Assembly: GCA_016873335.1 (NCBI GenBank)
Contig: VGXN01000004.1
Location: 1-64,000 of the forward strand
DNA: 64,000 nucleotides
Origin: Phycisphaerae bacterium
Lineage (GTDB): Bacteria > Planctomycetota > Phycisphaerae > Phycisphaerales > SM1A02
Direction of reading: 5' to 3'
Shown here in pieces: positions 1 to 64,000 of this stretch (the stretch's first letter is position 1; the number at the start of each line of letters is the position of its first letter). The translations under genes and the position numbers were made by a program. The notes beneath the pieces are model-generated. The model did not search any database. It saw only the letters and a list, made by a program, of their open reading frames with translations, and was not told the DNA's origin.

Positions 1-2
1 CA

Positions 3-1391
3 AGTGCCGGTCCGGGCGAGATCACACAGATCGCAGAGGAGGCGGCACAGCAGCGCGATCTTGCGCTACCGCTGCAAGCAGAGGCATCGACGGCGGAGTC
101 GACTGCGGCAATCCAGCAGTCGCTCCTCCGCATCCGAACGACAGAAGCGGTTGGGGCGGCACGGCGCGTCGACGCCATCGAGCGTGCGGTCGATTCGCTC
201 ACGCGCTTGGGATCGTCGCGCGAGCGCACGGCGCGGTCGTCGGCGGAGATGTCTGCGGAGATCGAGAGTCGCATTGCCGAACTCCTGAATGCTGCTGATC
301 CGGAGGCAGACGCGGGGCTCACCGGCTGCGCGGAACGCGCACAGCAGGATCTGGACAACGCCCGAAGTGCATCGCAACTGATCGGCGCACAGGCGAGCGT
401 CTCATTCCAGATTCAGGCCGCGATCGCGCGGTCCTTTCTCAGCAAGGGGCAGTCCGAGTTTCAGCATGCACTGCTTCTTCATGCGCTTGCTGAGAGTGCT
501 GCACTGAGCAAGAACTCTGGGGAGTATGAAGCCAAGGCGAATGCCTGGCTCGCGAAGGCGCAGGCGTCGACCCAGTCTGCACTGGAGGCGTACACGGAAC
601 TGCAGACGATGCTGTCGTCGGGCGGCGAGTCTGATGCGAAGCGCGCTCTTGGAGAGACCGTGACGCGCGCCCTGCAGTCCATCACCAAACCGACCTTTGA
701 AGTCTCCGCTGCCGCTGCAACGGTCAAGGTGGCGGAGGCGGATACATCGGACGAATCATCGGGAGATGCCGAGTCGCCGACTCTGGATACCGCTCCTTCA
801 TCCGGTCCACCCTTTGAGACCGCGGAGGCGTTGGCGGCGTTCCTGAGTGATCCGAACAAGGATCCAGCGGCGATGGCGGCGATCGATGAGTTCACGGTCG
901 CAGAAACGAACGAAGGTCGGCAGATCGCGAACATCTTGATCGCCCCGATGCGCTCGATGGGAGCGCTGCAAGTCGCGATGCGCGACAAGTTCGGAAGCGC
1001 CGACCTTGGCGCCATGAAGGCAGCCCTCGGCGGTGGTGGGCAGGTGAGCGTGGTCGAGGCGACTGATTCTGCCGCGACACTCGAGATCCGCTCCCAAATG
1101 GGTGCGCTCGCGATGCAGGCAACTCGGACGGACAGCGGGTGGAAGTTGGACATGGACGCCACGAACTCGGCAATGCCTGATCAAGTCCGCATGCAGTTGA
1201 CCGCTGCACAGGCGATCATCGGGCCCCTGCTCGGTGCGATGGACTCGGTACGGCAGAAGGTCGAGTCAGGAGAGATCACGACCGCCCCACAAGTGCAAGC
1301 TGCCCTGGGCATGGCCATGCAGCGGGCGATGGGTGGGATGCGTGGCGGACCGCCGCGCGGCGCGGGTGCTGATGACGCGCAGGAACCCTGA
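3..1391 (+). CDS. hypothetical protein, 5'-truncated by the window edge
   Basis: Frame stays open from position 3 through the listed ORF 207..1391; no recognisable family; Ala/Ser/Gln-rich helical N-terminal part and Gly/Met/Arg-rich C-terminus. Confidence 0.6.
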   Translation, partial: SAGPGEITQIAEEAAQQRDLALPLQAEASTAESTAAIQQSLLRIRTTEAVGAARRVDAIERAVDSLTRLGSSRERTARSSAEMSAEIESRIAELLNAADPEADAGLTGCAERAQQDLDNARSASQLIGAQASVSFQIQAAIARSFLSKGQSEFQHALLLHALAESAALSKNSGEYEAKANAWLAKAQASTQSALEAYTELQTMLSSGGESDAKRALGETVTRALQSITKPTFEVSAAAATVKVAEADTSDESSGDAESPTLDTAPSSGPPFETAEALAAFLSDPNKDPAAMAAIDEFTVAETNEGRQIANILIAPMRSMGALQVAMRDKFGSADLGAMKAALGGGGQVSVVEATDSAATLEIRSQMGALAMQATRTDSGWKLDMDATNSAMPDQVRMQLTAAQAIIGPLLGAMDSVRQKVESGEITTAPQVQAALGMAMQRAMGGMRGGPPRGAGADDAQEP

Positions 1392-1413
1392 CGCGCGTTC
1401 ACCTGCCCAAGAG

Positions 1414-2502
1414 TCATCGAGTCATTTCGAGCACTGTTTTCGCGGCGTGCCTCACCTGCGGATCGTCTCCTTCGTCCGCCGCGATGGACTCCAAGTCGCG
1501 GCGAAGCGGGTGCTGCGGATTCTGCCGGAGCACGTCAAGTGCACACCACACGGCATTTCGCCTTGCCTGCGGGGCATGGACGCGCGTCAGGGCACTCGCA
1601 CCCATCGCTGCACGCCGCGAACCCTGATCCCACTGCAGGACATTCCGCAGCGAGAATGCGGCGGATCGGCCATCCCACGCTTGATCCACCCCCATCCGCC
1701 GCGACCGCCTCGTCGGTTGGTTGTGCGGACACACCTCCTGACAGATGTCGCATCCGAACAGCCAATCTCCAACCTTCGAAGCGACTTCGGACTCTGGCAA
1801 CGACCGCTGTTCGATGGTGACGGTCGTGATGCAGCGCGATGCATCCACACTCCAAGGTGAAATCGCCGCGGTTGGACACGCATCAATGCAGCGGGTGCAG
1901 GTTCCGCATGGATCCGTGGCATCCTCCCGAACCGTCGGTTGAAGCCGAGCCGTCGTGAAGTAGGAGGCAAGAACGGTCCACGAGCCAAGCCCATCGGTGA
2001 TGAGCAGCGTGTTCTTTCCGATGCGTCCGATGCCAGCACGTTCAGCCAACTCACGCTCGGGGACTGGTTCGATATCGCAGCACACCTTTCCGCGCGTGCC
2101 AGGCAGCGCAGCCTCCAGTTCCCGCTGCAGCGTGCGCAGCCGCCGCTTCATCACGCGGTGGTAATCGGCGCCGCGGGCATAGCGCGCAACACGACCGAGA
2201 GCAGCCGCACTGCCAACATCCGCGCTCGCCGATCTCGCATCAGGTCGACCATCGTGGTACCTCGCCGCGGCGATGAGCACACTCTGCGTTCCAGGGACGA
2301 TGCGCGCAGGATCGACGCGGACATCGATGTGCGCCTGCATCCAGTCCATCGGTCCGTGCCGCCCACCGTCCAGCCACGCGCGCAGTTCCCCGCTTCGCTT
2401 GCTCGGCGACGCGTCGCAGACTCCGGCAGCCGCAAAGCCAAGTTCGCGTGTCCGTGCCAAACACCACGCCGTGCACGCCGCTGGGTCTGCTGATGTCAGC
2501 AC
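1414..2502 (-). CDS. queG: epoxyqueuosine reductase QueG
   Basis: Two ferredoxin-type Cys clusters (DPCGTCTRCIDACPTAAI; FGCDICQEVCPHNQP), RYARGADYH and GRIGKNTLLI motifs. Start set to GTG at 2502 (VLTSADP) with upstream GGAG; longer ORF overlaps hpnE. Confidence 0.93.
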   Translation of the reverse strand: MLTSADPAACTAWCLARTRELGFAAAGVCDASPSKRSGELRAWLDGGRHGPMDWMQAHIDVRVDPARIVPGTQSVLIAAARYHDGRPDARSASADVGSAAALGRVARYARGADYHRVMKRRLRTLQRELEAALPGTRGKVCCDIEPVPERELAERAGIGRIGKNTLLITDGLGSWTVLASYFTTARLQPTVREDATDPCGTCTRCIDACPTAAISPWSVDASRCITTVTIEQRSLPESEVASKVGDWLFGCDICQEVCPHNQPTRRSRRMGVDQAWDGRSAAFSLRNVLQWDQGSRRAAMGASALTRVHAPQARRNAVWCALDVLRQNPQHPLRRDLESIAADEGDDPQVRHAAKTVLEMTR

Positions 2503-2524
2503 GGTGCCGTTCTCCTCCTCGCCT

Positions 2525-3934
2525 TCAGAGCCCGAGCCAGCGCGCAAGCGGCGCCGCAGGAACATCGGGGACGAGCGCATCATCGAACCGATCGCCTTCT
2601 CTGCCGCATACCGCCGCGGACGCGAGGTAGCCGCTGCGAACGGCCCCCTCCATGGTCGCTGGCCAACCCGTCGCGCACCAGTCACCGGCGAGGAACAGGT
2701 TCTCCACACCGCCGCGAACGCCGTCGCGGCGTGCCTTCGGTCGCAGCGCATCGATCCCCGGCACACCTGCAAAGGTTGCGCGCTTCTCCTTCACCGCCCG
2801 AAACGTGACGGGCTGCAGCCCGCGCGCCCGAGGAAGCGCCCAGTGCACATCCTGCATCACACGGTCGACGATCGCCTGCTCATCAAGATCCATCCACGAA
2901 TCAGCGGCACTGATCACCGCATGCACACGGTGGCGTCCTTGGCCATCTGCATCCTTCCGAAACAGCCACTGCGTACCACGACCAGGCAAGACCAGATGCG
3001 GCGTCTCCATGATCGGCGCGTCAAACGCGAGATGCACACCGAGGATTGGGCTGAACGCGATCTCATCCAGACGCCCAAGCCGCGCATCAGAACGTACCAA
3101 GGTGCCAGAGCAGAGTTTCCCAAGGCGATCGGGGGGAACGGCGGCGATCACCGCCGACGCCTCGACCATGCCCTCATCGGTCACCACGCCGCTCACGCGA
3201 GTGCCATCGAATGAGATGGCGAGTGCGCTCACGCCAAGTCGCATCGCTCCCCCGCGCGACTCGATGAATTGCTGCGCCGGATCGTAAAGCTCCACCAGCG
3301 GTCGCACCGACAGCCCCATCACAGGGCTCCAGGAATCCTGCAGAAATCCCGCTTGAAACACATACATCGCAAGGGAGGCTTCCGTCCGGTCGCACGGCAG
3401 ATTGCATGCACTGATGATGACGGGCTCCCAGAAGTGTGACCGAGCCCGTTCCGTCTGCCGTGTGTCGTCGAGAAACGCACCGAACGACCGCCCCTTCCAG
3501 CGTTCACGACCCTCCCGCCCAAGACGAATGAGACGCCACATCGCACGGGCAACCGCGCGCTTGTCATCGGGCCCGAGGAACCGCATGCGCAGGAAGCTGT
3601 TCGTGAAATGCGCCGGTGCAGGGAACCGCCCTGGTGTCATCTCATCAGGATCGCCGGGTGGGTTCGCCCACCAGATGGTGCGGTGCCACTCAATCAGATC
3701 GAGTACACCGAGGCGACCGTACAGATCGAGCAGGTTCGTGCAACTGCCCATCAGCACATGCTGACAGTTGTCCAGCATCTCGCCACTGCGGGGGTCGATG
3801 AAACTCGTGGCCCGCCCGCCAAGCTTTCGCTTCGACTCGAGCAGCACGATGTCGCGTCCCGCCTCAGTCAGACGCACGGCAGCAGCGAGTCCGGCAAGAC
3901 CCCCACCCACGATGACGATCGGCGGTCCCATCAA
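2525..3934 (-). CDS. hpnE: hydroxysqualene dehydroxylase HpnE (FAD amine-oxidase-like)
   Basis: IVIVGGGLAGLAAAVRL dinucleotide fold, DNCQHVLMGSCTNLLDLYGRLG typical of HpnE; adjacent to hpnD/hpnC. Confidence 0.92.
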   Translation of the reverse strand: MMGPPIVIVGGGLAGLAAAVRLTEAGRDIVLLESKRKLGGRATSFIDPRSGEMLDNCQHVLMGSCTNLLDLYGRLGVLDLIEWHRTIWWANPPGDPDEMTPGRFPAPAHFTNSFLRMRFLGPDDKRAVARAMWRLIRLGREGRERWKGRSFGAFLDDTRQTERARSHFWEPVIISACNLPCDRTEASLAMYVFQAGFLQDSWSPVMGLSVRPLVELYDPAQQFIESRGGAMRLGVSALAISFDGTRVSGVVTDEGMVEASAVIAAVPPDRLGKLCSGTLVRSDARLGRLDEIAFSPILGVHLAFDAPIMETPHLVLPGRGTQWLFRKDADGQGRHRVHAVISAADSWMDLDEQAIVDRVMQDVHWALPRARGLQPVTFRAVKEKRATFAGVPGIDALRPKARRDGVRGGVENLFLAGDWCATGWPATMEGAVRSGYLASAAVCGREGDRFDDALVPDVPAAPLARWLGL

Positions 3935-4818
3935 CGCCCGCCCGCAAGCCGCGCACGAAGGATGACCAGCGCCTTCTGCAGGGTCGGCACCGAGACGCGC
4001 TGCCGCACAACGCGCTCAGGATCCGCTGCCATTCGCTCGAGCAGCGCGCGGTACATGCCCGTCAGTCCACGCAGCGTTGGGCGACAGGTTGGTTCAATCA
4101 TGGACTCAAGCGGCGCGCTCGCCTCGAATCGATCACGGGCGGATTCGATCATTCCCTCAAGCAGCGCAAGGCAACGCGGCGGATCCCGCCAGTGGAGCAG
4201 TCCATCGACATCGATGCCCGCACCATCGAAACGCTCCTGAGGGATGTACACGCGCCCCATCCGTGCATCCTCCGCGACATCACGGATCACATTCACCATC
4301 TGGAATGCGACCCCACGCTCGGATGCAAGAGCAAGTGCGTCGGGACTTTGGTATCCCCACACACGCACGCACACACGCCCGACGGAACTGGCGACCTGTT
4401 CGCAGTACTGGCGGAGTTCCACCTCATGCTGCAGCCGCTGCGGGCGGAGATCAGCGATCTGACCATCGATCATCGCCTCGAAGTCGGATGCGTCGAGCGG
4501 ATACGCACGCGCCACCGCGGCCAGCGCACGCCACAGGGATGTCGGCTCCGCCACCTCACCGCGAAGTGCGAGACGCGTGTGTGCGCGGAATGTCTGAATG
4601 GAGCGTGCGACATCGCTCCCCGCCGTTGCGCCATCGACAATATCGTCTGCCTCACGCATCCACGCATAGATCGCGTACATCGCCGAGCGCTGCGGCTCGG
4701 GGGTGAGGCGGAGCCCCCAGTAGAAGTTCGCAGCGCGTGCACGCGTCACTTCGCGGCAGTACTGGACCGCATCTCGGAGGTCCTCGTGCAAGAGCAGTGT
4801 CCCCGCAGTCGCACTCAT
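3931..4818 (-). CDS. hpnD: presqualene diphosphate synthase HpnD
   Basis: Squalene/phytoene synthase fold: AIYAWMREADDIVD, NVIRDVAEDARMGRVYIP. ATGA overlap with hpnC. Confidence 0.9.
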   Translation of the reverse strand: MSATAGTLLLHEDLRDAVQYCREVTRARAANFYWGLRLTPEPQRSAMYAIYAWMREADDIVDGATAGSDVARSIQTFRAHTRLALRGEVAEPTSLWRALAAVARAYPLDASDFEAMIDGQIADLRPQRLQHEVELRQYCEQVASSVGRVCVRVWGYQSPDALALASERGVAFQMVNVIRDVAEDARMGRVYIPQERFDGAGIDVDGLLHWRDPPRCLALLEGMIESARDRFEASAPLESMIEPTCRPTLRGLTGMYRALLERMAADPERVVRQRVSVPTLQKALVILRARLAGGR

Positions 4819-5795
4819 GCGGCGTACGTCTCCCTCCGCGCAGGTCGGCCCGCACGCGCGGCACTCCACCGCGCCTGCAGGAGGAGACGAACCTTGGTGA
4901 ATGCCGTCAACTTCGGGCGCGCAAGACACGTCTCGAAGTTCCATGACTCGATCAGATGCAGCGTCCGCATCCCGCCCTCACGGAACAGCCAAATCAGAGG
5001 TCGATGCGCGGGCTGCATTCGTGCGAGCAGTTCGCCGCCTGACTCGAAGAGCGGCCATGTCCGCTCGGACAGCGACCGAATCGTTGCTCGGTACTCGTTG
5101 AGGAAGCTCCGATCGGGCGCGAACCCGCGCTGACACGTCAAGGAGAGTCGCTCCGCAAAGAGTTCCCCCTGCCAAGACTCAGACGGCAGATAGATGCGTC
5201 CTCGCTCAAGCAGGTCGCGCCGTACATCCTGCCAGTGATTCACCAGTTGAAGGCCCGTGCAGATGGAGTCGCTCGCCGCGAGCGCAGCCTCATCGCGCGA
5301 CTCATCGAGCAACATGAGCACAATGCGTCCGACCGGATCCGCGCTGAGGCGGCAGTAGCCGATCAACTCATCCCATGTTGAGTACCGCGACACATGCTGG
5401 TCCATCTCGAAGGCTCGGATGAGATCGAGGAACGGCTTCCGTGGCATCGCATGCCTCGCCACAACCGGTGCGAGTGCCGTGAAGACGGGATGAAAGGAAC
5501 GCCCGCTGCCCATCGCTTCCGTGCCCTCGCGCCACCACGCAAGAAGCGCGCTCGCCTGCTCGGGCGAGCCGCATTCGTCGCCAAGGTCATCGGCGCAGCG
5601 GCAGAACGCGTACACGGCGGCAAAGTCATCCTGCAATGCGCGTGGGACGAATCCGCTCAGGACAGTGAAGTTCTCGCCGTGCCCGCGTGCGAGCCGCATG
5701 CACCACGCCTGCGCCTCGGGCAGTGCGCACGCGCAGTCCAACCCAGGCCCATAGCGCCCAAGTTCGAGCGTGCGGTCGGCCTTTGTCGATCCCAT
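4815..5795 (-). CDS. hpnC: hydroxysqualene synthase HpnC
   Basis: Squalene synthase motifs AVYAFCRCADDLGDE and NHWQDVRRDLLERGRIYLP; first gene of hpnCDE. Confidence 0.9.
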   Translation of the reverse strand: MGSTKADRTLELGRYGPGLDCACALPEAQAWCMRLARGHGENFTVLSGFVPRALQDDFAAVYAFCRCADDLGDECGSPEQASALLAWWREGTEAMGSGRSFHPVFTALAPVVARHAMPRKPFLDLIRAFEMDQHVSRYSTWDELIGYCRLSADPVGRIVLMLLDESRDEAALAASDSICTGLQLVNHWQDVRRDLLERGRIYLPSESWQGELFAERLSLTCQRGFAPDRSFLNEYRATIRSLSERTWPLFESGGELLARMQPAHRPLIWLFREGGMRTLHLIESWNFETCLARPKLTAFTKVRLLLQARWSAARAGRPARRETYAA

Positions 5796-5850
5796 GCCGA
5801 TCCAAGCGTACCGCGGAGTTCAGTGAAGGCTTGGATATGATCTGGGTCTG

Positions 5851-6921
5851 ATGAAGATCATTCTGGCGAATCCACGTGGCTTCTGTGCGGGCGTTTACAT
5901 GGCGATCGACGTGGTCGATCAACTTCTGGAACTCTGCCCCGACGAGCCGATCTTCGTCTACCACGAGATCGTGCACAACCGCCATGTCGTGCAGCGATTC
6001 CAGCGGCGTGGTGTGCGCTTCGTGGAATCGGTCGATGAAGTGCCTGATGGCTCGATTGTGGTCTTCAGCGCGCATGGCGTGAGTCCCGCCGTTCGTCAAT
6101 TGGCGCAGTCGAAGCGGCTGCTCTCGGTCGATGCGACGTGTCCACTCGTGACGAAGGTTCACGCGGAGGCGATTCGCTACGCGCGAAAGGGATTCCAGAT
6201 CCTGCTCGTCGGTCACCGCCACCATCAGGAAGTCGTCGGCACGCTCGGCGAGGCTCCCGAAGTGATGCAGGTGGTTGAAAGTCCTGCCGACATTCCATCG
6301 CTGAAGGTGAGTGATCCGGAGAAGCTCATCTATCTGACGCAGACGACCCTGTCGCTTGATGATGCGGGCGTCATCATCGATGCGCTCAAGCGCGCGTTCC
6401 CTCAGATCAAGGAGCCGCCTGCGAGCGACATCTGCTACGCGACGACGAACCGCCAGACGGCGGTGCGCGCCATCGCCCCCCAGTGCGACTTGGTGCTCGT
6501 GGTTGGCAGTTCGAACTCATCGAATTCCGTCCGTCTCACGGAGATCGCGATGAACATGGGTACCCCTGCGCGGCTGATCGATGACCGCAGCGAGTTGAAG
6601 CGCGAGTGGTTTGACGGGGTTCAGACACTCCTCGTGACCGCGGGCGCCAGCGCGCCCGAAGATCTTGTGCACGATCTCATCGAGGATCTCGTCCGCAGTT
6701 ATGGTGCTGAGGTCGAACAGCATGATGTGCGCCACGAGGAAGTGGAGTTCGGTCTCCCCGGCAGCCTGAAGTCTCTCATGCGTGAGCGTGGCGTCGATCC
6801 CGAAGGACGGCGCATCGTCCGTGGCGACGAGGGAAATCGACTGCGTGAGTGGTTCGGCGCACACAACATCCCATTCCGCATCGTCGACCTCACGGTGCAG
6901 GGCGTGGCGGTCGCACCTTGA
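5851..6921 (+). CDS. ispH: 4-hydroxy-3-methylbut-2-enyl diphosphate reductase
   Basis: ANPRGFCAGVYMAI, HEIVHN, DATCPLVTKVH, ATTNRQTAV, VGSSNSSNSVRL. Confidence 0.96.
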   Translation: MKIILANPRGFCAGVYMAIDVVDQLLELCPDEPIFVYHEIVHNRHVVQRFQRRGVRFVESVDEVPDGSIVVFSAHGVSPAVRQLAQSKRLLSVDATCPLVTKVHAEAIRYARKGFQILLVGHRHHQEVVGTLGEAPEVMQVVESPADIPSLKVSDPEKLIYLTQTTLSLDDAGVIIDALKRAFPQIKEPPASDICYATTNRQTAVRAIAPQCDLVLVVGSSNSSNSVRLTEIAMNMGTPARLIDDRSELKREWFDGVQTLLVTAGASAPEDLVHDLIEDLVRSYGAEVEQHDVRHEEVEFGLPGSLKSLMRERGVDPEGRRIVRGDEGNRLREWFGAHNIPFRIVDLTVQGVAVAP

Positions 6922-8129
6922 CCGACCAAGCCGAGGGACCTGAGCAACGCTCGCCAGCGGCAGGCGATGCTGCGCATTCGGCGGCGGGCACCAACGGCGA
7001 GCCAACGTCTTCGACCACGACCGACCGCGATGCGCCGCACTTCTTCGCCCTCCAACGCGATGCGCTTCGCGCGTGGTGCACCGAGCGTGGGATGCAGCGC
7101 CACACCTCCGATCAGATCTTGGACTGGGTCTACCGAAAGGCGTGCGCAGACCCGATGCAGATGACCAATCTGTCGAAGCGAAACCGCGAGCTGCTCGCAC
7201 AGTCGATGCGATTCACGACGGCGCGGAAGATCGACCACCGCATCGCTTCCGATGGAACGCAGAAACTGTTGATGGCCTGGGAACGCGGGACAGCCGACGC
7301 GGTCCCAGCCGTACTGCCCGTGCTGAACGCGACGCCCGTTGCATCCGGTCGGCAGACGGAGTGCGTGATGATCCCCGCGGACCCTCGGCGTACTGCATGC
7401 ATTTCAAGCCAACTCGGCTGCCCCGTGGGGTGCCGCTTCTGCGCGTCAGGGATCGGAGGTCTCGAGGGCAACCTCACCGCAGGCCAGATCATCGAACAGG
7501 TGTTTCATCTCTCCACACTCGATGCGGTCGAACGCATTTCGCATGTGGTGTTCATGGGGATGGGCGAGCCGCTCGCGAATCTCGGCGCAGTGTCGGATGC
7601 CATCCGAACCCTGCATGCCGAGTGGGGATTCGGCATCAGCGCCCGCCGAATCACGGTTTCGACGGTCGGATTGCCGACCGCCATCCGCCGCTTCTGTGAC
7701 TTCGAACTGCCGGTCACGCTCGCGCTCAGCCTGCATGCGCCGAACGATGAGATACGCCGCAACATCATCCCGTGGGCGGACTTCAGCACGATCGAAGAAC
7801 TGCTCGACGCCTGCGAGGAGTGGTTCCGCCGAACTGGGCGTGAAATCACGCTCGAGTACATCCTGCTCGGGGGGATCAATGACCGCGCCGAACACGCCGA
7901 AGAGTTGTCCGTACATGCGCGGCGCATCCACGCGAATGTCAATCTGATCCGCTACAACGAAGTGAGGGGGATGCCCTTTCAGCGTCCCAACTCCGACTGC
8001 GTGCTTCGCTTCCAGGAGGTCCTTCGCGAGCGTGGCGTGAACACGCACATCCGTGCCAGCCGTGGACGGGACATCGCGGCTGCGTGCGGACAGCTCCGAC
8101 ATGAGCACGCGACCGCTACCCCGCGCTGA
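6918..8129 (+). CDS. rlmN: 23S rRNA (adenine(2503)-C(2))-methyltransferase RlmN
   Basis: SSQLGCPVGCRFCASG radical SAM motif, VFMGMGEPL, LALSLHAPND, EYILLGGIND. Start uncertain (TTG at 6918 overlapping ispH stop proposed). Confidence 0.93.
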   Translation: MTDQAEGPEQRSPAAGDAAHSAAGTNGEPTSSTTTDRDAPHFFALQRDALRAWCTERGMQRHTSDQILDWVYRKACADPMQMTNLSKRNRELLAQSMRFTTARKIDHRIASDGTQKLLMAWERGTADAVPAVLPVLNATPVASGRQTECVMIPADPRRTACISSQLGCPVGCRFCASGIGGLEGNLTAGQIIEQVFHLSTLDAVERISHVVFMGMGEPLANLGAVSDAIRTLHAEWGFGISARRITVSTVGLPTAIRRFCDFELPVTLALSLHAPNDEIRRNIIPWADFSTIEELLDACEEWFRRTGREITLEYILLGGINDRAEHAEELSVHARRIHANVNLIRYNEVRGMPFQRPNSDCVLRFQEVLRERGVNTHIRASRGRDIAAACGQLRHEHATATPR

Positions 8130-11100
8130 CCGGTGCGACGACTGCCCCGCTCTCGACCGCAAGCTGGCGAACATCGACATCCGTCATCGCACGCACATGA
8201 CCCGCGAGGGCGCCGTCGTGCATGCGTCGAGCCCACGCAATCCAGAAGGCACTTCGATCAGGCTCTCGGGAAGCGCGCGTCAGCAGTTCGGACATCGTCT
8301 CACGAAGTGCACGGCTCTGGACCGTGCCACGAACCTGCAGCGGCACGAAGCGCCGCGTGACCCGCAGGATTCGGTCGGGCCAGTCACTCGAACGGAACTC
8401 GACGACCCAGCGATGCTCGCGGATGCGTGCCTCGAACCGATGCAGATAGCGGCGCCGAATCTCATCGCCTCGCGCGAGCCTCACGCCAAGCGTCTCGCGG
8501 ATCCTGTGGCTCTCATCCACGCTCGTGGTGAGCGTTCCGATGTACCACAGATCCCGAATCAGGAACGCCTCCGCGAGAGGCAGGATCGCAAGCCGAGGCA
8601 GTTCGAGCGTCGGATCGGCGCGGCAGAGATCCGTGATGATCTCGGCGTAGCGAAGCGCATAGTCAAGCCCCCCCCACATCTCGCATCGACGCATCGCAAC
8701 GGCAAAGTCCTGCAGCGCCTCATGCCCGTGACGCGTTGACAGCAGACCCGACAGCTGCTGCAGTGAAGCACCCACGCGCCGACGCATGCGTCGCGCCTGC
8801 GTGCGCTGCCGCCGACTGCCGATCTGCCGAGCTGCGGTCGCGACGCGCACAAGACGAAGCAAGGCACGCTGCCCCGATCCATCGGCATCGTCCACCACCG
8901 GGGCGAGCGTCGTCGAGGCGCGAGGCACGGTCCCCGTGGTCTGCAGCCCCGCAGCGATGCGCCGACCAAGTTGGATGCCCTCACGAACCGCCGCAATGCC
9001 CGATGCCTCGACCTGCGCGATGCCATGTTCGAAGGCCTCGACGGAGAGCGGGATCCAGCCGCGTTGGAACGCAATCCCAAGCGCGATCACATCCACAGGA
9101 CGATCCGTGAGGAATGTCGCGCGTGCCATCTCGGCGAGATCGAGCAACGCCGTGCGACTGGGATTGCATGTGGCCTCCACGGCCGACGCCAACCGCGCAG
9201 CAGCGCGTCGGCACTCGTCTGAGATCTGATCGTCGAGCGTTCCGCTGTTGGCAACCACGGCAGTGCGCAGCGGATCGGCAACTCGCAGACGCTGGTCGGT
9301 CGCGAGCGCGCGGATGGTCTCGAGCGGATCGATACCAATCACCAGATCCGCCTCGCCGTAGGGGATCTGCGTCGTGAACCGTTGCCCCCGTGTTCGCGGC
9401 GATGCATCCGACGCCTCCGAAACGGGCGCTTCCAATCTCGTGAACACCAACTGCGACCAGGCGCTCCTGCCCGGTCCAAGCGGCGTGCTGCGGTGCGTCC
9501 AGGACACGGCGAATCCCATGTGGCGTCCCGCTTCGGCGAGAAGATTGCCGATGACGCCGGGGGCGTCACCTCGGAATCCACCGAGGTGTACGCGCCACAC
9601 TCCCTGATCACCGTGGATCGGCTGCGGGACAGACAAGCGATCACCCGCGCGAAGTGCTTCAAGTCCTGGAGGCGGACGCGTCCGAATGATCTCCACCTGC
9701 TCAAGCAGTGACTCGAGCCGAAAGAAGACGCCGCGGGCACCCGGCACCAAGGACCGATCGACGAGCGGCTCGGGGCGCAGCGGATCGCTGCCGCGCAGGA
9801 GTCCACGCGCGATCTGTGCAGCCAGTCCCGGATCCCGCAGCTCGCAGGCATGGTCGGCGGGCAGGATGAACCGCTGAAAGCGCAGAAATCCATCGCGGTC
9901 GACTTCGCGCGCCGTCCGCTCAAGCGCGGCGACGTCGCGCCGCGGCGGCGGACCATCACGCGCAATCACCAGCGTCAGCGCATCAATCCCCGCTGCGGTC
10001 ACAAGCGCGTCACGGAGCGTTTCACTGTCGTTCACATCGAGTGCCACGACTCGAAGGCGCGGCTCGCCCTCGGCACCCACTGCGGCGCGCGCAAGTCGTT
10101 CAACATCCACTCGCTCCGTGGCGCCGAAGTCGAGCACCACAAGCACACGGCGCAAGCGCTCGACTGATGCATGCCGGAGGGCAAGAACGCCCTCGCGCAG
10201 AAAACGCTGCATGTGCCAACTCTCGACGACGCACGCAGTGGCTCCCGCGCGGACACCCTGTCGCCCACTCACCAGCGCAAAGGATTCCTCCCCCTCCTGC
10301 ATCCGCTCCTCGAGCAGTACGTCGGCATCATGGATCGCCGAGCGAAGCAGCCGCTCGGCCGACTCGACACCGATGTCCTCCCCGCGCCTTCGGACCTCAA
10401 GCGTCGCGATCGAAGCGGGGATGCGCGCGAGCTTGTCCTCCAGTTGGAGACCGGGGCGCATCTCATGAAGCAGACGGATCACACGGCGCGTCAGCAGGCT
10501 CGTGACGAGTGCATCATTGACGGCAAGCGGCTCCACATCGCCCGCTGCAGGTGGAAGCCGACTCCACCAGACGCGCGCGGCATTGCCGCCTGACGCCCGC
10601 AGCGACTCGGCAGCTGCCACGATCCGTGGCGCCATGGAACCAGGTCGCGCTTCAAACACCACCACGTGATGGCAGCGCTCCAGGATCCGACCCACTGCAG
10701 ATTCATCCAGCGGCTCAGGCGCGCCAATGCCCAGCACAGGAACACGCCCCGTCATGCCAAGCTCATCGAGCATGTGGCGCACGGACACGAGCGCCGGACC
10801 AATCGCAATGAATCCGTACTGCTCGCGTTCGCCCGGACTCGGCAAGTGCTCGACGCTGTTCAACTCCAGCACACGGATGATGCGCAGAGGATCCGCAGAC
10901 TCACCCGTACGCGCAAGACGTCGACGGCGCAGCCACGCATCATGGTCGACACGCGCCACATGGCGATTCGGCAGGATGTGCAGCGTTGCCGCCGAACGCA
11001 ACACCGATATGTGCGCCACCAGCACAGCCGGACGCCGTGTCGCACGAGTCAGGCGAAGTGCGACATCGCAGCCGCTGCGGAGGCCATCCACATCCACCGC

Positions 11101-11604
11101 CTCGATCGCCGTCAGCCCTGCTCGGCGGCACACGCGCCGTGGGCAAGTGGTCGGCACGGCAGCGGGATGGTCTTCGAGCACAAGCACGATGCCGCCTCCC
11201 TCGCTCAGCGGGAGACGCCCAATCTCCTCCATCTGCCCCACCAGTCCATCGAGTTCTTCATTGGGAACGAGCACCACGCTGGTTCGCCCGCGCGCTGCCT
11301 CTTGCGCCGCGAGTTCGAGTGCGCGCAGACCACTCCCCACGCTTGTCCACTGAAGCGCATTGCGCTCAAGCACCTCCGAGGCGCCCGCATCCTCCGCCGC
11401 AGCAATGACCGCTTCAAAGGGCGGACGCCGCACGACGATGAGACGATGCACATCGAGTTCCGCTTCCAGAAGCCCCTTCAGCAGCGCTTGCGCAGCGGAG
11501 AACAGCGCATCGCCATCGACGCGATCGAGCGGAGACCGGGAACCGCGCGTGCGGTCCTGCGCAGTCGCCTCACTCGAAGCTCGCGCGTCTTCCACCGCAT
11601 CCAT
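8116..11604 (-). CDS. indolepyruvate ferredoxin oxidoreductase-like large protein, apparently cofactor-motif-degenerate
   Basis: 1162 aa; domain order resembles fused IOR: pyrimidine-binding-like N-half, gamma-domain-like region (RVHLGGFRGDAPGVIGNLLAEAGRHMGFAVSW...YGEADLVIGIDPLETIRAL...FLTDRPVDVIALGIAFQRGWIPLSVEAFEHGI), and C-terminal region like the extra domain of long IORs (LRYAEIITDLCRADPTLELPRLAILPLAEAFLIRDLWYIGTL). Confidence 0.65.
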   Translation of the reverse strand: MDAVEDARASSEATAQDRTRGSRSPLDRVDGDALFSAAQALLKGLLEAELDVHRLIVVRRPPFEAVIAAAEDAGASEVLERNALQWTSVGSGLRALELAAQEAARGRTSVVLVPNEELDGLVGQMEEIGRLPLSEGGGIVLVLEDHPAAVPTTCPRRVCRRAGLTAIEAVDVDGLRSGCDVALRLTRATRRPAVLVAHISVLRSAATLHILPNRHVARVDHDAWLRRRRLARTGESADPLRIIRVLELNSVEHLPSPGEREQYGFIAIGPALVSVRHMLDELGMTGRVPVLGIGAPEPLDESAVGRILERCHHVVVFEARPGSMAPRIVAAAESLRASGGNAARVWWSRLPPAAGDVEPLAVNDALVTSLLTRRVIRLLHEMRPGLQLEDKLARIPASIATLEVRRRGEDIGVESAERLLRSAIHDADVLLEERMQEGEESFALVSGRQGVRAGATACVVESWHMQRFLREGVLALRHASVERLRRVLVVLDFGATERVDVERLARAAVGAEGEPRLRVVALDVNDSETLRDALVTAAGIDALTLVIARDGPPPRRDVAALERTAREVDRDGFLRFQRFILPADHACELRDPGLAAQIARGLLRGSDPLRPEPLVDRSLVPGARGVFFRLESLLEQVEIIRTRPPPGLEALRAGDRLSVPQPIHGDQGVWRVHLGGFRGDAPGVIGNLLAEAGRHMGFAVSWTHRSTPLGPGRSAWSQLVFTRLEAPVSEASDASPRTRGQRFTTQIPYGEADLVIGIDPLETIRALATDQRLRVADPLRTAVVANSGTLDDQISDECRRAAARLASAVEATCNPSRTALLDLAEMARATFLTDRPVDVIALGIAFQRGWIPLSVEAFEHGIAQVEASGIAAVREGIQLGRRIAAGLQTTGTVPRASTTLAPVVDDADGSGQRALLRLVRVATAARQIGSRRQRTQARRMRRRVGASLQQLSGLLSTRHGHEALQDFAVAMRRCEMWGGLDYALRYAEIITDLCRADPTLELPRLAILPLAEAFLIRDLWYIGTLTTSVDESHRIRETLGVRLARGDEIRRRYLHRFEARIREHRWVVEFRSSDWPDRILRVTRRFVPLQVRGTVQSRALRETMSELLTRASREPDRSAFWIAWARRMHDGALAGHVRAMTDVDVRQLAVESGAVVAPVSAG

Positions 11605-11634
11605 GGGGAACGATGGTAATCCTCCCTGCAGCGA

Positions 11635-12510
11635 TCAGGCGCCCCGCATCAGGCGATCGATCACCCACGCGATCGCATCCGCATCGTTGCTGGGCGCGTG
11701 CTCGGTCGCGTGCCATGCCACATCGGGCATGGCATTCGCCACGGCAAAGGAAAGTCGGGAGTTTCGCAGCATGCCGATGTCGTTGAGCCCATCACCAACG
11801 GTGACGACCGATCCCTCGTCGATGCCGAGCGTCGAGCAGAGCCGCTGCACCATCGTCCACTTGTCGACTGCGGCATCGAAGATCTCCAGCAGATGCGTGT
11901 CCCCGCCAGGCTTCCCCGCCGACACAAGGGCAGGCCAGTGCTTGATGGACAACTGTTCAGGCACCTCGCGGAGCAGCGCAGCCGTGACGCCGCCGAGTTC
12001 CGCCTTGTGTGCCACCGTGCCCACACGCAGCACATGCTGCAGGTGGGTGTGACGTTCCCGCGGGTCGCTTGGCAGCACTGGGATCGACCGTGTTGTGACA
12101 GGATGAATCTTGAACCACCAGCGGCTTGCCGCGTCCAACTCGCGGTCCCCCACCAGCAGATAGTCGTAGCCGCTCAACGATGCATCCTTGAGCAGGTGCG
12201 CGAGATGCCCGTGCACCAGCAGACTCTCCGTGCAGTGCTGCACCAACTCGGTCGAAATCGTGATGCGATCCTCACAGCGCCCAGAAGCGATGTCATGCAG
12301 TGCCGCACCGCCCGCCGTGATGATTCGCCCCTCACCCAGCAGGGCTTGTGCGATCGATCGGCACTCAAGCCACGATCGACCTGTTGCAAAGACCACTTCC
12401 ACTCCCGCATCACGCGCACGGACGATCGCTTGACGGTTGCGCTGCGAGACCCGCCCCTCACTGTCGAGCAGCGTGCCATCGAGATCACTCACCAACATTC
12501 GTGCAGGCAT
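11635..12510 (-). CDS. HAD-superfamily hydrolase (Cof-type phosphatase)
   Basis: MLVSDLDGTLLDSEGRVS, VFATGRS, VGDGLNDIGMLRNS. Confidence 0.9.
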   Translation of the reverse strand: MPARMLVSDLDGTLLDSEGRVSQRNRQAIVRARDAGVEVVFATGRSWLECRSIAQALLGEGRIITAGGAALHDIASGRCEDRITISTELVQHCTESLLVHGHLAHLLKDASLSGYDYLLVGDRELDAASRWWFKIHPVTTRSIPVLPSDPRERHTHLQHVLRVGTVAHKAELGGVTAALLREVPEQLSIKHWPALVSAGKPGGDTHLLEIFDAAVDKWTMVQRLCSTLGIDEGSVVTVGDGLNDIGMLRNSRLSFAVANAMPDVAWHATEHAPSNDADAIAWVIDRLMRGA

Positions 12511-12543
12511 GGAAACCCCCAAAATGCTACACTTTGCCCCCTT

Positions 12544-13410
12544 ATGGATCGAAAGCGGCTCGCCAATGTGCAACAGTCCGACCTCACGGAGAGTCGGATC
12601 AATGACGACTTCCTGTTCTGGCTGAAGAACAGTGGTCCGAACTGGCTGCTGGCGGTGCTCGTTGTGCTCTGCCTTGCCATGGGTTGGAACTGGTGGAAGA
12701 ACAAGCAGGGTCAGGCGCGAGACGCGGCTTGGAGCGAACTCTCCGATGCCGATATTCCCGCCACCCTCCGTGATGTCGCGGCGAAGCATGCCGATGTGGA
12801 TGGTGTCGCGTCCTTTGCGCTGCTGACCGCTGCAGACCGCTATCTGCAGAGTGTCATCAGCGGACAGCGGTTCGACCGTGAGGCAAGCGCGGCGGATGCC
12901 GCCGTCACGCCCGAACTGCGCAGAGAGTGGCTGCTGGAAGCGCGAACGCTGTACGGCGAAGTGCTCGCACGCGCCGAGTCGTCGAGCGATCCGAATGCGG
13001 TCGCCTTCGAGGTCGCAGCGCTGTTCGGACTTGCGGCGGTTGCGGAGTCGCGGGGCGAAGTCGATGCCGCGAAGTCCGCGCTTGAGCGCGTCCATGCAAA
13101 GACCGCCGAGAGCCTCCCGTGGATTTCCAAGCAGGCGAAGGCACGCATCGAGACGATCGCGTTGGTGTCGTCGCCGTACCAGATCCCCGATGCGCCGATG
13201 CCGCAGGCCGTGCTGCCCGATGGCACGCGCTTCAACCTGCCGACGGGCGTGTCGGTCACGGATCAGGACGCGGTGCGCGCGCTGATCGGCGGTCTTCAGG
13301 GTGCAGCGGCGATTCCGGCGCCCGATCAGCCGATCATGCCGGCAACGCCTACGGATCCTGCGGCACCCAGTGCACCCGCGTCGCCGAGCGGCGATGCCCC
13401 AAAGCCCTGA
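12544..13410 (+). CDS. membrane-anchored TPR-like protein (YfgM-like architecture), hypothetical
   Basis: Start at ATG 12544; N-terminal TM (WLLAVLVVLCLAMGWNWW) followed by helical periplasmic region and P/A-rich tail. Confidence 0.7.
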   Translation: MDRKRLANVQQSDLTESRINDDFLFWLKNSGPNWLLAVLVVLCLAMGWNWWKNKQGQARDAAWSELSDADIPATLRDVAAKHADVDGVASFALLTAADRYLQSVISGQRFDREASAADAAVTPELRREWLLEARTLYGEVLARAESSSDPNAVAFEVAALFGLAAVAESRGEVDAAKSALERVHAKTAESLPWISKQAKARIETIALVSSPYQIPDAPMPQAVLPDGTRFNLPTGVSVTDQDAVRALIGGLQGAAAIPAPDQPIMPATPTDPAAPSAPASPSGDAPKP

Positions 13411-13416
13411 GATGCC

Positions 13417-14601
13417 GTGAACGCTCCTGAGGAAGCGCCGAAGGGGGACGCAGAGGAGCGCGCAGACAATGCCGATGAGATCCGACTCATCACCGCTGCG
13501 GGGACAGTTGACCGCGATGCCTTGCTCGCGGTGTACGAACGCTCCGCCGCGAGCGATGATGACCAGCCCGTCCGCCTCACGTTCTGCATCAATCACCATC
13601 TCTCGAAGCGCCTCGACCGCTACCTCGTTGACCGCGTGCCGTTCCTGAGTCGAACGGCATTGCAACGGCTCATCGATGAAGAGGCGGTGACGGTCAACGG
13701 GCGCATTCCAAAGTCGAGCACGCGGCTTCAGCACGGCGACATTGTTGTGGCGGCGCTCCCGCCACCACCAAGCAACGAGATCGCACCCGAGGAGATCCCG
13801 CTTGACATCCTCTTCGAGGATGACGAACTGATCGTCATCAACAAGCAGCCAGGCCTGATCGTGCATCCCGCACGCAGTCACAAGTCTGGAACGCTCATCA
13901 ACGGTCTCGCATGGCACTTCCTGCACCGCTCCAGCGGCAAGCTTTCGGAAGTCGGTCGTGAACAGGCGCGCCCCGGCGTGGTGCACCGACTCGACAAGCA
14001 CACGAGCGGCGTCATGGTCGCCGCCAAAACCGAGACTGCACATTGGCGGCTCGGCAAGCAGTTTGAGAAACGCACGACCCAGAAGCGGTACATCGCGCTC
14101 GTCGAGGGTCACCCTGATCCGCTCGCCGATCTCGTCGACCTTCCGCTGGGCAAGCATCCGTCGATTCGCGAGCGGTATGCGGTGCGATTCGACGACAGCG
14201 GCAAGCCCTCACAGACCTACTACCGAACGCTCGAACTTTTCGAGGGCTTCGCGCTCGTCGAGTTGGAACTGCGCACGGGGCGCACGCATCAGATTCGCGT
14301 TCACATGTCTCACCTTGGGCATCCGCTTGCAGGCGATGACATGTACGGTGGGAAGCACCTGCGCGAGTCTGATGTCGGAGGTGACACCGACGCGCCACTG
14401 CTGATGCGGCAAGGGCTCCATGCCGCGATGCTCGGCTTCCGTCATCCGATCACCAACGAGCCGATGCTGTTTGAGGCACCTCTGCGCAGCGATCTCAAAC
14501 GGACCGTGGATCTGCTTCGGACCAACCGATTCATCCGATCCGTGGGTGCGGGGGGCAACAAGGTTTCTGTCCCGCGCGAGGGCGACGCCAAGACTTCCTG
14601 A
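13417..14601 (+). CDS. rluD: RluA/RluD family 23S rRNA pseudouridine synthase
   Basis: S4 domain (RLDRYLVDRVPFLSRTALQRLI..VTVNGR), catalytic GVVHRLDKHTSGVMV, LELRTGRTHQIRVHMSHLGHPLAGD. Confidence 0.92.
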   Translation: MNAPEEAPKGDAEERADNADEIRLITAAGTVDRDALLAVYERSAASDDDQPVRLTFCINHHLSKRLDRYLVDRVPFLSRTALQRLIDEEAVTVNGRIPKSSTRLQHGDIVVAALPPPPSNEIAPEEIPLDILFEDDELIVINKQPGLIVHPARSHKSGTLINGLAWHFLHRSSGKLSEVGREQARPGVVHRLDKHTSGVMVAAKTETAHWRLGKQFEKRTTQKRYIALVEGHPDPLADLVDLPLGKHPSIRERYAVRFDDSGKPSQTYYRTLELFEGFALVELELRTGRTHQIRVHMSHLGHPLAGDDMYGGKHLRESDVGGDTDAPLLMRQGLHAAMLGFRHPITNEPMLFEAPLRSDLKRTVDLLRTNRFIRSVGAGGNKVSVPREGDAKTS

Positions 14602-14625
14602 AGCGGCGGCTGCACGCTCGTGCGA

Positions 14626-15618
14626 TCAGAGCCGCTCTTCGCCGCTTGCGCGTCGCATCAGTTCCTGCAGCGCATGCTGCGGCGTGGCACCACCAAAGAG
14701 AACCGCGTACACCGCGGACGCGATCGGCACTTCGACGCCAAGACGCCGAGCCAGTTCCACGACTGCGCGGCAGGTATCGACCCCCTCCACCACCGCGTGC
14801 ATGGACCGAAGCGCGGATGCGAAGTCCTCGCCGCGGCCGAGGCGTTCGCCGAGCGTTCGATTGCGTCCATCTGCGCTGAAGCAGGTCGTGGCAAGATCGC
14901 CGACTCCTGCGACGCCAAAGAATGTCTCGCGACTGCCGCCGAGCGCCATGCCAAGCCGCGCCATCTCCGCCGTCCCGCGCGCGAGGAGCGTTGCCTTCGC
15001 ATTGATGCCCAGTTGCATTCCATCGACCATGCCCGCCGCGAGGGCGATCACATTCTTGAGCGCACCAGCCGCCTCCACGCCGATCTGATCTGCGGAGAGG
15101 TAGATGCGCCAAGCGGGCGTTGCGAGTGCCTGCTGCACCTGACGCGCTGCAGAGGCTTCGCCTGCCACCACCATCGCCGTCGGCAGACCCACCGCAACCT
15201 CGCTCGCCACGGAAGGTCCGGAAAGCGTGACGACTTCGCCGCCGACGGCAAGTTCCCGCAGTACTTCACTCGGGCGCTTCAGTGTCTCCACCTCGAACCC
15301 CTTCGCAAGACTCACGATCGTGACATCCTTTGGGCATGCCGACCGCAGAACCTTCCACACGCTCCGCGCGTACTGCGATGGGATTGCCGTCATGACCATG
15401 CGAGCGCCGTGCATGGCAGCCTTCCCATCGGTCGTTATGACAACCGAATCAGGAATCACCAAACCCTCCACGCGCGTGCTGCGACGATTTTGCAGCAGCC
15501 CCTGCACCTCTTCATCGTTTCGCCCCCAAAGACGCACCGCATGACCCGCTCGAGCGCAATGACTCGCGACAACACTGCCGAACTGACCGCAGCCTATGAC
15601 GGCAATCTCATCGGACAT
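14626..15618 (-). CDS. gpsA: glycerol-3-phosphate dehydrogenase [NAD(P)+]
   Basis: IAVIGCGQFGSVVASHCARAGHAVRLWGR; VSLAKGFE; LSGPSVASEVA; ALKNVIALAAGMVDGM; GVAGVGDLATTC. Confidence 0.95.
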   Translation of the reverse strand: MSDEIAVIGCGQFGSVVASHCARAGHAVRLWGRNDEEVQGLLQNRRSTRVEGLVIPDSVVITTDGKAAMHGARMVMTAIPSQYARSVWKVLRSACPKDVTIVSLAKGFEVETLKRPSEVLRELAVGGEVVTLSGPSVASEVAVGLPTAMVVAGEASAARQVQQALATPAWRIYLSADQIGVEAAGALKNVIALAAGMVDGMQLGINAKATLLARGTAEMARLGMALGGSRETFFGVAGVGDLATTCFSADGRNRTLGERLGRGEDFASALRSMHAVVEGVDTCRAVVELARRLGVEVPIASAVYAVLFGGATPQHALQELMRRASGEERL

Positions 15619-15722
15619 GGAAGCACCCTACCACGCCGCCGAGAAGCGATGGGTGCTAACCTTTCCTCGCACGCCATGCAGCGAACGATGCACTCTGCCA
15701 TGCACGCCAAAGGAGCAACTCT

Positions 15723-17753
15723 GTGAGCACACTGGATGCGCGAGCGCAGGTGACTGAACGCACACCCGAAGACGATGCCTCGCAGGGCGGCGCGCGCCTC
15801 GAGCGGCGGCTCTTTGTTGCCCTCTGTGGCGGCATCCTGCTGCTGGTTGCCGCCGTTGGACAGTCGTTCCTCGGCATCGAACCCGCCGTCGCGCAGATCC
15901 CCGCTGTCCTCGGCGCGATCATCCTGACCATCCCGATGGCATTGGGCGCGATCGCCGAGTTGCGCGCCGGACGCCCCTCGAGCGACTCCCTCGCGACGCT
16001 CGCAGTGCTCGCCGCGATGGCGAACCAGCTCTATCTCGCCGCAGGGTTCCTGGCGTTCTTCTTGTGGCTTTCGGAGCTGATCCTGTCGCGCACCGCATGG
16101 GGCGCGCAGCGCGCGATCCGTGAACTGCTCGAACTCACGCCTGATGTTGCGCGCATCGTCGAAAGCGATGGCACCGAGCGCGAAGTGCGCCGACGTGCGC
16201 TGTCGGTCGGTCAACTGGTGCGCGTGCGGCCTGGCGAAAACCTGCCTGCGGACGGGCGCATCACGCGCGGCACCACGAGCATCAATCAGGCATCGCTGAC
16301 AGGCGAAGCGGTCCCCATTGAAGCGCAGGCGGGCAGCGAGGTGTATGCAGGCACCACGAATCTCACTGGGCAGATCGACATCGAGGTGACCGCCGTCGCC
16401 GGCGAGACGACCATCGGAAAGGTTGAATCGCTCATCCGCGAGGCGGAAAACTCCCGCAGCGATCGACAGGAGATGATTGAACGGCTTGCGGCGTACTACG
16501 TGCCCGTGGTGCTGATGGTGGCCGGGCTCGTCTGGTTCTTCACGACCAAGAGCGCATCGGCGGATGTGCGCAGCCAAGCGGCGGTGCGTGCGATCACCGT
16601 TCTGGTGGTGACCTGCCCCGGTGCACTGCTCATCTCGCATCCGACCGCGATGGTGGCCGCCTTTGCCGCAGCGGCGCGGCTCGGGATCATGATCAAGCAG
16701 ACTCGAACGCTCGAGGAAGCTGCGCGCATCGACACCGTGGTGATGGACAAGACGGGCACGCTGACAACGGGGCGTTTCTCCGTCAGTCGGCTCGCGCCTG
16801 CGGAGGGCGCGGAGGGCGCCGCTCTGCTGCAAGCGGCTGCGGACTGCGAACAATCCAGCAATCATCCGCTTGCGCGCAGCATCCTTGAGACGGCACAGCG
16901 CGCGCGCATCGTCCCTTCGGCCATCGAGACATACGAGGAAATCCATGGTCGTGGCGTGCTCGCCCGAACAAAGGCGGGCACTGTGCTGCACGCGGGGCGT
17001 TCACAGTGGATTGCCGAACTGAATCCAGGCGCGGCGGCGCAGATCAAGCAGGTCGAAGAGCGAACCGAAGGAATGTCGAGCGTGCACGTCATGCAGGACG
17101 GGCGTTACCTCGGTGCTGTTGGGCTTGAAGACAAGCTTCGACAGCACGCTGCCGAGGCGGTCAGCCGACTGCGTCAGCTCGGCGTCCGACGCGTCTGCAT
17201 CTTCACGGGCGACCGACTCGGCGTCGCACAGCGAGTGGGCGAGTCGGTTGGTGTCGACACGATCGAGGCGGAGTGCCTCCCCGAAGAAAAGCACGAGGAA
17301 CTGAAGTACCTGATTCGCCGTGGAAATCGCGTGCTTGTGGTGGGCGATGGCATCAACGACGGTCCGATCCTCGCCAGCGCGGATGTGGGTGTCGCGATGG
17401 GATTGTCGGGATCGGACATCGCCACGAACAGCGCGGGCGTTGCGCTGATGAACGAGGATCTGCGTCACATTCCATTCCTCGTGGAACTCGCTTCGAAGGC
17501 GAAGGGCATCATCGCGGCGAACATCGGCGTCAGCCTGCTGCTTGCGACCATTGGACTTGCGCTTGCTGCCACCGGGCAAATCGACATCTGGGTGACCCCG
17601 TTCTACCAAGCCGCCGCCTACATCTTCGTGATCGCCAACAGCCTTCGGCTCGTGCGGTTTGGCGAGGAGTATGCCGATACCGAGGAGATTCGGCGCGCAA
17701 CGCAAACGACACTTGCTCCGAAGCCGATTCGTGCGGCGCAGCGCGCCGGCTGA
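15723..17753 (+). CDS. P1B-type heavy-metal-like translocating ATPase with CPG motif
   Basis: TGEAVPIE, VMDKTGTLTTG, NHPLARS, VGDGINDGPILA; TM6 motif VTCPGALLISHPTAM; no N-terminal metal-binding domain. Confidence 0.9.
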   Translation: MSTLDARAQVTERTPEDDASQGGARLERRLFVALCGGILLLVAAVGQSFLGIEPAVAQIPAVLGAIILTIPMALGAIAELRAGRPSSDSLATLAVLAAMANQLYLAAGFLAFFLWLSELILSRTAWGAQRAIRELLELTPDVARIVESDGTEREVRRRALSVGQLVRVRPGENLPADGRITRGTTSINQASLTGEAVPIEAQAGSEVYAGTTNLTGQIDIEVTAVAGETTIGKVESLIREAENSRSDRQEMIERLAAYYVPVVLMVAGLVWFFTTKSASADVRSQAAVRAITVLVVTCPGALLISHPTAMVAAFAAAARLGIMIKQTRTLEEAARIDTVVMDKTGTLTTGRFSVSRLAPAEGAEGAALLQAAADCEQSSNHPLARSILETAQRARIVPSAIETYEEIHGRGVLARTKAGTVLHAGRSQWIAELNPGAAAQIKQVEERTEGMSSVHVMQDGRYLGAVGLEDKLRQHAAEAVSRLRQLGVRRVCIFTGDRLGVAQRVGESVGVDTIEAECLPEEKHEELKYLIRRGNRVLVVGDGINDGPILASADVGVAMGLSGSDIATNSAGVALMNEDLRHIPFLVELASKAKGIIAANIGVSLLLATIGLALAATGQIDIWVTPFYQAAAYIFVIANSLRLVRFGEEYADTEEIRRATQTTLAPKPIRAAQRAG

Positions 17754-18851
17754 TCAGGCGATCGTCACCGCGGGATCGAGATAGACATTCTGGATCGCGT
17801 TCAACAAGCGAACGCCCTCCGCCATCGGGCGCTGGAACGCCTTGCGACCCGAGATGAGTCCCGTGCCGCCTGCGCGCTTGTTGATCACAGCCGTTCGCAC
17901 AGCCTCGGCAAGGTCGTTGCCTCCGCTGCTTGCGCCACCTGAATTGATGAGCCCACTGCGCCCGCTGAAGCAGTTGAGCACCTGATAGCGAGTCAGATCG
18001 ATCGGGTGATCGCTGCACAACTCGGTGTACATGCGCTTGTCGAACTTCCCGTAGCTCGAACCGCCCATGTTGAGCGCCTCGTAGCCGCCGTTGCAGTCCG
18101 CCTGCTTCTGCTTGATGATGTCCGCCTGGATCGTGACGCCCAGGTGGTTCGCCTGCCCCGTCAGATCGGCGCTCGTGTGGAAGTCGCGACCATCCTTCAC
18201 GAAAGCCTTGTTCCGGAGATAACACCAGAGCACGGTCACCATCCCGAGTTGATGCGCTTCGTGGAACGCCTCCGCCACTTCGACGATCTCACGGTCGGCA
18301 TCCTCGGATCCGAAGTAGATCGTCGCACCCACGGCGGCTGCACCAAGGTTCCAAGCCTCGCGTACCGACCCGAAGAGGATCTGCTTATGCTGATTGGGAC
18401 AGGTGAGCAACTCGTTGTGGTTGATCTTCACAAGGAACGGGATCTTGTGCGCATAGGTACGCGCAACGCTGCCGAAGACACCGAACGTCGTCGCGACCGC
18501 ATTGCATCCGCCTTCGATCGCAAGTTTGATGATGTTGCCGCCGTCGAAGTAGAGCGGATTGCGGGCAAAGCTCGCGCCTGCCGAGTGCTCGATCCCCTGA
18601 TCCACGGGAAGGATGCTGCAGTAGCCGGTCCCGGCGAGTCGGCCATGCCCGAAGATCGCCTGCATGTTGCGGATGACCTGGGGATTGCGGTCGGTCTGCA
18701 GGAATGTGCGGTCGATGAAGTCGGGACCTGGCAAGTGCAGCAGATCACGGCTGACTTTGGCCTTGAAGGTCAACAGCGCCTGCGCTTCCGCACCCAAGAT
18801 CGACTCGGTGGTGGATGCTGCTGGAGATGGGCGGGCTGGTGCTTGCGTCAT
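17754..18851 (-). CDS. fbaB: class I fructose-bisphosphate aldolase (DhnA/FbaB type)
   Basis: [71 protein letters not shown]. Confidence 0.92.
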
Positions 18852-18918
18852 GGTGGACTCCTTGTGGATGGTGCGAAACCTCCGTGCAAAGATAGCCGAC
18901 AGCGATCACAATGCCGCC

Positions 18919-19893
18919 ATGCTCTATGCGGGGATCGATGAGGCCGGATATGGACCGCTGCTTGGTCCACTGTGTGTGGGCTGCTCTGCTTGGCAGATCG
19001 ATGGCAGCGACGACATCGCCGCTCCGCCCGATCTTTGGAAGCGCATGAAGACTTCCGTCTGCCGAAAGGCACGCGATCGGCAAGGACGCATCGCCATCAA
19101 CGACAGCAAACAGCTGAAGGGAACGGGTGCGGGCGGGCGGCATCCGCTTGCGGATATCGAGCGCGGCGTTCTCGCCGTGCTCTGTGCAATCCACGGTGCG
19201 CCATGCACGACAGATACGGACGTCTTTGATCGGCTCGGCAGCGCCGCGCCGCCCGACTCGGAGCCGTGGTACGCGGGGCGCGTTCCCCTGCCCTGCGCAT
19301 GTGATGCACCGCATCTGTCGCTCGGAGCAAGCATGCTCCGCCGCTCTCTTGAGAACGCGGGCATTCGATTGGATGGGCTGCACTGTGCGGCAGTCGACGC
19401 AGGCCCCATCAACGATGCCGCGCGCCGCGGCGCGGTGAAGTCGAGCCTTCCGTGGACATTGGTGATGCAACACGCCCACCGACTCCGCGCTGCACCGGGT
19501 GGCAGTCTGTTGCGAGTGGCAGTCGACCGCCAAGGCGGGCGAATGCGGCATGTCGCTGAACTGCTGCGTGAGTTTCCAAACGACCGCCTGACCATCGAGC
19601 GGGAGGATGAAACGGAAAGTCGCTATCGCCTTGTGGGGCCGCTCGGCGTCCTGGTGATCTCGTTCACTGTCGACGCGGAGGCGGTTCACCTGCCCGTTGC
19701 GCTCGCGTCGATGACGGCAAAGTACGTCCGTGAACTGTGGATGCAGCGGCTGAACCGGTTCTTCACATCGCGCGTGGAGGGGCTCGAGCCGACCGCCGGC
19801 TATGTCACCGATGGACGGCGTTTCATGGACAGAATCCGCCCTGCGCTCGACCGCGACGGCATCGACTGCACGCGTTTGGTGCGATCGATTTAG
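18919..19893 (+). CDS. RNase HII-superfamily-like protein (DEAGYG variant)
   Basis: [22 protein letters not shown]-terminal [17 protein letters not shown] resembles ASIIAKVTRDRLM of RNase HII; 324 aa, longer than canonical RnhB. Confidence 0.7.
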
Positions 19894-19950
19894 GGGCGCT
19901 TTGCCCAACTTTCGCCCGTCAAAACTGCCCTGTGACGGCAGCCATCCTGT

Positions 19951-19978
19951 TTGAAACTTCGTGGGACCCTGCTAGACT
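19951..19978 (+). promoter_or_regulatory. sigma70-like promoter of fusA
   Basis: TTGAAA-N16-TAGACT, 46 nt before fusA ATG. Confidence 0.5.
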
Positions 19979-20024
19979 GCGGGGCTTTCCACCACGGCAC
20001 GCTCTCTCCATCGAAGGAACCCCA

Positions 20025-22139
20025 ATGGCCACCGACCTGAACCGCGTTCGCAACATCGGCATCTGCGCCCATATCGATGCTGGAAAGACCACGGTCACCG
20101 AACGCGTCCTCTTCTACACCGGCAAGATCCACAAGATGGGCGAAGTGCATGAGGGCACCGCCACGATGGACTCGCTGCAGGAAGAGCAGGAGCGCGGCAT
20201 CACGATCCAGTCCGCTGCCACCACCTGCCCGTGGACCCATCAGGGCACGGAGTACAAGATCAATCTGATCGATACCCCGGGCCATGTCGATTTCACCATC
20301 GAAGTGGAGCGCTCACTGCGTGTGCTCGATGGTGCGGTTGCCGTGTTCGACGGCAAGGAAGGTGTGGAGGCGCAGAGCGAGACTGTCTGGCGTCAGGCGG
20401 ACCGTTATGGCGTGCCGCGCCTCTGTCTCATCAACAAGATGGACAAACTCGGCGCGGACTTCGAGTTCTCCTTCGGCTCGATCCTGACGCGCCTTGGTGC
20501 GAACGCTGTCCCTGTCCAGTTCCCCCTCGGCTGGGGCAATGAGTTCAAGGGAATCGTCGATCTGATGTCCATGAAGGCGATGTACTGGTCTGCGGACGAC
20601 GATGGTCAGACCATCCAGGAAGGCGAGATCCCAGAGGAGTGGAAGGAGCAGGCCGAGAAGTGGCGCCACCAGATGATCGAGAAGATCGCCGAGCTCGATG
20701 ATGCGCTCACCGAGAAATACCTCGCGGATCCCGCATCGTTGACGGTTCCCGAGATGAAGGCGGCCCTGCGCAAGGCGACCATCGCCCTGCGCGCGTTCCC
20801 AGTGCTTTGCGGGTCTGCCCTCAAGTACGTGGGCATTCAGCGCGTCCTGGATGCGGTCGTCGACTACTTGCCTTGCCCAACGGAACGCCCCGATGTCGAG
20901 GGCGTCGACAGCAAGGATCCGTCGGTGCGCCTGACGCGTCCGCATTCCGACGCTGCGCCATTCTCCGCGCTCGTCTTCAAGGTCGTGGCGGATGTCGCGG
21001 GAACCCTCACCTACCTGCGCATCTATTCAGGAACGCTGACCAAGGGCATGCGCGTGCTCAACCCGGGCAACGATCGACGCGAGAACGTCTCGCGCCTGTA
21101 CGAGATGCACTCGAAGCACCGCAACGCCCTCGATTCGACGGGCGCCGGACAGATCGTTGCGGTCGTCGGGCTGAAGGACTCCTTCACGGGCGACACACTG
21201 TGCGATCAGGACAACCCGATCATCCTCGAGCGCATGACATTCCCGGAGCCCGTGATCTCGATGTCCATCGAGCCGGTCACCGCCGACGACAAGAAGAAGC
21301 TCGGCGAGGCGCTGACGACGATCCGCCGCGAAGACCCCTCGTTCCGCTCGAACTACAACGAGGAGACCGGCGAGACGATCATCTCGGGCATGGGCGAACT
21401 CCACCTCGAGATCATCAAGAACAAGCTCGTGCGCGACATGAAGATTGGCGTGAACGTCGGCAAGCCGCGTGTGGCGTATCGCGAGACCATCACGGGACGC
21501 GCCGAGAAGGTCCGTGGTCTCTTCAAGAAGCAGACGGGTGGTCGCGGACAGTTCGGTGATGCGGTGGTGAACGTGGCCCCAATCACCAAGGGAGAGGCGG
21601 AAAGCGAAGAACTGGTGATGAAGGATGGCGTGGTGTTCGTCGATGCCATCGCAGGCGGCGTCATCCCGCGCGAGTTCATCCCGAGCGTCGAGTACGGCGC
21701 GCGGCAAGCGGCTGCGAGCGGCATTCTCGGCGGATATCCCGTCATCAATGTCAAGGTGGAACTGGTCTACGGCTCGTACCACGACGTCGACTCCAGCCAG
21801 ATCGCTTTCGAACAGGCTGGTGCGCTCGCCTTCCGCGAGGCGTGCACCAAGGCAGGGTTGGCGCTGCTTGAGCCGATCATGAAGTTGGTCGTCACCACGC
21901 CCGATGAGTTCTTCGGCAACGTCTCCGGTGACATCGCGAGCCGCCGCGGACAGATCGTCGACAGTGAGGTGCGTGGCGTGGTTCGTCTGGTGACCGCCGA
22001 AGTTCCGCTGTCGGAACTCTTCGGCTACACCACGAGCCTCCGCTCGATGAGCCAGGGTCGCGCGAGCAGCAGCATGGAACCGCTGACCTATCGCATCATG
22101 CCCGATCGCCTGAAGGACGAAGTCCTCGCCCAGCAGTGA
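20025..22139 (+). CDS. fusA: elongation factor G
   Basis: [57 protein letters not shown]; start [10 protein letters not shown] preceded by GAAGGAAC. Confidence 0.96.
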
Positions 22140-23323
22140 TGGACGGCGGCAACGGAGCGCCGCGAACTGTGACGAGCACACCGCCGCCCCGCACAAGCAA
22201 GTCGCGTGCGCAGGTGTTGTTGGATCGTGCGGCGCGGCTGGCACTTCGCGGTCACGGGGCGGTTGAACCAAACCCGATGGTTGGGTGCGTCCTGCTCGCA
22301 CACGATGGCAGCATCGCTGCCGTCGCGCATCACCGCGCGCTTGGCGGCGCCCATGCCGAGGCCGCCGCGCTCCTGCAGGCAGGTGAACGCGCCCGAGGCG
22401 GCACGGCGCTCATCACACTCGAACCCTGCGACCATCATGGTCGAACACCCCCCTGCTCGCTGGCGCTCTGCCGTGCGGGCGTGCGCGAGGTGATCTACGG
22501 CGAGTCTGATCCGAACCCAGCCGCGGCGGGCGGCGCAGCGCGGCTGCGCAGGAGCGGCATCGATGTCTGGCAGTGCTCGACGGCGTGGACGCGCTGGCTG
22601 CACGCACCCTTTTCCCTCCGCGTACGGGAACGGCGCCCGTGGGTCATCGCCAAGTGGGCGCAGGACCGCACGGGGGCCACGGCCGTGCGTGCCGGCACGG
22701 ATCGTTGGATCAGTTCACTGCGTTGCCGCGCGATGGTGCACCGTGAACGCGCACGCGTCGATGCCGTGCTGGTTGGCATCGGCACGGTGCTCACCGATGA
22801 CCCGCATCTGCTTCCTCGGGTCCCTGTGCGCAGACGGACCCCGCTGCGTGCGGTGATCGATCCCTTTCTCGATGTGCCGCTGCACTCGCAGTTGGTGCGC
22901 ACGGTCAGCGATGGACCGGTGACCGTGTTCACAACAGCCGATGCGCTCAGCGCGCGCCCAGATGCGGCGCAGCGGCTTCGGCAAACTGGCGTGGTCGTTC
23001 GCCCGCTTCTTCCAGATGCGCCAGGCCCGTCGCCCCTGCGCGGCGTGTCCGAACACGGCCTTCGCGGTTGTCTTGAAGCGCTTGGCGCGGATGGAGTATC
23101 GACCGTGCTTTGTGAGGGTGGTGCCCGGCTCATTGGCGCACTGTTCGCCGCAGACCTTGTCGATGATGCGTGGGTGTTCACCTCGTCCCACGCGCTCGAA
23201 TGCCCAGCGCCTGATCCGCGGCAGATCGACTTCCCCAAGGGCGATGCCTTTTCACTGCATGCGTCGGTCATGCGCAGCAGCGACCGTGTGGAGTGCTGGC
23301 GACGAACGCGTCAAGGCACCTGA
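22139..23323 (+). CDS. ribD: bifunctional riboflavin biosynthesis deaminase/reductase RibD
   Basis: ARLALRGHGAVEPNPMVGCVLL, HAEAAALLQAG, LEPCDHHGRTPPCSLAL, reductase domain with VLCEGGARLIGALF. ATG overlaps fusA stop. Confidence 0.93.
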   Translation: MDGGNGAPRTVTSTPPPRTSKSRAQVLLDRAARLALRGHGAVEPNPMVGCVLLAHDGSIAAVAHHRALGGAHAEAAALLQAGERARGGTALITLEPCDHHGRTPPCSLALCRAGVREVIYGESDPNPAAAGGAARLRRSGIDVWQCSTAWTRWLHAPFSLRVRERRPWVIAKWAQDRTGATAVRAGTDRWISSLRCRAMVHRERARVDAVLVGIGTVLTDDPHLLPRVPVRRRTPLRAVIDPFLDVPLHSQLVRTVSDGPVTVFTTADALSARPDAAQRLRQTGVVVRPLLPDAPGPSPLRGVSEHGLRGCLEALGADGVSTVLCEGGARLIGALFAADLVDDAWVFTSSHALECPAPDPRQIDFPKGDAFSLHASVMRSSDRVECWRRTRQGT

Positions 23324-24753
23324 TCGGTCGGCGGCACAACGGGGTTCATGCGCTGCGCAGCAGGCATGCAGGACTGCGCATCGAGCCGAAGTCCGAACGA
23401 CGATGGATGGATCCGCAGGACACCACTTCCATCATCGATGCCAAACCGTCCATTGTTTCGCTCCTGCACGACCGACAGTGCGGCGAGTTCTCTCCCGTCG
23501 AATGACTCAGCGACGATCCGACCTGCAACCAAATCAGCCGATGGTCGCTCAAGCGTCAACTCGGATGCTCGCGCCTTGCACAGTTTGGCGAGCAGCGATT
23601 CTGCTGCCGCCTTGTCCGCCTTCGACTCGCCTTGTGCGTTCACCACCCTCCAATCGCCGGCGCTCCGCTGCAGCCGCCAGTTCTCCCCGCCGATCGGCTC
23701 GAAGCGAAGCGCGGCAATGTCCTCGGCCCGGCAACCCGTTGCGGTCGGATCCACCAGCAACAGCCCAATCGGTACCGCTGCCGCAACCGCCGTCGCATCG
23801 AGTTCGAGCACCGCCTCCGGTCGCTGCGTCAGGCGCGCAAACCGCTCGGCCGCGCCGCTGCGCACAGGCGACCCGATCTCAAGCCGCTCCACGTCATCGA
23901 GGCGCGTGACGCTCCCATCGGAAGCGACGGACTGCCGCTGACTGTGAACTTCCACCATGGTGGTCGGTCGATCGAGGCCGAACGGCAGCAGTTCGGTGGG
24001 ATTGTCCGCAACGAATCCGCTTGTCTGCGCGCGCTCAAGAGCCTCGAGCCATCGCTCGATCGCTCCTCGGTCGGCGCGCGTGTTGAGCGGTGACACGAGG
24101 CGCCACTGCGGACCTTCGCGGACCACCTCGATGCGCTCGACGCCACCTTGCGTCCGTTGCTCGCACACAAGCCGAGTGCACTCGACATCAGCACGCGAAA
24201 AGAGGAACGGCGTTCGCCACTGACGGAAGTCGCCAAGCAGTGCCGCATCATGGAAGGTGGAACGCGCAACACGCGGCATCGGATCCGCATCCGTGCACAT
24301 CCAAGCGAAGCCAGCGGGAAGTCGAGCACCCAGGCGCAGCGTCAATGCGCCAGCGCCCCAACCGAACTCCACCGTCGGCGCCTCGGGCGTCAGTCCGGTC
24401 GCGATCATCGTGTCATCCGCCGCAGCAACCGCAGCACTCTCGCGAATCTGCACCTCCGCCGCGCGAGCAACCAACGCATCGACCTCCGCATCCTGCATCG
24501 GAAACTCGAATGGCTTCGACTGCCACCAGCGCCCATCACGGCGGACGAACTCGATGACGTTCTCCGCCCCGCGGCGGACGGTCACGCGCTGCACATCTGC
24601 CCAAGGCACGGATCCCTCGCTGATCATGCGCCGCAGCCCACCGACCGAATCCTCCTGCGCACTTCCAGACTGCGATGCGAACCAGACAACCACCGCCAGC
24701 GATGCGAGGATCACAGCGACGATCCAGAGGCGCAGGAGCGGTCGCCCCATCAT
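23311..24753 (-). CDS. DUF4340-type protein of GldA/F/G-like ABC system
   Basis: Single N-terminal TM (LLRLWIVAVILASLAVVVW), repeated WWQSKPFEFP/W-R-L beta modules; downstream of GldFG-like fusion with ATGA-type overlap. Confidence 0.65.
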   Translation of the reverse strand: MMGRPLLRLWIVAVILASLAVVVWFASQSGSAQEDSVGGLRRMISEGSVPWADVQRVTVRRGAENVIEFVRRDGRWWQSKPFEFPMQDAEVDALVARAAEVQIRESAAVAAADDTMIATGLTPEAPTVEFGWGAGALTLRLGARLPAGFAWMCTDADPMPRVARSTFHDAALLGDFRQWRTPFLFSRADVECTRLVCEQRTQGGVERIEVVREGPQWRLVSPLNTRADRGAIERWLEALERAQTSGFVADNPTELLPFGLDRPTTMVEVHSQRQSVASDGSVTRLDDVERLEIGSPVRSGAAERFARLTQRPEAVLELDATAVAAAVPIGLLLVDPTATGCRAEDIAALRFEPIGGENWRLQRSAGDWRVVNAQGESKADKAAAESLLAKLCKARASELTLERPSADLVAGRIVAESFDGRELAALSVVQERNNGRFGIDDGSGVLRIHPSSFGLRLDAQSCMPAAQRMNPVVPPTDQVP

Positions 24754-27506
24754 CCGCGCGACCTCCACCAGCGAATCACAAGACCGACAAGGAGAAGCGA
24801 AGCGGGCAGCATGAGCGACAACCCCGCTGTCCACTGCAAGCGTTCACGCACGGAGATCTCGCCGATGCGAGAGGTCTGCCGCGCACTGCCACTGTCGCCC
24901 AGACGGGCATCCAGTCCGGCAAGCCACAGTGTGGCGTTGACCGCCAGTTCGCGGTTTCCTGGCGTGACAAGCACATTGCCAGAGCCAGCCACAGTGCGCG
25001 CCGCATCCACCACCGAGGTGAACATCCAGGAGGGCGAACCGATGACGAGCGCACGTGGGCGCATCCCACCGAGGACGGCGCGTTCCGACGCGACCGCCAC
25101 GCTGATGCCAGCGTCGAGCGCGGCTGTCGAGCGCGGATCGGGTGAACGCCTCCGCCAGTCGCGCTCCATGGAACGAGCAGGCGCAGCCGGCGCGAAGAGC
25201 AATCCAATCGCCTCGGCGTTTGTGCGCGCGGGCAACACGGGTACCGCCACTTGAACGCCAACCCTCTGGCCCGCGAGCGCACGAGCAATCGGCAGATCGC
25301 TCTCACCCGCGAGCAGTTCCAGGCGAGTTCTGCGCTCGGTCTTTCCCTCACCCACGGGGATGTCGTCCACGATCACCGAATCTGTCTGCGCAGCAGCGCC
25401 CAACTTGAACGCCGCCTCTGCCCAGGGATCAGGTCGACCCGCAAGCGGACGAAGGCTCGGGCCGATCGACAGCAGCAGCGGTCGTCCCTCCGCGATGAGA
25501 CCTGCGACTGCCTCAAGAAGCGCACGTTCGCGCGCGTCCCTCTCGAGCGACACTGTGCGCGGCGGCACCACCATCCAGACGCTCAGCGGACGCGCGATCG
25601 GCTGTGGCGCCGCAGTCACTTGCCACTCGCGCAGATCGATGCGCGCCGCGCGGCAGGCATCGGCAATCGCCGACACATCGCTGCCATCGCCCGTCGGCAA
25701 CAGGAGCGAACGCTCCTCCGAGTGCACGAGCACCAGTTCCGGACGCGCATCGTCCAAGATGCTGCGCATCGACGCATCGATGAGCTGCTCCATTCGGAAG
25801 CGGCGGTCAAATCGAACGACGCTCGATGCGTCGCTGGCATTCACCGCTAGTGCGGAATCGGGAATGAAGGCGACGCCATGCGGCGATTCGATTACAAGTC
25901 CACCACCCACCGCAAGTCCAACCGAGACATCCTGCAGCGGGTCGTTCTCGAGTGCATCGATCGCATCCACCGTCCGCAGCAGTGCCCGCGCACGCACACC
26001 AAGCTCCGGGCGCATGCGCTGCGCCAGTTCGACAATCTCCGGAGCGGCATCGCTGGCGATGCCACGTTCCACCAGCCATGTCGAGAACGCGCCGAGTTGC
26101 GTCCCCCAGTCGCGGTTGTGCGCGCCGACAACCAACGCAACCTCGCCAGCGTCGGGAAGCGCACGATCGGGGCGACTGACGCGCATCGCATCGATTGTGC
26201 GGAGAATCGCCGGGGTTCCCACCGCGAGGGCGCGCAATGCGCTGCGCACACGTTCGAGTTGCACGCGATCCGCAGAGCCATCCGGGAGTCGGTCGATCAC
26301 CGCGCCCAAGCGATCCGACTCGCTGCCCGCAAACGATGCGAGTCGTTCCATCTCCACGCATCCGTTGTCCACCGCTGCACCGCTGTCCGCGGTCGCCGAT
26401 CGATGGCGACGGATAAGTGCATCCACCCACTGCGCGTAGTCCGCCGCACCGCGCTGCGCCGTCGGATCGATGCGGGTCCATGCGATCTCGGCACCCTCGG
26501 ATGCTGCGGATCGGCGAAGTGCCGCAAGCACATCCTCCAGCTGATCGCCAACACCGCCGCTGAGCGCGCCACCTGAATCGATCCATGTGACGCGCCAGGC
26601 TCCCTTCGTGCCGCGCAACAGCGCAGCCAACTGCGGCGCCACTTCCCACTGCCGCCCCTTGGTCAAGTCGACGGCCGAGCGCAGGAAGGGAGCACGGGCA
26701 ACGATGCAGACCGAAACGGCGATGGCGAGCCCAGCAAGCACACCAGACATGATTCGCAGACTCACCCGGAACGGCGTTCGACCCGATGAGCGTTCCGCAT
26801 CGGTGCGCTGCAGCGCCCATGCGCCTGTCAGAAACAGGAATGTTGCGGCGAGGAAGTAGATCACATCCGCGCTGTCGACTGCGCCCGTGAGGAACCCCTC
26901 AAGTCGCCGGATCGGATCCGCTGCGAAGAGAAGATCAGCCTGATCCGCAGTCAGTGCGGGAGCAACCGAGCGCAGTCCGATCAGCAGCACGAGCCAGAAG
27001 AAGAATGTGCCGAGATAGGCGACCGAAGCGCTTGTCGTCAGCGATCCGAAGAACACGCCTGAAGCGAGCGCCGCGCTTCCAAGAAGAAAGACGCCGAGCG
27101 CGGCACAGAGGCACTCGCCAACATCCGGATCGGCAAGCGATTCAAGCACGGCGAAGGGAGCGCCGACACCGACGAGCACGAGTGCGAACACCCCCACCAT
27201 GCCGGCCAACCAACGCCCAAGCACCAGTGAAGATGGTCCCGTCGGACTTGTGGCGAGCACTTCCCAGAAGCCACTGCGCCGATCCTCCGTCGTCGGTCGC
27301 AGCGAGATGGCGGGCGCAACGAGCAGCATCGCCCAGCCCGCAGCGGCCGCCACCGCACGAATCTCCGCTGGTGCCCCGGGGGCGATGGCGGCGACTCCAG
27401 AGATGACCCCCGTCACCAGCGCAAAGACGGCGAGCGCACCCCACGCCGTTGTGGTCATGAACAGCGCTCCTGTCTCACGACGCGCGATCGACAGCAGCGC
27501 GCGCAT
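24750..27506 (-). CDS. fused ABC-2 permease + GldG-like extracytoplasmic protein
   Basis: Six-TM ABC-2-like N-terminus (ETGALFMTTTAWGALAVFALVTGVISG...) followed by large GldG-like soluble domain and C-terminal TM (LSLMLPASLLLVGLVIRWWRSR). Confidence 0.7.
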   Translation of the reverse strand: MRALLSIARRETGALFMTTTAWGALAVFALVTGVISGVAAIAPGAPAEIRAVAAAAGWAMLLVAPAISLRPTTEDRRSGFWEVLATSPTGPSSLVLGRWLAGMVGVFALVLVGVGAPFAVLESLADPDVGECLCAALGVFLLGSAALASGVFFGSLTTSASVAYLGTFFFWLVLLIGLRSVAPALTADQADLLFAADPIRRLEGFLTGAVDSADVIYFLAATFLFLTGAWALQRTDAERSSGRTPFRVSLRIMSGVLAGLAIAVSVCIVARAPFLRSAVDLTKGRQWEVAPQLAALLRGTKGAWRVTWIDSGGALSGGVGDQLEDVLAALRRSAASEGAEIAWTRIDPTAQRGAADYAQWVDALIRRHRSATADSGAAVDNGCVEMERLASFAGSESDRLGAVIDRLPDGSADRVQLERVRSALRALAVGTPAILRTIDAMRVSRPDRALPDAGEVALVVGAHNRDWGTQLGAFSTWLVERGIASDAAPEIVELAQRMRPELGVRARALLRTVDAIDALENDPLQDVSVGLAVGGGLVIESPHGVAFIPDSALAVNASDASSVVRFDRRFRMEQLIDASMRSILDDARPELVLVHSEERSLLLPTGDGSDVSAIADACRAARIDLREWQVTAAPQPIARPLSVWMVVPPRTVSLERDARERALLEAVAGLIAEGRPLLLSIGPSLRPLAGRPDPWAEAAFKLGAAAQTDSVIVDDIPVGEGKTERRTRLELLAGESDLPIARALAGQRVGVQVAVPVLPARTNAEAIGLLFAPAAPARSMERDWRRRSPDPRSTAALDAGISVAVASERAVLGGMRPRALVIGSPSWMFTSVVDAARTVAGSGNVLVTPGNRELAVNATLWLAGLDARLGDSGSARQTSRIGEISVRERLQWTAGLSLMLPASLLLVGLVIRWWRSRG

Positions 27507-28453
27507 CAGCGATTGCCCCCTGCTCGACCGACCAACCTCGCGAACACATCCTCCAAAGGCGGCGTGACGCGCTCAAAGCGCCGCACGGATGCGCCCGAGC
27601 GCTGCAGCACGGCTGCGATTTGAGTCGGCAGTGCAGCCGCATCCGGGTGGCTTTCGTCCGCAGCGACCACGATGCCGGTCCAACCGTCCGCAAGCGACTC
27701 CGACTGCACCTCGAGAACGCCCGCCACGGACCGAAGCGCACCGACATCTCCTCCCGTGCACTCAAGGCCAAAGCGCGCGGCAACGGCGCCGCGGCGGCGA
27801 AGATCGCTTGCCGTCCCCTGCGCCACAAGCCGACCGCCACCAAGCAGCACGAGATGGTCGCAAACCGCCTCGACCTCCGCAAGATTGTGGCTCGAGAAGA
27901 GAACGGTGTGCTCGCCACGCAACGACTGCACAAGTCCGCGAAACGCCTGCGCAGTCATCGGGTCGAGACCCGTGGCAGGTTCATCAAGAATCACAACAGC
28001 GGGCGATGCGACGAGCGCAGCGGCAAGTCCGACGCGCTGACGGAACCCGCGGCTCAACGAACCCACGAGCTTCCGACGCACGGACTCGAGCTGACAGCGC
28101 TCCACCACTCGTGCCACCGCTGCCCTGTGATCACGCGGCGCGACACCCCAGAGACCGCAGCGAAACCGCAAGTACTCATCGACACGTGCTTCGGGCGGCA
28201 GCGCATTCGACTCGGGCAGGTAGCCGATGGAACGCCGCGCGAGCATCGGATCGCGCTGCACGTCCGCCGAACCCACACGCAGGGAGCCTGCATCGGGGGT
28301 GATCGCACCGGCAAGCATGCGAATCGTCGTGGTCTTTCCGGCACCGTTGGGGCCAAGAAATCCGCAGACCGAACCAGAGGGCACCTCAAACGAGAGGTTG
28401 TCCACTGCGCGCGTACGCCCGAAGGACTTGGTGACCTGATCGACGGTGATCAT
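27506..28453 (-). CDS. ABC transporter ATP-binding protein (GldA-like)
   Basis: Walker A GPNGAGKTT, signature LSRGFRQRVGLAAAL, Walker B VVILDEPATGLDP. Confidence 0.93.
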   Translation of the reverse strand: MITVDQVTKSFGRTRAVDNLSFEVPSGSVCGFLGPNGAGKTTTIRMLAGAITPDAGSLRVGSADVQRDPMLARRSIGYLPESNALPPEARVDEYLRFRCGLWGVAPRDHRAAVARVVERCQLESVRRKLVGSLSRGFRQRVGLAAALVASPAVVILDEPATGLDPMTAQAFRGLVQSLRGEHTVLFSSHNLAEVEAVCDHLVLLGGGRLVAQGTASDLRRRGAVAARFGLECTGGDVGALRSVAGVLEVQSESLADGWTGIVVAADESHPDAAALPTQIAAVLQRSGASVRRFERVTPPLEDVFARLVGRAGGNR

Positions 28454-28492
28454 GGTGAATAGGCGGGCGTGAAGCGTACACTCGCCGCTTCG

Positions 28493-29947
28493 ATGCCGAA
28501 CTCGAAGCCCCCCGCATCGCCGCTCAACCTGCTCGACAATGTCGGCGCGGGTATCGGCATCGTGGATGCCACGGGCGAAGTCATCTGGATGACATCGCGC
28601 CTCGCGGAGCAGCCTGCCGAGACGCTTCGGCTCTTTGCCGAACAGTGCGCACTTGCGCTGCCACAGTTTGCCACTTCACCGACGCTCCACCTGCGGAAGC
28701 GTTTTCGATCGGGCTCCAACACGTTCGAACTCCTCATCTCCCCAGCCCCTGGCGGTGGCGCCTCGGGCGTTCTCTTCGATGTTTCCGTCCACACACGCCT
28801 TTCGGAACGCCTCGATGCCGTCGACGCGGCAGGCGCCGACCTGCTCGATCTCGACGCACAGATCGTCAATCCTCTCAATGTGGCGGAACGCCTTGCGCTG
28901 CTCGAAGGGAAGATCGCGCAGGCGATGGAGCGCGAGTTCCCAGGGCAGCCCTACGAAATCCGTCTCCGAAATCGCAAGACCGATCAACTCGAACTGGTCA
29001 TTGGTCACGGCATCGACCCGCTGCGGATCGGTGAATCGATCTTTGCGCGCCCGGCTGCCAACGGCATTTCAGGCATCGTGGCAAGTTCTGGGCGCAGTTT
29101 CATCTGCCCGAACACGGACACGGATCCGAACTACCTGCCTGGACTGCCGGGTGCGCGGTCGAGCCTGACCGTTCCGATGCTGCTTCGGGAGCGTGTGATT
29201 GGCATCGTCAATGTCGAGTCGCTTCGCGCGAATGCGTTCCATGAAGATGACTGCCTCGCGCTCGAGACCTACGGGCGTTACATGGCGATGGCCCTCAACA
29301 TTCTGGACATGCTCATTGTGGAACGCTCATCCACCAGCGAGCGGGTCAGCGCGATCTTGCGAGACGAACTGGCGGTGCCGACGCAGCGTCTTCGGGACGC
29401 CACGATGGACGTTGCCATGGGAAAACTCGGCGCCTTCGAGCATCTCGAACGGGCGCTCGAAATGCTCTCGGCCAGGATCAAGGGTGCGACATCAGGTCCG
29501 CAGTCCGTGCTGGGCATTGATCGCCTGCCCCGCGACCGATCACGCGATCCTTGGATCGAAGGCAAGCGAATCCTTGTTGCCGATGACGATGCGAATGTGC
29601 GCGAGACGATTCAGGGACTGCTTCAGGAGGCGGGCGGACTCGTGGAGAACCGACCCGATGGGAGCGCGGCACTCGAACTCGTTCGGCGCGCCCAAGATGA
29701 GGGCAAGCCCTTCGATCTGGTGATCTCCGATGTGCGCATGCCGGACCGCAACGGATACGAGGTGTTCCGAGGCACACGCGAGGCATCACCCGCGTGCGCG
29801 TTTCTGATGATGACAGGGTTCGGCTACGACCCGAACCATTCGATCGTCCGATCGACGCAAGACGGACTCAGCAATTTCCTGTTCAAGCCCTTCCAGGCAG
29901 GTGTCCTGCTCGAAGAAGTCCGCAAGGCGCTCGGCGCGCCCCAATAG
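28493..29947 (+). CDS. PAS-like/GAF domain protein with C-terminal response-regulator receiver domain
   Basis: GAF region (RSSLTVPMLLRERVIGIVNVES) and receiver (KRILVADDDANVRETIQGLL...DLVISDVRMPDRNGYEVF...NFLFKPF). Start chosen at ATG 28493 because of TACACT at 28477. Confidence 0.85.
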   Translation: MPNSKPPASPLNLLDNVGAGIGIVDATGEVIWMTSRLAEQPAETLRLFAEQCALALPQFATSPTLHLRKRFRSGSNTFELLISPAPGGGASGVLFDVSVHTRLSERLDAVDAAGADLLDLDAQIVNPLNVAERLALLEGKIAQAMEREFPGQPYEIRLRNRKTDQLELVIGHGIDPLRIGESIFARPAANGISGIVASSGRSFICPNTDTDPNYLPGLPGARSSLTVPMLLRERVIGIVNVESLRANAFHEDDCLALETYGRYMAMALNILDMLIVERSSTSERVSAILRDELAVPTQRLRDATMDVAMGKLGAFEHLERALEMLSARIKGATSGPQSVLGIDRLPRDRSRDPWIEGKRILVADDDANVRETIQGLLQEAGGLVENRPDGSAALELVRRAQDEGKPFDLVISDVRMPDRNGYEVFRGTREASPACAFLMMTGFGYDPNHSIVRSTQDGLSNFLFKPFQAGVLLEEVRKALGAPQ

Positions 29948-29948
29948 G

Positions 29949-30917
29949 TCACGGGGTGCGCCGCGCGCGGAGCAGCCGCGGCAGGCGCTCAAGATCGCGC
30001 AGCACCACAGCCTCCATCAGTCCGCTCGATGATGCGATCTGCCGAGCAGCCTGCTCTTGGCTTGCAGCGATCTCGCACAGGAGCACGCCGCCAGGGCGGA
30101 GAAGGCGAGGCGCACACTCCACCACGCGCCGCACCACTGCAAGCCCGTCCACACCACCGCGGAGCGCAGTCTCCGGCTCCCAAGCTCGGACATTCTGCGG
30201 CACATCCTTCCACTCCGCATCGCTGACATACGGCGGATTCGCGCACAGCACGTCGACACTGCCCTCGATACCGAAATCGGCGAGCGCACCATCCAAATCT
30301 CCCTGCACGACCTCGACGACAGACTCGAGCCTGTTCGCAGCGACATTCCGACGCGCAAGTTCCACGGCAGCTGGCACAACATCCGTTGCAATCACCCGAA
30401 GCCCACGAAGCGCATCGACCTCCGAGGCGCCGCGTTCATCCGCTCCCGGCCCCTTCCATGCCAACTGCCGCCGCCCCGTGCGCTGAACGCGCAGTGCGCG
30501 CGCCACTGCGATGGCGATGCACCCAGTCCCCGTACAGAGATCCACGATGCACAGCGGCGCACCCGTCTCACATGCTGCACCCGCGATGCGAACCGCTTCC
30601 TCCACGAGCAACTCCGTGCACGGACGCGGAATCAGCGTCGACGGTCCGACCTCAAGCTCACATCCGTGGAACGCCCACCGACCGACGAGGTACTGCACCG
30701 GTTCATGCCGACCGGCGCGCTGCACCAGTGCACGGAGCTTCGCAAGTTCCTCCGCCGTCGCCACGCGATCCACATCGAGGTACGTCCGCAGGCGTTCACA
30801 CTCGAGGACATGCGCGATCAACAGGTCGGAGGACAACTGCGGCGATTCGACCCCCTTTTCTTCGAGAAACAGGTTCATCCATGCGCGCAAGCGGCGAATC
30901 GTCCATGGCTCTGCCAC
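29949..30917 (-). CDS. prmC: peptide chain release factor N5-glutamine methyltransferase
   Basis: NPPYVS motif, VDLCTGTGCIAIAVA, LVGRWAFHGCELEVGPSTLIPRPCTE. Confidence 0.93.
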   Translation of the reverse strand: MAEPWTIRRLRAWMNLFLEEKGVESPQLSSDLLIAHVLECERLRTYLDVDRVATAEELAKLRALVQRAGRHEPVQYLVGRWAFHGCELEVGPSTLIPRPCTELLVEEAVRIAGAACETGAPLCIVDLCTGTGCIAIAVARALRVQRTGRRQLAWKGPGADERGASEVDALRGLRVIATDVVPAAVELARRNVAANRLESVVEVVQGDLDGALADFGIEGSVDVLCANPPYVSDAEWKDVPQNVRAWEPETALRGGVDGLAVVRRVVECAPRLLRPGGVLLCEIAASQEQAARQIASSSGLMEAVVLRDLERLPRLLRARRTP

Positions 30918-30963
30918 CACCGAATCGTAACGCGTGGGGAGGTAGAATCATCGGTCCCACCCA

Positions 30964-31425
30964 ATGAGCACCGAGACCACGAGCCAGATTCTGCGAACCA
31001 TCGAGTCCGCGGCGCGAGAAGCGAGGGTGTTCGGTGCAATCACCCGCAGCGGCGGACGGTTGGTATGCGCAGCATCGGGTTCCGCGTCAGCAGCGGAGTA
31101 CGCGCTCGAAGTCGGAGTGGATGGGTGGCGACTCTCTCTCCGCACCGCTGATCGCTGGCTGAGCGAGTCCATCGAATCCTCGCTTGTCGAGTCGCGCGAC
31201 TCCATCGAAGACCTGTTTCGCGAGGCGCTGCTCGACCTCGGTTCCAAAGTTGATCCGCCCCGCGTCAAGCACTTCCGCGATGATGCGAAGCGATATGTCT
31301 TCGAGACAGTGCTTCCTGCCGATGGCAGCGATGCGGAGGTCGCGGCGCGGTTGCAACTGTTCCTGCTGGCGTTCGAGTCGATGTTCCGCCTGCTCGGCGA
31401 CATGGACAGCGAACCGGAGGGCTGA
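30964..31425 (+). CDS. hypothetical protein (153 aa)
   Basis: Complete ORF translationally coupled (TGATG) to the downstream glycosyltransferase; no recognisable motif. Confidence 0.65.
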   Translation: MSTETTSQILRTIESAAREARVFGAITRSGGRLVCAASGSASAAEYALEVGVDGWRLSLRTADRWLSESIESSLVESRDSIEDLFREALLDLGSKVDPPRVKHFRDDAKRYVFETVLPADGSDAEVAARLQLFLLAFESMFRLLGDMDSEPEG

Positions 31426-32981
31426 TGAGCGCGCCATCCGTCCTGATGTTGGGATGGGAGTTCCCGCCGTTCATCACGGGCGGGCTTGGCACGGCCTGCC
31501 ACGGGCTGACGCGCGCACTGAAGCAGGCAGGATGCGATGTGACCTTCGTGCTTCCGCGAGCGGTTGACCACACGCACGCTTCGCACGTGCGTTTGGTCTC
31601 GCCCGAAGGGCTCCCAACTGCGTACTCGAACTCCGCCGGCGGCTGGGCCCCCGCACCCGCTGCACGCATCATCGAGTCGACCGCAGATGCGGCGTCAAGC
31701 GCCGACTTCCATCCGAGCGATTCGCCCGCGTCCGCAGCGGTACGCCGTGAGGCACTGCTTCGGGGAACGCCCGAACGCATCGACATCCTCCGCCTTGGCA
31801 GCACGAATCAAGGCGCGTACGGTTCGGTCGGAAACCGCATGCACGTCTCGCTGAAGTCTGGTGCAACCTTGGACGGCGGCACAGGCGCACGCGACCCACA
31901 GACGATGATCGCGCGGCTGATCGCGGCTGGTGTCGAGCCTGCACTCGCGTGGGAGCAAGTGGTGATCGATCTGGCAATCCCGGAAGCTGTGTCGCTCCCG
32001 GCGCGTGCCGCGCAATCGCTCCGGGGCGGATACGAGGGCGATCTGGTCCTTGCCGCGGAGCGTTATGCGCAGTTCTGCGTGCAGTCGACGCGCGACCTGA
32101 ACTTCGACATCATTCACGCGCATGACTGGCTCACCTACCCGGCGGGGCTTGCGCTCGCCCGCCTCACGGGACGCCCGCTCGTGGTCCATGTGCATGCGAC
32201 CGAGTTCGATCGCTCCGGCACGCATGTCAATCAGCAGGTTTACAACATCGAACGGCGCGGCATGCATGGCGCCGTGCGAGTCATGGCGGTCAGCAATCTC
32301 ACCCGAAATCTGCTTGTGAACCGCTACGGACTCTCACCGAACAAGATCGATGTGGTCTACAACGGCGTCGATCTGGAGCCTGGGTCCTACGGCATCAAGC
32401 GCATCGAGCGCGGGGAGCGCATCGTGCTGTATTTCGGGCGCATCACCATGCAGAAGGGACCCGAGTACTTCGTGCGCGCCGCCAAACGCGTTCTTGAAGT
32501 GGAGAAGAACGTGCGATTCGTGGTGGCAGGATCCGGGGATCTCGCAAGCTCCATGATCGAGATGGCTGCGAGCCTCGGGATCGGTGGCAAGATGACCTTC
32601 ACAGGGTTCCTTCGTGGGCGGGACATTCCGCGTGTGTTCTCGATGGCGGATCTCTATGTGATGCCGAGCGTTTCGGAACCCTTCGGTATCGCACCACTCG
32701 AGGCGATGGGGCACCGTGTGCCCGTGATCATCTCCAAGAACTCGGGCGTTTCCGAGGTGCTCACCCACGCGCTCAAGGTGGACTTCTGGGATGTGGATGA
32801 CATGGCGAACAAGATTGTCGCCGTCCTGCGTCACCCTCCCCTTCGCGCCGAACTGCGCGACCGCGGACTCTTCGAGGTTCGAGGCATCACGTGGGACGGC
32901 GCAGCGAAGCGGTGCATCACTTCCTATCAGAGCGCGATGAACGCAGTGCGCCGCATCCCCGCCGGTCCCCGCCACGCCTGA
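31425..32981 (+). CDS. GT4/GT5-type glycosyltransferase (glycogen/starch synthase-like)
   Basis: MLGWEFPPFITGGLGTACHGLTRAL; IHAHDWLTYPAGLALAR; FFGRITMQKGPEYF-type motif; PSVSEPFGIAPLEAMGHRVPVI. Confidence 0.9.
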   Translation: MSAPSVLMLGWEFPPFITGGLGTACHGLTRALKQAGCDVTFVLPRAVDHTHASHVRLVSPEGLPTAYSNSAGGWAPAPAARIIESTADAASSADFHPSDSPASAAVRREALLRGTPERIDILRLGSTNQGAYGSVGNRMHVSLKSGATLDGGTGARDPQTMIARLIAAGVEPALAWEQVVIDLAIPEAVSLPARAAQSLRGGYEGDLVLAAERYAQFCVQSTRDLNFDIIHAHDWLTYPAGLALARLTGRPLVVHVHATEFDRSGTHVNQQVYNIERRGMHGAVRVMAVSNLTRNLLVNRYGLSPNKIDVVYNGVDLEPGSYGIKRIERGERIVLYFGRITMQKGPEYFVRAAKRVLEVEKNVRFVVAGSGDLASSMIEMAASLGIGGKMTFTGFLRGRDIPRVFSMADLYVMPSVSEPFGIAPLEAMGHRVPVIISKNSGVSEVLTHALKVDFWDVDDMANKIVAVLRHPPLRAELRDRGLFEVRGITWDGAAKRCITSYQSAMNAVRRIPAGPRHA

Positions 32982-33032
32982 TTCACTGCGCGTCGCAACT
33001 GCGCTGCACGGCGCTCCTATACTCGCAGCACG

Positions 33033-36000
33033 ATGGGTCTGTTCACTCGTGCGAAGCCTGCGCCAAAGACGGTGCCGACACCCCCAACGCACCCCGCAGC
33101 CACAAACCAGAACACCCACTCCACTGTGGAGAGTGGCATGCCCGTGCCGCTGCTGGGCGATGCGGCCCTGGAGCGCAGTGCCCAGGAACACGCGCTCCGC
33201 ATCCTCAAGAGTGCTCGAGGCAGCAGCGACGGCATGCTGTCGGCCGCGTTCTGGTCCGACAAGTTGATGGCGTGGTCGATGCGCGACCCCGACTTCAAGG
33301 TTCAGCTCTTTCACTTCGTGGATTGCTTCCCCGCCCTGCGCAACTCCGACTCGGTGTACGAGCATCTCGTCGACTTCATGTCGAAGCCGGGGCTTTCGCT
33401 CCCGCCAGGCATGGACTTTGGGCTGAAGGCAGGTGGACTGGCAAAGGGATTGGTTGCCCGAACGATGTCCTCGCAGATCGAGTCGATGGCCGGGAAGTTC
33501 ATCGCGGGAACCGATGCGAAGAGTGCGCTTCCGACGCTTCGGTCCCTTTGGGACCGCGGTCTTGCTTTCAGCGTCGATCTGCTCGGCGAAGCCTGCCTGA
33601 GCGATTCGGAAGCCGCCGCATACAGAGTCAAGTACGCGGATCTCCTCGAACACCTGCCAGCCGCGGTTGCTGCCTGGCCAGCGCACGCCTCACTTGAGCG
33701 TGACCATCTCGGTCCGATTCCACGGGCCAACGTGTCGATCAAGGTGTCTGCCCTGTTCGCGCGCACCGATCCCATCGATACCGAAGGATCGATCCGTGGC
33801 TTGGAACAGGCACTGCTGCCGCTGCTCGAGTCTGCTGCTCGACGCGGCGTGTTCGTCAACTTCGACATGGAGCAGCAGTCGCTGAAGGACCTGACGCTCG
33901 AACTGTTCATGCGCTGCTGCGAGCGCGTTCCCTTTGAAGCCGGCATCGCCATGCAGGCGTACCTCCGAAGCGGTGAGTCCGATGCCCAGCGGCTGATCGA
34001 TTGGACCCGGCGCACCAAGCGCGTCGTGACGGTTCGCCTCGTGAAGGGTGCATACTGGGATTCGCAGACCATCCTCTCCGAACAGCATGGATGGCCGAAT
34101 CCTTGCTGGAGCTTCAAGCGGGATACGGACGCTTGCTTTGAACGCATGGCGGCCCGCTTCATCGAAGCGACTCCCAAGGCCGTGGGCAGTGGCGGAACGC
34201 GTCTGGCACTCGGTTCGCACAATGCGCGCTCGATCGGTGCGGCGCTGGCGCTCTTGGAGCGACATGGGCTGCCGCGGGAGGCGATCGAACTGCAGATGCT
34301 GCACGGCATGGCGGATGCGCTCAAGGGCGCGTGCATCAAGGAAGGGCTTCGTGTGCGCGAGTACCTGCCTGTTGGCGAGATGATTCCTGGCATGGCGTAT
34401 CTCGTTCGCCGTCTTCTTGAGAACACCAGCAACGAGAGCTGGCTGCGCTCGGGGTTCGCGGACGCGGCGGACGACAGCCAACTGGTCGCGACGCCCCACC
34501 GCTCGGCGGGCGCCGGGTCTGGCGCGGATGATGGACTGCTGCGCATCCGCGGTTCCGCGGAGCGGCACGCGCTCAGTGGTGCACACCCGGATGTGGCGGA
34601 TGGCTTGCCATTCTTCACGGAGCCGATGCGCGACTTCTCCGACGCCGCCACTCGGACCGCATTCGCGTCAGGCGTGCAAACGGCACGCGTTCCAAGCGTT
34701 GCCAACGACACGACGGTCGAGCAGGCGCGTGCGGCGCTCACTCGTCTTCACGCTGCATTTCCAGCTTGGCGCGATACGCCGCTCGCTGAACGCACTGCGG
34801 TCCTCATCCGTGCGGCCGCCGCCATGCGCGCGCGGCGCGATGAACTCTCCGGCATCATCATCCGCGAGTCAGGCAAGACATGGCGCGAGGCGGACGGCGA
34901 TGTCTGCGAGGCGATCGACTTCTGCGAGTACTACGCGCGCGAGGCTGCGCACCTGTTCCACCCGCGCCGTCTCGGTCTTTTCACGGGCGAACTGAATCAA
35001 GAGTGGCATCAGCCTCGTGGTGTTGCAGTCGTCATCAGCCCATGGAACTTCCCGCTCGCGATCTGCTGCGGCATGACGGTCGCTGCGCTTGTCACTGGCA
35101 ACACCGTGGCGGTGAAGCCCGCCGAGCAGACCCCTGGCATCGCGCGCATCCTGTGCGAGATTCTGTGGAACGCAGGTGCACCGCGCGAGGCGCTGGCGTT
35201 CCTGCCGGGTGCTGGCGAGAGCGTGGGTGCGGAGCTGGTGCGTGATCCGCGCGTCGCGGTCATTGCGTTCACAGGCTCGAAGGCAGTCGGGCTCGACATC
35301 ATCGCAGCCGCGGGACAGACTCCGCAGCAGCAGGGCTTCGTCAAGAAGGTGATCTGCGAGATGGGCGGAAAGAACGCGATCATCGTCGACGAGAGTGCGG
35401 ACCTCGATGAAGCAGTGCTGGGCGTCCGCCAGTCTGCGTTTGGCTTCTCGGGGCAAAAGTGTTCCGCATGCAGCCGCGCCATTGTGGTCGGATCGGCACT
35501 CGAACCCTTCCTGCACCGACTTGTTGACTCGACAAAGACACTGGTGGTCGGTGATCCGCTGCTGCCCGGGACGGACATTGGGCCGGTCATCGACGATGAC
35601 GCGGCGCGTCGCATCCGTGCAGCGATTGAATCGGCGAGCCGCGAGGGGCGGATTGCGGTGCAGGTGCCCATCCCCGACGGACTCGAGGCGCGGGTTGGAA
35701 AGCCGTTCATCGGCCCGACCATCATCCAAGATGTCCGCGCGGACCACCGCATCGCACAGGATGAGATCTTCGGTCCCGTGCTCGCCGTCATCCACGCACG
35801 CGACTTCACCGAAGCGCTCGCCGTTGCCAACGGAAGCGACTACAAACTGACGGGTGGAGTCTTCAGCCGCAGACCATCCCATCTCGACCGCGCACGGAGC
35901 GAGTTCCGCGTCGGCAACCTGTACCTCAACCGCGGCATCACAGGCGCGCTCGTGGGACGACAACCCTTCGGCGGCTTTGGCATGAGCGGCGTCGGCAGCA

Positions 36001-36095
36001 AGGCAGGCGGATCGCAGTACCTGCTTCAGTTCGTCGAACCGCGGAGCGTCTGCGAGAACACGATGCGCCGCGGCTTCGCACCAGGTCTGACCTGA
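33033..36095 (+). CDS. putA: bifunctional proline dehydrogenase / L-glutamate gamma-semialdehyde dehydrogenase
   Basis: PRODH half (VRLVKGAYWDSQ, GSHNARS) and ALDH half (VVISPWNFPLAICCGM, FTGSKAVGLDI, CEMGGKNAIIVDESADLDEAV, SGQKCSACSRA). Confidence 0.95.
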   Translation: MGLFTRAKPAPKTVPTPPTHPAATNQNTHSTVESGMPVPLLGDAALERSAQEHALRILKSARGSSDGMLSAAFWSDKLMAWSMRDPDFKVQLFHFVDCFPALRNSDSVYEHLVDFMSKPGLSLPPGMDFGLKAGGLAKGLVARTMSSQIESMAGKFIAGTDAKSALPTLRSLWDRGLAFSVDLLGEACLSDSEAAAYRVKYADLLEHLPAAVAAWPAHASLERDHLGPIPRANVSIKVSALFARTDPIDTEGSIRGLEQALLPLLESAARRGVFVNFDMEQQSLKDLTLELFMRCCERVPFEAGIAMQAYLRSGESDAQRLIDWTRRTKRVVTVRLVKGAYWDSQTILSEQHGWPNPCWSFKRDTDACFERMAARFIEATPKAVGSGGTRLALGSHNARSIGAALALLERHGLPREAIELQMLHGMADALKGACIKEGLRVREYLPVGEMIPGMAYLVRRLLENTSNESWLRSGFADAADDSQLVATPHRSAGAGSGADDGLLRIRGSAERHALSGAHPDVADGLPFFTEPMRDFSDAATRTAFASGVQTARVPSVANDTTVEQARAALTRLHAAFPAWRDTPLAERTAVLIRAAAAMRARRDELSGIIIRESGKTWREADGDVCEAIDFCEYYAREAAHLFHPRRLGLFTGELNQEWHQPRGVAVVISPWNFPLAICCGMTVAALVTGNTVAVKPAEQTPGIARILCEILWNAGAPREALAFLPGAGESVGAELVRDPRVAVIAFTGSKAVGLDIIAAAGQTPQQQGFVKKVICEMGGKNAIIVDESADLDEAVLGVRQSAFGFSGQKCSACSRAIVVGSALEPFLHRLVDSTKTLVVGDPLLPGTDIGPVIDDDAARRIRAAIESASREGRIAVQVPIPDGLEARVGKPFIGPTIIQDVRADHRIAQDEIFGPVLAVIHARDFTEALAVANGSDYKLTGGVFSRRPSHLDRARSEFRVGNLYLNRGITGALVGRQPFGGFGMSGVGSKAGGSQYLLQFVEPRSVCENTMRRGFAPGLT

Positions 36096-36118
36096 ACATC
36101 GCCCATCGCGGTCGGGCA

Positions 36119-37702
36119 TCAGCCCATGCCGAGTGCGCGGTATTGCAGCGCCTCCGACACATCTTCCGCGTGCACCTCCGGATGCGCGTTGAGATCGGCA
36201 ATGGTCAGGGCGACGCGGCGAATCTTGTCGTAGGCACGCGCACTCAGCGCGAGTTCATCGAGTCCATGCGAAAGCAGATGCGTCGCCGCACCATCGAGCC
36301 GACAGACGCGGTCGAGCAGCTCGCCAGGGAGCCGCGCATTTGCCAGCGAACCCTGACGGACCCTCGCGCGCGCGCGAGCCTGCAGCACCTGCGCCAGCAG
36401 GGAAGCGCTGTCCGCGCCCGGTTTCGCCCGTGCCAGATCGCGCGCACCCACACGCCGCACCTCCACATGCAGATCGATGCGGTCGAGGACGGGCCCTGAC
36501 AGCCTTCCGAGGTATTCGCCCATCAACCGTGCTCCTCGGACACCGCCCAGGCGGTCTCCCTGCGCAGATGGGTTCATCGCCGCCACGAGCATTGCTGCCG
36601 CCGGCCATCGGATGCTCCCGCTCGCGCGCGCGATCGACACCTCGCCACCCTCGAGCGGCTCGCGCAGCGATTCGAGCACATCGCGGCGGAACTCTGGCAA
36701 CTCGTCGAGAAAGAGCACCCCATGATGCGCGAGCGTGATCTCGCCAGGTCGCCCCTGCGGTCCGCCGCCAATGATGGCTGTGGCGCTCGCGCCGTGGTGC
36801 GGAGCACGGACTGGTCGAGCCACATCCAATCTGCCTGAACGCAACCGCCCATCCATGCCGACTCCCGCGCACGAAGAGATTCGCAGCACCTCGAGCGCCT
36901 CCTCGGGAAGCAGCGGCGGCAAGATGCCGGCAAGCGCACGAGCCAGCATGGTCTTGCCGCAGCCCGCGGGACCGAGCATCAGCACATTGTGCCCACCCGC
37001 CGCAGCGATCAACATCGCACGCTTCGCCGTGGATTGCCCCTTGATCTCACGAAAGTCGACGGGCGCGAGACCAGTCGGAGGGGCGGCGTCCCCCGCCGCC
37101 TCCCCTCCAACATGGTCCTCGCTGTTGCATCCCTGCCCCTGTTGGATGAACAGCGAATCCCCGCACGGCGGGGACCGTTCCCCCCGGAAAAAGTCCACCG
37201 CTTCGGCCAGCGTTTCCACCGCCGCAACTCTGCTGTTTGGAACGAGCCGCGCCTCGCGCGCGTTCTCCGCGGGGAGCAGAGTGCCTCGGCCGACATCGCG
37301 TGCCATCAGGGCTGCACTCACCGCGCCGCGCACCGCACGCACCCGTCCATCGAGCGCCAGCTCGCCTGCCACAAGCCACTGCTCTGGATCAACCGCAACC
37401 CCACGCCGAGGGTCCGCGGCACCTGCGGCGCGCAACAGGCCAAGCGCAATGGGCAGGTCATACACCGCCCCCTCCTTGCGCGTACCCGCCGGCGCGAGAT
37501 TCACCACGGCATGGTGCCGCGGTACTTCAAATCCAGAACTCTCGATCGCTCGCCGCACACGCTCGACGGACTCTCGGATCGCCGCATCCGGTAGTCCCAC
37601 CACTGCAATCTGCGGCAGCCCGTGTGCGGAAAGATGGACTTCCACCTCGCACGGGCTTGCGTCGATGCCTCGCAGCATGAAGGAGTGGATCCTCGCCTGC
37701 AC
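36119..37702 (-). CDS. comM: YifB/ComM family Mg-chelatase-like AAA ATPase
   Basis: VEVHLSAHGLPQIAVVGLPDAAIRESVERVR; MLGPAGCGKTMLARALAGILPPL; LFLDELPEFRRDVLESLREPLE. GTG start. Confidence 0.94.
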   Translation of the reverse strand: MQARIHSFMLRGIDASPCEVEVHLSAHGLPQIAVVGLPDAAIRESVERVRRAIESSGFEVPRHHAVVNLAPAGTRKEGAVYDLPIALGLLRAAGAADPRRGVAVDPEQWLVAGELALDGRVRAVRGAVSAALMARDVGRGTLLPAENAREARLVPNSRVAAVETLAEAVDFFRGERSPPCGDSLFIQQGQGCNSEDHVGGEAAGDAAPPTGLAPVDFREIKGQSTAKRAMLIAAAGGHNVLMLGPAGCGKTMLARALAGILPPLLPEEALEVLRISSCAGVGMDGRLRSGRLDVARPVRAPHHGASATAIIGGGPQGRPGEITLAHHGVLFLDELPEFRRDVLESLREPLEGGEVSIARASGSIRWPAAAMLVAAMNPSAQGDRLGGVRGARLMGEYLGRLSGPVLDRIDLHVEVRRVGARDLARAKPGADSASLLAQVLQARARARVRQGSLANARLPGELLDRVCRLDGAATHLLSHGLDELALSARAYDKIRRVALTIADLNAHPEVHAEDVSEALQYRALGMG

Positions 37703-37773
37703 AGAGGCGCACCATAGGCAGCCGCGACCCCGCCGAAGAAAACACGACCGTTTTTCGTATCCTCGCCCCGCGC

Positions 37774-38574
37774 ATGGAAGTCACCGTTGCCACCGCACTC
37801 GCTGTCGGTCTCGCGGGCGGCACACTCGGCGGGCTTCTGGGGCTCGGTGGCGGCGTCATCATGATCCCGCTGCTCACCGTCACTTCGGGCAGCAATCCAT
37901 ACCTCTACCAATCCGCATCGCTGGTTGCCGCGGTCGCGGTCAGCATCGGCAGCATTCCCCGACACATCCGCTCAGGCATGGTCGACCGACCGTTCGTCTT
38001 GCGCTCGCTGCCTCTGTCGATTCCAACCGTTGCCGCGAGTGCGATCACCGCCGCTCTCCTGCCCGATCCACACCTGCTCGAAGTGATCTTCGCCGTCTTC
38101 CTTGCTGCGGTCGGCGTCAGCGAGATTGCGGGACTCTTCGTGCATGCAAGCGGCGCAGCAGAACCCACGCCCGTTCGGAATACTTGGCCACGCGCGTCAG
38201 CGGTCGGCGGCTGCATGGGAACGCTCTCAGGGCTGCTGGGCGTTGGCGGTGGCATCATTGCTCTGCCGATGATCCGCGCGCTCACCCGCTTCGACATGCG
38301 AACGACCATCGCAACAACCGCCGTCCTCGTGCTTCCCGCCGTCATCGTCGGCGGGCTCGCCCGCCTTGCCGCGGCGCAGCACACCACCAGCGCTGATGGA
38401 CAACCGATGACGGCCTGGGCGATTCTCTCTCTGGCGCTTCTGCTGTCGCCCGGTTGTCTCATCGGCGGCGCGCTCGGCGCCACCCTGACGCATCGCCTGC
38501 CCCGCGCGGTGGTCGAGAAGGCGTTCGGCATACTCTGCCTCGCCTTCGCCGCGCGCATGCTCGGATTGTTCTGA
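37774..38574 (+). CDS. TauE/SafE family sulfite exporter-like membrane protein
   Basis: GGTLGGLLGLGGGVIMIPLL and repeated GTLSGLLGVGGGIIALPMI motifs; multi-TM. Confidence 0.88.
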   Translation: MEVTVATALAVGLAGGTLGGLLGLGGGVIMIPLLTVTSGSNPYLYQSASLVAAVAVSIGSIPRHIRSGMVDRPFVLRSLPLSIPTVAASAITAALLPDPHLLEVIFAVFLAAVGVSEIAGLFVHASGAAEPTPVRNTWPRASAVGGCMGTLSGLLGVGGGIIALPMIRALTRFDMRTTIATTAVLVLPAVIVGGLARLAAAQHTTSADGQPMTAWAILSLALLLSPGCLIGGALGATLTHRLPRAVVEKAFGILCLAFAARMLGLF

Positions 38575-39320
38575 TGAGCAAGACTCCTTCTCCGGCTGAC
38601 ACCGCGCCGACACCAATCCGCTCTGCGCGCACACCGTGGCTTGTGGCGCTCGCCGCGGCGTGGATCATCACCCCCATCGTGCTCGGTCTCACTCTGCTGA
38701 CGCAGGTCGGCGCCGCATCCGCCTGGCTGAACGCCCATCCAGACATCGCTGTGGTGACGTGCATCGCCGTGCTCGCGTTCACGACGGGTTTGGGAGTGCT
38801 TCCCCCCTACGTGCAGACCATCATCGCCGGCTGGACATTCGGCGCCGTGATGGGAACCGGGACCGTTCTCATTGGGCTGCTTGGCGGCGCGACGATCGGG
38901 TTCTTCGTGGCACGCTCGCTCAGCGGCGACGCGCTCATGCGGCTGATTGTGGCGAATCCACGCGCAAAGGCGATCCACCACGCACTGATCGAGGCGAAAC
39001 AGCGCCGAACATTCCTGCTGATCCTTTTGCTGCGGCTTCCGCCCAACTCGCCCTTCGCACTCTTCAATCTCGCGATGGGTGCCGCGCGCGTGCGCTACGG
39101 ACCGATGATCGCTGCGACCGCCATCGGCGTGCTGCCGCGCACCGCGTTCCTCTGCTCCGCAGCAGCGGCCGCTGCCGCCACAGGAGCACAGGACATTCAG
39201 GATCTCGTGCGCCGCCAGAGTTGGCCGTGGCTGATCGTTGGTGTCGCCAGCTTCCTTGTGGCGCTGCTCATCATTCGCGTACTCGCCGTACGAGCTCTGC
39301 GCGCTGCAGGGCTCGCCTGA
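38574..39320 (+). CDS. TVP38/TMEM64 (VTT/DedA-like) family membrane protein
   Basis: GLGVLPPYVQTIIAGWTFGAVMGTGTVLIGLLGGATIGFFVARSL; LLRLPPNSPFALFNLAMG; overlaps preceding gene by ATGA. Confidence 0.8.
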   Translation: MSKTPSPADTAPTPIRSARTPWLVALAAAWIITPIVLGLTLLTQVGAASAWLNAHPDIAVVTCIAVLAFTTGLGVLPPYVQTIIAGWTFGAVMGTGTVLIGLLGGATIGFFVARSLSGDALMRLIVANPRAKAIHHALIEAKQRRTFLLILLLRLPPNSPFALFNLAMGAARVRYGPMIAATAIGVLPRTAFLCSAAAAAAATGAQDIQDLVRRQSWPWLIVGVASFLVALLIIRVLAVRALRAAGLA

Positions 39321-39345
39321 CTGAGGCACCGACTGCCACAGACGA

Positions 39346-39951
39346 TCACTTCGGCGGTTCGAGCGGCTGCTGTGTCGGCGACACGGGCGCTTCACTGGGC
39401 TGCACGCGCTGCTGCGGACTCGGCTCGTGCGCAATCGGCGCCTCCAGTCCGCCTTCTGCTTGAGTGCTTGCCGCAGGAGGCGTGAGTCCCTCATGCATCG
39501 ATGGATGCTGTGCGAGACGCACATCGATCTGGCGGAAGAACTGGTCGCTCTGCGAGAAGAACGAGCCGCCGCGCAACCGACCGCGCGGCTGCATGATCAC
39601 GCGCGGGATGCGATCACTCATGTCGACATCCACAGTGAACGACCAGATTTCAGTTTGCCGACGCACCGCTTGCCCGTTCATCACATCACGCTTGAGTTCT
39701 CGGTGAATCTCGATGCGGTGCGCAGCCTCATCCACAAACACACCATTCTCCGTCACGAACCAATCGGTCATCTCGGGCTGACGCGCCGCCATCACAGTCG
39801 CCGACCAGAGTTGCTGCTCGCTGACACCCGGATAGGCGCGCGAAACGCTGCCTAGACGGCAGCCACCAAGCAGCGGCAGCACGGCGAGCAGTACGCACAC
39901 GAAGACGCGTGGGGTGCACGGCGCGATCGCATCAATCAGGAAACGAGGCAT
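39346..39951 (-). CDS. putative lipoprotein, hypothetical
   Basis: N-terminal signal with lipobox-like LPLLGGC; P/Q-rich C-terminus; start overlaps yebC stop. Confidence 0.7.
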   Translation of the reverse strand: MPRFLIDAIAPCTPRVFVCVLLAVLPLLGGCRLGSVSRAYPGVSEQQLWSATVMAARQPEMTDWFVTENGVFVDEAAHRIEIHRELKRDVMNGQAVRRQTEIWSFTVDVDMSDRIPRVIMQPRGRLRGGSFFSQSDQFFRQIDVRLAQHPSMHEGLTPPAASTQAEGGLEAPIAHEPSPQQRVQPSEAPVSPTQQPLEPPK

Positions 39952-40657
39952 TCGCATAGACCTTCTGCACATCATCAAGTTCCTCCAGTCCGTCCATGAG
40001 CGCTCGGATGCGCTCCGCAACGGTGGCATCCACCGCCACCTCGATCTGCGGCAACCAAAGTACCTGAGCCTGCTCGGGAGTGATGCCAGCCCCCTCGAAC
40101 GCATCACGCACCGCCGCGAGGGAGGCTGCGGGGCAGGTCAGTTGCCACGCGTCGTCGTGCCCAACCACGTCATCCGCTCCCGCATCGAGCCCGATCTCCA
40201 TCACACGCTCCTCAGAAAGCGCCTCGCGCGGAAGGATCACGACACCGCACTGCCGGAAGGAGTGGGAGACGGAACCGTTCACACCAAGATTGCCTCCGTG
40301 CTTGTCGAACAGCGTACGCACCTCGGGGGCCGTGCGATTGATGTTGGATGTCAGGCATTCGACCACCAGCGCAACACCACCGGGGCCATACCCCTCGTAA
40401 CGGATCGCCTGATACTCCTCGCCTTCGAGCGCGCCGCTCCCCTTCTTGATCGCCTTCTCGATCGTGTCGCGGGGCATGTTGACGCTGCGCGCCTCATCCA
40501 CCGCTATGCGCAGCGATGCATTGAAGCGCGGGTCCGCGCCGCCCAGACGTGCCGCGACAATGATGGCGCGCGACGCTTTCGACCAAAGCTTGCCGCGCTT
40601 GGCATCCACCGCCGCCTTGCGGTGCTTGATGTTCTTCCACGCGCTGTGACCTGCCAT
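39932..40657 (-). CDS. yebC: YebC/PmpR family transcriptional regulator / translation factor
   Basis: MAGHSAWKNIKHRKAAVDAKRGKLWSKASRAI; ALVVECLTSNINRTAPEVRTLFDKHGGNLG. Confidence 0.96.
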   Translation of the reverse strand: MAGHSAWKNIKHRKAAVDAKRGKLWSKASRAIIVAARLGGADPRFNASLRIAVDEARSVNMPRDTIEKAIKKGSGALEGEEYQAIRYEGYGPGGVALVVECLTSNINRTAPEVRTLFDKHGGNLGVNGSVSHSFRQCGVVILPREALSEERVMEIGLDAGADDVVGHDDAWQLTCPAASLAAVRDAFEGAGITPEQAQVLWLPQIEVAVDATVAERIRALMDGLEELDDVQKVYANASFPD

Positions 40658-40678
40658 GGAAACGGCTCTCCAGTCCGA

Positions 40679-41419
40679 TCACGCGCGTGCCGCGCTCGAG
40701 CGACTGCTGCCGCGCCCGCGCTTGGCGCGTTCCATCGCTTGTTTGACGGCACCACGCGGCTTGGGCTTTGACTCACGCTCCTTGCGTGCCTCCTCGGCGC
40801 GCCCGGAGTTGTGGAAGTGGTCCACCGCTGCTGTCAGCGCATAGTGGACTTGCAGCGCGCGCTCCTGGCTGAAGCGGCGCTCCAGTGCCGCCGCGAAATC
40901 GGCAGGGGTCGCATCATCGACCAGCACTTCCGTGTGGCGCATCAGGTCGACCGTTGTCTGGTCGACCGGCACAAGCGCCACTCCAAAGCCGATGAGCATC
41001 ATCCGCGAGGAGACATAGGTGGGCATGCCATCCAGATGCTCGAGGTAGGTGCGCACATCGCGCTTGGGCTTTCCGACAAGCTGTTCAAGACTGACCTTGT
41101 GGTGGCGGCGAAACACATCCGCGAGCGTGGAACGCACTCGGCGCATGCGGTTGAACGCCTCCGGAAACTTCGGATGGATGGTCTGCACCATCTCCTCCAC
41201 AAGATTCACGCGGAACTCGTTGAAGTCCACATTGCGGCTTCGGATGCGCGCGAGCGCCGCATCGGCCTGCTCAAGTGTCGCGTCGTACAGCAGCGACGAG
41301 TGCAGGAACAGTGCAACGAGATCCCCGCTGTTGGGTTCCTCGGTGCGTGCCCTCGGCGTCCACTTCTTGACCAGCGAGTTGAAGCGATTGATGTTGAAGT
41401 GCGTCTTTCGATCTCTCAT
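40679..41419 (-). CDS. HhH-GPD / endonuclease III-like protein lacking canonical catalytic Lys and Fe-S cysteines
   Basis: LEHLDGMPTYVSSRMMLIGFGVALVPVDQTTVDLMRHTEV aligns by eye with endonuclease III LPGVGRKTANVVL..F....PVDTHV; no C-terminal 4Fe-4S Cys motif; ATGA coupled to rbfA. Confidence 0.6.
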   Translation of the reverse strand: MRDRKTHFNINRFNSLVKKWTPRARTEEPNSGDLVALFLHSSLLYDATLEQADAALARIRSRNVDFNEFRVNLVEEMVQTIHPKFPEAFNRMRRVRSTLADVFRRHHKVSLEQLVGKPKRDVRTYLEHLDGMPTYVSSRMMLIGFGVALVPVDQTTVDLMRHTEVLVDDATPADFAAALERRFSQERALQVHYALTAAVDHFHNSGRAEEARKERESKPKPRGAVKQAMERAKRGRGSSRSSAARA

Positions 41420-41880
41420 GGTTCTGGTTCCCCCTCGGTGTGGTGGTCTGTCGTGTCCCCGCTGCCAGCGACTGCACCCGCGTCGTATCCCATGTTTGGC
41501 AGCGACGAACGCAGTTCGAAGGCAAGTTCAGGCACGCGCCGCAGCGTCGTGGAGTCGCGAAGCGAAGAGCGCAGGAAGCCCGCCGCGCTGCGCAGCGCAG
41601 CGATCGAGAGCGGACCACGGTCCGACGGCAGCACCGACACGGAGACGCGCGCATGCAGCAGATCGGGGCTCACGGAAACATCCTGGACGGACACCATTCC
41701 CTGCAGCCGCGGGTCCGCAAGTCCACGCGTGATGCGCTCCTGCAGCGCACGCTGCAGGACGCTCGCCACCTGCGCGGGGCGTGAACTCGGCACCGCCTCA
41801 CGCAGGCTGCCATCCGGCGCGAACGAGAGGCCCGGCGGCAGCTTTGGTCCCTTGCCGCGGCGCTCACGCATTGCCGCCAC
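41416..41880 (-). CDS. rbfA: ribosome-binding factor A
   Basis: SSRPAQVASVLQRALQERITRGLADPRLQGMVSVQDVSVSPDLLHARVSVSVL; position after infB. Confidence 0.88.
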   Translation of the reverse strand: MAAMRERRGKGPKLPPGLSFAPDGSLREAVPSSRPAQVASVLQRALQERITRGLADPRLQGMVSVQDVSVSPDLLHARVSVSVLPSDRGPLSIAALRSAAGFLRSSLRDSTTLRRVPELAFELRSSLPNMGYDAGAVAGSGDTTDHHTEGEPEP

Positions 41881-44737
41881 CCAGCGGACGCACCATCGTC
41901 GTGCGGTAGCACTCGAGGATGTCGCCCTCGCGAATGTCGTCGTACCCGTTGATCTTCATGCCGCACTCGTTCCCCGAGCGGACTTCCTTCGCATCGTCCT
42001 TGAACCGCTTGAGCTGTTCGAGGCGGCGATCCTTCTCGATCACGATGCCATCGCGTGTGACACGAATCTGCGCGTTGCGTTCGATCGTGCCATCCGTGAC
42101 GTAGCAGCCCGCAACCGCACCAACCTTCGAGATCTTGAACACCGCACGGACCTCCGCATGGCCGAGCACCTGCAGGCGAACCTCAGGCTCGAGCAATCCG
42201 CGTACCGCCTTGTCCATGTCCTCCGTCAGCTGGTAGATGATGTCGTAGAGGCGCAGATCGACCTTGCGGACTTCCGCAAGCTGCCGCGCCTTTCCGGTGC
42301 TGGTCACATTGAATCCGACCACCACGGCGCCGGTGGTCGACGCGAGTTCCACATCGCTCTCGTTGATGCCGCCCACCGCAGCGTGCTTGATCGATATCGT
42401 CACATCATCCGCCTTGATCTTGCCAAGCACAGCCTTCAGCGTCTCGACCGAGCCCTGCACATCCGCCTTGACCACGAGCGGCAGCTCCTTTCGCTTCGAC
42501 TTCGCCATCGTCTCGAAGATGTTGTCGAGCGTGACCTTCGGCGCGGAGAGTTCGCGCTCACGTTCAAGGGCGCGGCGCTCAAGCGCTGCCTGCTCCGCGG
42601 CAGCGAGCGAATCCACCACATAGAACTTGTCCCCCGCATCCGGCAGAGTGTCGATGCCCGAGATCGCCACGGGGGTGGTGGGATGCGCCGACTGCGTCCG
42701 CTTGCCGTGGTCATCCACGATGTCGCGCACCCGACCGAACGCGCGCCCAACGACCACGAAATCACCGCGCTTCAGCGTCCCTTCCTGAACGAGCAGTTGC
42801 GCGACCGCGCCGCGCCCCTCCTCCATTCGCGCCTCAAGCACCGTGCCCTGCGCGTGCCCGCCCCAATCGGCCTTCAGCTCCAGCACATCCGCCTGCAGCG
42901 CAATGAGCGCGAGCAGATCGTCGACGCCAGTGCCCTTCAGACCGCTCACTTGTGCGACTTCGACGGAACCGCCCCACGGCACAGGGTTCAGTTCGTTTGC
43001 CGTCATCTGGCCATAGACCTTCTGAAGTCCTTGCTCGCTGAACTCGGGACGGTCAATCTTGTTGAGCGCCACGATCATCGCGACCTTCGCCGCACGCGCA
43101 TGGTTGATGCTCTCGACCGTCTGCGGCATGATGCCATCGACCGCATCGACCACGAGCACCACGATGTCCGTCACCCGTGCACCACGCGCACGCATGGCGG
43201 TGAATGCCTCGTGACCTGGCGTGTCAATGAAGGTGATCGGTCGCTTCTGTCCGCCCGCGTTCACATGGACCTGGAACGCGCGCGTCGACTGGGTGATCCC
43301 GCCCGCCTCGCCAGCGGCGACATTGGTCGATCGAATGCGATCGAGCAGCGTCGTCTTGCCGTGGTCGACATGACCGAGGATCGTCACGACTGGAGGACGC
43401 ACGCGTTCATCCGTGCGCTGACGGTCCGCAAATCGCTCGACGATCTCTTCGGACGCGGTCTTCATGCGGTCGATCTCCACCTCCACGCCAAAGTCCATCA
43501 TCACTTCCATCGCCTGCTCGCCATCGAGTGCAGCGTTGATGGTGATGGGATTCCCTGCCAGCAGGAAGTGCTTCATGATCTCCGCCACCTTCACGCCGCT
43601 GATCTCCGACAGTTCCTTCACGGACACAGGATCAGGAACGCGGATCGGTCCCTGCGGCTTGGCGACAGTGCGGGTCGGCGCGGGACCTGTTGGGCGTCGC
43701 GGGGCACTGTGCCGCTTGAAGTACCCATCCGCGCCTTCCATCTGGCGCTTCTTCTCTTTGAGATCAAGATCGCGGAACTTGTCGCGCTGCCCCGAACCAG
43801 CGCGGCCCGATCGCCCGCTGTCCGCTGGTCGTCGCGTTCCGGCACCGCCTGCACCTGCGCCGCCAGGGCCCGGCGGTCCCCCCGGACGCACAATTCCCGC
43901 CCCGCCGCCGCCCATCGGGCTTCGACCAAAGGGCGGCCGTGATGGACCGAACGGACTCCGTGGGCGAGGCGTGGAAACCTGATCGGCTTGTTCCACGCGG
44001 ATCACCTTGGGACCCGAGAGCGCGGTCTTCGCTGGCTGCTGCAACTGCTCTCCAAGATTGCGGGGGCGCACGGGTCTCGTGGGAACGTTCATGGGCGCCG
44101 GAACAATCGGCTTCGGCGGCGCCGGCGGTCGTGGCGGCGGAGCCGTCACGCGCGGCAGTGTTGGCGCGGCAGATCCCCCGCCGCCGCCTGCAGGAGGCGG
44201 ACTTGGGCGTGCACCCAGAGGTGTACCTAGCTGACCGACGTTTGGACCCGTGGGCGGCACCTTCGCAGACACGGTCTTCGGCGCGGCTTGCGCCGGCGCT
44301 CCCGCAACGGGCGCTCGAGTCGTCGCAGCAGAGGCAGCAGGACCGACGGCGGGTGCCGCTGCAACGGATGTCCGCTTGCTCGGCGACGCGGGTGCGGTTG
44401 GCGCGGAAGCCGCAGTTGGCTCAACCCCACCGCCCGCCGCCGCGGCGGTCGAATCCGGATCCTCAACCTTCTTGCGCTTCTTCGGCGCAGCCCTCTTTGC
44501 CTTTTCGCGCAGCGCACTGACATCGACATGCTCGCTGGTCTCTGTCGCACTGGAAGTCGCCCCGCCACCGAACCATTCCTTGATCGTCTCCGCAAGACCG
44601 AGCGTCACGGTGGCTTGCGCCGTGGTCACTCCCTCGACACCCTCGCGCGCGCACTTCTCGATGATGTCCTTTGCGGAGATCCCGATGTCCTTTGCGATCT
44701 GGGTGATTCGAACTTTCTTGAGGGTCTTGGTTGCCAC
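41864..44737 (-). CDS. infB: translation initiation factor IF-2
   Basis: [59 protein letters not shown]-rich N-terminal linker. GTG start. Confidence 0.96.
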
Positions 44738-44831
44738 AACAGGCTCCGTGTCTTTCGTTCAGTCTTGCAGATCCGTCATGATTTCGATCTATTGCCGATC
44801 CTGGCGAACACCACTCTGATTCTCCTTCGGG

Positions 44832-46166
44832 TCAACTCTGGCTCGTTCCACCGCCACCGAGGATGCTGTCAGCCGCCGCTTCGCTCTGTGCGTCCGTCTC
44901 AACAACAGGCTCGTCCGCAGCGCCACCGCCGAGGACCGCATCAACGACGGCGCCTTCCTCTGCCTGCCGCGCTTCAGCCTCCGCACGCTCACGCTGCATT
45001 TCCTCGGCGACCACCTTCGCGCGCACCGTGCACGCATCGACCACCCGCAGTGCAAGTTCTTCGCTCATGCCGCACTCGTTGATGAGGCTCTGTTCGCCGA
45101 TCTCTTCGACGTCAAACACACTGATCATGCCGAGCGCGCCCATGCGGTCGAGCATCTCATCGGTGACACCCTCCACTGCCTTGACCGCGCCCTGCAGCGT
45201 CTGCAACCCCTTCTCGAACTCGGGCGGTGTGAGGATGTCCACATCCCATCCCGTCAGCCGCGCCGCGAGGCGAACATTCTGCCCCCGGCGACCAATCGCC
45301 AGTGACAGTTGATCATCGCGCACGATGATCGTGGCACGACCGAGTTCGAAGCAGAGGCTCACTTCCTCGACCTCCGCTGGCTTCAGCGCGTTGGAGATGA
45401 GCACTTGGCTCGACTCGTTCCACCGCACGATGTCGATCTTCTCTCCACCAAGTTCATCCACGATGTTGCGGATCCGAGAACCGCGCACGCCCACGCATGC
45501 ACCAACTGCGTCCACCTTCGAATCGACCGAGGACACGGCGATCTTGGTGCGGAAGCCAGGCTCGCGCGCCATTGCCTTGATCTCGATGGTGCGTTCAGCC
45601 ACCTCGGGCACCTCCGACTCGAAGAGGCGGCGGATGAAGTCGGGATGCGCGCGGCTCATGACGATCTTCACCTGGCTGCCCGCGTCGCGGACATCGAGCA
45701 GGATGCATCGAACGCGGTCGCCCGGCTGAAACTGCTCGCCTGGGATCTGCTCGCTCTTGGGCATGAAGCCTTCGGTGCGGTCGACCTGCACGATGAGGGC
45801 GTTCCCCTCGTAGCGCAGCGCACTGCCCGTCACGAGTTCGCCTTGCCGCTTCGAGTACTCATCGAGCAGCGACACGCGCTCGTTCTCGCGGAAGCGCTGG
45901 ATCATCACTTGCTTCGCCGTCTGCGCGGGAATGCGCCCGAGCTTCTCGAGCGGGATCATCTCGTGACCGCCATCCTCGAGATTTCGCCAGAGCGAGATCG
46001 TGCCCGTCTGGCGATCGATCGCGCAGCCGAACTCTTCGAGATTTTCCGAGTTGAAGTGCTTGCGGACGGCACTCACCATGGCTTGCTCAAGGTCTTGCAC
46101 GAGCAACTCGCGGTCGATGTTCTTGTCGCGCGCCAGCGTGTCGAGGTGTCGGATCAGTTCGCTCAT
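44832..46166 (-). CDS. nusA: transcription termination/antitermination protein NusA
   Basis: DLEQAMVSAVRKHF, S1-like region, KH domains (RDDQLSLAIGRRGQNVRLAARLTGWDVDI); SD AAAGGACTGACACC before ATG 46166. Confidence 0.95.
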   Translation of the reverse strand: MSELIRHLDTLARDKNIDRELLVQDLEQAMVSAVRKHFNSENLEEFGCAIDRQTGTISLWRNLEDGGHEMIPLEKLGRIPAQTAKQVMIQRFRENERVSLLDEYSKRQGELVTGSALRYEGNALIVQVDRTEGFMPKSEQIPGEQFQPGDRVRCILLDVRDAGSQVKIVMSRAHPDFIRRLFESEVPEVAERTIEIKAMAREPGFRTKIAVSSVDSKVDAVGACVGVRGSRIRNIVDELGGEKIDIVRWNESSQVLISNALKPAEVEEVSLCFELGRATIIVRDDQLSLAIGRRGQNVRLAARLTGWDVDILTPPEFEKGLQTLQGAVKAVEGVTDEMLDRMGALGMISVFDVEEIGEQSLINECGMSEELALRVVDACTVRAKVVAEEMQRERAEAEARQAEEGAVVDAVLGGGAADEPVVETDAQSEAAADSILGGGGTSQS

Positions 46167-46246
46167 GGTGTCAGTCCTTTCAGGCTTCTGTCGAGATGTT
46201 GGGATGTACCGAGTTGTCGCCGCGAACACGAGACACAATCCTGACC

Positions 46247-46283
46247 AAACAAAAAGACCATGTTCGCCGCGGCGCGAACATGG
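46247..46283 (-). terminator. intrinsic terminator (minus strand) upstream of nusA
   Basis: Perfect 10-bp inverted repeat CCATGTTCGC (46258-46267) / GCGAACATGG (46274-46283), 6-nt loop, followed on the minus strand by TCTTTTTGTTT. Confidence 0.75.
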
Positions 46284-46561
46284 CCCGTCCACAAACGGCG
46301 TTGTGCCACGGGGTCAGACCACGGTGGTCTCCTCACGGCACGACACCCCTGCTCCCGAAAGACGCAGATGGACGCGAAAACGCGTCATATGCGGCTTCCG
46401 ACTGCCGATTCGACTCGATCCGAGAAAGAAAGGATGGAGGGTCGCATAGAGCAGCTGCACCTTGGGAACCTTGGGGGAACCGTGACGACCCAAAGCCGTA
46501 CGGAGCCAAGATCCATTCAGGAAACGGAACGGACGGGCCTCCCAAAGTCGCCCTTGGGAGA
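46247..46561 (-). ncRNA. candidate structured leader or independent ncRNA upstream of nusA
   Basis: Between a sigma70-like promoter (46568-46596) and an intrinsic terminator; possible closing helix GGCCCGTCC (46539-46531) / GGACGGGCC (46290-46282), local hairpin GACGCG-TTTT-CGCGTC, helix GGGTCG/CGACCC; no convincing ORF. Confidence 0.45.
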
Positions 46562-46567
46562 ACGGCA

Positions 46568-46596
46568 AGTATAGCGCAGCGCACCTGATTTCGCAA
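46568..46596 (-). promoter_or_regulatory. sigma70-like promoter for nusA leader/ncRNA
   Basis: Minus strand TTGCGA-N17-TATACT. Confidence 0.6.
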
Positions 46597-46640
46597 GCGA
46601 TTTCGGCGAATGCGGGGCCATCTCCGTACACTCCGTTGAG

Positions 46641-48602
46641 ATGCGCGCTTCACTGTGGATGCTGCCATGCATGGTGATTTTCGGCTGGGGGAACGCCCCC
46701 GCTGCGGCGCAGTCGCCCGACGATCCCGTGCGCGCGAGAGTCGTGCTCGCAGCGACAACGGTGGCCCCCGGAGCGGATCTTCCCGCCGCGATCGAGGTCT
46801 CCATCGCGCCGCGGTGGCACATGTGGACGCAGGCTGGCGCGACCGTGCCAGACGCTGCCATATTCGATGGCGCCGAGTGGACAACCGCCGAAGCGTCCGG
46901 CGTGGGCGGCGCGGTGCGCGCCGCGTCGGCCGCCACCGGCATGTGGATGACCGCACCGACGAATGCGTTCACGCCACTGCTTGCACAGTGGCCGAGGTCC
47001 CACCTTGTCACTGCCGATGTCGGCGATGGGCCGCAGAAGTACGCGGTCTTCGAGGGGACATTCGTCATCGGGGTGCCGCTTGCAATCGCAGCCGATGCCA
47101 GCGAAGGCGAGCACACGTTCACGCTGCGCTTGCGCTATCAAGCGTGCGATGCAACGACTTGCCTCGCGCCGACCGAAATCGACATGCCCGTCACATTGCG
47201 TGTGGCGGCTGGTGCGGCGATGCCTGCGCTCGATGCAGCACTTAAGGACTTTGACGCGAGCATCTTCGCAGCGCTCAACAGTGGCGGGGCCGGTCCGCGT
47301 CCGGTCCTGTTCGACTTCTTCGGTGCGACATTTTCCATTGATCCGACGGGCACCGGCTTCCTGCTCGTGCTTCTGATCGCTGCGCTCGGTGGAGCGCTGC
47401 TGAACTTCACGCCCTGCGTCCTGCCCGTGATTCCACTGAAGATCATGGGGCTCGCGCACAGCGCGGGCAATCGGCGGCGCTGTGTGATGCTTGGCGCGAT
47501 GCTGTCGCTTGGCGTGATCGCATTCTGGGTGGGGCTTGGTGTTGCCGTGTCGCTCATCAGCGGATTCACGACATCGAGCCAACTTTTCCAGTATCCATGG
47601 TTCACCATCGGCGTTGGTGTCATCATCGCCGTGATGGCGATCGGCATGTGCGGGCTCTTTTCCGTGCGTTTGCCGCAGTCGGTCGCGGGCATCGACTTCC
47701 GTCACGACACACTGGCTGGCTCGTTCGGTTTCGGCATCATGACGGCAGTGCTCTCCACGCCGTGCACCGCACCGCTCATGGGAGCCGCCGCGGCATGGGC
47801 CGCCACGCAGCAGCCGTGGGTGGTGCTGCTGGTGTTTGGCGTCATCGGCAGCGGCATGGCGCTGCCGTACATGGTGCTCAGCGCGTTCCCGCAGCTCGTG
47901 CAGCGGGTCCCGCGCAGCGGTCCCGCGAGTGATCTGGTGAAGCAGGTCATGGGTCTGCTGCTGTTGGCTGCCGCCGCATACTTCATTGGCGCGGGTGCCG
48001 CGGGCATGCTCGCGGCGCCACCCGAGCCGCCGACGAAAGACTACTGGTGGTTCGTCGCGGCGCTCGGCATCGCGGCAGGCGGCTGGATGAGTGTGCGCAC
48101 CTGGTGCATCACGCCGCGCATGCAGCCACGCCTCGTGTTCGGATCACTTGGGCTTGGGATCGTGGTCGCGAGCGCTGCAATCGGCATTCAACTGACCGAT
48201 GATGGCAAGATTCCGTGGGTGTACTTCACACCCGAGCGCCTCGCCGATGCGCAGGCACGCGGGGATGCGGTGGTGGTGGACTTCACCGCGGAGTGGTGTC
48301 TCAACTGCAAGACGCTCGAGAAGACGATCCTTGAAAGCGATGCGGTTGCGGCGCGGCTCAGCAGTGCCGGGGTCACGCCGATCAAGGTCGACTTCACAGG
48401 CGACAACCCGCAGGGACGCGCGCTCCTGAAGCGCTTTGATCGACTCACGATTCCGCTGCTTGTTGTCCTCTCGCCCAGCGGCGAAGAAGTATTCAAGAGC
48501 GACACCTACACGCCCGCGCAAGTGCTGCAGGCGATCGATGCCGCGCAGGGACAACCGCCTGCAACCGGCGCGACCGCAGCCGCGACTCAATCGCAGGGCT
48601 GA
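46641..48602 (+). CDS. dsbD: thiol:disulfide interchange protein DsbD
   Basis: FTPCVLPVIPLKIMGL and VLSTPCTAPLMGAA transmembrane Cys motifs; C-terminal thioredoxin FTAEWCLNCKTLE; N-terminal DsbD-N-like region. Confidence 0.92.
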   Translation: MRASLWMLPCMVIFGWGNAPAAAQSPDDPVRARVVLAATTVAPGADLPAAIEVSIAPRWHMWTQAGATVPDAAIFDGAEWTTAEASGVGGAVRAASAATGMWMTAPTNAFTPLLAQWPRSHLVTADVGDGPQKYAVFEGTFVIGVPLAIAADASEGEHTFTLRLRYQACDATTCLAPTEIDMPVTLRVAAGAAMPALDAALKDFDASIFAALNSGGAGPRPVLFDFFGATFSIDPTGTGFLLVLLIAALGGALLNFTPCVLPVIPLKIMGLAHSAGNRRRCVMLGAMLSLGVIAFWVGLGVAVSLISGFTTSSQLFQYPWFTIGVGVIIAVMAIGMCGLFSVRLPQSVAGIDFRHDTLAGSFGFGIMTAVLSTPCTAPLMGAAAAWAATQQPWVVLLVFGVIGSGMALPYMVLSAFPQLVQRVPRSGPASDLVKQVMGLLLLAAAAYFIGAGAAGMLAAPPEPPTKDYWWFVAALGIAAGGWMSVRTWCITPRMQPRLVFGSLGLGIVVASAAIGIQLTDDGKIPWVYFTPERLADAQARGDAVVVDFTAEWCLNCKTLEKTILESDAVAARLSSAGVTPIKVDFTGDNPQGRALLKRFDRLTIPLLVVLSPSGEEVFKSDTYTPAQVLQAIDAAQGQPPATGATAAATQSQG

Positions 48603-48606
48603 CCCC

Positions 48607-50850
48607 TCACTTCGCGGGGTCGCCCTCGGCTGCACTCGGCAATCGCTCGGCTGCCTTCGCTGCACGCGACTCGACCTCCTGCCGTACCGAGTCGATCCGC
48701 CCAGGGCGGAACTGCCGCAGCGGATCCGCTGCGAATGACTCGTTGCACATCGCTGCCGCATCGAGCGCAGCGCGCGCGTCCTCAAACCGCCCCTGCGCGG
48801 CGAGCGCGCTGGCAAGACGCAGGTGACTATCGCAGTGTCGCGGATTTGCCACAAGAACGGCGCGCAGCGACTGCTCAAGCCGCACGGCAGCGGCACGGTC
48901 GCTCGGCGCCGCATCGAACGCATCGTTCGCAGCGAGCGATGCGAGCCGAAGTGCCGCGAAACGGCTCCACGCGGCATCCGCGGCGAGCGCCGCCCCCTCC
49001 TGCGCGCTCAAGCGAAGCTGCTCCTGCTCAATCGGAGCCGCCGTATCGCGAGCGGCGGTCAGCCACTGCTCCGAAGCGCACAACGCGAGTGAACGCCGCC
49101 GCGGCGAGTCCACGGATGCCGCTGCAAGCGCCTGCGCTGCATCGCGCCGCGCTGCCGCAAGCCGTTCACGGGACTTTGCCTGCGCCGCATCGAAGACCCG
49201 CTGCGCCGCGGCGACCGCGATGTCATCCTGACGCGTGAGCGCTGGAGCGGTCCACACCACCAGCCACACCGCCGCCGCGGCAGCACACGACGCCCACGCC
49301 GTGGAAGCGATCCACGACGCTCGGCGCGACTGAGGCGCATCTGGCGCATCTGGCGCAGGCGCGGCAGCGAGCACCAACCACGCCCAAAGCACGCTGCCTG
49401 GAAGCCAGAACACCATGTCGATCTGCCCGTGGGTCGCGACCACGCACGCCGCTGCGACTCCACCGACGGCAAGACCCGTGCGCCCGTGCGCATCGCCGCT
49501 GCCACCCTGATGCACTGTCGCCCACGCCGCTGCGACACCAGCGACCGCGCCTGCAGCCCGCCAGAGCCATGCGTCTCCACCGAGCGTTGGCGCTTCAAAC
49601 AGCGCGGAGAGGATCACGCCAAACACGACACTCGCCAGCGCGATCTCACGCGCAATCCTGCCATCGCCGATCGCATCCGTCGTTCGCGGCATCCGTGTGC
49701 CGCCGTGCCACAGCAGGCACAGCATCGCTCCACCGAGCGCAAACCCACTCACGCCGAGCGCGGCGGCCCAGTCGGCAAGCGATCCATGCGCGCTCGTCAC
49801 TTCCTCGACGGCACCGCTTGGTCGCATCTGCATGAACGCCGCCTGAAAGCCGGCGGGTCCGACGCCGACGAGGGGCGCATCCGCAAGCGTCCGCACCGCA
49901 CCCACGAGATACTGCCAGCGGAACCAGAGACTCTGCTCGCCCCATCCCTCACCGACGAATCCGCGCACCACCAGTGCGAGCACAGCGGCGATTGGAAGGA
50001 ACGCAAGTCCATGCGACCAGCGCTCCGATCGCCGAAGAAGAGCGCTCGCCACCGCGCCGATGGCGAGCGCACCGACGCCGCCCTTCGAGCCACTGGCCAC
50101 GACCAGACCTGCGCACAAGAGCGCTGCCAGCGCAAGGAGCGCACGCACCGCCACACGCCCGCCGCCGAGGGCCGCGTTCGCCAGCAGTGTCGCCGTTGCT
50201 GCGGCAACAGTTGCAAAGACGTTTGCAAATCCAAACCAGCCCGTCGGCTCATTCTGCAGCAGCCTCCGTTCGTAGGTCAGCACTTCCGACGATCCAGGGA
50301 GCCACCCCTGAGCGCGGAGGAAGAACTCTCTCTGCTGCTCATAGAACGCCAATGTCGCCTGATGCTCGGCGGTCATCTGCACGAGCCCACGGACCGCGAG
50401 CGCAACCCCGATGCCTGCCAGAGCTGCGAGGAGCGCACGGCGCATCAGCCCCGACCGATCGCGCAAGCAAAATCCGCATACGCCAAGCGCTGCGGCGGTG
50501 GACGCGATCCATGTCGTGCAGCGCCACATCTGTTCGACATCCTGCATCGCATGCGCGGCAGCCACTGCGCACGGCACCATGCACGCGCTCGCCATCCACG
50601 TCCACCAGCGCGGGAGAAGCGCGCGGTCCATCGCGCAGCGCACGAGCAGCCACGCCGCTGCCGCAAACGCGACCGCATCGAGCAGCACGCTCTGCGCGGG
50701 CGTGCCGCCCACGAAGACATCAGGCTGCTGCGCGGGATCCATGTCGAAGACAGGGAGCGCGGCGAATGCGATCATGCACCGCGCGGCGGCGACCGCCAAG
50801 ACGGCGCCGAGCGCCACGCGGTCACTGACAGGTGTGACAGGCTGCGACAC
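48607..50850 (-). CDS. O-antigen ligase-like (Wzy_C) polytopic membrane protein with TPR-like C-terminus
   Basis: Many TM segments; VGVGPAGFQAAFMQ resembles the G-N-F/G-P-G-F ligase motif; C-terminal helical repeats. Start re-assigned to GTG 50850. Confidence 0.7.
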   Translation of the reverse strand: MSQPVTPVSDRVALGAVLAVAAARCMIAFAALPVFDMDPAQQPDVFVGGTPAQSVLLDAVAFAAAAWLLVRCAMDRALLPRWWTWMASACMVPCAVAAAHAMQDVEQMWRCTTWIASTAAALGVCGFCLRDRSGLMRRALLAALAGIGVALAVRGLVQMTAEHQATLAFYEQQREFFLRAQGWLPGSSEVLTYERRLLQNEPTGWFGFANVFATVAAATATLLANAALGGGRVAVRALLALAALLCAGLVVASGSKGGVGALAIGAVASALLRRSERWSHGLAFLPIAAVLALVVRGFVGEGWGEQSLWFRWQYLVGAVRTLADAPLVGVGPAGFQAAFMQMRPSGAVEEVTSAHGSLADWAAALGVSGFALGGAMLCLLWHGGTRMPRTTDAIGDGRIAREIALASVVFGVILSALFEAPTLGGDAWLWRAAGAVAGVAAAWATVHQGGSGDAHGRTGLAVGGVAAACVVATHGQIDMVFWLPGSVLWAWLVLAAAPAPDAPDAPQSRRASWIASTAWASCAAAAAVWLVVWTAPALTRQDDIAVAAAQRVFDAAQAKSRERLAAARRDAAQALAAASVDSPRRRSLALCASEQWLTAARDTAAPIEQEQLRLSAQEGAALAADAAWSRFAALRLASLAANDAFDAAPSDRAAAVRLEQSLRAVLVANPRHCDSHLRLASALAAQGRFEDARAALDAAAMCNESFAADPLRQFRPGRIDSVRQEVESRAAKAAERLPSAAEGDPAK

Positions 50851-50858
50851 GCGGCTGC

Positions 50859-50865
50859 TATCGTA
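50859..50865. promoter_or_regulatory. bidirectional -10 box shared by the O-antigen-ligase-like and LOG-family genes
   Basis: TATCGTA: + strand TATCGT, 6 nt, ATG 50871; - strand TACGAT, 9 nt, GTG 50850. Confidence 0.5.
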
Positions 50866-50870
50866 GGGAA

Positions 50871-51503
50871 ATGCAGGACGCATCCGCGCGAAGGGCCGTC
50901 ACGGTCTACTGTGCCAGCGCGCGCGGCGCGAATGCGGTGCACCTCGCGGCCGCTGCGGCGTTCGGGCGCGCCCTTGCCGAGGCGAACTTCCATCTCGTCT
51001 ACGGCGGCGGTGGGATCGGCCTGATGGGCGAACTCGCGCGCTCCGCGCAGCGGCATGGCGCGCATGTCACGGGCATCATCACCGAACAGTTTCTTTCGCT
51101 CGAACAGGGCTGGACGGGCTGCGACGAGTTGGTTGTCGTCGGATCGATGCACGAACGAAAGCAGCGCATGGAGGACCTCGGCAGCGCATTCGCCGTGCTC
51201 GCCGGCGGACTTGGTACATGGGAAGAGTTCTTCGACACGCTCGTGGGTCGTGTCATCGGGCGACACACCAAGCCGATCGGCATCCTCAACACGGACGGTT
51301 TCGCAGAGCCGCTGCGACAACTGATCTCGCACGGCGTCGAGCAGGGCTTCGTGCGTCATGCGGCGCTCGATCTCCTGCTCGTGCATGATGAGCCGACCAG
51401 TTTGGTTGAACAACTTGCGCGCGCGCTTGCCGCGACCGATCCACTCCCCCATGATCCGCAGCGGATGCTGCCGATGCATGGTCCGCATGAGGGGCGCGGA
51501 TGA
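50871..51503 (+). CDS. LOG family / TIGR00730-like Rossmann-fold protein (cytokinin riboside 5'-monophosphate phosphoribohydrolase-like)
   Basis: VYCASARGAN, LVYGGGGIGLMGELA, MHERKQRM, LAGGLGTWEEFFD. Confidence 0.9.
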   Translation: MQDASARRAVTVYCASARGANAVHLAAAAAFGRALAEANFHLVYGGGGIGLMGELARSAQRHGAHVTGIITEQFLSLEQGWTGCDELVVVGSMHERKQRMEDLGSAFAVLAGGLGTWEEFFDTLVGRVIGRHTKPIGILNTDGFAEPLRQLISHGVEQGFVRHAALDLLLVHDEPTSLVEQLARALAATDPLPHDPQRMLPMHGPHEGRG

Positions 51504-52402
51504 ACGCCCCCGCTGCCGACGGTGGCGCTCATGAGGGCGTCCATGAGGGCGCGCCCATCGGTCTGATCGCCGGCAGTGGCGTGCTGCCGCTCCTCGTCGC
51601 GCAGGGCATTCGGGCGGCTGGTCGCCGAGTCGCGTGCGTCGGGCTGCACGATCACTTCCACGCGGAACTGCCGCACCACTGCGACTCCTTCCACCGCGCG
51701 GGTGTTCTGCAGATTGGGCGGTGGATCCGCCTGTTGCGCGCCTCGGGCGCACGAGACGCCGTCCTGATCGGACGCGTGAAGAAGGCCACGATGTACCGCC
51801 CGCTGCAACTGCTGCGCCAAATGCCCGACCTCCGCACGGTGCTGCTCTACTATCACAGGCTGCGTTTCGATCGGCGAAGTCCTGCACTGCTGGCGGCGGT
51901 CGCCGAGGAACTTGCCGCATCGGGCGTGCATCTGATGGACTCCACGCGCTTCATTCCAGATCACATCGCCACCGAAGGTGTCATGGGTCGCACGACACCG
52001 TCGGCGGCGCAGCAGCGCGACATCGACTTTGGCTGGCCGATCCTTCGCTCGGTCGCCAACCTCGGCATCGGACAGGCGATCACCGTGCGCGACTGTGATG
52101 TGATCGCCGTCGAGGCGATGGAGGGCACCGACGCGACCATCGATCGCACCGCCGCGATCTGCAAGCGCGCCGGCTGGACGATGCTGAAGACCACGCACGA
52201 CAGCCATGACTTGCGCGCCGATGTGCCCACCGTTGGCGTGCAGACGGTGGAACGCATCGCCGCTGCGGGCGGTCGTGTGCTTGTGCTCGGCGCTGGGCGC
52301 GTCATCATGCTCGAACGCGACCGCGTGATCGCCGCGGCGGACCGCCTGGGCGTTGCGCTCGTCGGCATCCGAGGCACTGGGCACGATCCGAAACTGCTGT
52401 GA
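51500..52402 (+). CDS. lpxI: UDP-2,3-diacylglucosamine pyrophosphatase LpxI
   Basis: IGLIAGSGVLPLLVAQGIRAAGRRV; LIGRVKKATMYRP; GIGQAITVRDCDVIAVEAMEGTDATI. Confidence 0.9.
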   Translation: MNAPAADGGAHEGVHEGAPIGLIAGSGVLPLLVAQGIRAAGRRVACVGLHDHFHAELPHHCDSFHRAGVLQIGRWIRLLRASGARDAVLIGRVKKATMYRPLQLLRQMPDLRTVLLYYHRLRFDRRSPALLAAVAEELAASGVHLMDSTRFIPDHIATEGVMGRTTPSAAQQRDIDFGWPILRSVANLGIGQAITVRDCDVIAVEAMEGTDATIDRTAAICKRAGWTMLKTTHDSHDLRADVPTVGVQTVERIAAAGGRVLVLGAGRVIMLERDRVIAAADRLGVALVGIRGTGHDPKLL

Positions 52403-52977
52403 GCGATCCACCGTCTGTCCGCTTCGTCTCGCGCGCGGGGTTCAAGTTGCAGCATGCGCTCGAGATCTTCGGCGTTCCCGTGGAGGGGCTCGATTGTGCC
52501 GATTTCGGCTGCAATGCCGGGGGTTTCACCGATTGCCTGCTGCAGCGCGGTGCTCGCCGCGTGACGGCGATCGACACGGGCTACGGCATGCTCGATTGGC
52601 GACTGCGCAACGACTCCCGCGTCGATGTGCAGGAGCGCACGAACGCGCTGCACGCGCCGCCACCGAGCGGCGGGGTCGATCTCGTGGTGATGGATCTCGC
52701 GTGGACATGTCAGCGCCACTCGGTGCCCGCGGCGCTGCGATGGCTGCGCCCGAATGGTCGCATCATCACGCTCATCAAGCCCCACTATGAGTCGCAGGGC
52801 GGCGAGCGAAAGGCACTTGTGAAGGGTGCGCTCCCGCCTGAGGTCGCGGCGGCGGTCGTGGCGCGCGTCCTCGGATCGATGCCTGAACTCGGCGCACAGG
52901 TGCTCGCGGATTCACCGAGCCCCGTCATCGGGGGAGGGGGCAACAGCGAGCATCTCGCCCTGCTTTCGAGGTGCTGA
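52399..52977 (+). CDS. TlyA/FtsJ-like RNA methyltransferase lacking the N-terminal S4 domain
   Basis: RFVSRAGFKLQHALEIFGVPVEGLDCADFGCNAGGFTDCLLQRGARRVTAIDTGYGMLDWRLRND; GTGA overlap with lpxI. Confidence 0.82.
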   Translation: MSDPPSVRFVSRAGFKLQHALEIFGVPVEGLDCADFGCNAGGFTDCLLQRGARRVTAIDTGYGMLDWRLRNDSRVDVQERTNALHAPPPSGGVDLVVMDLAWTCQRHSVPAALRWLRPNGRIITLIKPHYESQGGERKALVKGALPPEVAAAVVARVLGSMPELGAQVLADSPSPVIGGGGNSEHLALLSRC

Positions 52978-53041
52978 ACGCCCACGCCGAAGATGGTGTT
53001 TCGCCCGATGAAAGTGCGTCATTTTGGAGCCCGATTCGCCA

Positions 53042-53074
53042 CCTGAAATCGCCTCCTTCGGGTAGAATTTCAGG
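53042..53074. repeat. inverted repeat CCTGAAAT-N17-ATTTCAGG over the gyrA promoter region
   Basis: Direct reading; right arm overlaps the 3' end of -10-like TAGAAT (53063-53068). Confidence 0.85.
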
Positions 53075-53080
53075 CTTCCT

Positions 53081-55756
53081 GTGAGCAGCACGAATACTCC
53101 CTCTCCCGACCCGTCGTCCACGCTCGGACTGGTGATCGACAAGACGATCGACCGCGAACTTCATGAGTCGTACCTCGTCTATGCGATGAGCACGATCATG
53201 GACCGCGCGCTCCCCGATGTGCGCGATGGACTGAAGCCTTCGCAGCGGCGCATCCTCGTCGCGATGAATGATCTGAACCTGACGCCGGGGCGCAAGCAGA
53301 TCAAGTGCGCAAAGATCTGCGGCGATACGAGCGGCAACTACCACCCGCACGGCGAATCGGTCATCTACCCCACGCTCGTGAACCTCGGACAGGCATGGAA
53401 GACCCGCGCGCTGCTCGTCGACAAGCAGGGCAACTTCGGCTCGATCGAAGGCGATCCGCCCGCTGCGATGCGTTACACCGAAGCGCGCATGACGGGCGTC
53501 GCCGTGGCGATGCTCGAGGATCTCGACAAGGGAACCGTCGATTTCCGTCCCAATTACGACGATCGGCTCATGGAGCCGATCGTGCTGCCCGGCAAGTTCC
53601 CCAACCTGCTGGTGAACGGCTCTTCGGGCATCGCCGTCGGCATGGCGAGTTCGATGGCCCCGCACAATCTCACCGAGATTGCGAAAGCCATCGCCGCGAC
53701 GATCGACAACCCATCGATCGGTCTCGAAGGGCTCATGGCGATCGTGCAGGGACCGGACTTCCCAACGGGCGGAACGATCGTCGGACGACGCGGCATCATC
53801 GAGGCGTATGCGACGGGTCGCGGTCGCCTCACGGTGCGCGGCAAGGTGCGCCACGAGACGCGCGATGGACGCGCGGTGCTCCTGATCGAGGAGATCCCCT
53901 ACCAAGTCGTGCAGAGCGCGCTGATCGAGAAGATCGTCGAGGCAAAGAAGGAAGACCGTATCCCCGACATTTCCGATGTGCGCAACCACAGCGGTCGCGA
54001 CGCGCAGACGCGCATCCTTGTGGTGCTGCGCAAGGGCGCGGATCCTGCCGTGGTGGAGCGACAGCTCTACGAGTTCACGCCGCTGCAGACCACCTACAGC
54101 ATCATGAACATCACGCTGGTGAACGGTCAGCCGAGAACGCTGCCATTCACCAGCCTGATTGGCTGCTACATCGATCATCGGCGCGACGTGATTCGCCGCC
54201 GCACCGAGTTCCTGCTGCGGCAGGCGCGCCAGCAGGCGCACAAGCTGGAGGGCTTGGTGTACGCCGTATGCGACATCGATGCGGTGATTGCGATCATCCG
54301 TGGCTCACACACGCGCGAAGAGGCGATCGAGGCGCTCCTCGCGCGCGCGTTCCGCATCGCACCCGACCATCCGAACGCCCCGCTCGTCCCGAAGCGAATC
54401 GCCGAGGCATCCCGCCGCGGCGACGGCGCGCGACTGACGCGCGTGCAGGCGGAAGCGATCGGCGCGCTGCGCCTGATCCAACTCGTCGGACTCGAGATCG
54501 AGCGTCTGGCGCGGGAGTTCACTGACCTGCTCGCGGAGATTGACCGCCTCGAGGCGCTGTTGGCGGACGACAGGCTGATCCTGCAGATCATCCGCGCCGA
54601 TGTGCTGCAGTTGGCGGAGCGCTTTGGCGACGCGCGCCGCACCACGATCGAGGCGGGCGAAGCCGACGACTTCAACCTCGCGGAACTCATCCAAGAGCAT
54701 GATGTGGCGGTGACCGTCTCACACGAGGGGTTCGTGAAGCGGTTGCCCGTGGACACGTTCCGCACGCAAGGGCGCGGCGGCATCGGCATCCGCGGATCCG
54801 ATGCGAAGGACGGCGACTACATCGAACGCGTCTTCATCGCGAGCACGCACAATGACCTCCTGTGCTTCACGAACACGGGACGCGTCTACCGCACGAAGGT
54901 CTGGCAGATCCCCGAAATGTCCCGCACCTCGAAGGGGCGCTCGGTGCAGAATGTGATCGAACTGAAGGCGGGCGAGCACGTGGTGGCCTACCTGCCGATC
55001 CGCGACTTCGAGGCGCGCGAGGACTACCTCTTCTTCGCCACAGCGAACGGGCGCGTGAAGCGTTCCTCGTTGAAGGACTACCGCAATGTTCACCGCACAG
55101 GCATCATTGCCGTGCGGCTCAATGAAGGCGACCGCCTCGTGAATGTCGTCGAGACTTCCGGGCAGGACCACATCCTGCTTGCGACAGCCGAGGGCATGGC
55201 GATCCGCTTTGATGAGAACGATGCCCGCGTCATGGGGCGCGACACCGCGGGCGTCGCGGGCATCGATCTTGCCGATGGCGATGAACTGGTCGGACTTGTG
55301 CGCTGTGACGACACGGCACAGCTGTTCACCTGCACGGAGCATGGTTTCGGCAAGCGAACGGACATGACCGAGTATCTCGTCCATCAGGATGACGGACAAA
55401 CGCGCGCGCAGTCGCGCGGCGGCAAAGGGCGAATCGACATCAAGACCGATGAGCGGAATGGTCGAGTCGTTGCCGTGCATCCGATCCACGAAGATGACGA
55501 TTTGATGTTCGTCTCGAAGGGCGGCATGGTGGTCCGCATCCGTGCTGCCGATGTGCGGCTCGTCGGTCGGAACACGCTGGGAGTTCGCGTGGTCAAGTTG
55601 CAGGATGACGATGCCCTCGTCGGTGCGGCGCGCTTCGACCGCGCGGATGAGCCGCCGCAGGACGCGAACGCGGCGTCCGCCGGGAGCTTGTCGAACACCC
55701 CAACCGCAGGGTTGCCCCCAACAAGGGCGGATGGTCCGTCCGCCAACGGAGCGTGA
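53081..55756 (+). CDS. gyrA: DNA gyrase subunit A
   Basis: SYLVYAMSTIMDRALPDVRDGLKPSQRRIL, GNYHPHGESVIYPTLV, MRYTEARMT; C-terminal beta-pinwheel; GTG start. Confidence 0.95.
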   Translation: MSSTNTPSPDPSSTLGLVIDKTIDRELHESYLVYAMSTIMDRALPDVRDGLKPSQRRILVAMNDLNLTPGRKQIKCAKICGDTSGNYHPHGESVIYPTLVNLGQAWKTRALLVDKQGNFGSIEGDPPAAMRYTEARMTGVAVAMLEDLDKGTVDFRPNYDDRLMEPIVLPGKFPNLLVNGSSGIAVGMASSMAPHNLTEIAKAIAATIDNPSIGLEGLMAIVQGPDFPTGGTIVGRRGIIEAYATGRGRLTVRGKVRHETRDGRAVLLIEEIPYQVVQSALIEKIVEAKKEDRIPDISDVRNHSGRDAQTRILVVLRKGADPAVVERQLYEFTPLQTTYSIMNITLVNGQPRTLPFTSLIGCYIDHRRDVIRRRTEFLLRQARQQAHKLEGLVYAVCDIDAVIAIIRGSHTREEAIEALLARAFRIAPDHPNAPLVPKRIAEASRRGDGARLTRVQAEAIGALRLIQLVGLEIERLAREFTDLLAEIDRLEALLADDRLILQIIRADVLQLAERFGDARRTTIEAGEADDFNLAELIQEHDVAVTVSHEGFVKRLPVDTFRTQGRGGIGIRGSDAKDGDYIERVFIASTHNDLLCFTNTGRVYRTKVWQIPEMSRTSKGRSVQNVIELKAGEHVVAYLPIRDFEAREDYLFFATANGRVKRSSLKDYRNVHRTGIIAVRLNEGDRLVNVVETSGQDHILLATAEGMAIRFDENDARVMGRDTAGVAGIDLADGDELVGLVRCDDTAQLFTCTEHGFGKRTDMTEYLVHQDDGQTRAQSRGGKGRIDIKTDERNGRVVAVHPIHEDDDLMFVSKGGMVVRIRAADVRLVGRNTLGVRVVKLQDDDALVGAARFDRADEPPQDANAASAGSLSNTPTAGLPPTRADGPSANGA

Positions 55757-55805
55757 CTCGACTCAACGGCTGGGTCCGAGCGGACTCGGGTGGTAGCATC
55801 GCGCC

Positions 55806-56144
55806 ATGGCGCTGAATGAATGGTCTGAAACGGTTCTTGTCGGTGAGTTGTCGGACGAACCTGGTCTCACGGACGATCTGCAACTGCTCTTGCAACGGTC
55901 GGAGGGCAAGTCGAAGGACTTCCATGTGATCCTCGACTTCTCAAGCGTCACCTACCTCAACTCCTCGAATCTCGCGCAGATCCTGCAGCTTCGGAAGGTG
56001 CTTGCGGCGTCCAAGTCCACACTGCATTTGTGTGGTGTCAAGGATGGCGTGTGGAGCATCCTGCTGATGACGGGACTCGATCGACTTTTCAAGTTCACCG
56101 ACGACCTGCCCACGGCGCTTGCCGCCGCGCAGACAGGCGCCTAG
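55806..56144 (+). CDS. STAS-domain protein (anti-sigma factor antagonist-like)
   Basis: VILDFSSVTYLNSSNLAQILQLRKVLAASKSTLHLCGVKDGVWSILLMTGLDRLFKF. Confidence 0.85.
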   Translation: MALNEWSETVLVGELSDEPGLTDDLQLLLQRSEGKSKDFHVILDFSSVTYLNSSNLAQILQLRKVLAASKSTLHLCGVKDGVWSILLMTGLDRLFKFTDDLPTALAAAQTGA

Positions 56145-56192
56145 TCACCCCAAAGCCTCCCACACGCGCTCAAGCGCGGACTCACCCGTTCC

Positions 56193-56699
56193 ATGCGCAT
56201 CCGCCGAACAGCACACGAACCGCGGATCGAACTCATCCCGCTCATCGATGTGATGATGTTCCTGCTGTCGTTCTTCATCTACTCGCAGGCGCTCGCCGTG
56301 CGTGTGAGCGTCATCCCGATGGAACTGCGCAAGTTCCAGAGTGGACAGGCGGCGAAGCCCGCTCCAGCCGCCACCATTTCGATCGCACTCGACGGCAAGC
56401 TCTTCTACAACCGCGTGCCGTGCGCGCTCACGGAACTTGCAGGGCGCGTGGCGGAATCAAAGCAAGAGGATCCCAAGACGGTCATCTACATCGCCGTTGC
56501 GGATGGTCAAGGAACGATTGACCGCGCGCCGCTGATGCAGGCGGTCTGGGACAAGCTGCGCGGCTGCGGGCTTTCCGTCAACTTCGTTGGCAAGCCCATG
56601 GAGTCCGATGACAAGTCGCCGACTGGACCACCGACTGCGCCGCCAGCGCCACAGCCAGCGCCACAGCCAGCGCCCGCAACGACGGCACCAACACCGTGA
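56193..56699 (+). CDS. ExbD/TolR family biopolymer transport protein
   Basis: RIELIPLIDVMMFLLSFFIYSQAL; VIYIAVADGQGTIDRAPLMQAVWDKLRGCGL. Confidence 0.85.
   Translation: MRIRRTAHEPRIELIPLIDVMMFLLSFFIYSQALAVRVSVIPMELRKFQSGQAAKPAPAATISIALDGKLFYNRVPCALTELAGRVAESKQEDPKTVIYIAVADGQGTIDRAPLMQAVWDKLRGCGLSVNFVGKPMESDDKSPTGPPTAPPAPQPAPQPAPATTAPTP
56643..56674 (+). repeat. 12-bp tandem repeat CCAGCGCCACAG (2.7 copies)
   Basis: Direct reading of 56643-56674; encodes APQP repeats at ExbD C-terminus. Confidence 0.95.
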
Positions 56700-57946
56700 A
56701 CGAGGCTCGCCACGAGAACGCGCCGCTGTTCTTCGGTTTCGTCATCGCCATCCTGCTGCATCTTCTCGTTGCAGTGCCTGCACTGCAGGCATCTTGGGGT
56801 GTCGGCGGCGCAAGTCCGCTGAACTCGTCACTCGATGGTTCGAGCATGTCCGAGCAGAAGTTGCGCGAGCGACTTGCGAAGGCGCTGCAGGAAGAACTGG
56901 AACGCGCGGCGCGCGAGCAGGAGAACGAAGTGGTCCCTGGTATGGAGAAGGGCTCCGACGAGGGGATGACGTGGATCGGGTACGAGGAGTACCAGCAGCA
57001 TCTCGCTGCGCACGGCGAGACCGATCAGGCGGCGTTCACTGAAAAGGACGCGGGCGGTGGCGGCGCGCCGCAGGCAGGCGAGCAAGCATCCGGTGCACAA
57101 TCCGCGGAGCCACCTCCGTCGGCGCCGGCACAGACGCAGCCGCCCGCGCAACTGACGCAGCCCACACCTCCCGTCGAAGCGGTGTCCGCGGCCAGCCCGC
57201 GCCCATCGCCCGAGCCATCGGACACGAAGGGGTTCGAGCCGCAGCCCACGGCGGACAATCTGCCGCCGACTGCACCCGATGGCACGGATGCGGTCTTGCC
57301 CCCCGCGCTGCGCCGCGAGGAAACGCAAACGAATTCAACCGCGCAGTTACCCCCGACTGCACCAAAGCGCGACGACGCGATGCCAGAGCCAGTACCCCGC
57401 CCCGAAACGCCGCCTGCAACCGCACTTCCGCCAGCGACCGCTCCGCAGGTACCGCAACCGCAGGCACCGCAACAACCGACATCACAGTCGCCCACCCAGC
57501 CTGCACCGCAGACACCAACCCAGCAGCCGGCGACCTCTCCATCGGTTGCGCCAGCGGCTGGGCTTCCCGGCAGCGTCGGTCCGGGGCAGAGTCAAGGGGA
57601 ACGCTCCGACCGCGAGTCGGATGCCACGAGCATCGCCGATGTACCGCCATCACTCTGGAAGAATGGCAAGCCGCTCGCACGCAAGGGACTCGAGATCAAG
57701 ACCAAGAAGCCCGCGCTGCCGATCCTGACGCAGTTGACGACACGACCTGGGAATCCCATCTGCGAGATCCTGTTCGGCAAGGACGGCGTTCCCGTCTCGT
57801 GCAAGGTGCTGCTGTCGAGCGGCTACCCAGATGTCGATGGACCGGTCTTGGATGCGCTGTACCGCTGGCGCGCGAAGGGATCACAACTCGACAAACTTGC
57901 GCCCGGGAAGACGCTCACCTTCCGTGTGCGTTTCATCCTCAACTAG
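56696..57946 (+). CDS. TonB-like energy transducer protein
   Basis: N-terminal TM anchor, long Pro/Gln/Thr-rich spacer, C-terminal TonB-like domain (SCKVLLSSGYPDVDGPVLDALYRWRAKG...LTFRVRFIL). Confidence 0.8.
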   Translation: MNEARHENAPLFFGFVIAILLHLLVAVPALQASWGVGGASPLNSSLDGSSMSEQKLRERLAKALQEELERAAREQENEVVPGMEKGSDEGMTWIGYEEYQQHLAAHGETDQAAFTEKDAGGGGAPQAGEQASGAQSAEPPPSAPAQTQPPAQLTQPTPPVEAVSAASPRPSPEPSDTKGFEPQPTADNLPPTAPDGTDAVLPPALRREETQTNSTAQLPPTAPKRDDAMPEPVPRPETPPATALPPATAPQVPQPQAPQQPTSQSPTQPAPQTPTQQPATSPSVAPAAGLPGSVGPGQSQGERSDRESDATSIADVPPSLWKNGKPLARKGLEIKTKKPALPILTQLTTRPGNPICEILFGKDGVPVSCKVLLSSGYPDVDGPVLDALYRWRAKGSQLDKLAPGKTLTFRVRFILN

Positions 57947-57973
57947 ATACGCAACGGGTTTCGCGCAGTCCGG

Positions 57974-58762
57974 TCATCGCTGCAGACGGCTGCGCCACAG
58001 TCCGAGCGACGCATCATCGGTCAGGTCGTACCACAGCGGCGTGACCGTCACGAAGCGGTCCATGAGCGCCTCGACATCGCTGCCTTCCGCAGTGTGGACG
58101 AACTCCATGCCGCTGCCACACGGCCAGTAGTAGGTACGACCATCGGGCGCCTCGCGCCGCTCGTGGCGGTCGATGCCGGCAGCGGTGTTCATGCGAACCA
58201 CCTTGATCTGCGGCATCGGCGCATCGGGCGTTTCGGTCCGCGGAACATTGATCGACACCACGCGGTGCGCGTCGAGCGGATGCTCGAGCACGCGGTCGAT
58301 CGCGGCGCGCGCGATCTGCGCAGCACGCCGCCACTCGATCCTCGAGAAGTCGCCAAGATGCAGGCTGACCGCGATCGCAGGCACACCGAGAAAGGCGGCC
58401 TCGATCGCGGCAGCCACAGTGCCCGAGTAAATGACGTTGATCCCGACATTCGCGCCGCCGTTCATGCCGCTGATGACAAGGTCGGGTGCAGTGCCCGCAC
58501 CGAAACGCTCGGGCCAAATCGTTCGAAGCCCAAGCTTCACGCAGTCCGCTGGGGTTCCATCGACCGCGATGCCGCGGAATGTGTCGGTCACCGCCACCTC
58601 GCGCGTCATCAGCGCGCGGTGGAAGGTGATGCCGTGGCTCATGGCGGACTGCACGCCCGCAGGCGCAACGGTGAAGATTTCGCCCAGCGATGCGATCTCG
58701 CGGTGCAGCGCCTCGATGCCTTGCGCTTCGATTCCATCGTCGTTGGTGAGGAGGATTCGCAT
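57974..58762 (-). CDS. surE: 5'/3'-nucleotidase SurE
   Basis: MRILLTNDDGIEAQGIEAL; VISGMNGGANVGINVIYSGTVAAAIEAAFLGVPAIAVSL. Confidence 0.96.
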   Translation of the reverse strand: MRILLTNDDGIEAQGIEALHREIASLGEIFTVAPAGVQSAMSHGITFHRALMTREVAVTDTFRGIAVDGTPADCVKLGLRTIWPERFGAGTAPDLVISGMNGGANVGINVIYSGTVAAAIEAAFLGVPAIAVSLHLGDFSRIEWRRAAQIARAAIDRVLEHPLDAHRVVSINVPRTETPDAPMPQIKVVRMNTAAGIDRHERREAPDGRTYYWPCGSGMEFVHTAEGSDVEALMDRFVTVTPLWYDLTDDASLGLWRSRLQR

Positions 58763-58823
58763 GGGAACCTCGTGAGCATAGGCAGGGAACGCTGCCGCCG
58801 CAGGTGTGCGCGCTCGCGACGCG

Positions 58824-60053
58824 TCAGTCGCGCACGGGTGTCAGCACATAGTCGCGCCCGCCCCAGCGTACGGGTTTGCCCGCCACAAGATCACGCGCAG
58901 CTTGCCACATGATGCCGGCCACTGCGATGGAGCCGTGCGCACAGGTCAGCGCGGCGAGGCGCGGGACACCGATGAGCGCAAAGATGTGCATCAAGGTTGC
59001 CTGCTGCATGCAGAGCGCGAACGCACCGCAGCCAATGCCCGCCCAACCGAGTGGCGCATCACCGCTTCGCAGCGCGATGATGCCGCAGCCGAGACTGAAC
59101 CACGCGGCCATGAAGACGCCGGCGCCCGCGAGGAGGCACTCCGTGGCGTAGCGCCGAAGTTTGTACGGCCGTCGCCGCGACGCCTCGATGAAGATGCGCC
59201 GCCAACCATGACGGAACTGCTTGTAGGTCTCGTACATGCGCACGTGCAGCATGTCATCGGCGACGAAGAGCCCCGCGCGCAGGTGCGCCACTTGCACCGC
59301 TGCTCTGGCAAACGCCAGATCCTCGAGCAGATCGTCCTTCACCGCCGCGTGACCGCCGATCGCGTCGTATCCCTCGCGTGTGAACAGCATGAACTGCCCA
59401 TTGGCGAAGGGGCGTGGATGCGCCGCGTCATTCGCCCGCGCAATGGGGAAGAGTTTCATCAGTTCCATCGCAGCCATCGGCTGCACGGTCGCCTCGAACA
59501 GATGGCGGATGCTCACACCAGGCAGCGCCGACAGCAGCGACAGTCCGCGATCTTCGAGCAGCGCGACAGACGCTCGCACGAGCAGCGGATCGAACAGCGT
59601 GTCCGCGTCGGTGAACAGCAGGCGTTCACCTGTGGCTGCGGCGGCGCCCACCGCAGCAGCGTTGCACTTGCCGGCCCAGTCCGGGGGGCAGGAGTCGTTC
59701 TCGATGATCCGAAGTGAAACGCCGCGGCGCGAGGCATCGGGATGCCGAGCCCACTCGCGCTCGAGTGCGGCGCGCGAAGCATCGGTGCAGCGATCGAGCA
59801 CGAAGATCACCTCGAGGGCTGCGGGGTAGGACTGTGCCACAAGGCTTCGCAGCAGCTCGGGGGCGTGCTGCTCCTCATTGTGGGCAGGAACAACCACAGA
59901 AACAGTCGGCCACACATCGAGAGGCAGGTCGATCCCGCTGCGCATGTTGGGGCGTCCGCTGCGGTCGCGGTGGACACGCCAGCGCACGATCAGCCAGTAG
60001 AAGCCGCCCGCGGCAGACATCGCGGCGAAAATCCAGACGGAAACCACCAGCAT
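58824..60053 (-). CDS. family 2 glycosyltransferase, membrane-associated (HpnI/CrtQ-like)
   Basis: TVSVVVPAHNEEQHAPELLRSLVAQSYPAALEVIFVLDRCTD; LLFTDADTLFDP; C-terminal TM helices. Confidence 0.85.
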   Translation of the reverse strand: MLVVSVWIFAAMSAAGGFYWLIVRWRVHRDRSGRPNMRSGIDLPLDVWPTVSVVVPAHNEEQHAPELLRSLVAQSYPAALEVIFVLDRCTDASRAALEREWARHPDASRRGVSLRIIENDSCPPDWAGKCNAAAVGAAAATGERLLFTDADTLFDPLLVRASVALLEDRGLSLLSALPGVSIRHLFEATVQPMAAMELMKLFPIARANDAAHPRPFANGQFMLFTREGYDAIGGHAAVKDDLLEDLAFARAAVQVAHLRAGLFVADDMLHVRMYETYKQFRHGWRRIFIEASRRRPYKLRRYATECLLAGAGVFMAAWFSLGCGIIALRSGDAPLGWAGIGCGAFALCMQQATLMHIFALIGVPRLAALTCAHGSIAVAGIMWQAARDLVAGKPVRWGGRDYVLTPVRD

Positions 60054-60110
60054 CCCGCAGAGGCTACCCCCGACCGCTCTCCGTCGGCGGAGTACGCTTG
60101 GGCGTTCCCG

Positions 60111-60779
60111 ATGCCGACATTCACGCGCAGTCAGGCGGCAGACTACGACCGCCAGTGCAGCACGCACTGGGCGATCCCGTCGCTCGCACTCATGGCGCAC
60201 GCATCAGCAGAGTGCGCGCTCGCGGTGCTCCGCACGCTCTCGGCACCGCCGCCGCGCGTGCTTGTCCTGTGCGGCCCCGGCAACAACGGCGGTGACGGGT
60301 ACGCGGTCGCGCGCGCACTGCATTCGCACGGTGTCGTGGCTCGCGCGTGCGCAGTGCTGCCGCCCACAGCCGGCAGCGATGCGGCGGTGATGTACGAGGC
60401 CGCGCGTCGGCTCGATCTGCTTCTGCCGTGGGCTGCATGCGAGTCGTGGTCCTCCCCGCCCGACTGCGTGCTGGTCGATTCGCTCCTCGGCACTGGGATT
60501 TCGCGTGCGCCCGAGGGCGAACTGCGCGCTGCCGTGCGCTGGCTGAACAGCCGCCGAGCTTCGGGCGCGGAGGTGATCGCCATCGATGTGCCGAGCGGTC
60601 TCGATGCGGACTCCGGAGAACCCTTCGCGGGCGGCGACGCCGTCCACGCATCACGCACACTGACCATGGTCGCCATGAAGTCAGGCTTCGCCGCGCCCAG
60701 TGCCAGGAAGTTTGTCGGCGCTGTCGAGGTGCTGTCGATTGGAGGTCCACCACTCGACCGCGTTTCGCCCGCCTGTTGA
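60111..60779 (+). CDS. nnrE: NAD(P)H-hydrate epimerase (YjeF N-terminal domain)
   Basis: VLVLCGPGNNGGDGYAVARALHSHGV; LVDSLLGTGISRAPEGEL; AIDVPSGLDADSGEP. Confidence 0.92.
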   Translation: MPTFTRSQAADYDRQCSTHWAIPSLALMAHASAECALAVLRTLSAPPPRVLVLCGPGNNGGDGYAVARALHSHGVVARACAVLPPTAGSDAAVMYEAARRLDLLLPWAACESWSSPPDCVLVDSLLGTGISRAPEGELRAAVRWLNSRRASGAEVIAIDVPSGLDADSGEPFAGGDAVHASRTLTMVAMKSGFAAPSARKFVGAVEVLSIGGPPLDRVSPAC

Positions 60780-60786
60780 CCCCACC

Positions 60787-62427
60787 GTGTACGCATCCCT
60801 CGTCTCCAATCGCTATCTGACATCACGGCTGATCCCCGTGATCGCCGTCGCCGCGGTCGCGCTCTGCGTGGCGCTCGTGATCACGGTCGTGTCCGTGATG
60901 AGCGGGTTCCTCGACATGTTGAAGGCATCCGGACGCAGCATCGTGGGCGATGTGATCGTGTCATCGGGGATCGGCGGCATGCCGTACGCCGAAGAGCTGC
61001 TCGCGGAACTGCGCGCGCTTCCCGAAGTCGCGGGCGCGACGCCGCTGATCGACACCATCGGGCTGCTCCGCATGCCCTATCCCGCAGGTCCACAGAAGGA
61101 GACCGCACATGTGCAGGTGTGGGCGGTCGATCCCGCTTCTCTTGCAGGCGTCACGGACTTCGCCGATGACCTCTACTGGCGTGCGCCAAAGGATGCGGCT
61201 GCCGCAGACGCGATGGCACCCGACGATCCGCGCCGTGCGCTCGATCCAACCATCCTTGAGGATGGCAAGCGGCTGCTGCAGTCGAGCACCAACACCCCAG
61301 GCATCGCACTTGGCATGCATGTGTCCGTCGGAAACGCCCGTCAGCGCGATGGTTCCTACTTGCCTCGGTATGGGTGGTTCATGCCCGGGCTGGAGGTCAC
61401 CCTGACGGTGGTACCCGTCTCAGGGAAGGGCAAGATCGCCGAGCCGCGGGAGCAGATTTTTCCCGTCGTCAACGAAGTGCAGACGGGACTTTTCGAAGTC
61501 GACCGCAATCGTGTCTACATCCCGCTGCAGGAGGGACAGCGACTGCTTCGACTCGATGAGGCACCGCTGTACGACTTGACGGCGGATCCCGACGCTTCGG
61601 GCAATTACCCCGTGATCGGGCGGACACCGGCGCGCGTCACCAAACTGCTGCTGCGTGCGAAGCCGGGGTGCTCGGCGGATGCGCTGCGGGATCGCGTGCA
61701 GGCCACGTACGACGCGTTCGCAGACCGCATCGAAGCGGACCGCTCGCGGACCGCCTCCATGCCTCGCTTCGTGCAGGTCTTGACGTGGGAGCAGCAGCTG
61801 CGCGATCTGATCATCCCAGTCGAGAAGGAGCGAGAGATGATGCGCGTGCTGTTCTCGCTGATCTATCTCGTGTGCGCTGGGCTGATCCTGTCGATCTTCT
61901 GGGCGATCGTCGTTGAAAAGACACGCGACATCGGCATTCTCCGAAGCGTTGGCGCATCGCGCACGGGTGTCATGTGGATTTTCCTGCGCTATGGACTGAT
62001 CATCGGAACGCTTGGAAGTGCGCTCGGCGTTCTGTTGGCCTGGGCGATCGTCACGAATGTGAATCCGATCCATGAAGCAATCGGCAGCGACGCGCCGCTT
62101 GCAATCCGCGTCACCGCATGGTGTCTTGCATCGGCATGCGCCGTTGGGCTCTGTGTGACGGCGCTGCGTCGAAAGTTCCTGCCCACACTGCTTTGGACAC
62201 TGGGCACGATCGTGTTGAGCGCAGCCGCGCTCGGTCTGACCTTGCACCACGGGACACTGATTTGGGATCCGAGCATCTACTACTTCACGCTCGTGCCCGA
62301 CAAGGTGGATTGGTGGGCGGCTGGAACGACCGCCGTGGGTGGCGTGCTCTTCAGTGTGATTGGTTCCGCGATTCCTGCGGCAAAGGCTGCGGACATCGAC
62401 CCTGTGGAGGCACTTCGCTATGGCTGA
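60787..62427 (+). CDS. FtsX-like/LolC-E family ABC transporter permease
   Basis: SNRYLTSRLIPVIAVAAVALCVALVITVVSVMSGFLDML; C-terminal FtsX TM bundle with RDIGILRSVGASRTGVMWIFLRYG and PVEALRYG. GTG start. Confidence 0.85.
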   Translation: MYASLVSNRYLTSRLIPVIAVAAVALCVALVITVVSVMSGFLDMLKASGRSIVGDVIVSSGIGGMPYAEELLAELRALPEVAGATPLIDTIGLLRMPYPAGPQKETAHVQVWAVDPASLAGVTDFADDLYWRAPKDAAAADAMAPDDPRRALDPTILEDGKRLLQSSTNTPGIALGMHVSVGNARQRDGSYLPRYGWFMPGLEVTLTVVPVSGKGKIAEPREQIFPVVNEVQTGLFEVDRNRVYIPLQEGQRLLRLDEAPLYDLTADPDASGNYPVIGRTPARVTKLLLRAKPGCSADALRDRVQATYDAFADRIEADRSRTASMPRFVQVLTWEQQLRDLIIPVEKEREMMRVLFSLIYLVCAGLILSIFWAIVVEKTRDIGILRSVGASRTGVMWIFLRYGLIIGTLGSALGVLLAWAIVTNVNPIHEAIGSDAPLAIRVTAWCLASACAVGLCVTALRRKFLPTLLWTLGTIVLSAAALGLTLHHGTLIWDPSIYYFTLVPDKVDWWAAGTTAVGGVLFSVIGSAIPAAKAADIDPVEALRYG

Positions 62428-63124
62428 TCTGCCGCTGCTCGACGCGCGCGACGTGCACAAGACCTACCGCTTCGGCGCGCTCGGCGTCGAAGTTCTGCGT
62501 GGCGTCAACTTGGCGGTGCGCAGCGGCGAGTGGCTCGCGATACTCGGCTCATCCGGGTCGGGCAAGAGCACGCTGATGCACCTGCTCGGCGGTCTCGATC
62601 GCCCCGATGCTGGGCAAGGTGAAATCCACTTCCGTGGGGAACCCATCTCCCTGCAGCCTGGTTCGGCACTCGACCGTTACCGCAACCGTGACATCGGATT
62701 CGTCTTTCAGTTCTATCACCTGCTGCCGGAGTTGAATGTTCTGGAGAACACCCTGCTGCCGGCGCTCGTCTTCGGCGCGCGCTCGGAGGGACGCACGGCC
62801 GTTCGCCAAGACGCAGAAGCCTTGCTTGGCGCCTTCGGTCTCGGTCATCGCTTGACGCACCGCCCGTCGCAACTCTCGGGTGGTGAACGCCAACGCGTGG
62901 CGATCGCACGTGCGCTGATCAATCGCCCCGCCGTGCTGCTGGCTGACGAACCGACAGGCAATCTGGATGCCGCGACGGGAGCGGGCATCCTCGACCTCCT
63001 CGCCGAACGGCACAAGCAAGGCCTGACCATCGTCATGGTGACCCACGACCACGAGGTCGCCGCCCGAGCAACTCGGCAGATTCGCCTGTTGAATGGCACG
63101 ACCGAAACGCCAGACGCCACCTGA
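62420..63124 (+). CDS. LolD-like ABC transporter ATP-binding protein
   Basis: LGSSGSGKSTLMHLLGGLDRPDAG, FVFQFYHLLPELNVLENTLLPAL, LSGGERQRVAIARALINRPAVLLADEPTGNLD. Confidence 0.93.
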   Translation: MADLPLLDARDVHKTYRFGALGVEVLRGVNLAVRSGEWLAILGSSGSGKSTLMHLLGGLDRPDAGQGEIHFRGEPISLQPGSALDRYRNRDIGFVFQFYHLLPELNVLENTLLPALVFGARSEGRTAVRQDAEALLGAFGLGHRLTHRPSQLSGGERQRVAIARALINRPAVLLADEPTGNLDAATGAGILDLLAERHKQGLTIVMVTHDHEVAARATRQIRLLNGTTETPDAT

Positions 63125-63181
63125 GCGAAAACGCCGCCTCGGACGCTCCATACTCTCGCAAACCACGGGTTGGACGGATTT

Positions 63182-63197
63182 TGGCACTTGTTTTGCT
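63182..63197 (+). promoter_or_regulatory. candidate sigma54 (-24/-12) promoter upstream of clpC
   Basis: TGGCAC-N5-TTGCT in the 263-nt lolD-clpC intergenic region. Confidence 0.45.
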
Positions 63198-63387
63198 GGT
63201 GCACCGCACCCGCTTCTCCCCAACTTTGTGTCCAAGAATCTCTGCGGCACGGGTTGAGTGTCGGGCGGGCGAATCCGATAGTTCATTGGCAGCGTTGTGC
63301 TGCTGATGAGTGCCGCCTGCTGGGAGTCGTTCGGCGGCATGAGGTTGAGGGTCGTAGGATCAGCGATTCACCAACAGGAGGTTCCCC

Positions 63388-64000
63388 ATGTTTGAACGAC
63401 TGACCGATCGCGCACGCAAGGTCATGGCGCTCGCCAATCAAGAGGCGCAGCGTTTCAACCATGAGTACATCGGCACCGAGCACATTCTGCTGGGACTCGT
63501 GAAGGAGGCATCTGGTGTCGGCGCCAATGTGCTGAAGAATCTCGGCATCGATCTGCGCAAAGTGCGGCTTGAAGTCGAGAAACTCGTCAAGAGCGGTCCC
63601 GAGATGGTGACCATGGGCAAATTGCCGCAGACCCCGCGCGCGAAGAAGGTGCTCGAATACGCGATCGAGGAAGCGCGCAATCTGAATCACAATTATGTCG
63701 GCACAGAGCATCTGCTGCTCGGTCTGCTGCGCGAGCAGGATGGCGTGGCTGCACAAGTGCTTGTGAACCTTGGACTGAAGTTGGAGGACGTCCGTGAGGA
63801 GGTTCTCAACCTGCTTGGTGCGGGCGGCGAGAGTGAAGAAGAGACGCCGCAGGGGCAGCAAGAAGCGGGAGCGGGCGAGGCGGGACCAGGCGAACGGGAG
63901 CCGGGCGTGCGGCGTGCGACCAAGAGCAAGACCCCTGCCCTCGACTCCTTCGGTCGCGACCTGACCGAACTCGCCCGCAACGGCGAACTCGATCCGGTCA
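63388..64000 (+). CDS. clpC: ATP-dependent Clp protease ATP-binding subunit ClpC (3'-truncated)
   Basis: MFERLTDRARKVMALANQEAQRFNHEYIGTEHILLGLVKE...NYVGTEHLLLGLLREQDGVAAQVL, two Clp-N repeats; SD AGGAGG. Confidence 0.95.
   Translation, partial: MFERLTDRARKVMALANQEAQRFNHEYIGTEHILLGLVKEASGVGANVLKNLGIDLRKVRLEVEKLVKSGPEMVTMGKLPQTPRAKKVLEYAIEEARNLNHNYVGTEHLLLGLLREQDGVAAQVLVNLGLKLEDVREEVLNLLGAGGESEEETPQGQQEAGAGEAGPGEREPGVRRATKSKTPALDSFGRDLTELARNGELDPV

Follow-up and report, generated by a model that had tools for sequence, protein, structure and literature searches.

The window, i.e., the whole 64,000-nucleotide stretch of DNA analysed here, comes from a draft genome; the named genomes closest to it are for the most part MAGs of Phycisphaerales and of other planctomycetes. 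Within it, nusA and infB open an operon on the minus strand (Table 1), and the element under study occupies the gap between nusA and dsbD, which starts at position 46641 on the plus strand. An earlier note on this DNA, made from the sequence alone, had described a minus-strand promoter and an intrinsic terminator bracketing about 310 nt. We found both to be the sole sites of their kind in 45800-47200, where 0.2 promoter-like and 0.9 terminator-like sites were expected in shuffled sequences, and the predicted transcript of roughly 315 nt would start near 46561 and end near 46247. In an alignment of relatives the corresponding promoter position reads TTGAAAA..TATAAT, and the 5′ arm of the terminator recurs across the order as GGYCACG or GGYCATG. 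The stretch between terminator and nusA (46246-46167 in the window, and its counterpart in relatives) carries a C/A-rich motif, GACAAC or GACATC, often repeated; a few loci of the order and class have ACAACTGAATAG-like forms there, similar to the RNA to which NusA of M. tuberculosis binds. At seven loci from other orders of the class (L168, L172, L174, L176, L177, L185 and L186) the sequence ahead of nusA resembles, by eye, a protein end (MxLDMxRVHLFEPGETGxNxSL), perhaps that of an ABC-transporter ATPase or a relic of one.

Table 1. Features of the nusA upstream region and the genes that follow it (window coordinates)
Feature	Position	Strand	Remarks
Sigma-70 type promoter, TTGCGA-N17-TATACT	46568..46596	-	Transcription start expected near 46561
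5′ hairpin CTCCCAAGGGCGACTTTGGGAG (CTCCCAA..TTGGGAG)	46539..46560	-	Helix 1; 5/7 pairs with compensatory change
P1, 5′ strand GGCCCGTCC (proposed antiterminator strand)	46531..46539	-	Pairs with 46290-46282
uORF1, MRPSILSFSDRVESAVGSRI and stop (20 aa)	46385..46447	-	Start and stop in frame in nearly all same-genus leaders; length varies
uORF2, MTRFRVHLRLSGAGVSCREETTVV and stop (24 aa)	46314..46388	-	Start overlaps the uORF1 stop (ATGA)
Hairpin core at uORF2 start, GACGCG-TTTT-CGCGTC	46371..46386	-	Helix 4 of the pair-count set
Hairpin with minigene and its Shine-Dalgarno	46303..46341	-	Helices 5 and 6; 10/18 pairs with compensatory change
Minigene Shine-Dalgarno, AGGAG	46329..46333	-	
Two-codon minigene, GTG-GTC-TGA	46314..46322	-	Stop shared with uORF2
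P1, 3′ strand GGACGGGCC	46282..46290	-	Last five bases also form the base of the terminator stem
Intrinsic terminator	46247..46286	-	Stem 46286-46255 plus T-rich tail; 13 stem pairs; helix 7 of the pair-count set
nusA	44832..46166	-	NusA_N and KH_5 by Pfam; first gene of the operon
infB (initiation factor IF2)	41864..44737	-	IF-2, IF2_N and GTP_EFTU by Pfam; next after nusA

Searches against Rfam returned no match at gathering score in the window's region or in 12 related loci, and matches at E <= 10 were at chance level, in line with the earlier description of the RNA as unassigned. Several known RNAs were considered individually and rejected: 6S RNA (no RF00013 profile match anywhere in five genomes of the genus, the window's own among them), tmRNA (ARAGORN found none in the window), tRNA (rejected for the leader on a scan of the window) and RNase P RNA (profile matches elsewhere in the genome). 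The window's draft genome has two above-cut-off RNase P RNA matches (G000:C8:35918-36294 and G000:C1:32741-33108), scoring 323 and 260 bits, and five relatives have one each; the second match represents either a duplication or a contaminating contig.

The region folds more stably than expected, with a minimum free energy of -146.7 kcal/mol compared with -118.7 ± 5.1 kcal/mol for dinucleotide-shuffled sequence (z = -5.47), and no shuffle out of 100 reached the same stability. Among 12 leaders from the same genus, RNAalifold identified 62 pairs, 23 of them with compensatory change, and two-sided changes numbered 63 against 21.2 in shuffles. By pair counting, 92.8% of the pair cells in these leaders were standard, a proportion that fell to 31-40% when the 3′ partners were slid by 1-3 columns. 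The helices listed in the earlier note are thus present and exceed chance both by shuffled folding and by covariation in relatives, the comparison it had named as a check; its GGGTCG/CGACCC helix was found in the window's closest relatives only. Its long-range 9-bp helix, henceforth P1, does abut the terminator and is retained in every one of the 12 leaders, with its strands GGCCCGTCC and GGACGGGCC paired in 97.6% of cells. Changes in P1 are one-sided only within the genus, and related pairs occur at loci L019, L023, L039, L047 and L066.

BLASTN detected the element in 13 genomes of the genus, counting its own; in all of them it adjoins nusA, with dsbD on the opposite side wherever the contig extends far enough. 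A covariance model built on the 3′ part matched 19 of 151 family genomes, once in each, and did so directly upstream of nusA in all 16 genomes where the position of nusA is known. The model fails to reach more divergent genera; the position upstream of nusA is kept across the order. Furthermore, the terminator ends 35-37 nt before the start of nusA in L019, L021 and L022, which is too short for a separate promoter and leader and makes read-through the simplest route to nusA. That the stretch is the 5′ leader (attenuator) of the nusA-infB operon, and not a free-standing RNA gene, is thereby well supported at the level of sequence comparison, and the short terminated RNA would be a by-product of this leader. 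If the element were instead an RNA in its own right, trans-acting or housekeeping and about 315 nt long, nusA would be expressed via read-through or from another promoter. Such an RNA would share the promoter, terminator and covarying fold, and finds some room in the lack of 6S RNA in the five genomes searched. We nevertheless consider it improbable, given that the element sits at nusA in every genome checked, that the 35-37 nt spacing recurs in several relatives, that upstream reading frames are conserved in frame (see below) and that the primary sequence diverges fast outside the genus, unlike that of a housekeeping RNA. What remains of the earlier reading is a structured, bracketed RNA outside Rfam that covaries in relatives; its stand-alone status is not supported, the element lying at nusA wherever this was checked.

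The earlier note had also seen no convincing ORF in this stretch, a point which has to be revised, as it contains two overlapping upstream ORFs and a two-codon minigene. The uORF1 stop is the TGA within an ATGA whose ATG starts uORF2 (the Shine-Dalgarno of uORF1 is weak in the window). The 3′ end of uORF2 reads AGGAG-N6-GTG-GTC-TGA, i.e., a properly spaced Shine-Dalgarno, a start, a single sense codon and uORF2's own stop. In other members of the order this plan has diverged: uORF1 often contains the ATG of uORF2, in the form CATGNNNNN-stop, and the end of uORF2 is either the minigene stop or a TGA within the minigene's NTGA start.

We quantified this arrangement by counting combinations of Shine-Dalgarno, start, k codons and stop in the 420 nt upstream of nusA. 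At k = 1, they were present in 53 of the 69 loci of the broad and partly redundant family f1 (8.2 expected from dinucleotide shuffles) and in 35 of 41 further loci of the order (5.5 expected). In real control windows from the same loci the k = 1 rate was 7.5%, as opposed to 74% and 83% upstream of nusA. Counts for most other values of k were close to expectation; those for k = 13-14 in the family and k = 8 in the order were also raised, which fits the uORF1 lengths read by eye. Beyond the order, it was start-stop pairs (k = 0) that were in excess among 20 loci from other orders of the class (11 vs 3.9), and in 20 loci from other planctomycete classes the minigene rate was 15%, i.e., no excess in the classes sampled. 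The loci on which the family pattern was scored were those in which it had first been spotted by eye, the loci of the order, too, had been inspected before scoring, and several loci share a genus; the enrichment is far larger than these sampling caveats could produce. Minigenes start with ATG, GTG, TTG or CTG and end in TGA (72), TAG (20) or TAA (11); since all three stops and four starts are in use, what is conserved is the stop and not a string of bases. At L156, the first 200 bases of the nusA upstream region hold the minigene segment CGCGCCATGACCTGAGCGCGCG twice, as near-identical tandem copies.

In 50 of 53 family loci (null mean 6.2, maximum 12) and 19 of 30 order loci (null 2.1, maximum 8), an overlapping ATG opens a frame that extends exactly to the minigene; among class loci this was so in only 2 of 12 (null 0.9). 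As far as sequences can tell, the layout of uORFs, minigene and terminator is conserved throughout one planctomycete order. Within the genus, indels in uORF2 keep the frame (4951 columns in frame, 14 not), and a codon-position test for a conserved peptide was negative, third positions being no faster (0.255) than first and second positions (0.276 and 0.313). Neither uORF peptide matched Pfam, and neither keeps an amino acid from which a particular sensed tRNA could be deduced. It seems, then, that the act of translation is conserved and the peptide is not. An unconserved peptide would also be expected if the uORF chain and minigene served to keep a long leader occupied by ribosomes, shielding it from Rho and nucleases, with the terminator as a volume control only; indeed, minigenes elsewhere in bacteria have been explained as RNA-stabilising (PMC8708949). 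Such a shield, however, has no need for a sense-codon count of exactly one, and translation of the ORFs would end some 20-120 nt short of the terminator without continuing into nusA, so we find this explanation hard to favour and give it little credence.

P1 and the terminator both use positions 46282-46286, an overlap of 5 nt, so the two predicted pairings would exclude each other. We modelled ribosome occupancy in silico by holding the region from uORF1 to the minigene unpaired in 12 leaders. This predicted lower P1 pairing in all 12 (e.g., from 7.5 to 5.2 pairs in the window and from 4.7 to 0.2 in L024) and a higher pairing probability of the terminator base in most leaders, not all: several showed a small predicted change (L017, 0.16 to 0.33), whereas others (L019, L022 and L027) showed none or a slight reversal. 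The calculations thus agree in part with competition between the two helices. The hairpin containing the minigene and its Shine-Dalgarno (helices 5-6) would be opened by a ribosome finishing uORF2. The masking result, together with the covariation of this hairpin, suggests that busy ribosomes favour the terminator and that an idle leader favours P1 and read-through.

P1 is clear only in that section of the family to which the window belongs. The idea of an upstream antiterminator common to all families found partial support: excess complementarity to the terminator arm (p <= 0.05) occurred in 16 of 51 family and 5 of 29 order loci. Terminators and minigenes were called automatically; a few loci were corrected by hand before structures were tested, and at some loci the wrong hairpin had been taken for the terminator. 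Pairing of the minigene with downstream sequence was found at p <= 0.05 in 18 of 57 family loci (2 of 57 in the control); in the order the count was 3 of 32 against 2 of 32 in the control, which does not support it there.

Taken together, all of this evidence being comparative, we favour, with a probability of about 0.6, a 5′ leader that attenuates transcription of nusA-infB by sensing translation, probably as a feedback switch that responds to how well ribosomes work. The promoter, fold, two uORFs, minigene and terminator ahead of nusA are established or strongly supported as predicted features. We infer the switching itself (GGCCCGTCC as antiterminator, with feedback from IF2 or the ribosome), of which the polarity and the sensed factor are the least certain steps. 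Specifically, ribosomes would load at uORF1, move to uORF2 through the overlap, open the minigene hairpin and terminate at the minigene stop, where they could restart on the minigene's own Shine-Dalgarno, start, codon and stop, and thus linger. Strong Shine-Dalgarno sequences have been reported to allow such restarts on minigenes (literature cited by PMC8708949). With the leader well covered by ribosomes, the full terminator would fold and little nusA-infB would be made. If initiation or the supply of ribosomes dropped, the bare leader would fold, GGCCCGTCC would pair with GGACGGGCC and thereby occupy the terminator's stem base, letting RNA polymerase read through. IF2 (and NusA) would in this way come under negative feedback, with IF2 as the product that closes the loop. 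IF2 acts on short peptidyl-tRNAs. A more specific version, in which a re-initiation loop on the minigene, fed via the two overlapping uORFs, reports IF2 or ribosome-recycling capacity and sets nusA-infB transcription accordingly, is a tentative proposal that we regard as possible, with the odds against it.

NusA itself could be the effector. NusA might bind the leader or a terminator arm, promote termination and repress its own operon, the uORFs merely tuning or shielding the leader. E. coli NusA does repress its own operon, and contact between NusA and the terminator has been proposed for the rimP-leader (PMC2965389). At our loci, the GGYCACG arm is conserved beyond what a terminator needs, and GACA[AT]C occurs more often than expected over the final 100 nt ahead of nusA, between terminator and gene (41 of 69 family loci vs 9.2 expected; 27 of 41 order loci vs 5.5). 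However, this explanation leaves unaccounted for the conserved Shine-Dalgarno, start, exactly one codon and stop, as well as the two overlapping uORFs, and we deem it unlikely, if less so than the shield or the independent RNA.

The translation-sensing leader proposed here can be compared with several known systems. The rimP-leader, an attenuator of rimP-nusA-infB operons (Naville and Gautheret 2010, PMC2965389), consists of an intrinsic terminator 4-130 nt before the operon with a G-rich 5′ arm, for which attenuation of nusA-infB has been proposed; termed the most ubiquitous bacterial transcription attenuator, it is in most species a bare terminator, for which that survey found no sensor and reported no larger conserved element. 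The window shares with it an intrinsic terminator in the leader of a nusA and infB operon, and differs in three respects. First, its operon starts with nusA: RimP_N (PF02576) was detected in none of 11 genomes of the phylum (the window's and ten others, complete genomes among them), whereas the same profile search detected it in 10 of 14 control genomes. Second, its terminator stem reads GGGCC..GGTCT and not GGGc..gCCC, the rimP-leader form GTGGG..CCCAC being kept in other orders of the class and in other planctomycete classes. Third, its terminator follows a covarying fold with two uORFs and a minigene. The window's leader thus departs from the rimP-leader in three tested features and is best called a variant of leader-ORF attenuation. 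Like leader-peptide attenuators of the trp, his and ilv type, it has a short ORF, a terminator and a candidate competing helix; unlike them, it has no single-amino-acid codon run in uORF1 or uORF2 across relatives, its peptide is not conserved and its second ORF ends in a minigene.

Literature searches found no publication on a planctomycete nusA leader and no other report of a two-codon minigene conserved order-wide before a terminator. The E. coli nusA-infB leader (metY operon) is similar in being complex, with terminators before the same genes and feedback by NusA (PMC6511841); unlike the window, it contains the initiator tRNA gene metY and rimP, and we found no report of a uORF chain in it. 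Known two-codon minigene regulators (lambda bar, the LEE1 leader and axe-txe mg2; PMC8708949) resemble the one described here in having a Shine-Dalgarno, a start, one sense codon and a stop and in acting in cis within a leader, as we propose from sequence for the window. Those regulators are found shortly before a translation start, where they influence translation or the stability of the RNA, whereas the window's minigene closes a pair of uORFs, precedes a transcription terminator and recurs throughout an order. In one bacterial order, then, the nusA-infB leader appears to include an overt sensor-like element, the conserved minigene into which overlapping uORFs feed, and the question of what the operon senses thereby becomes open to direct testing.
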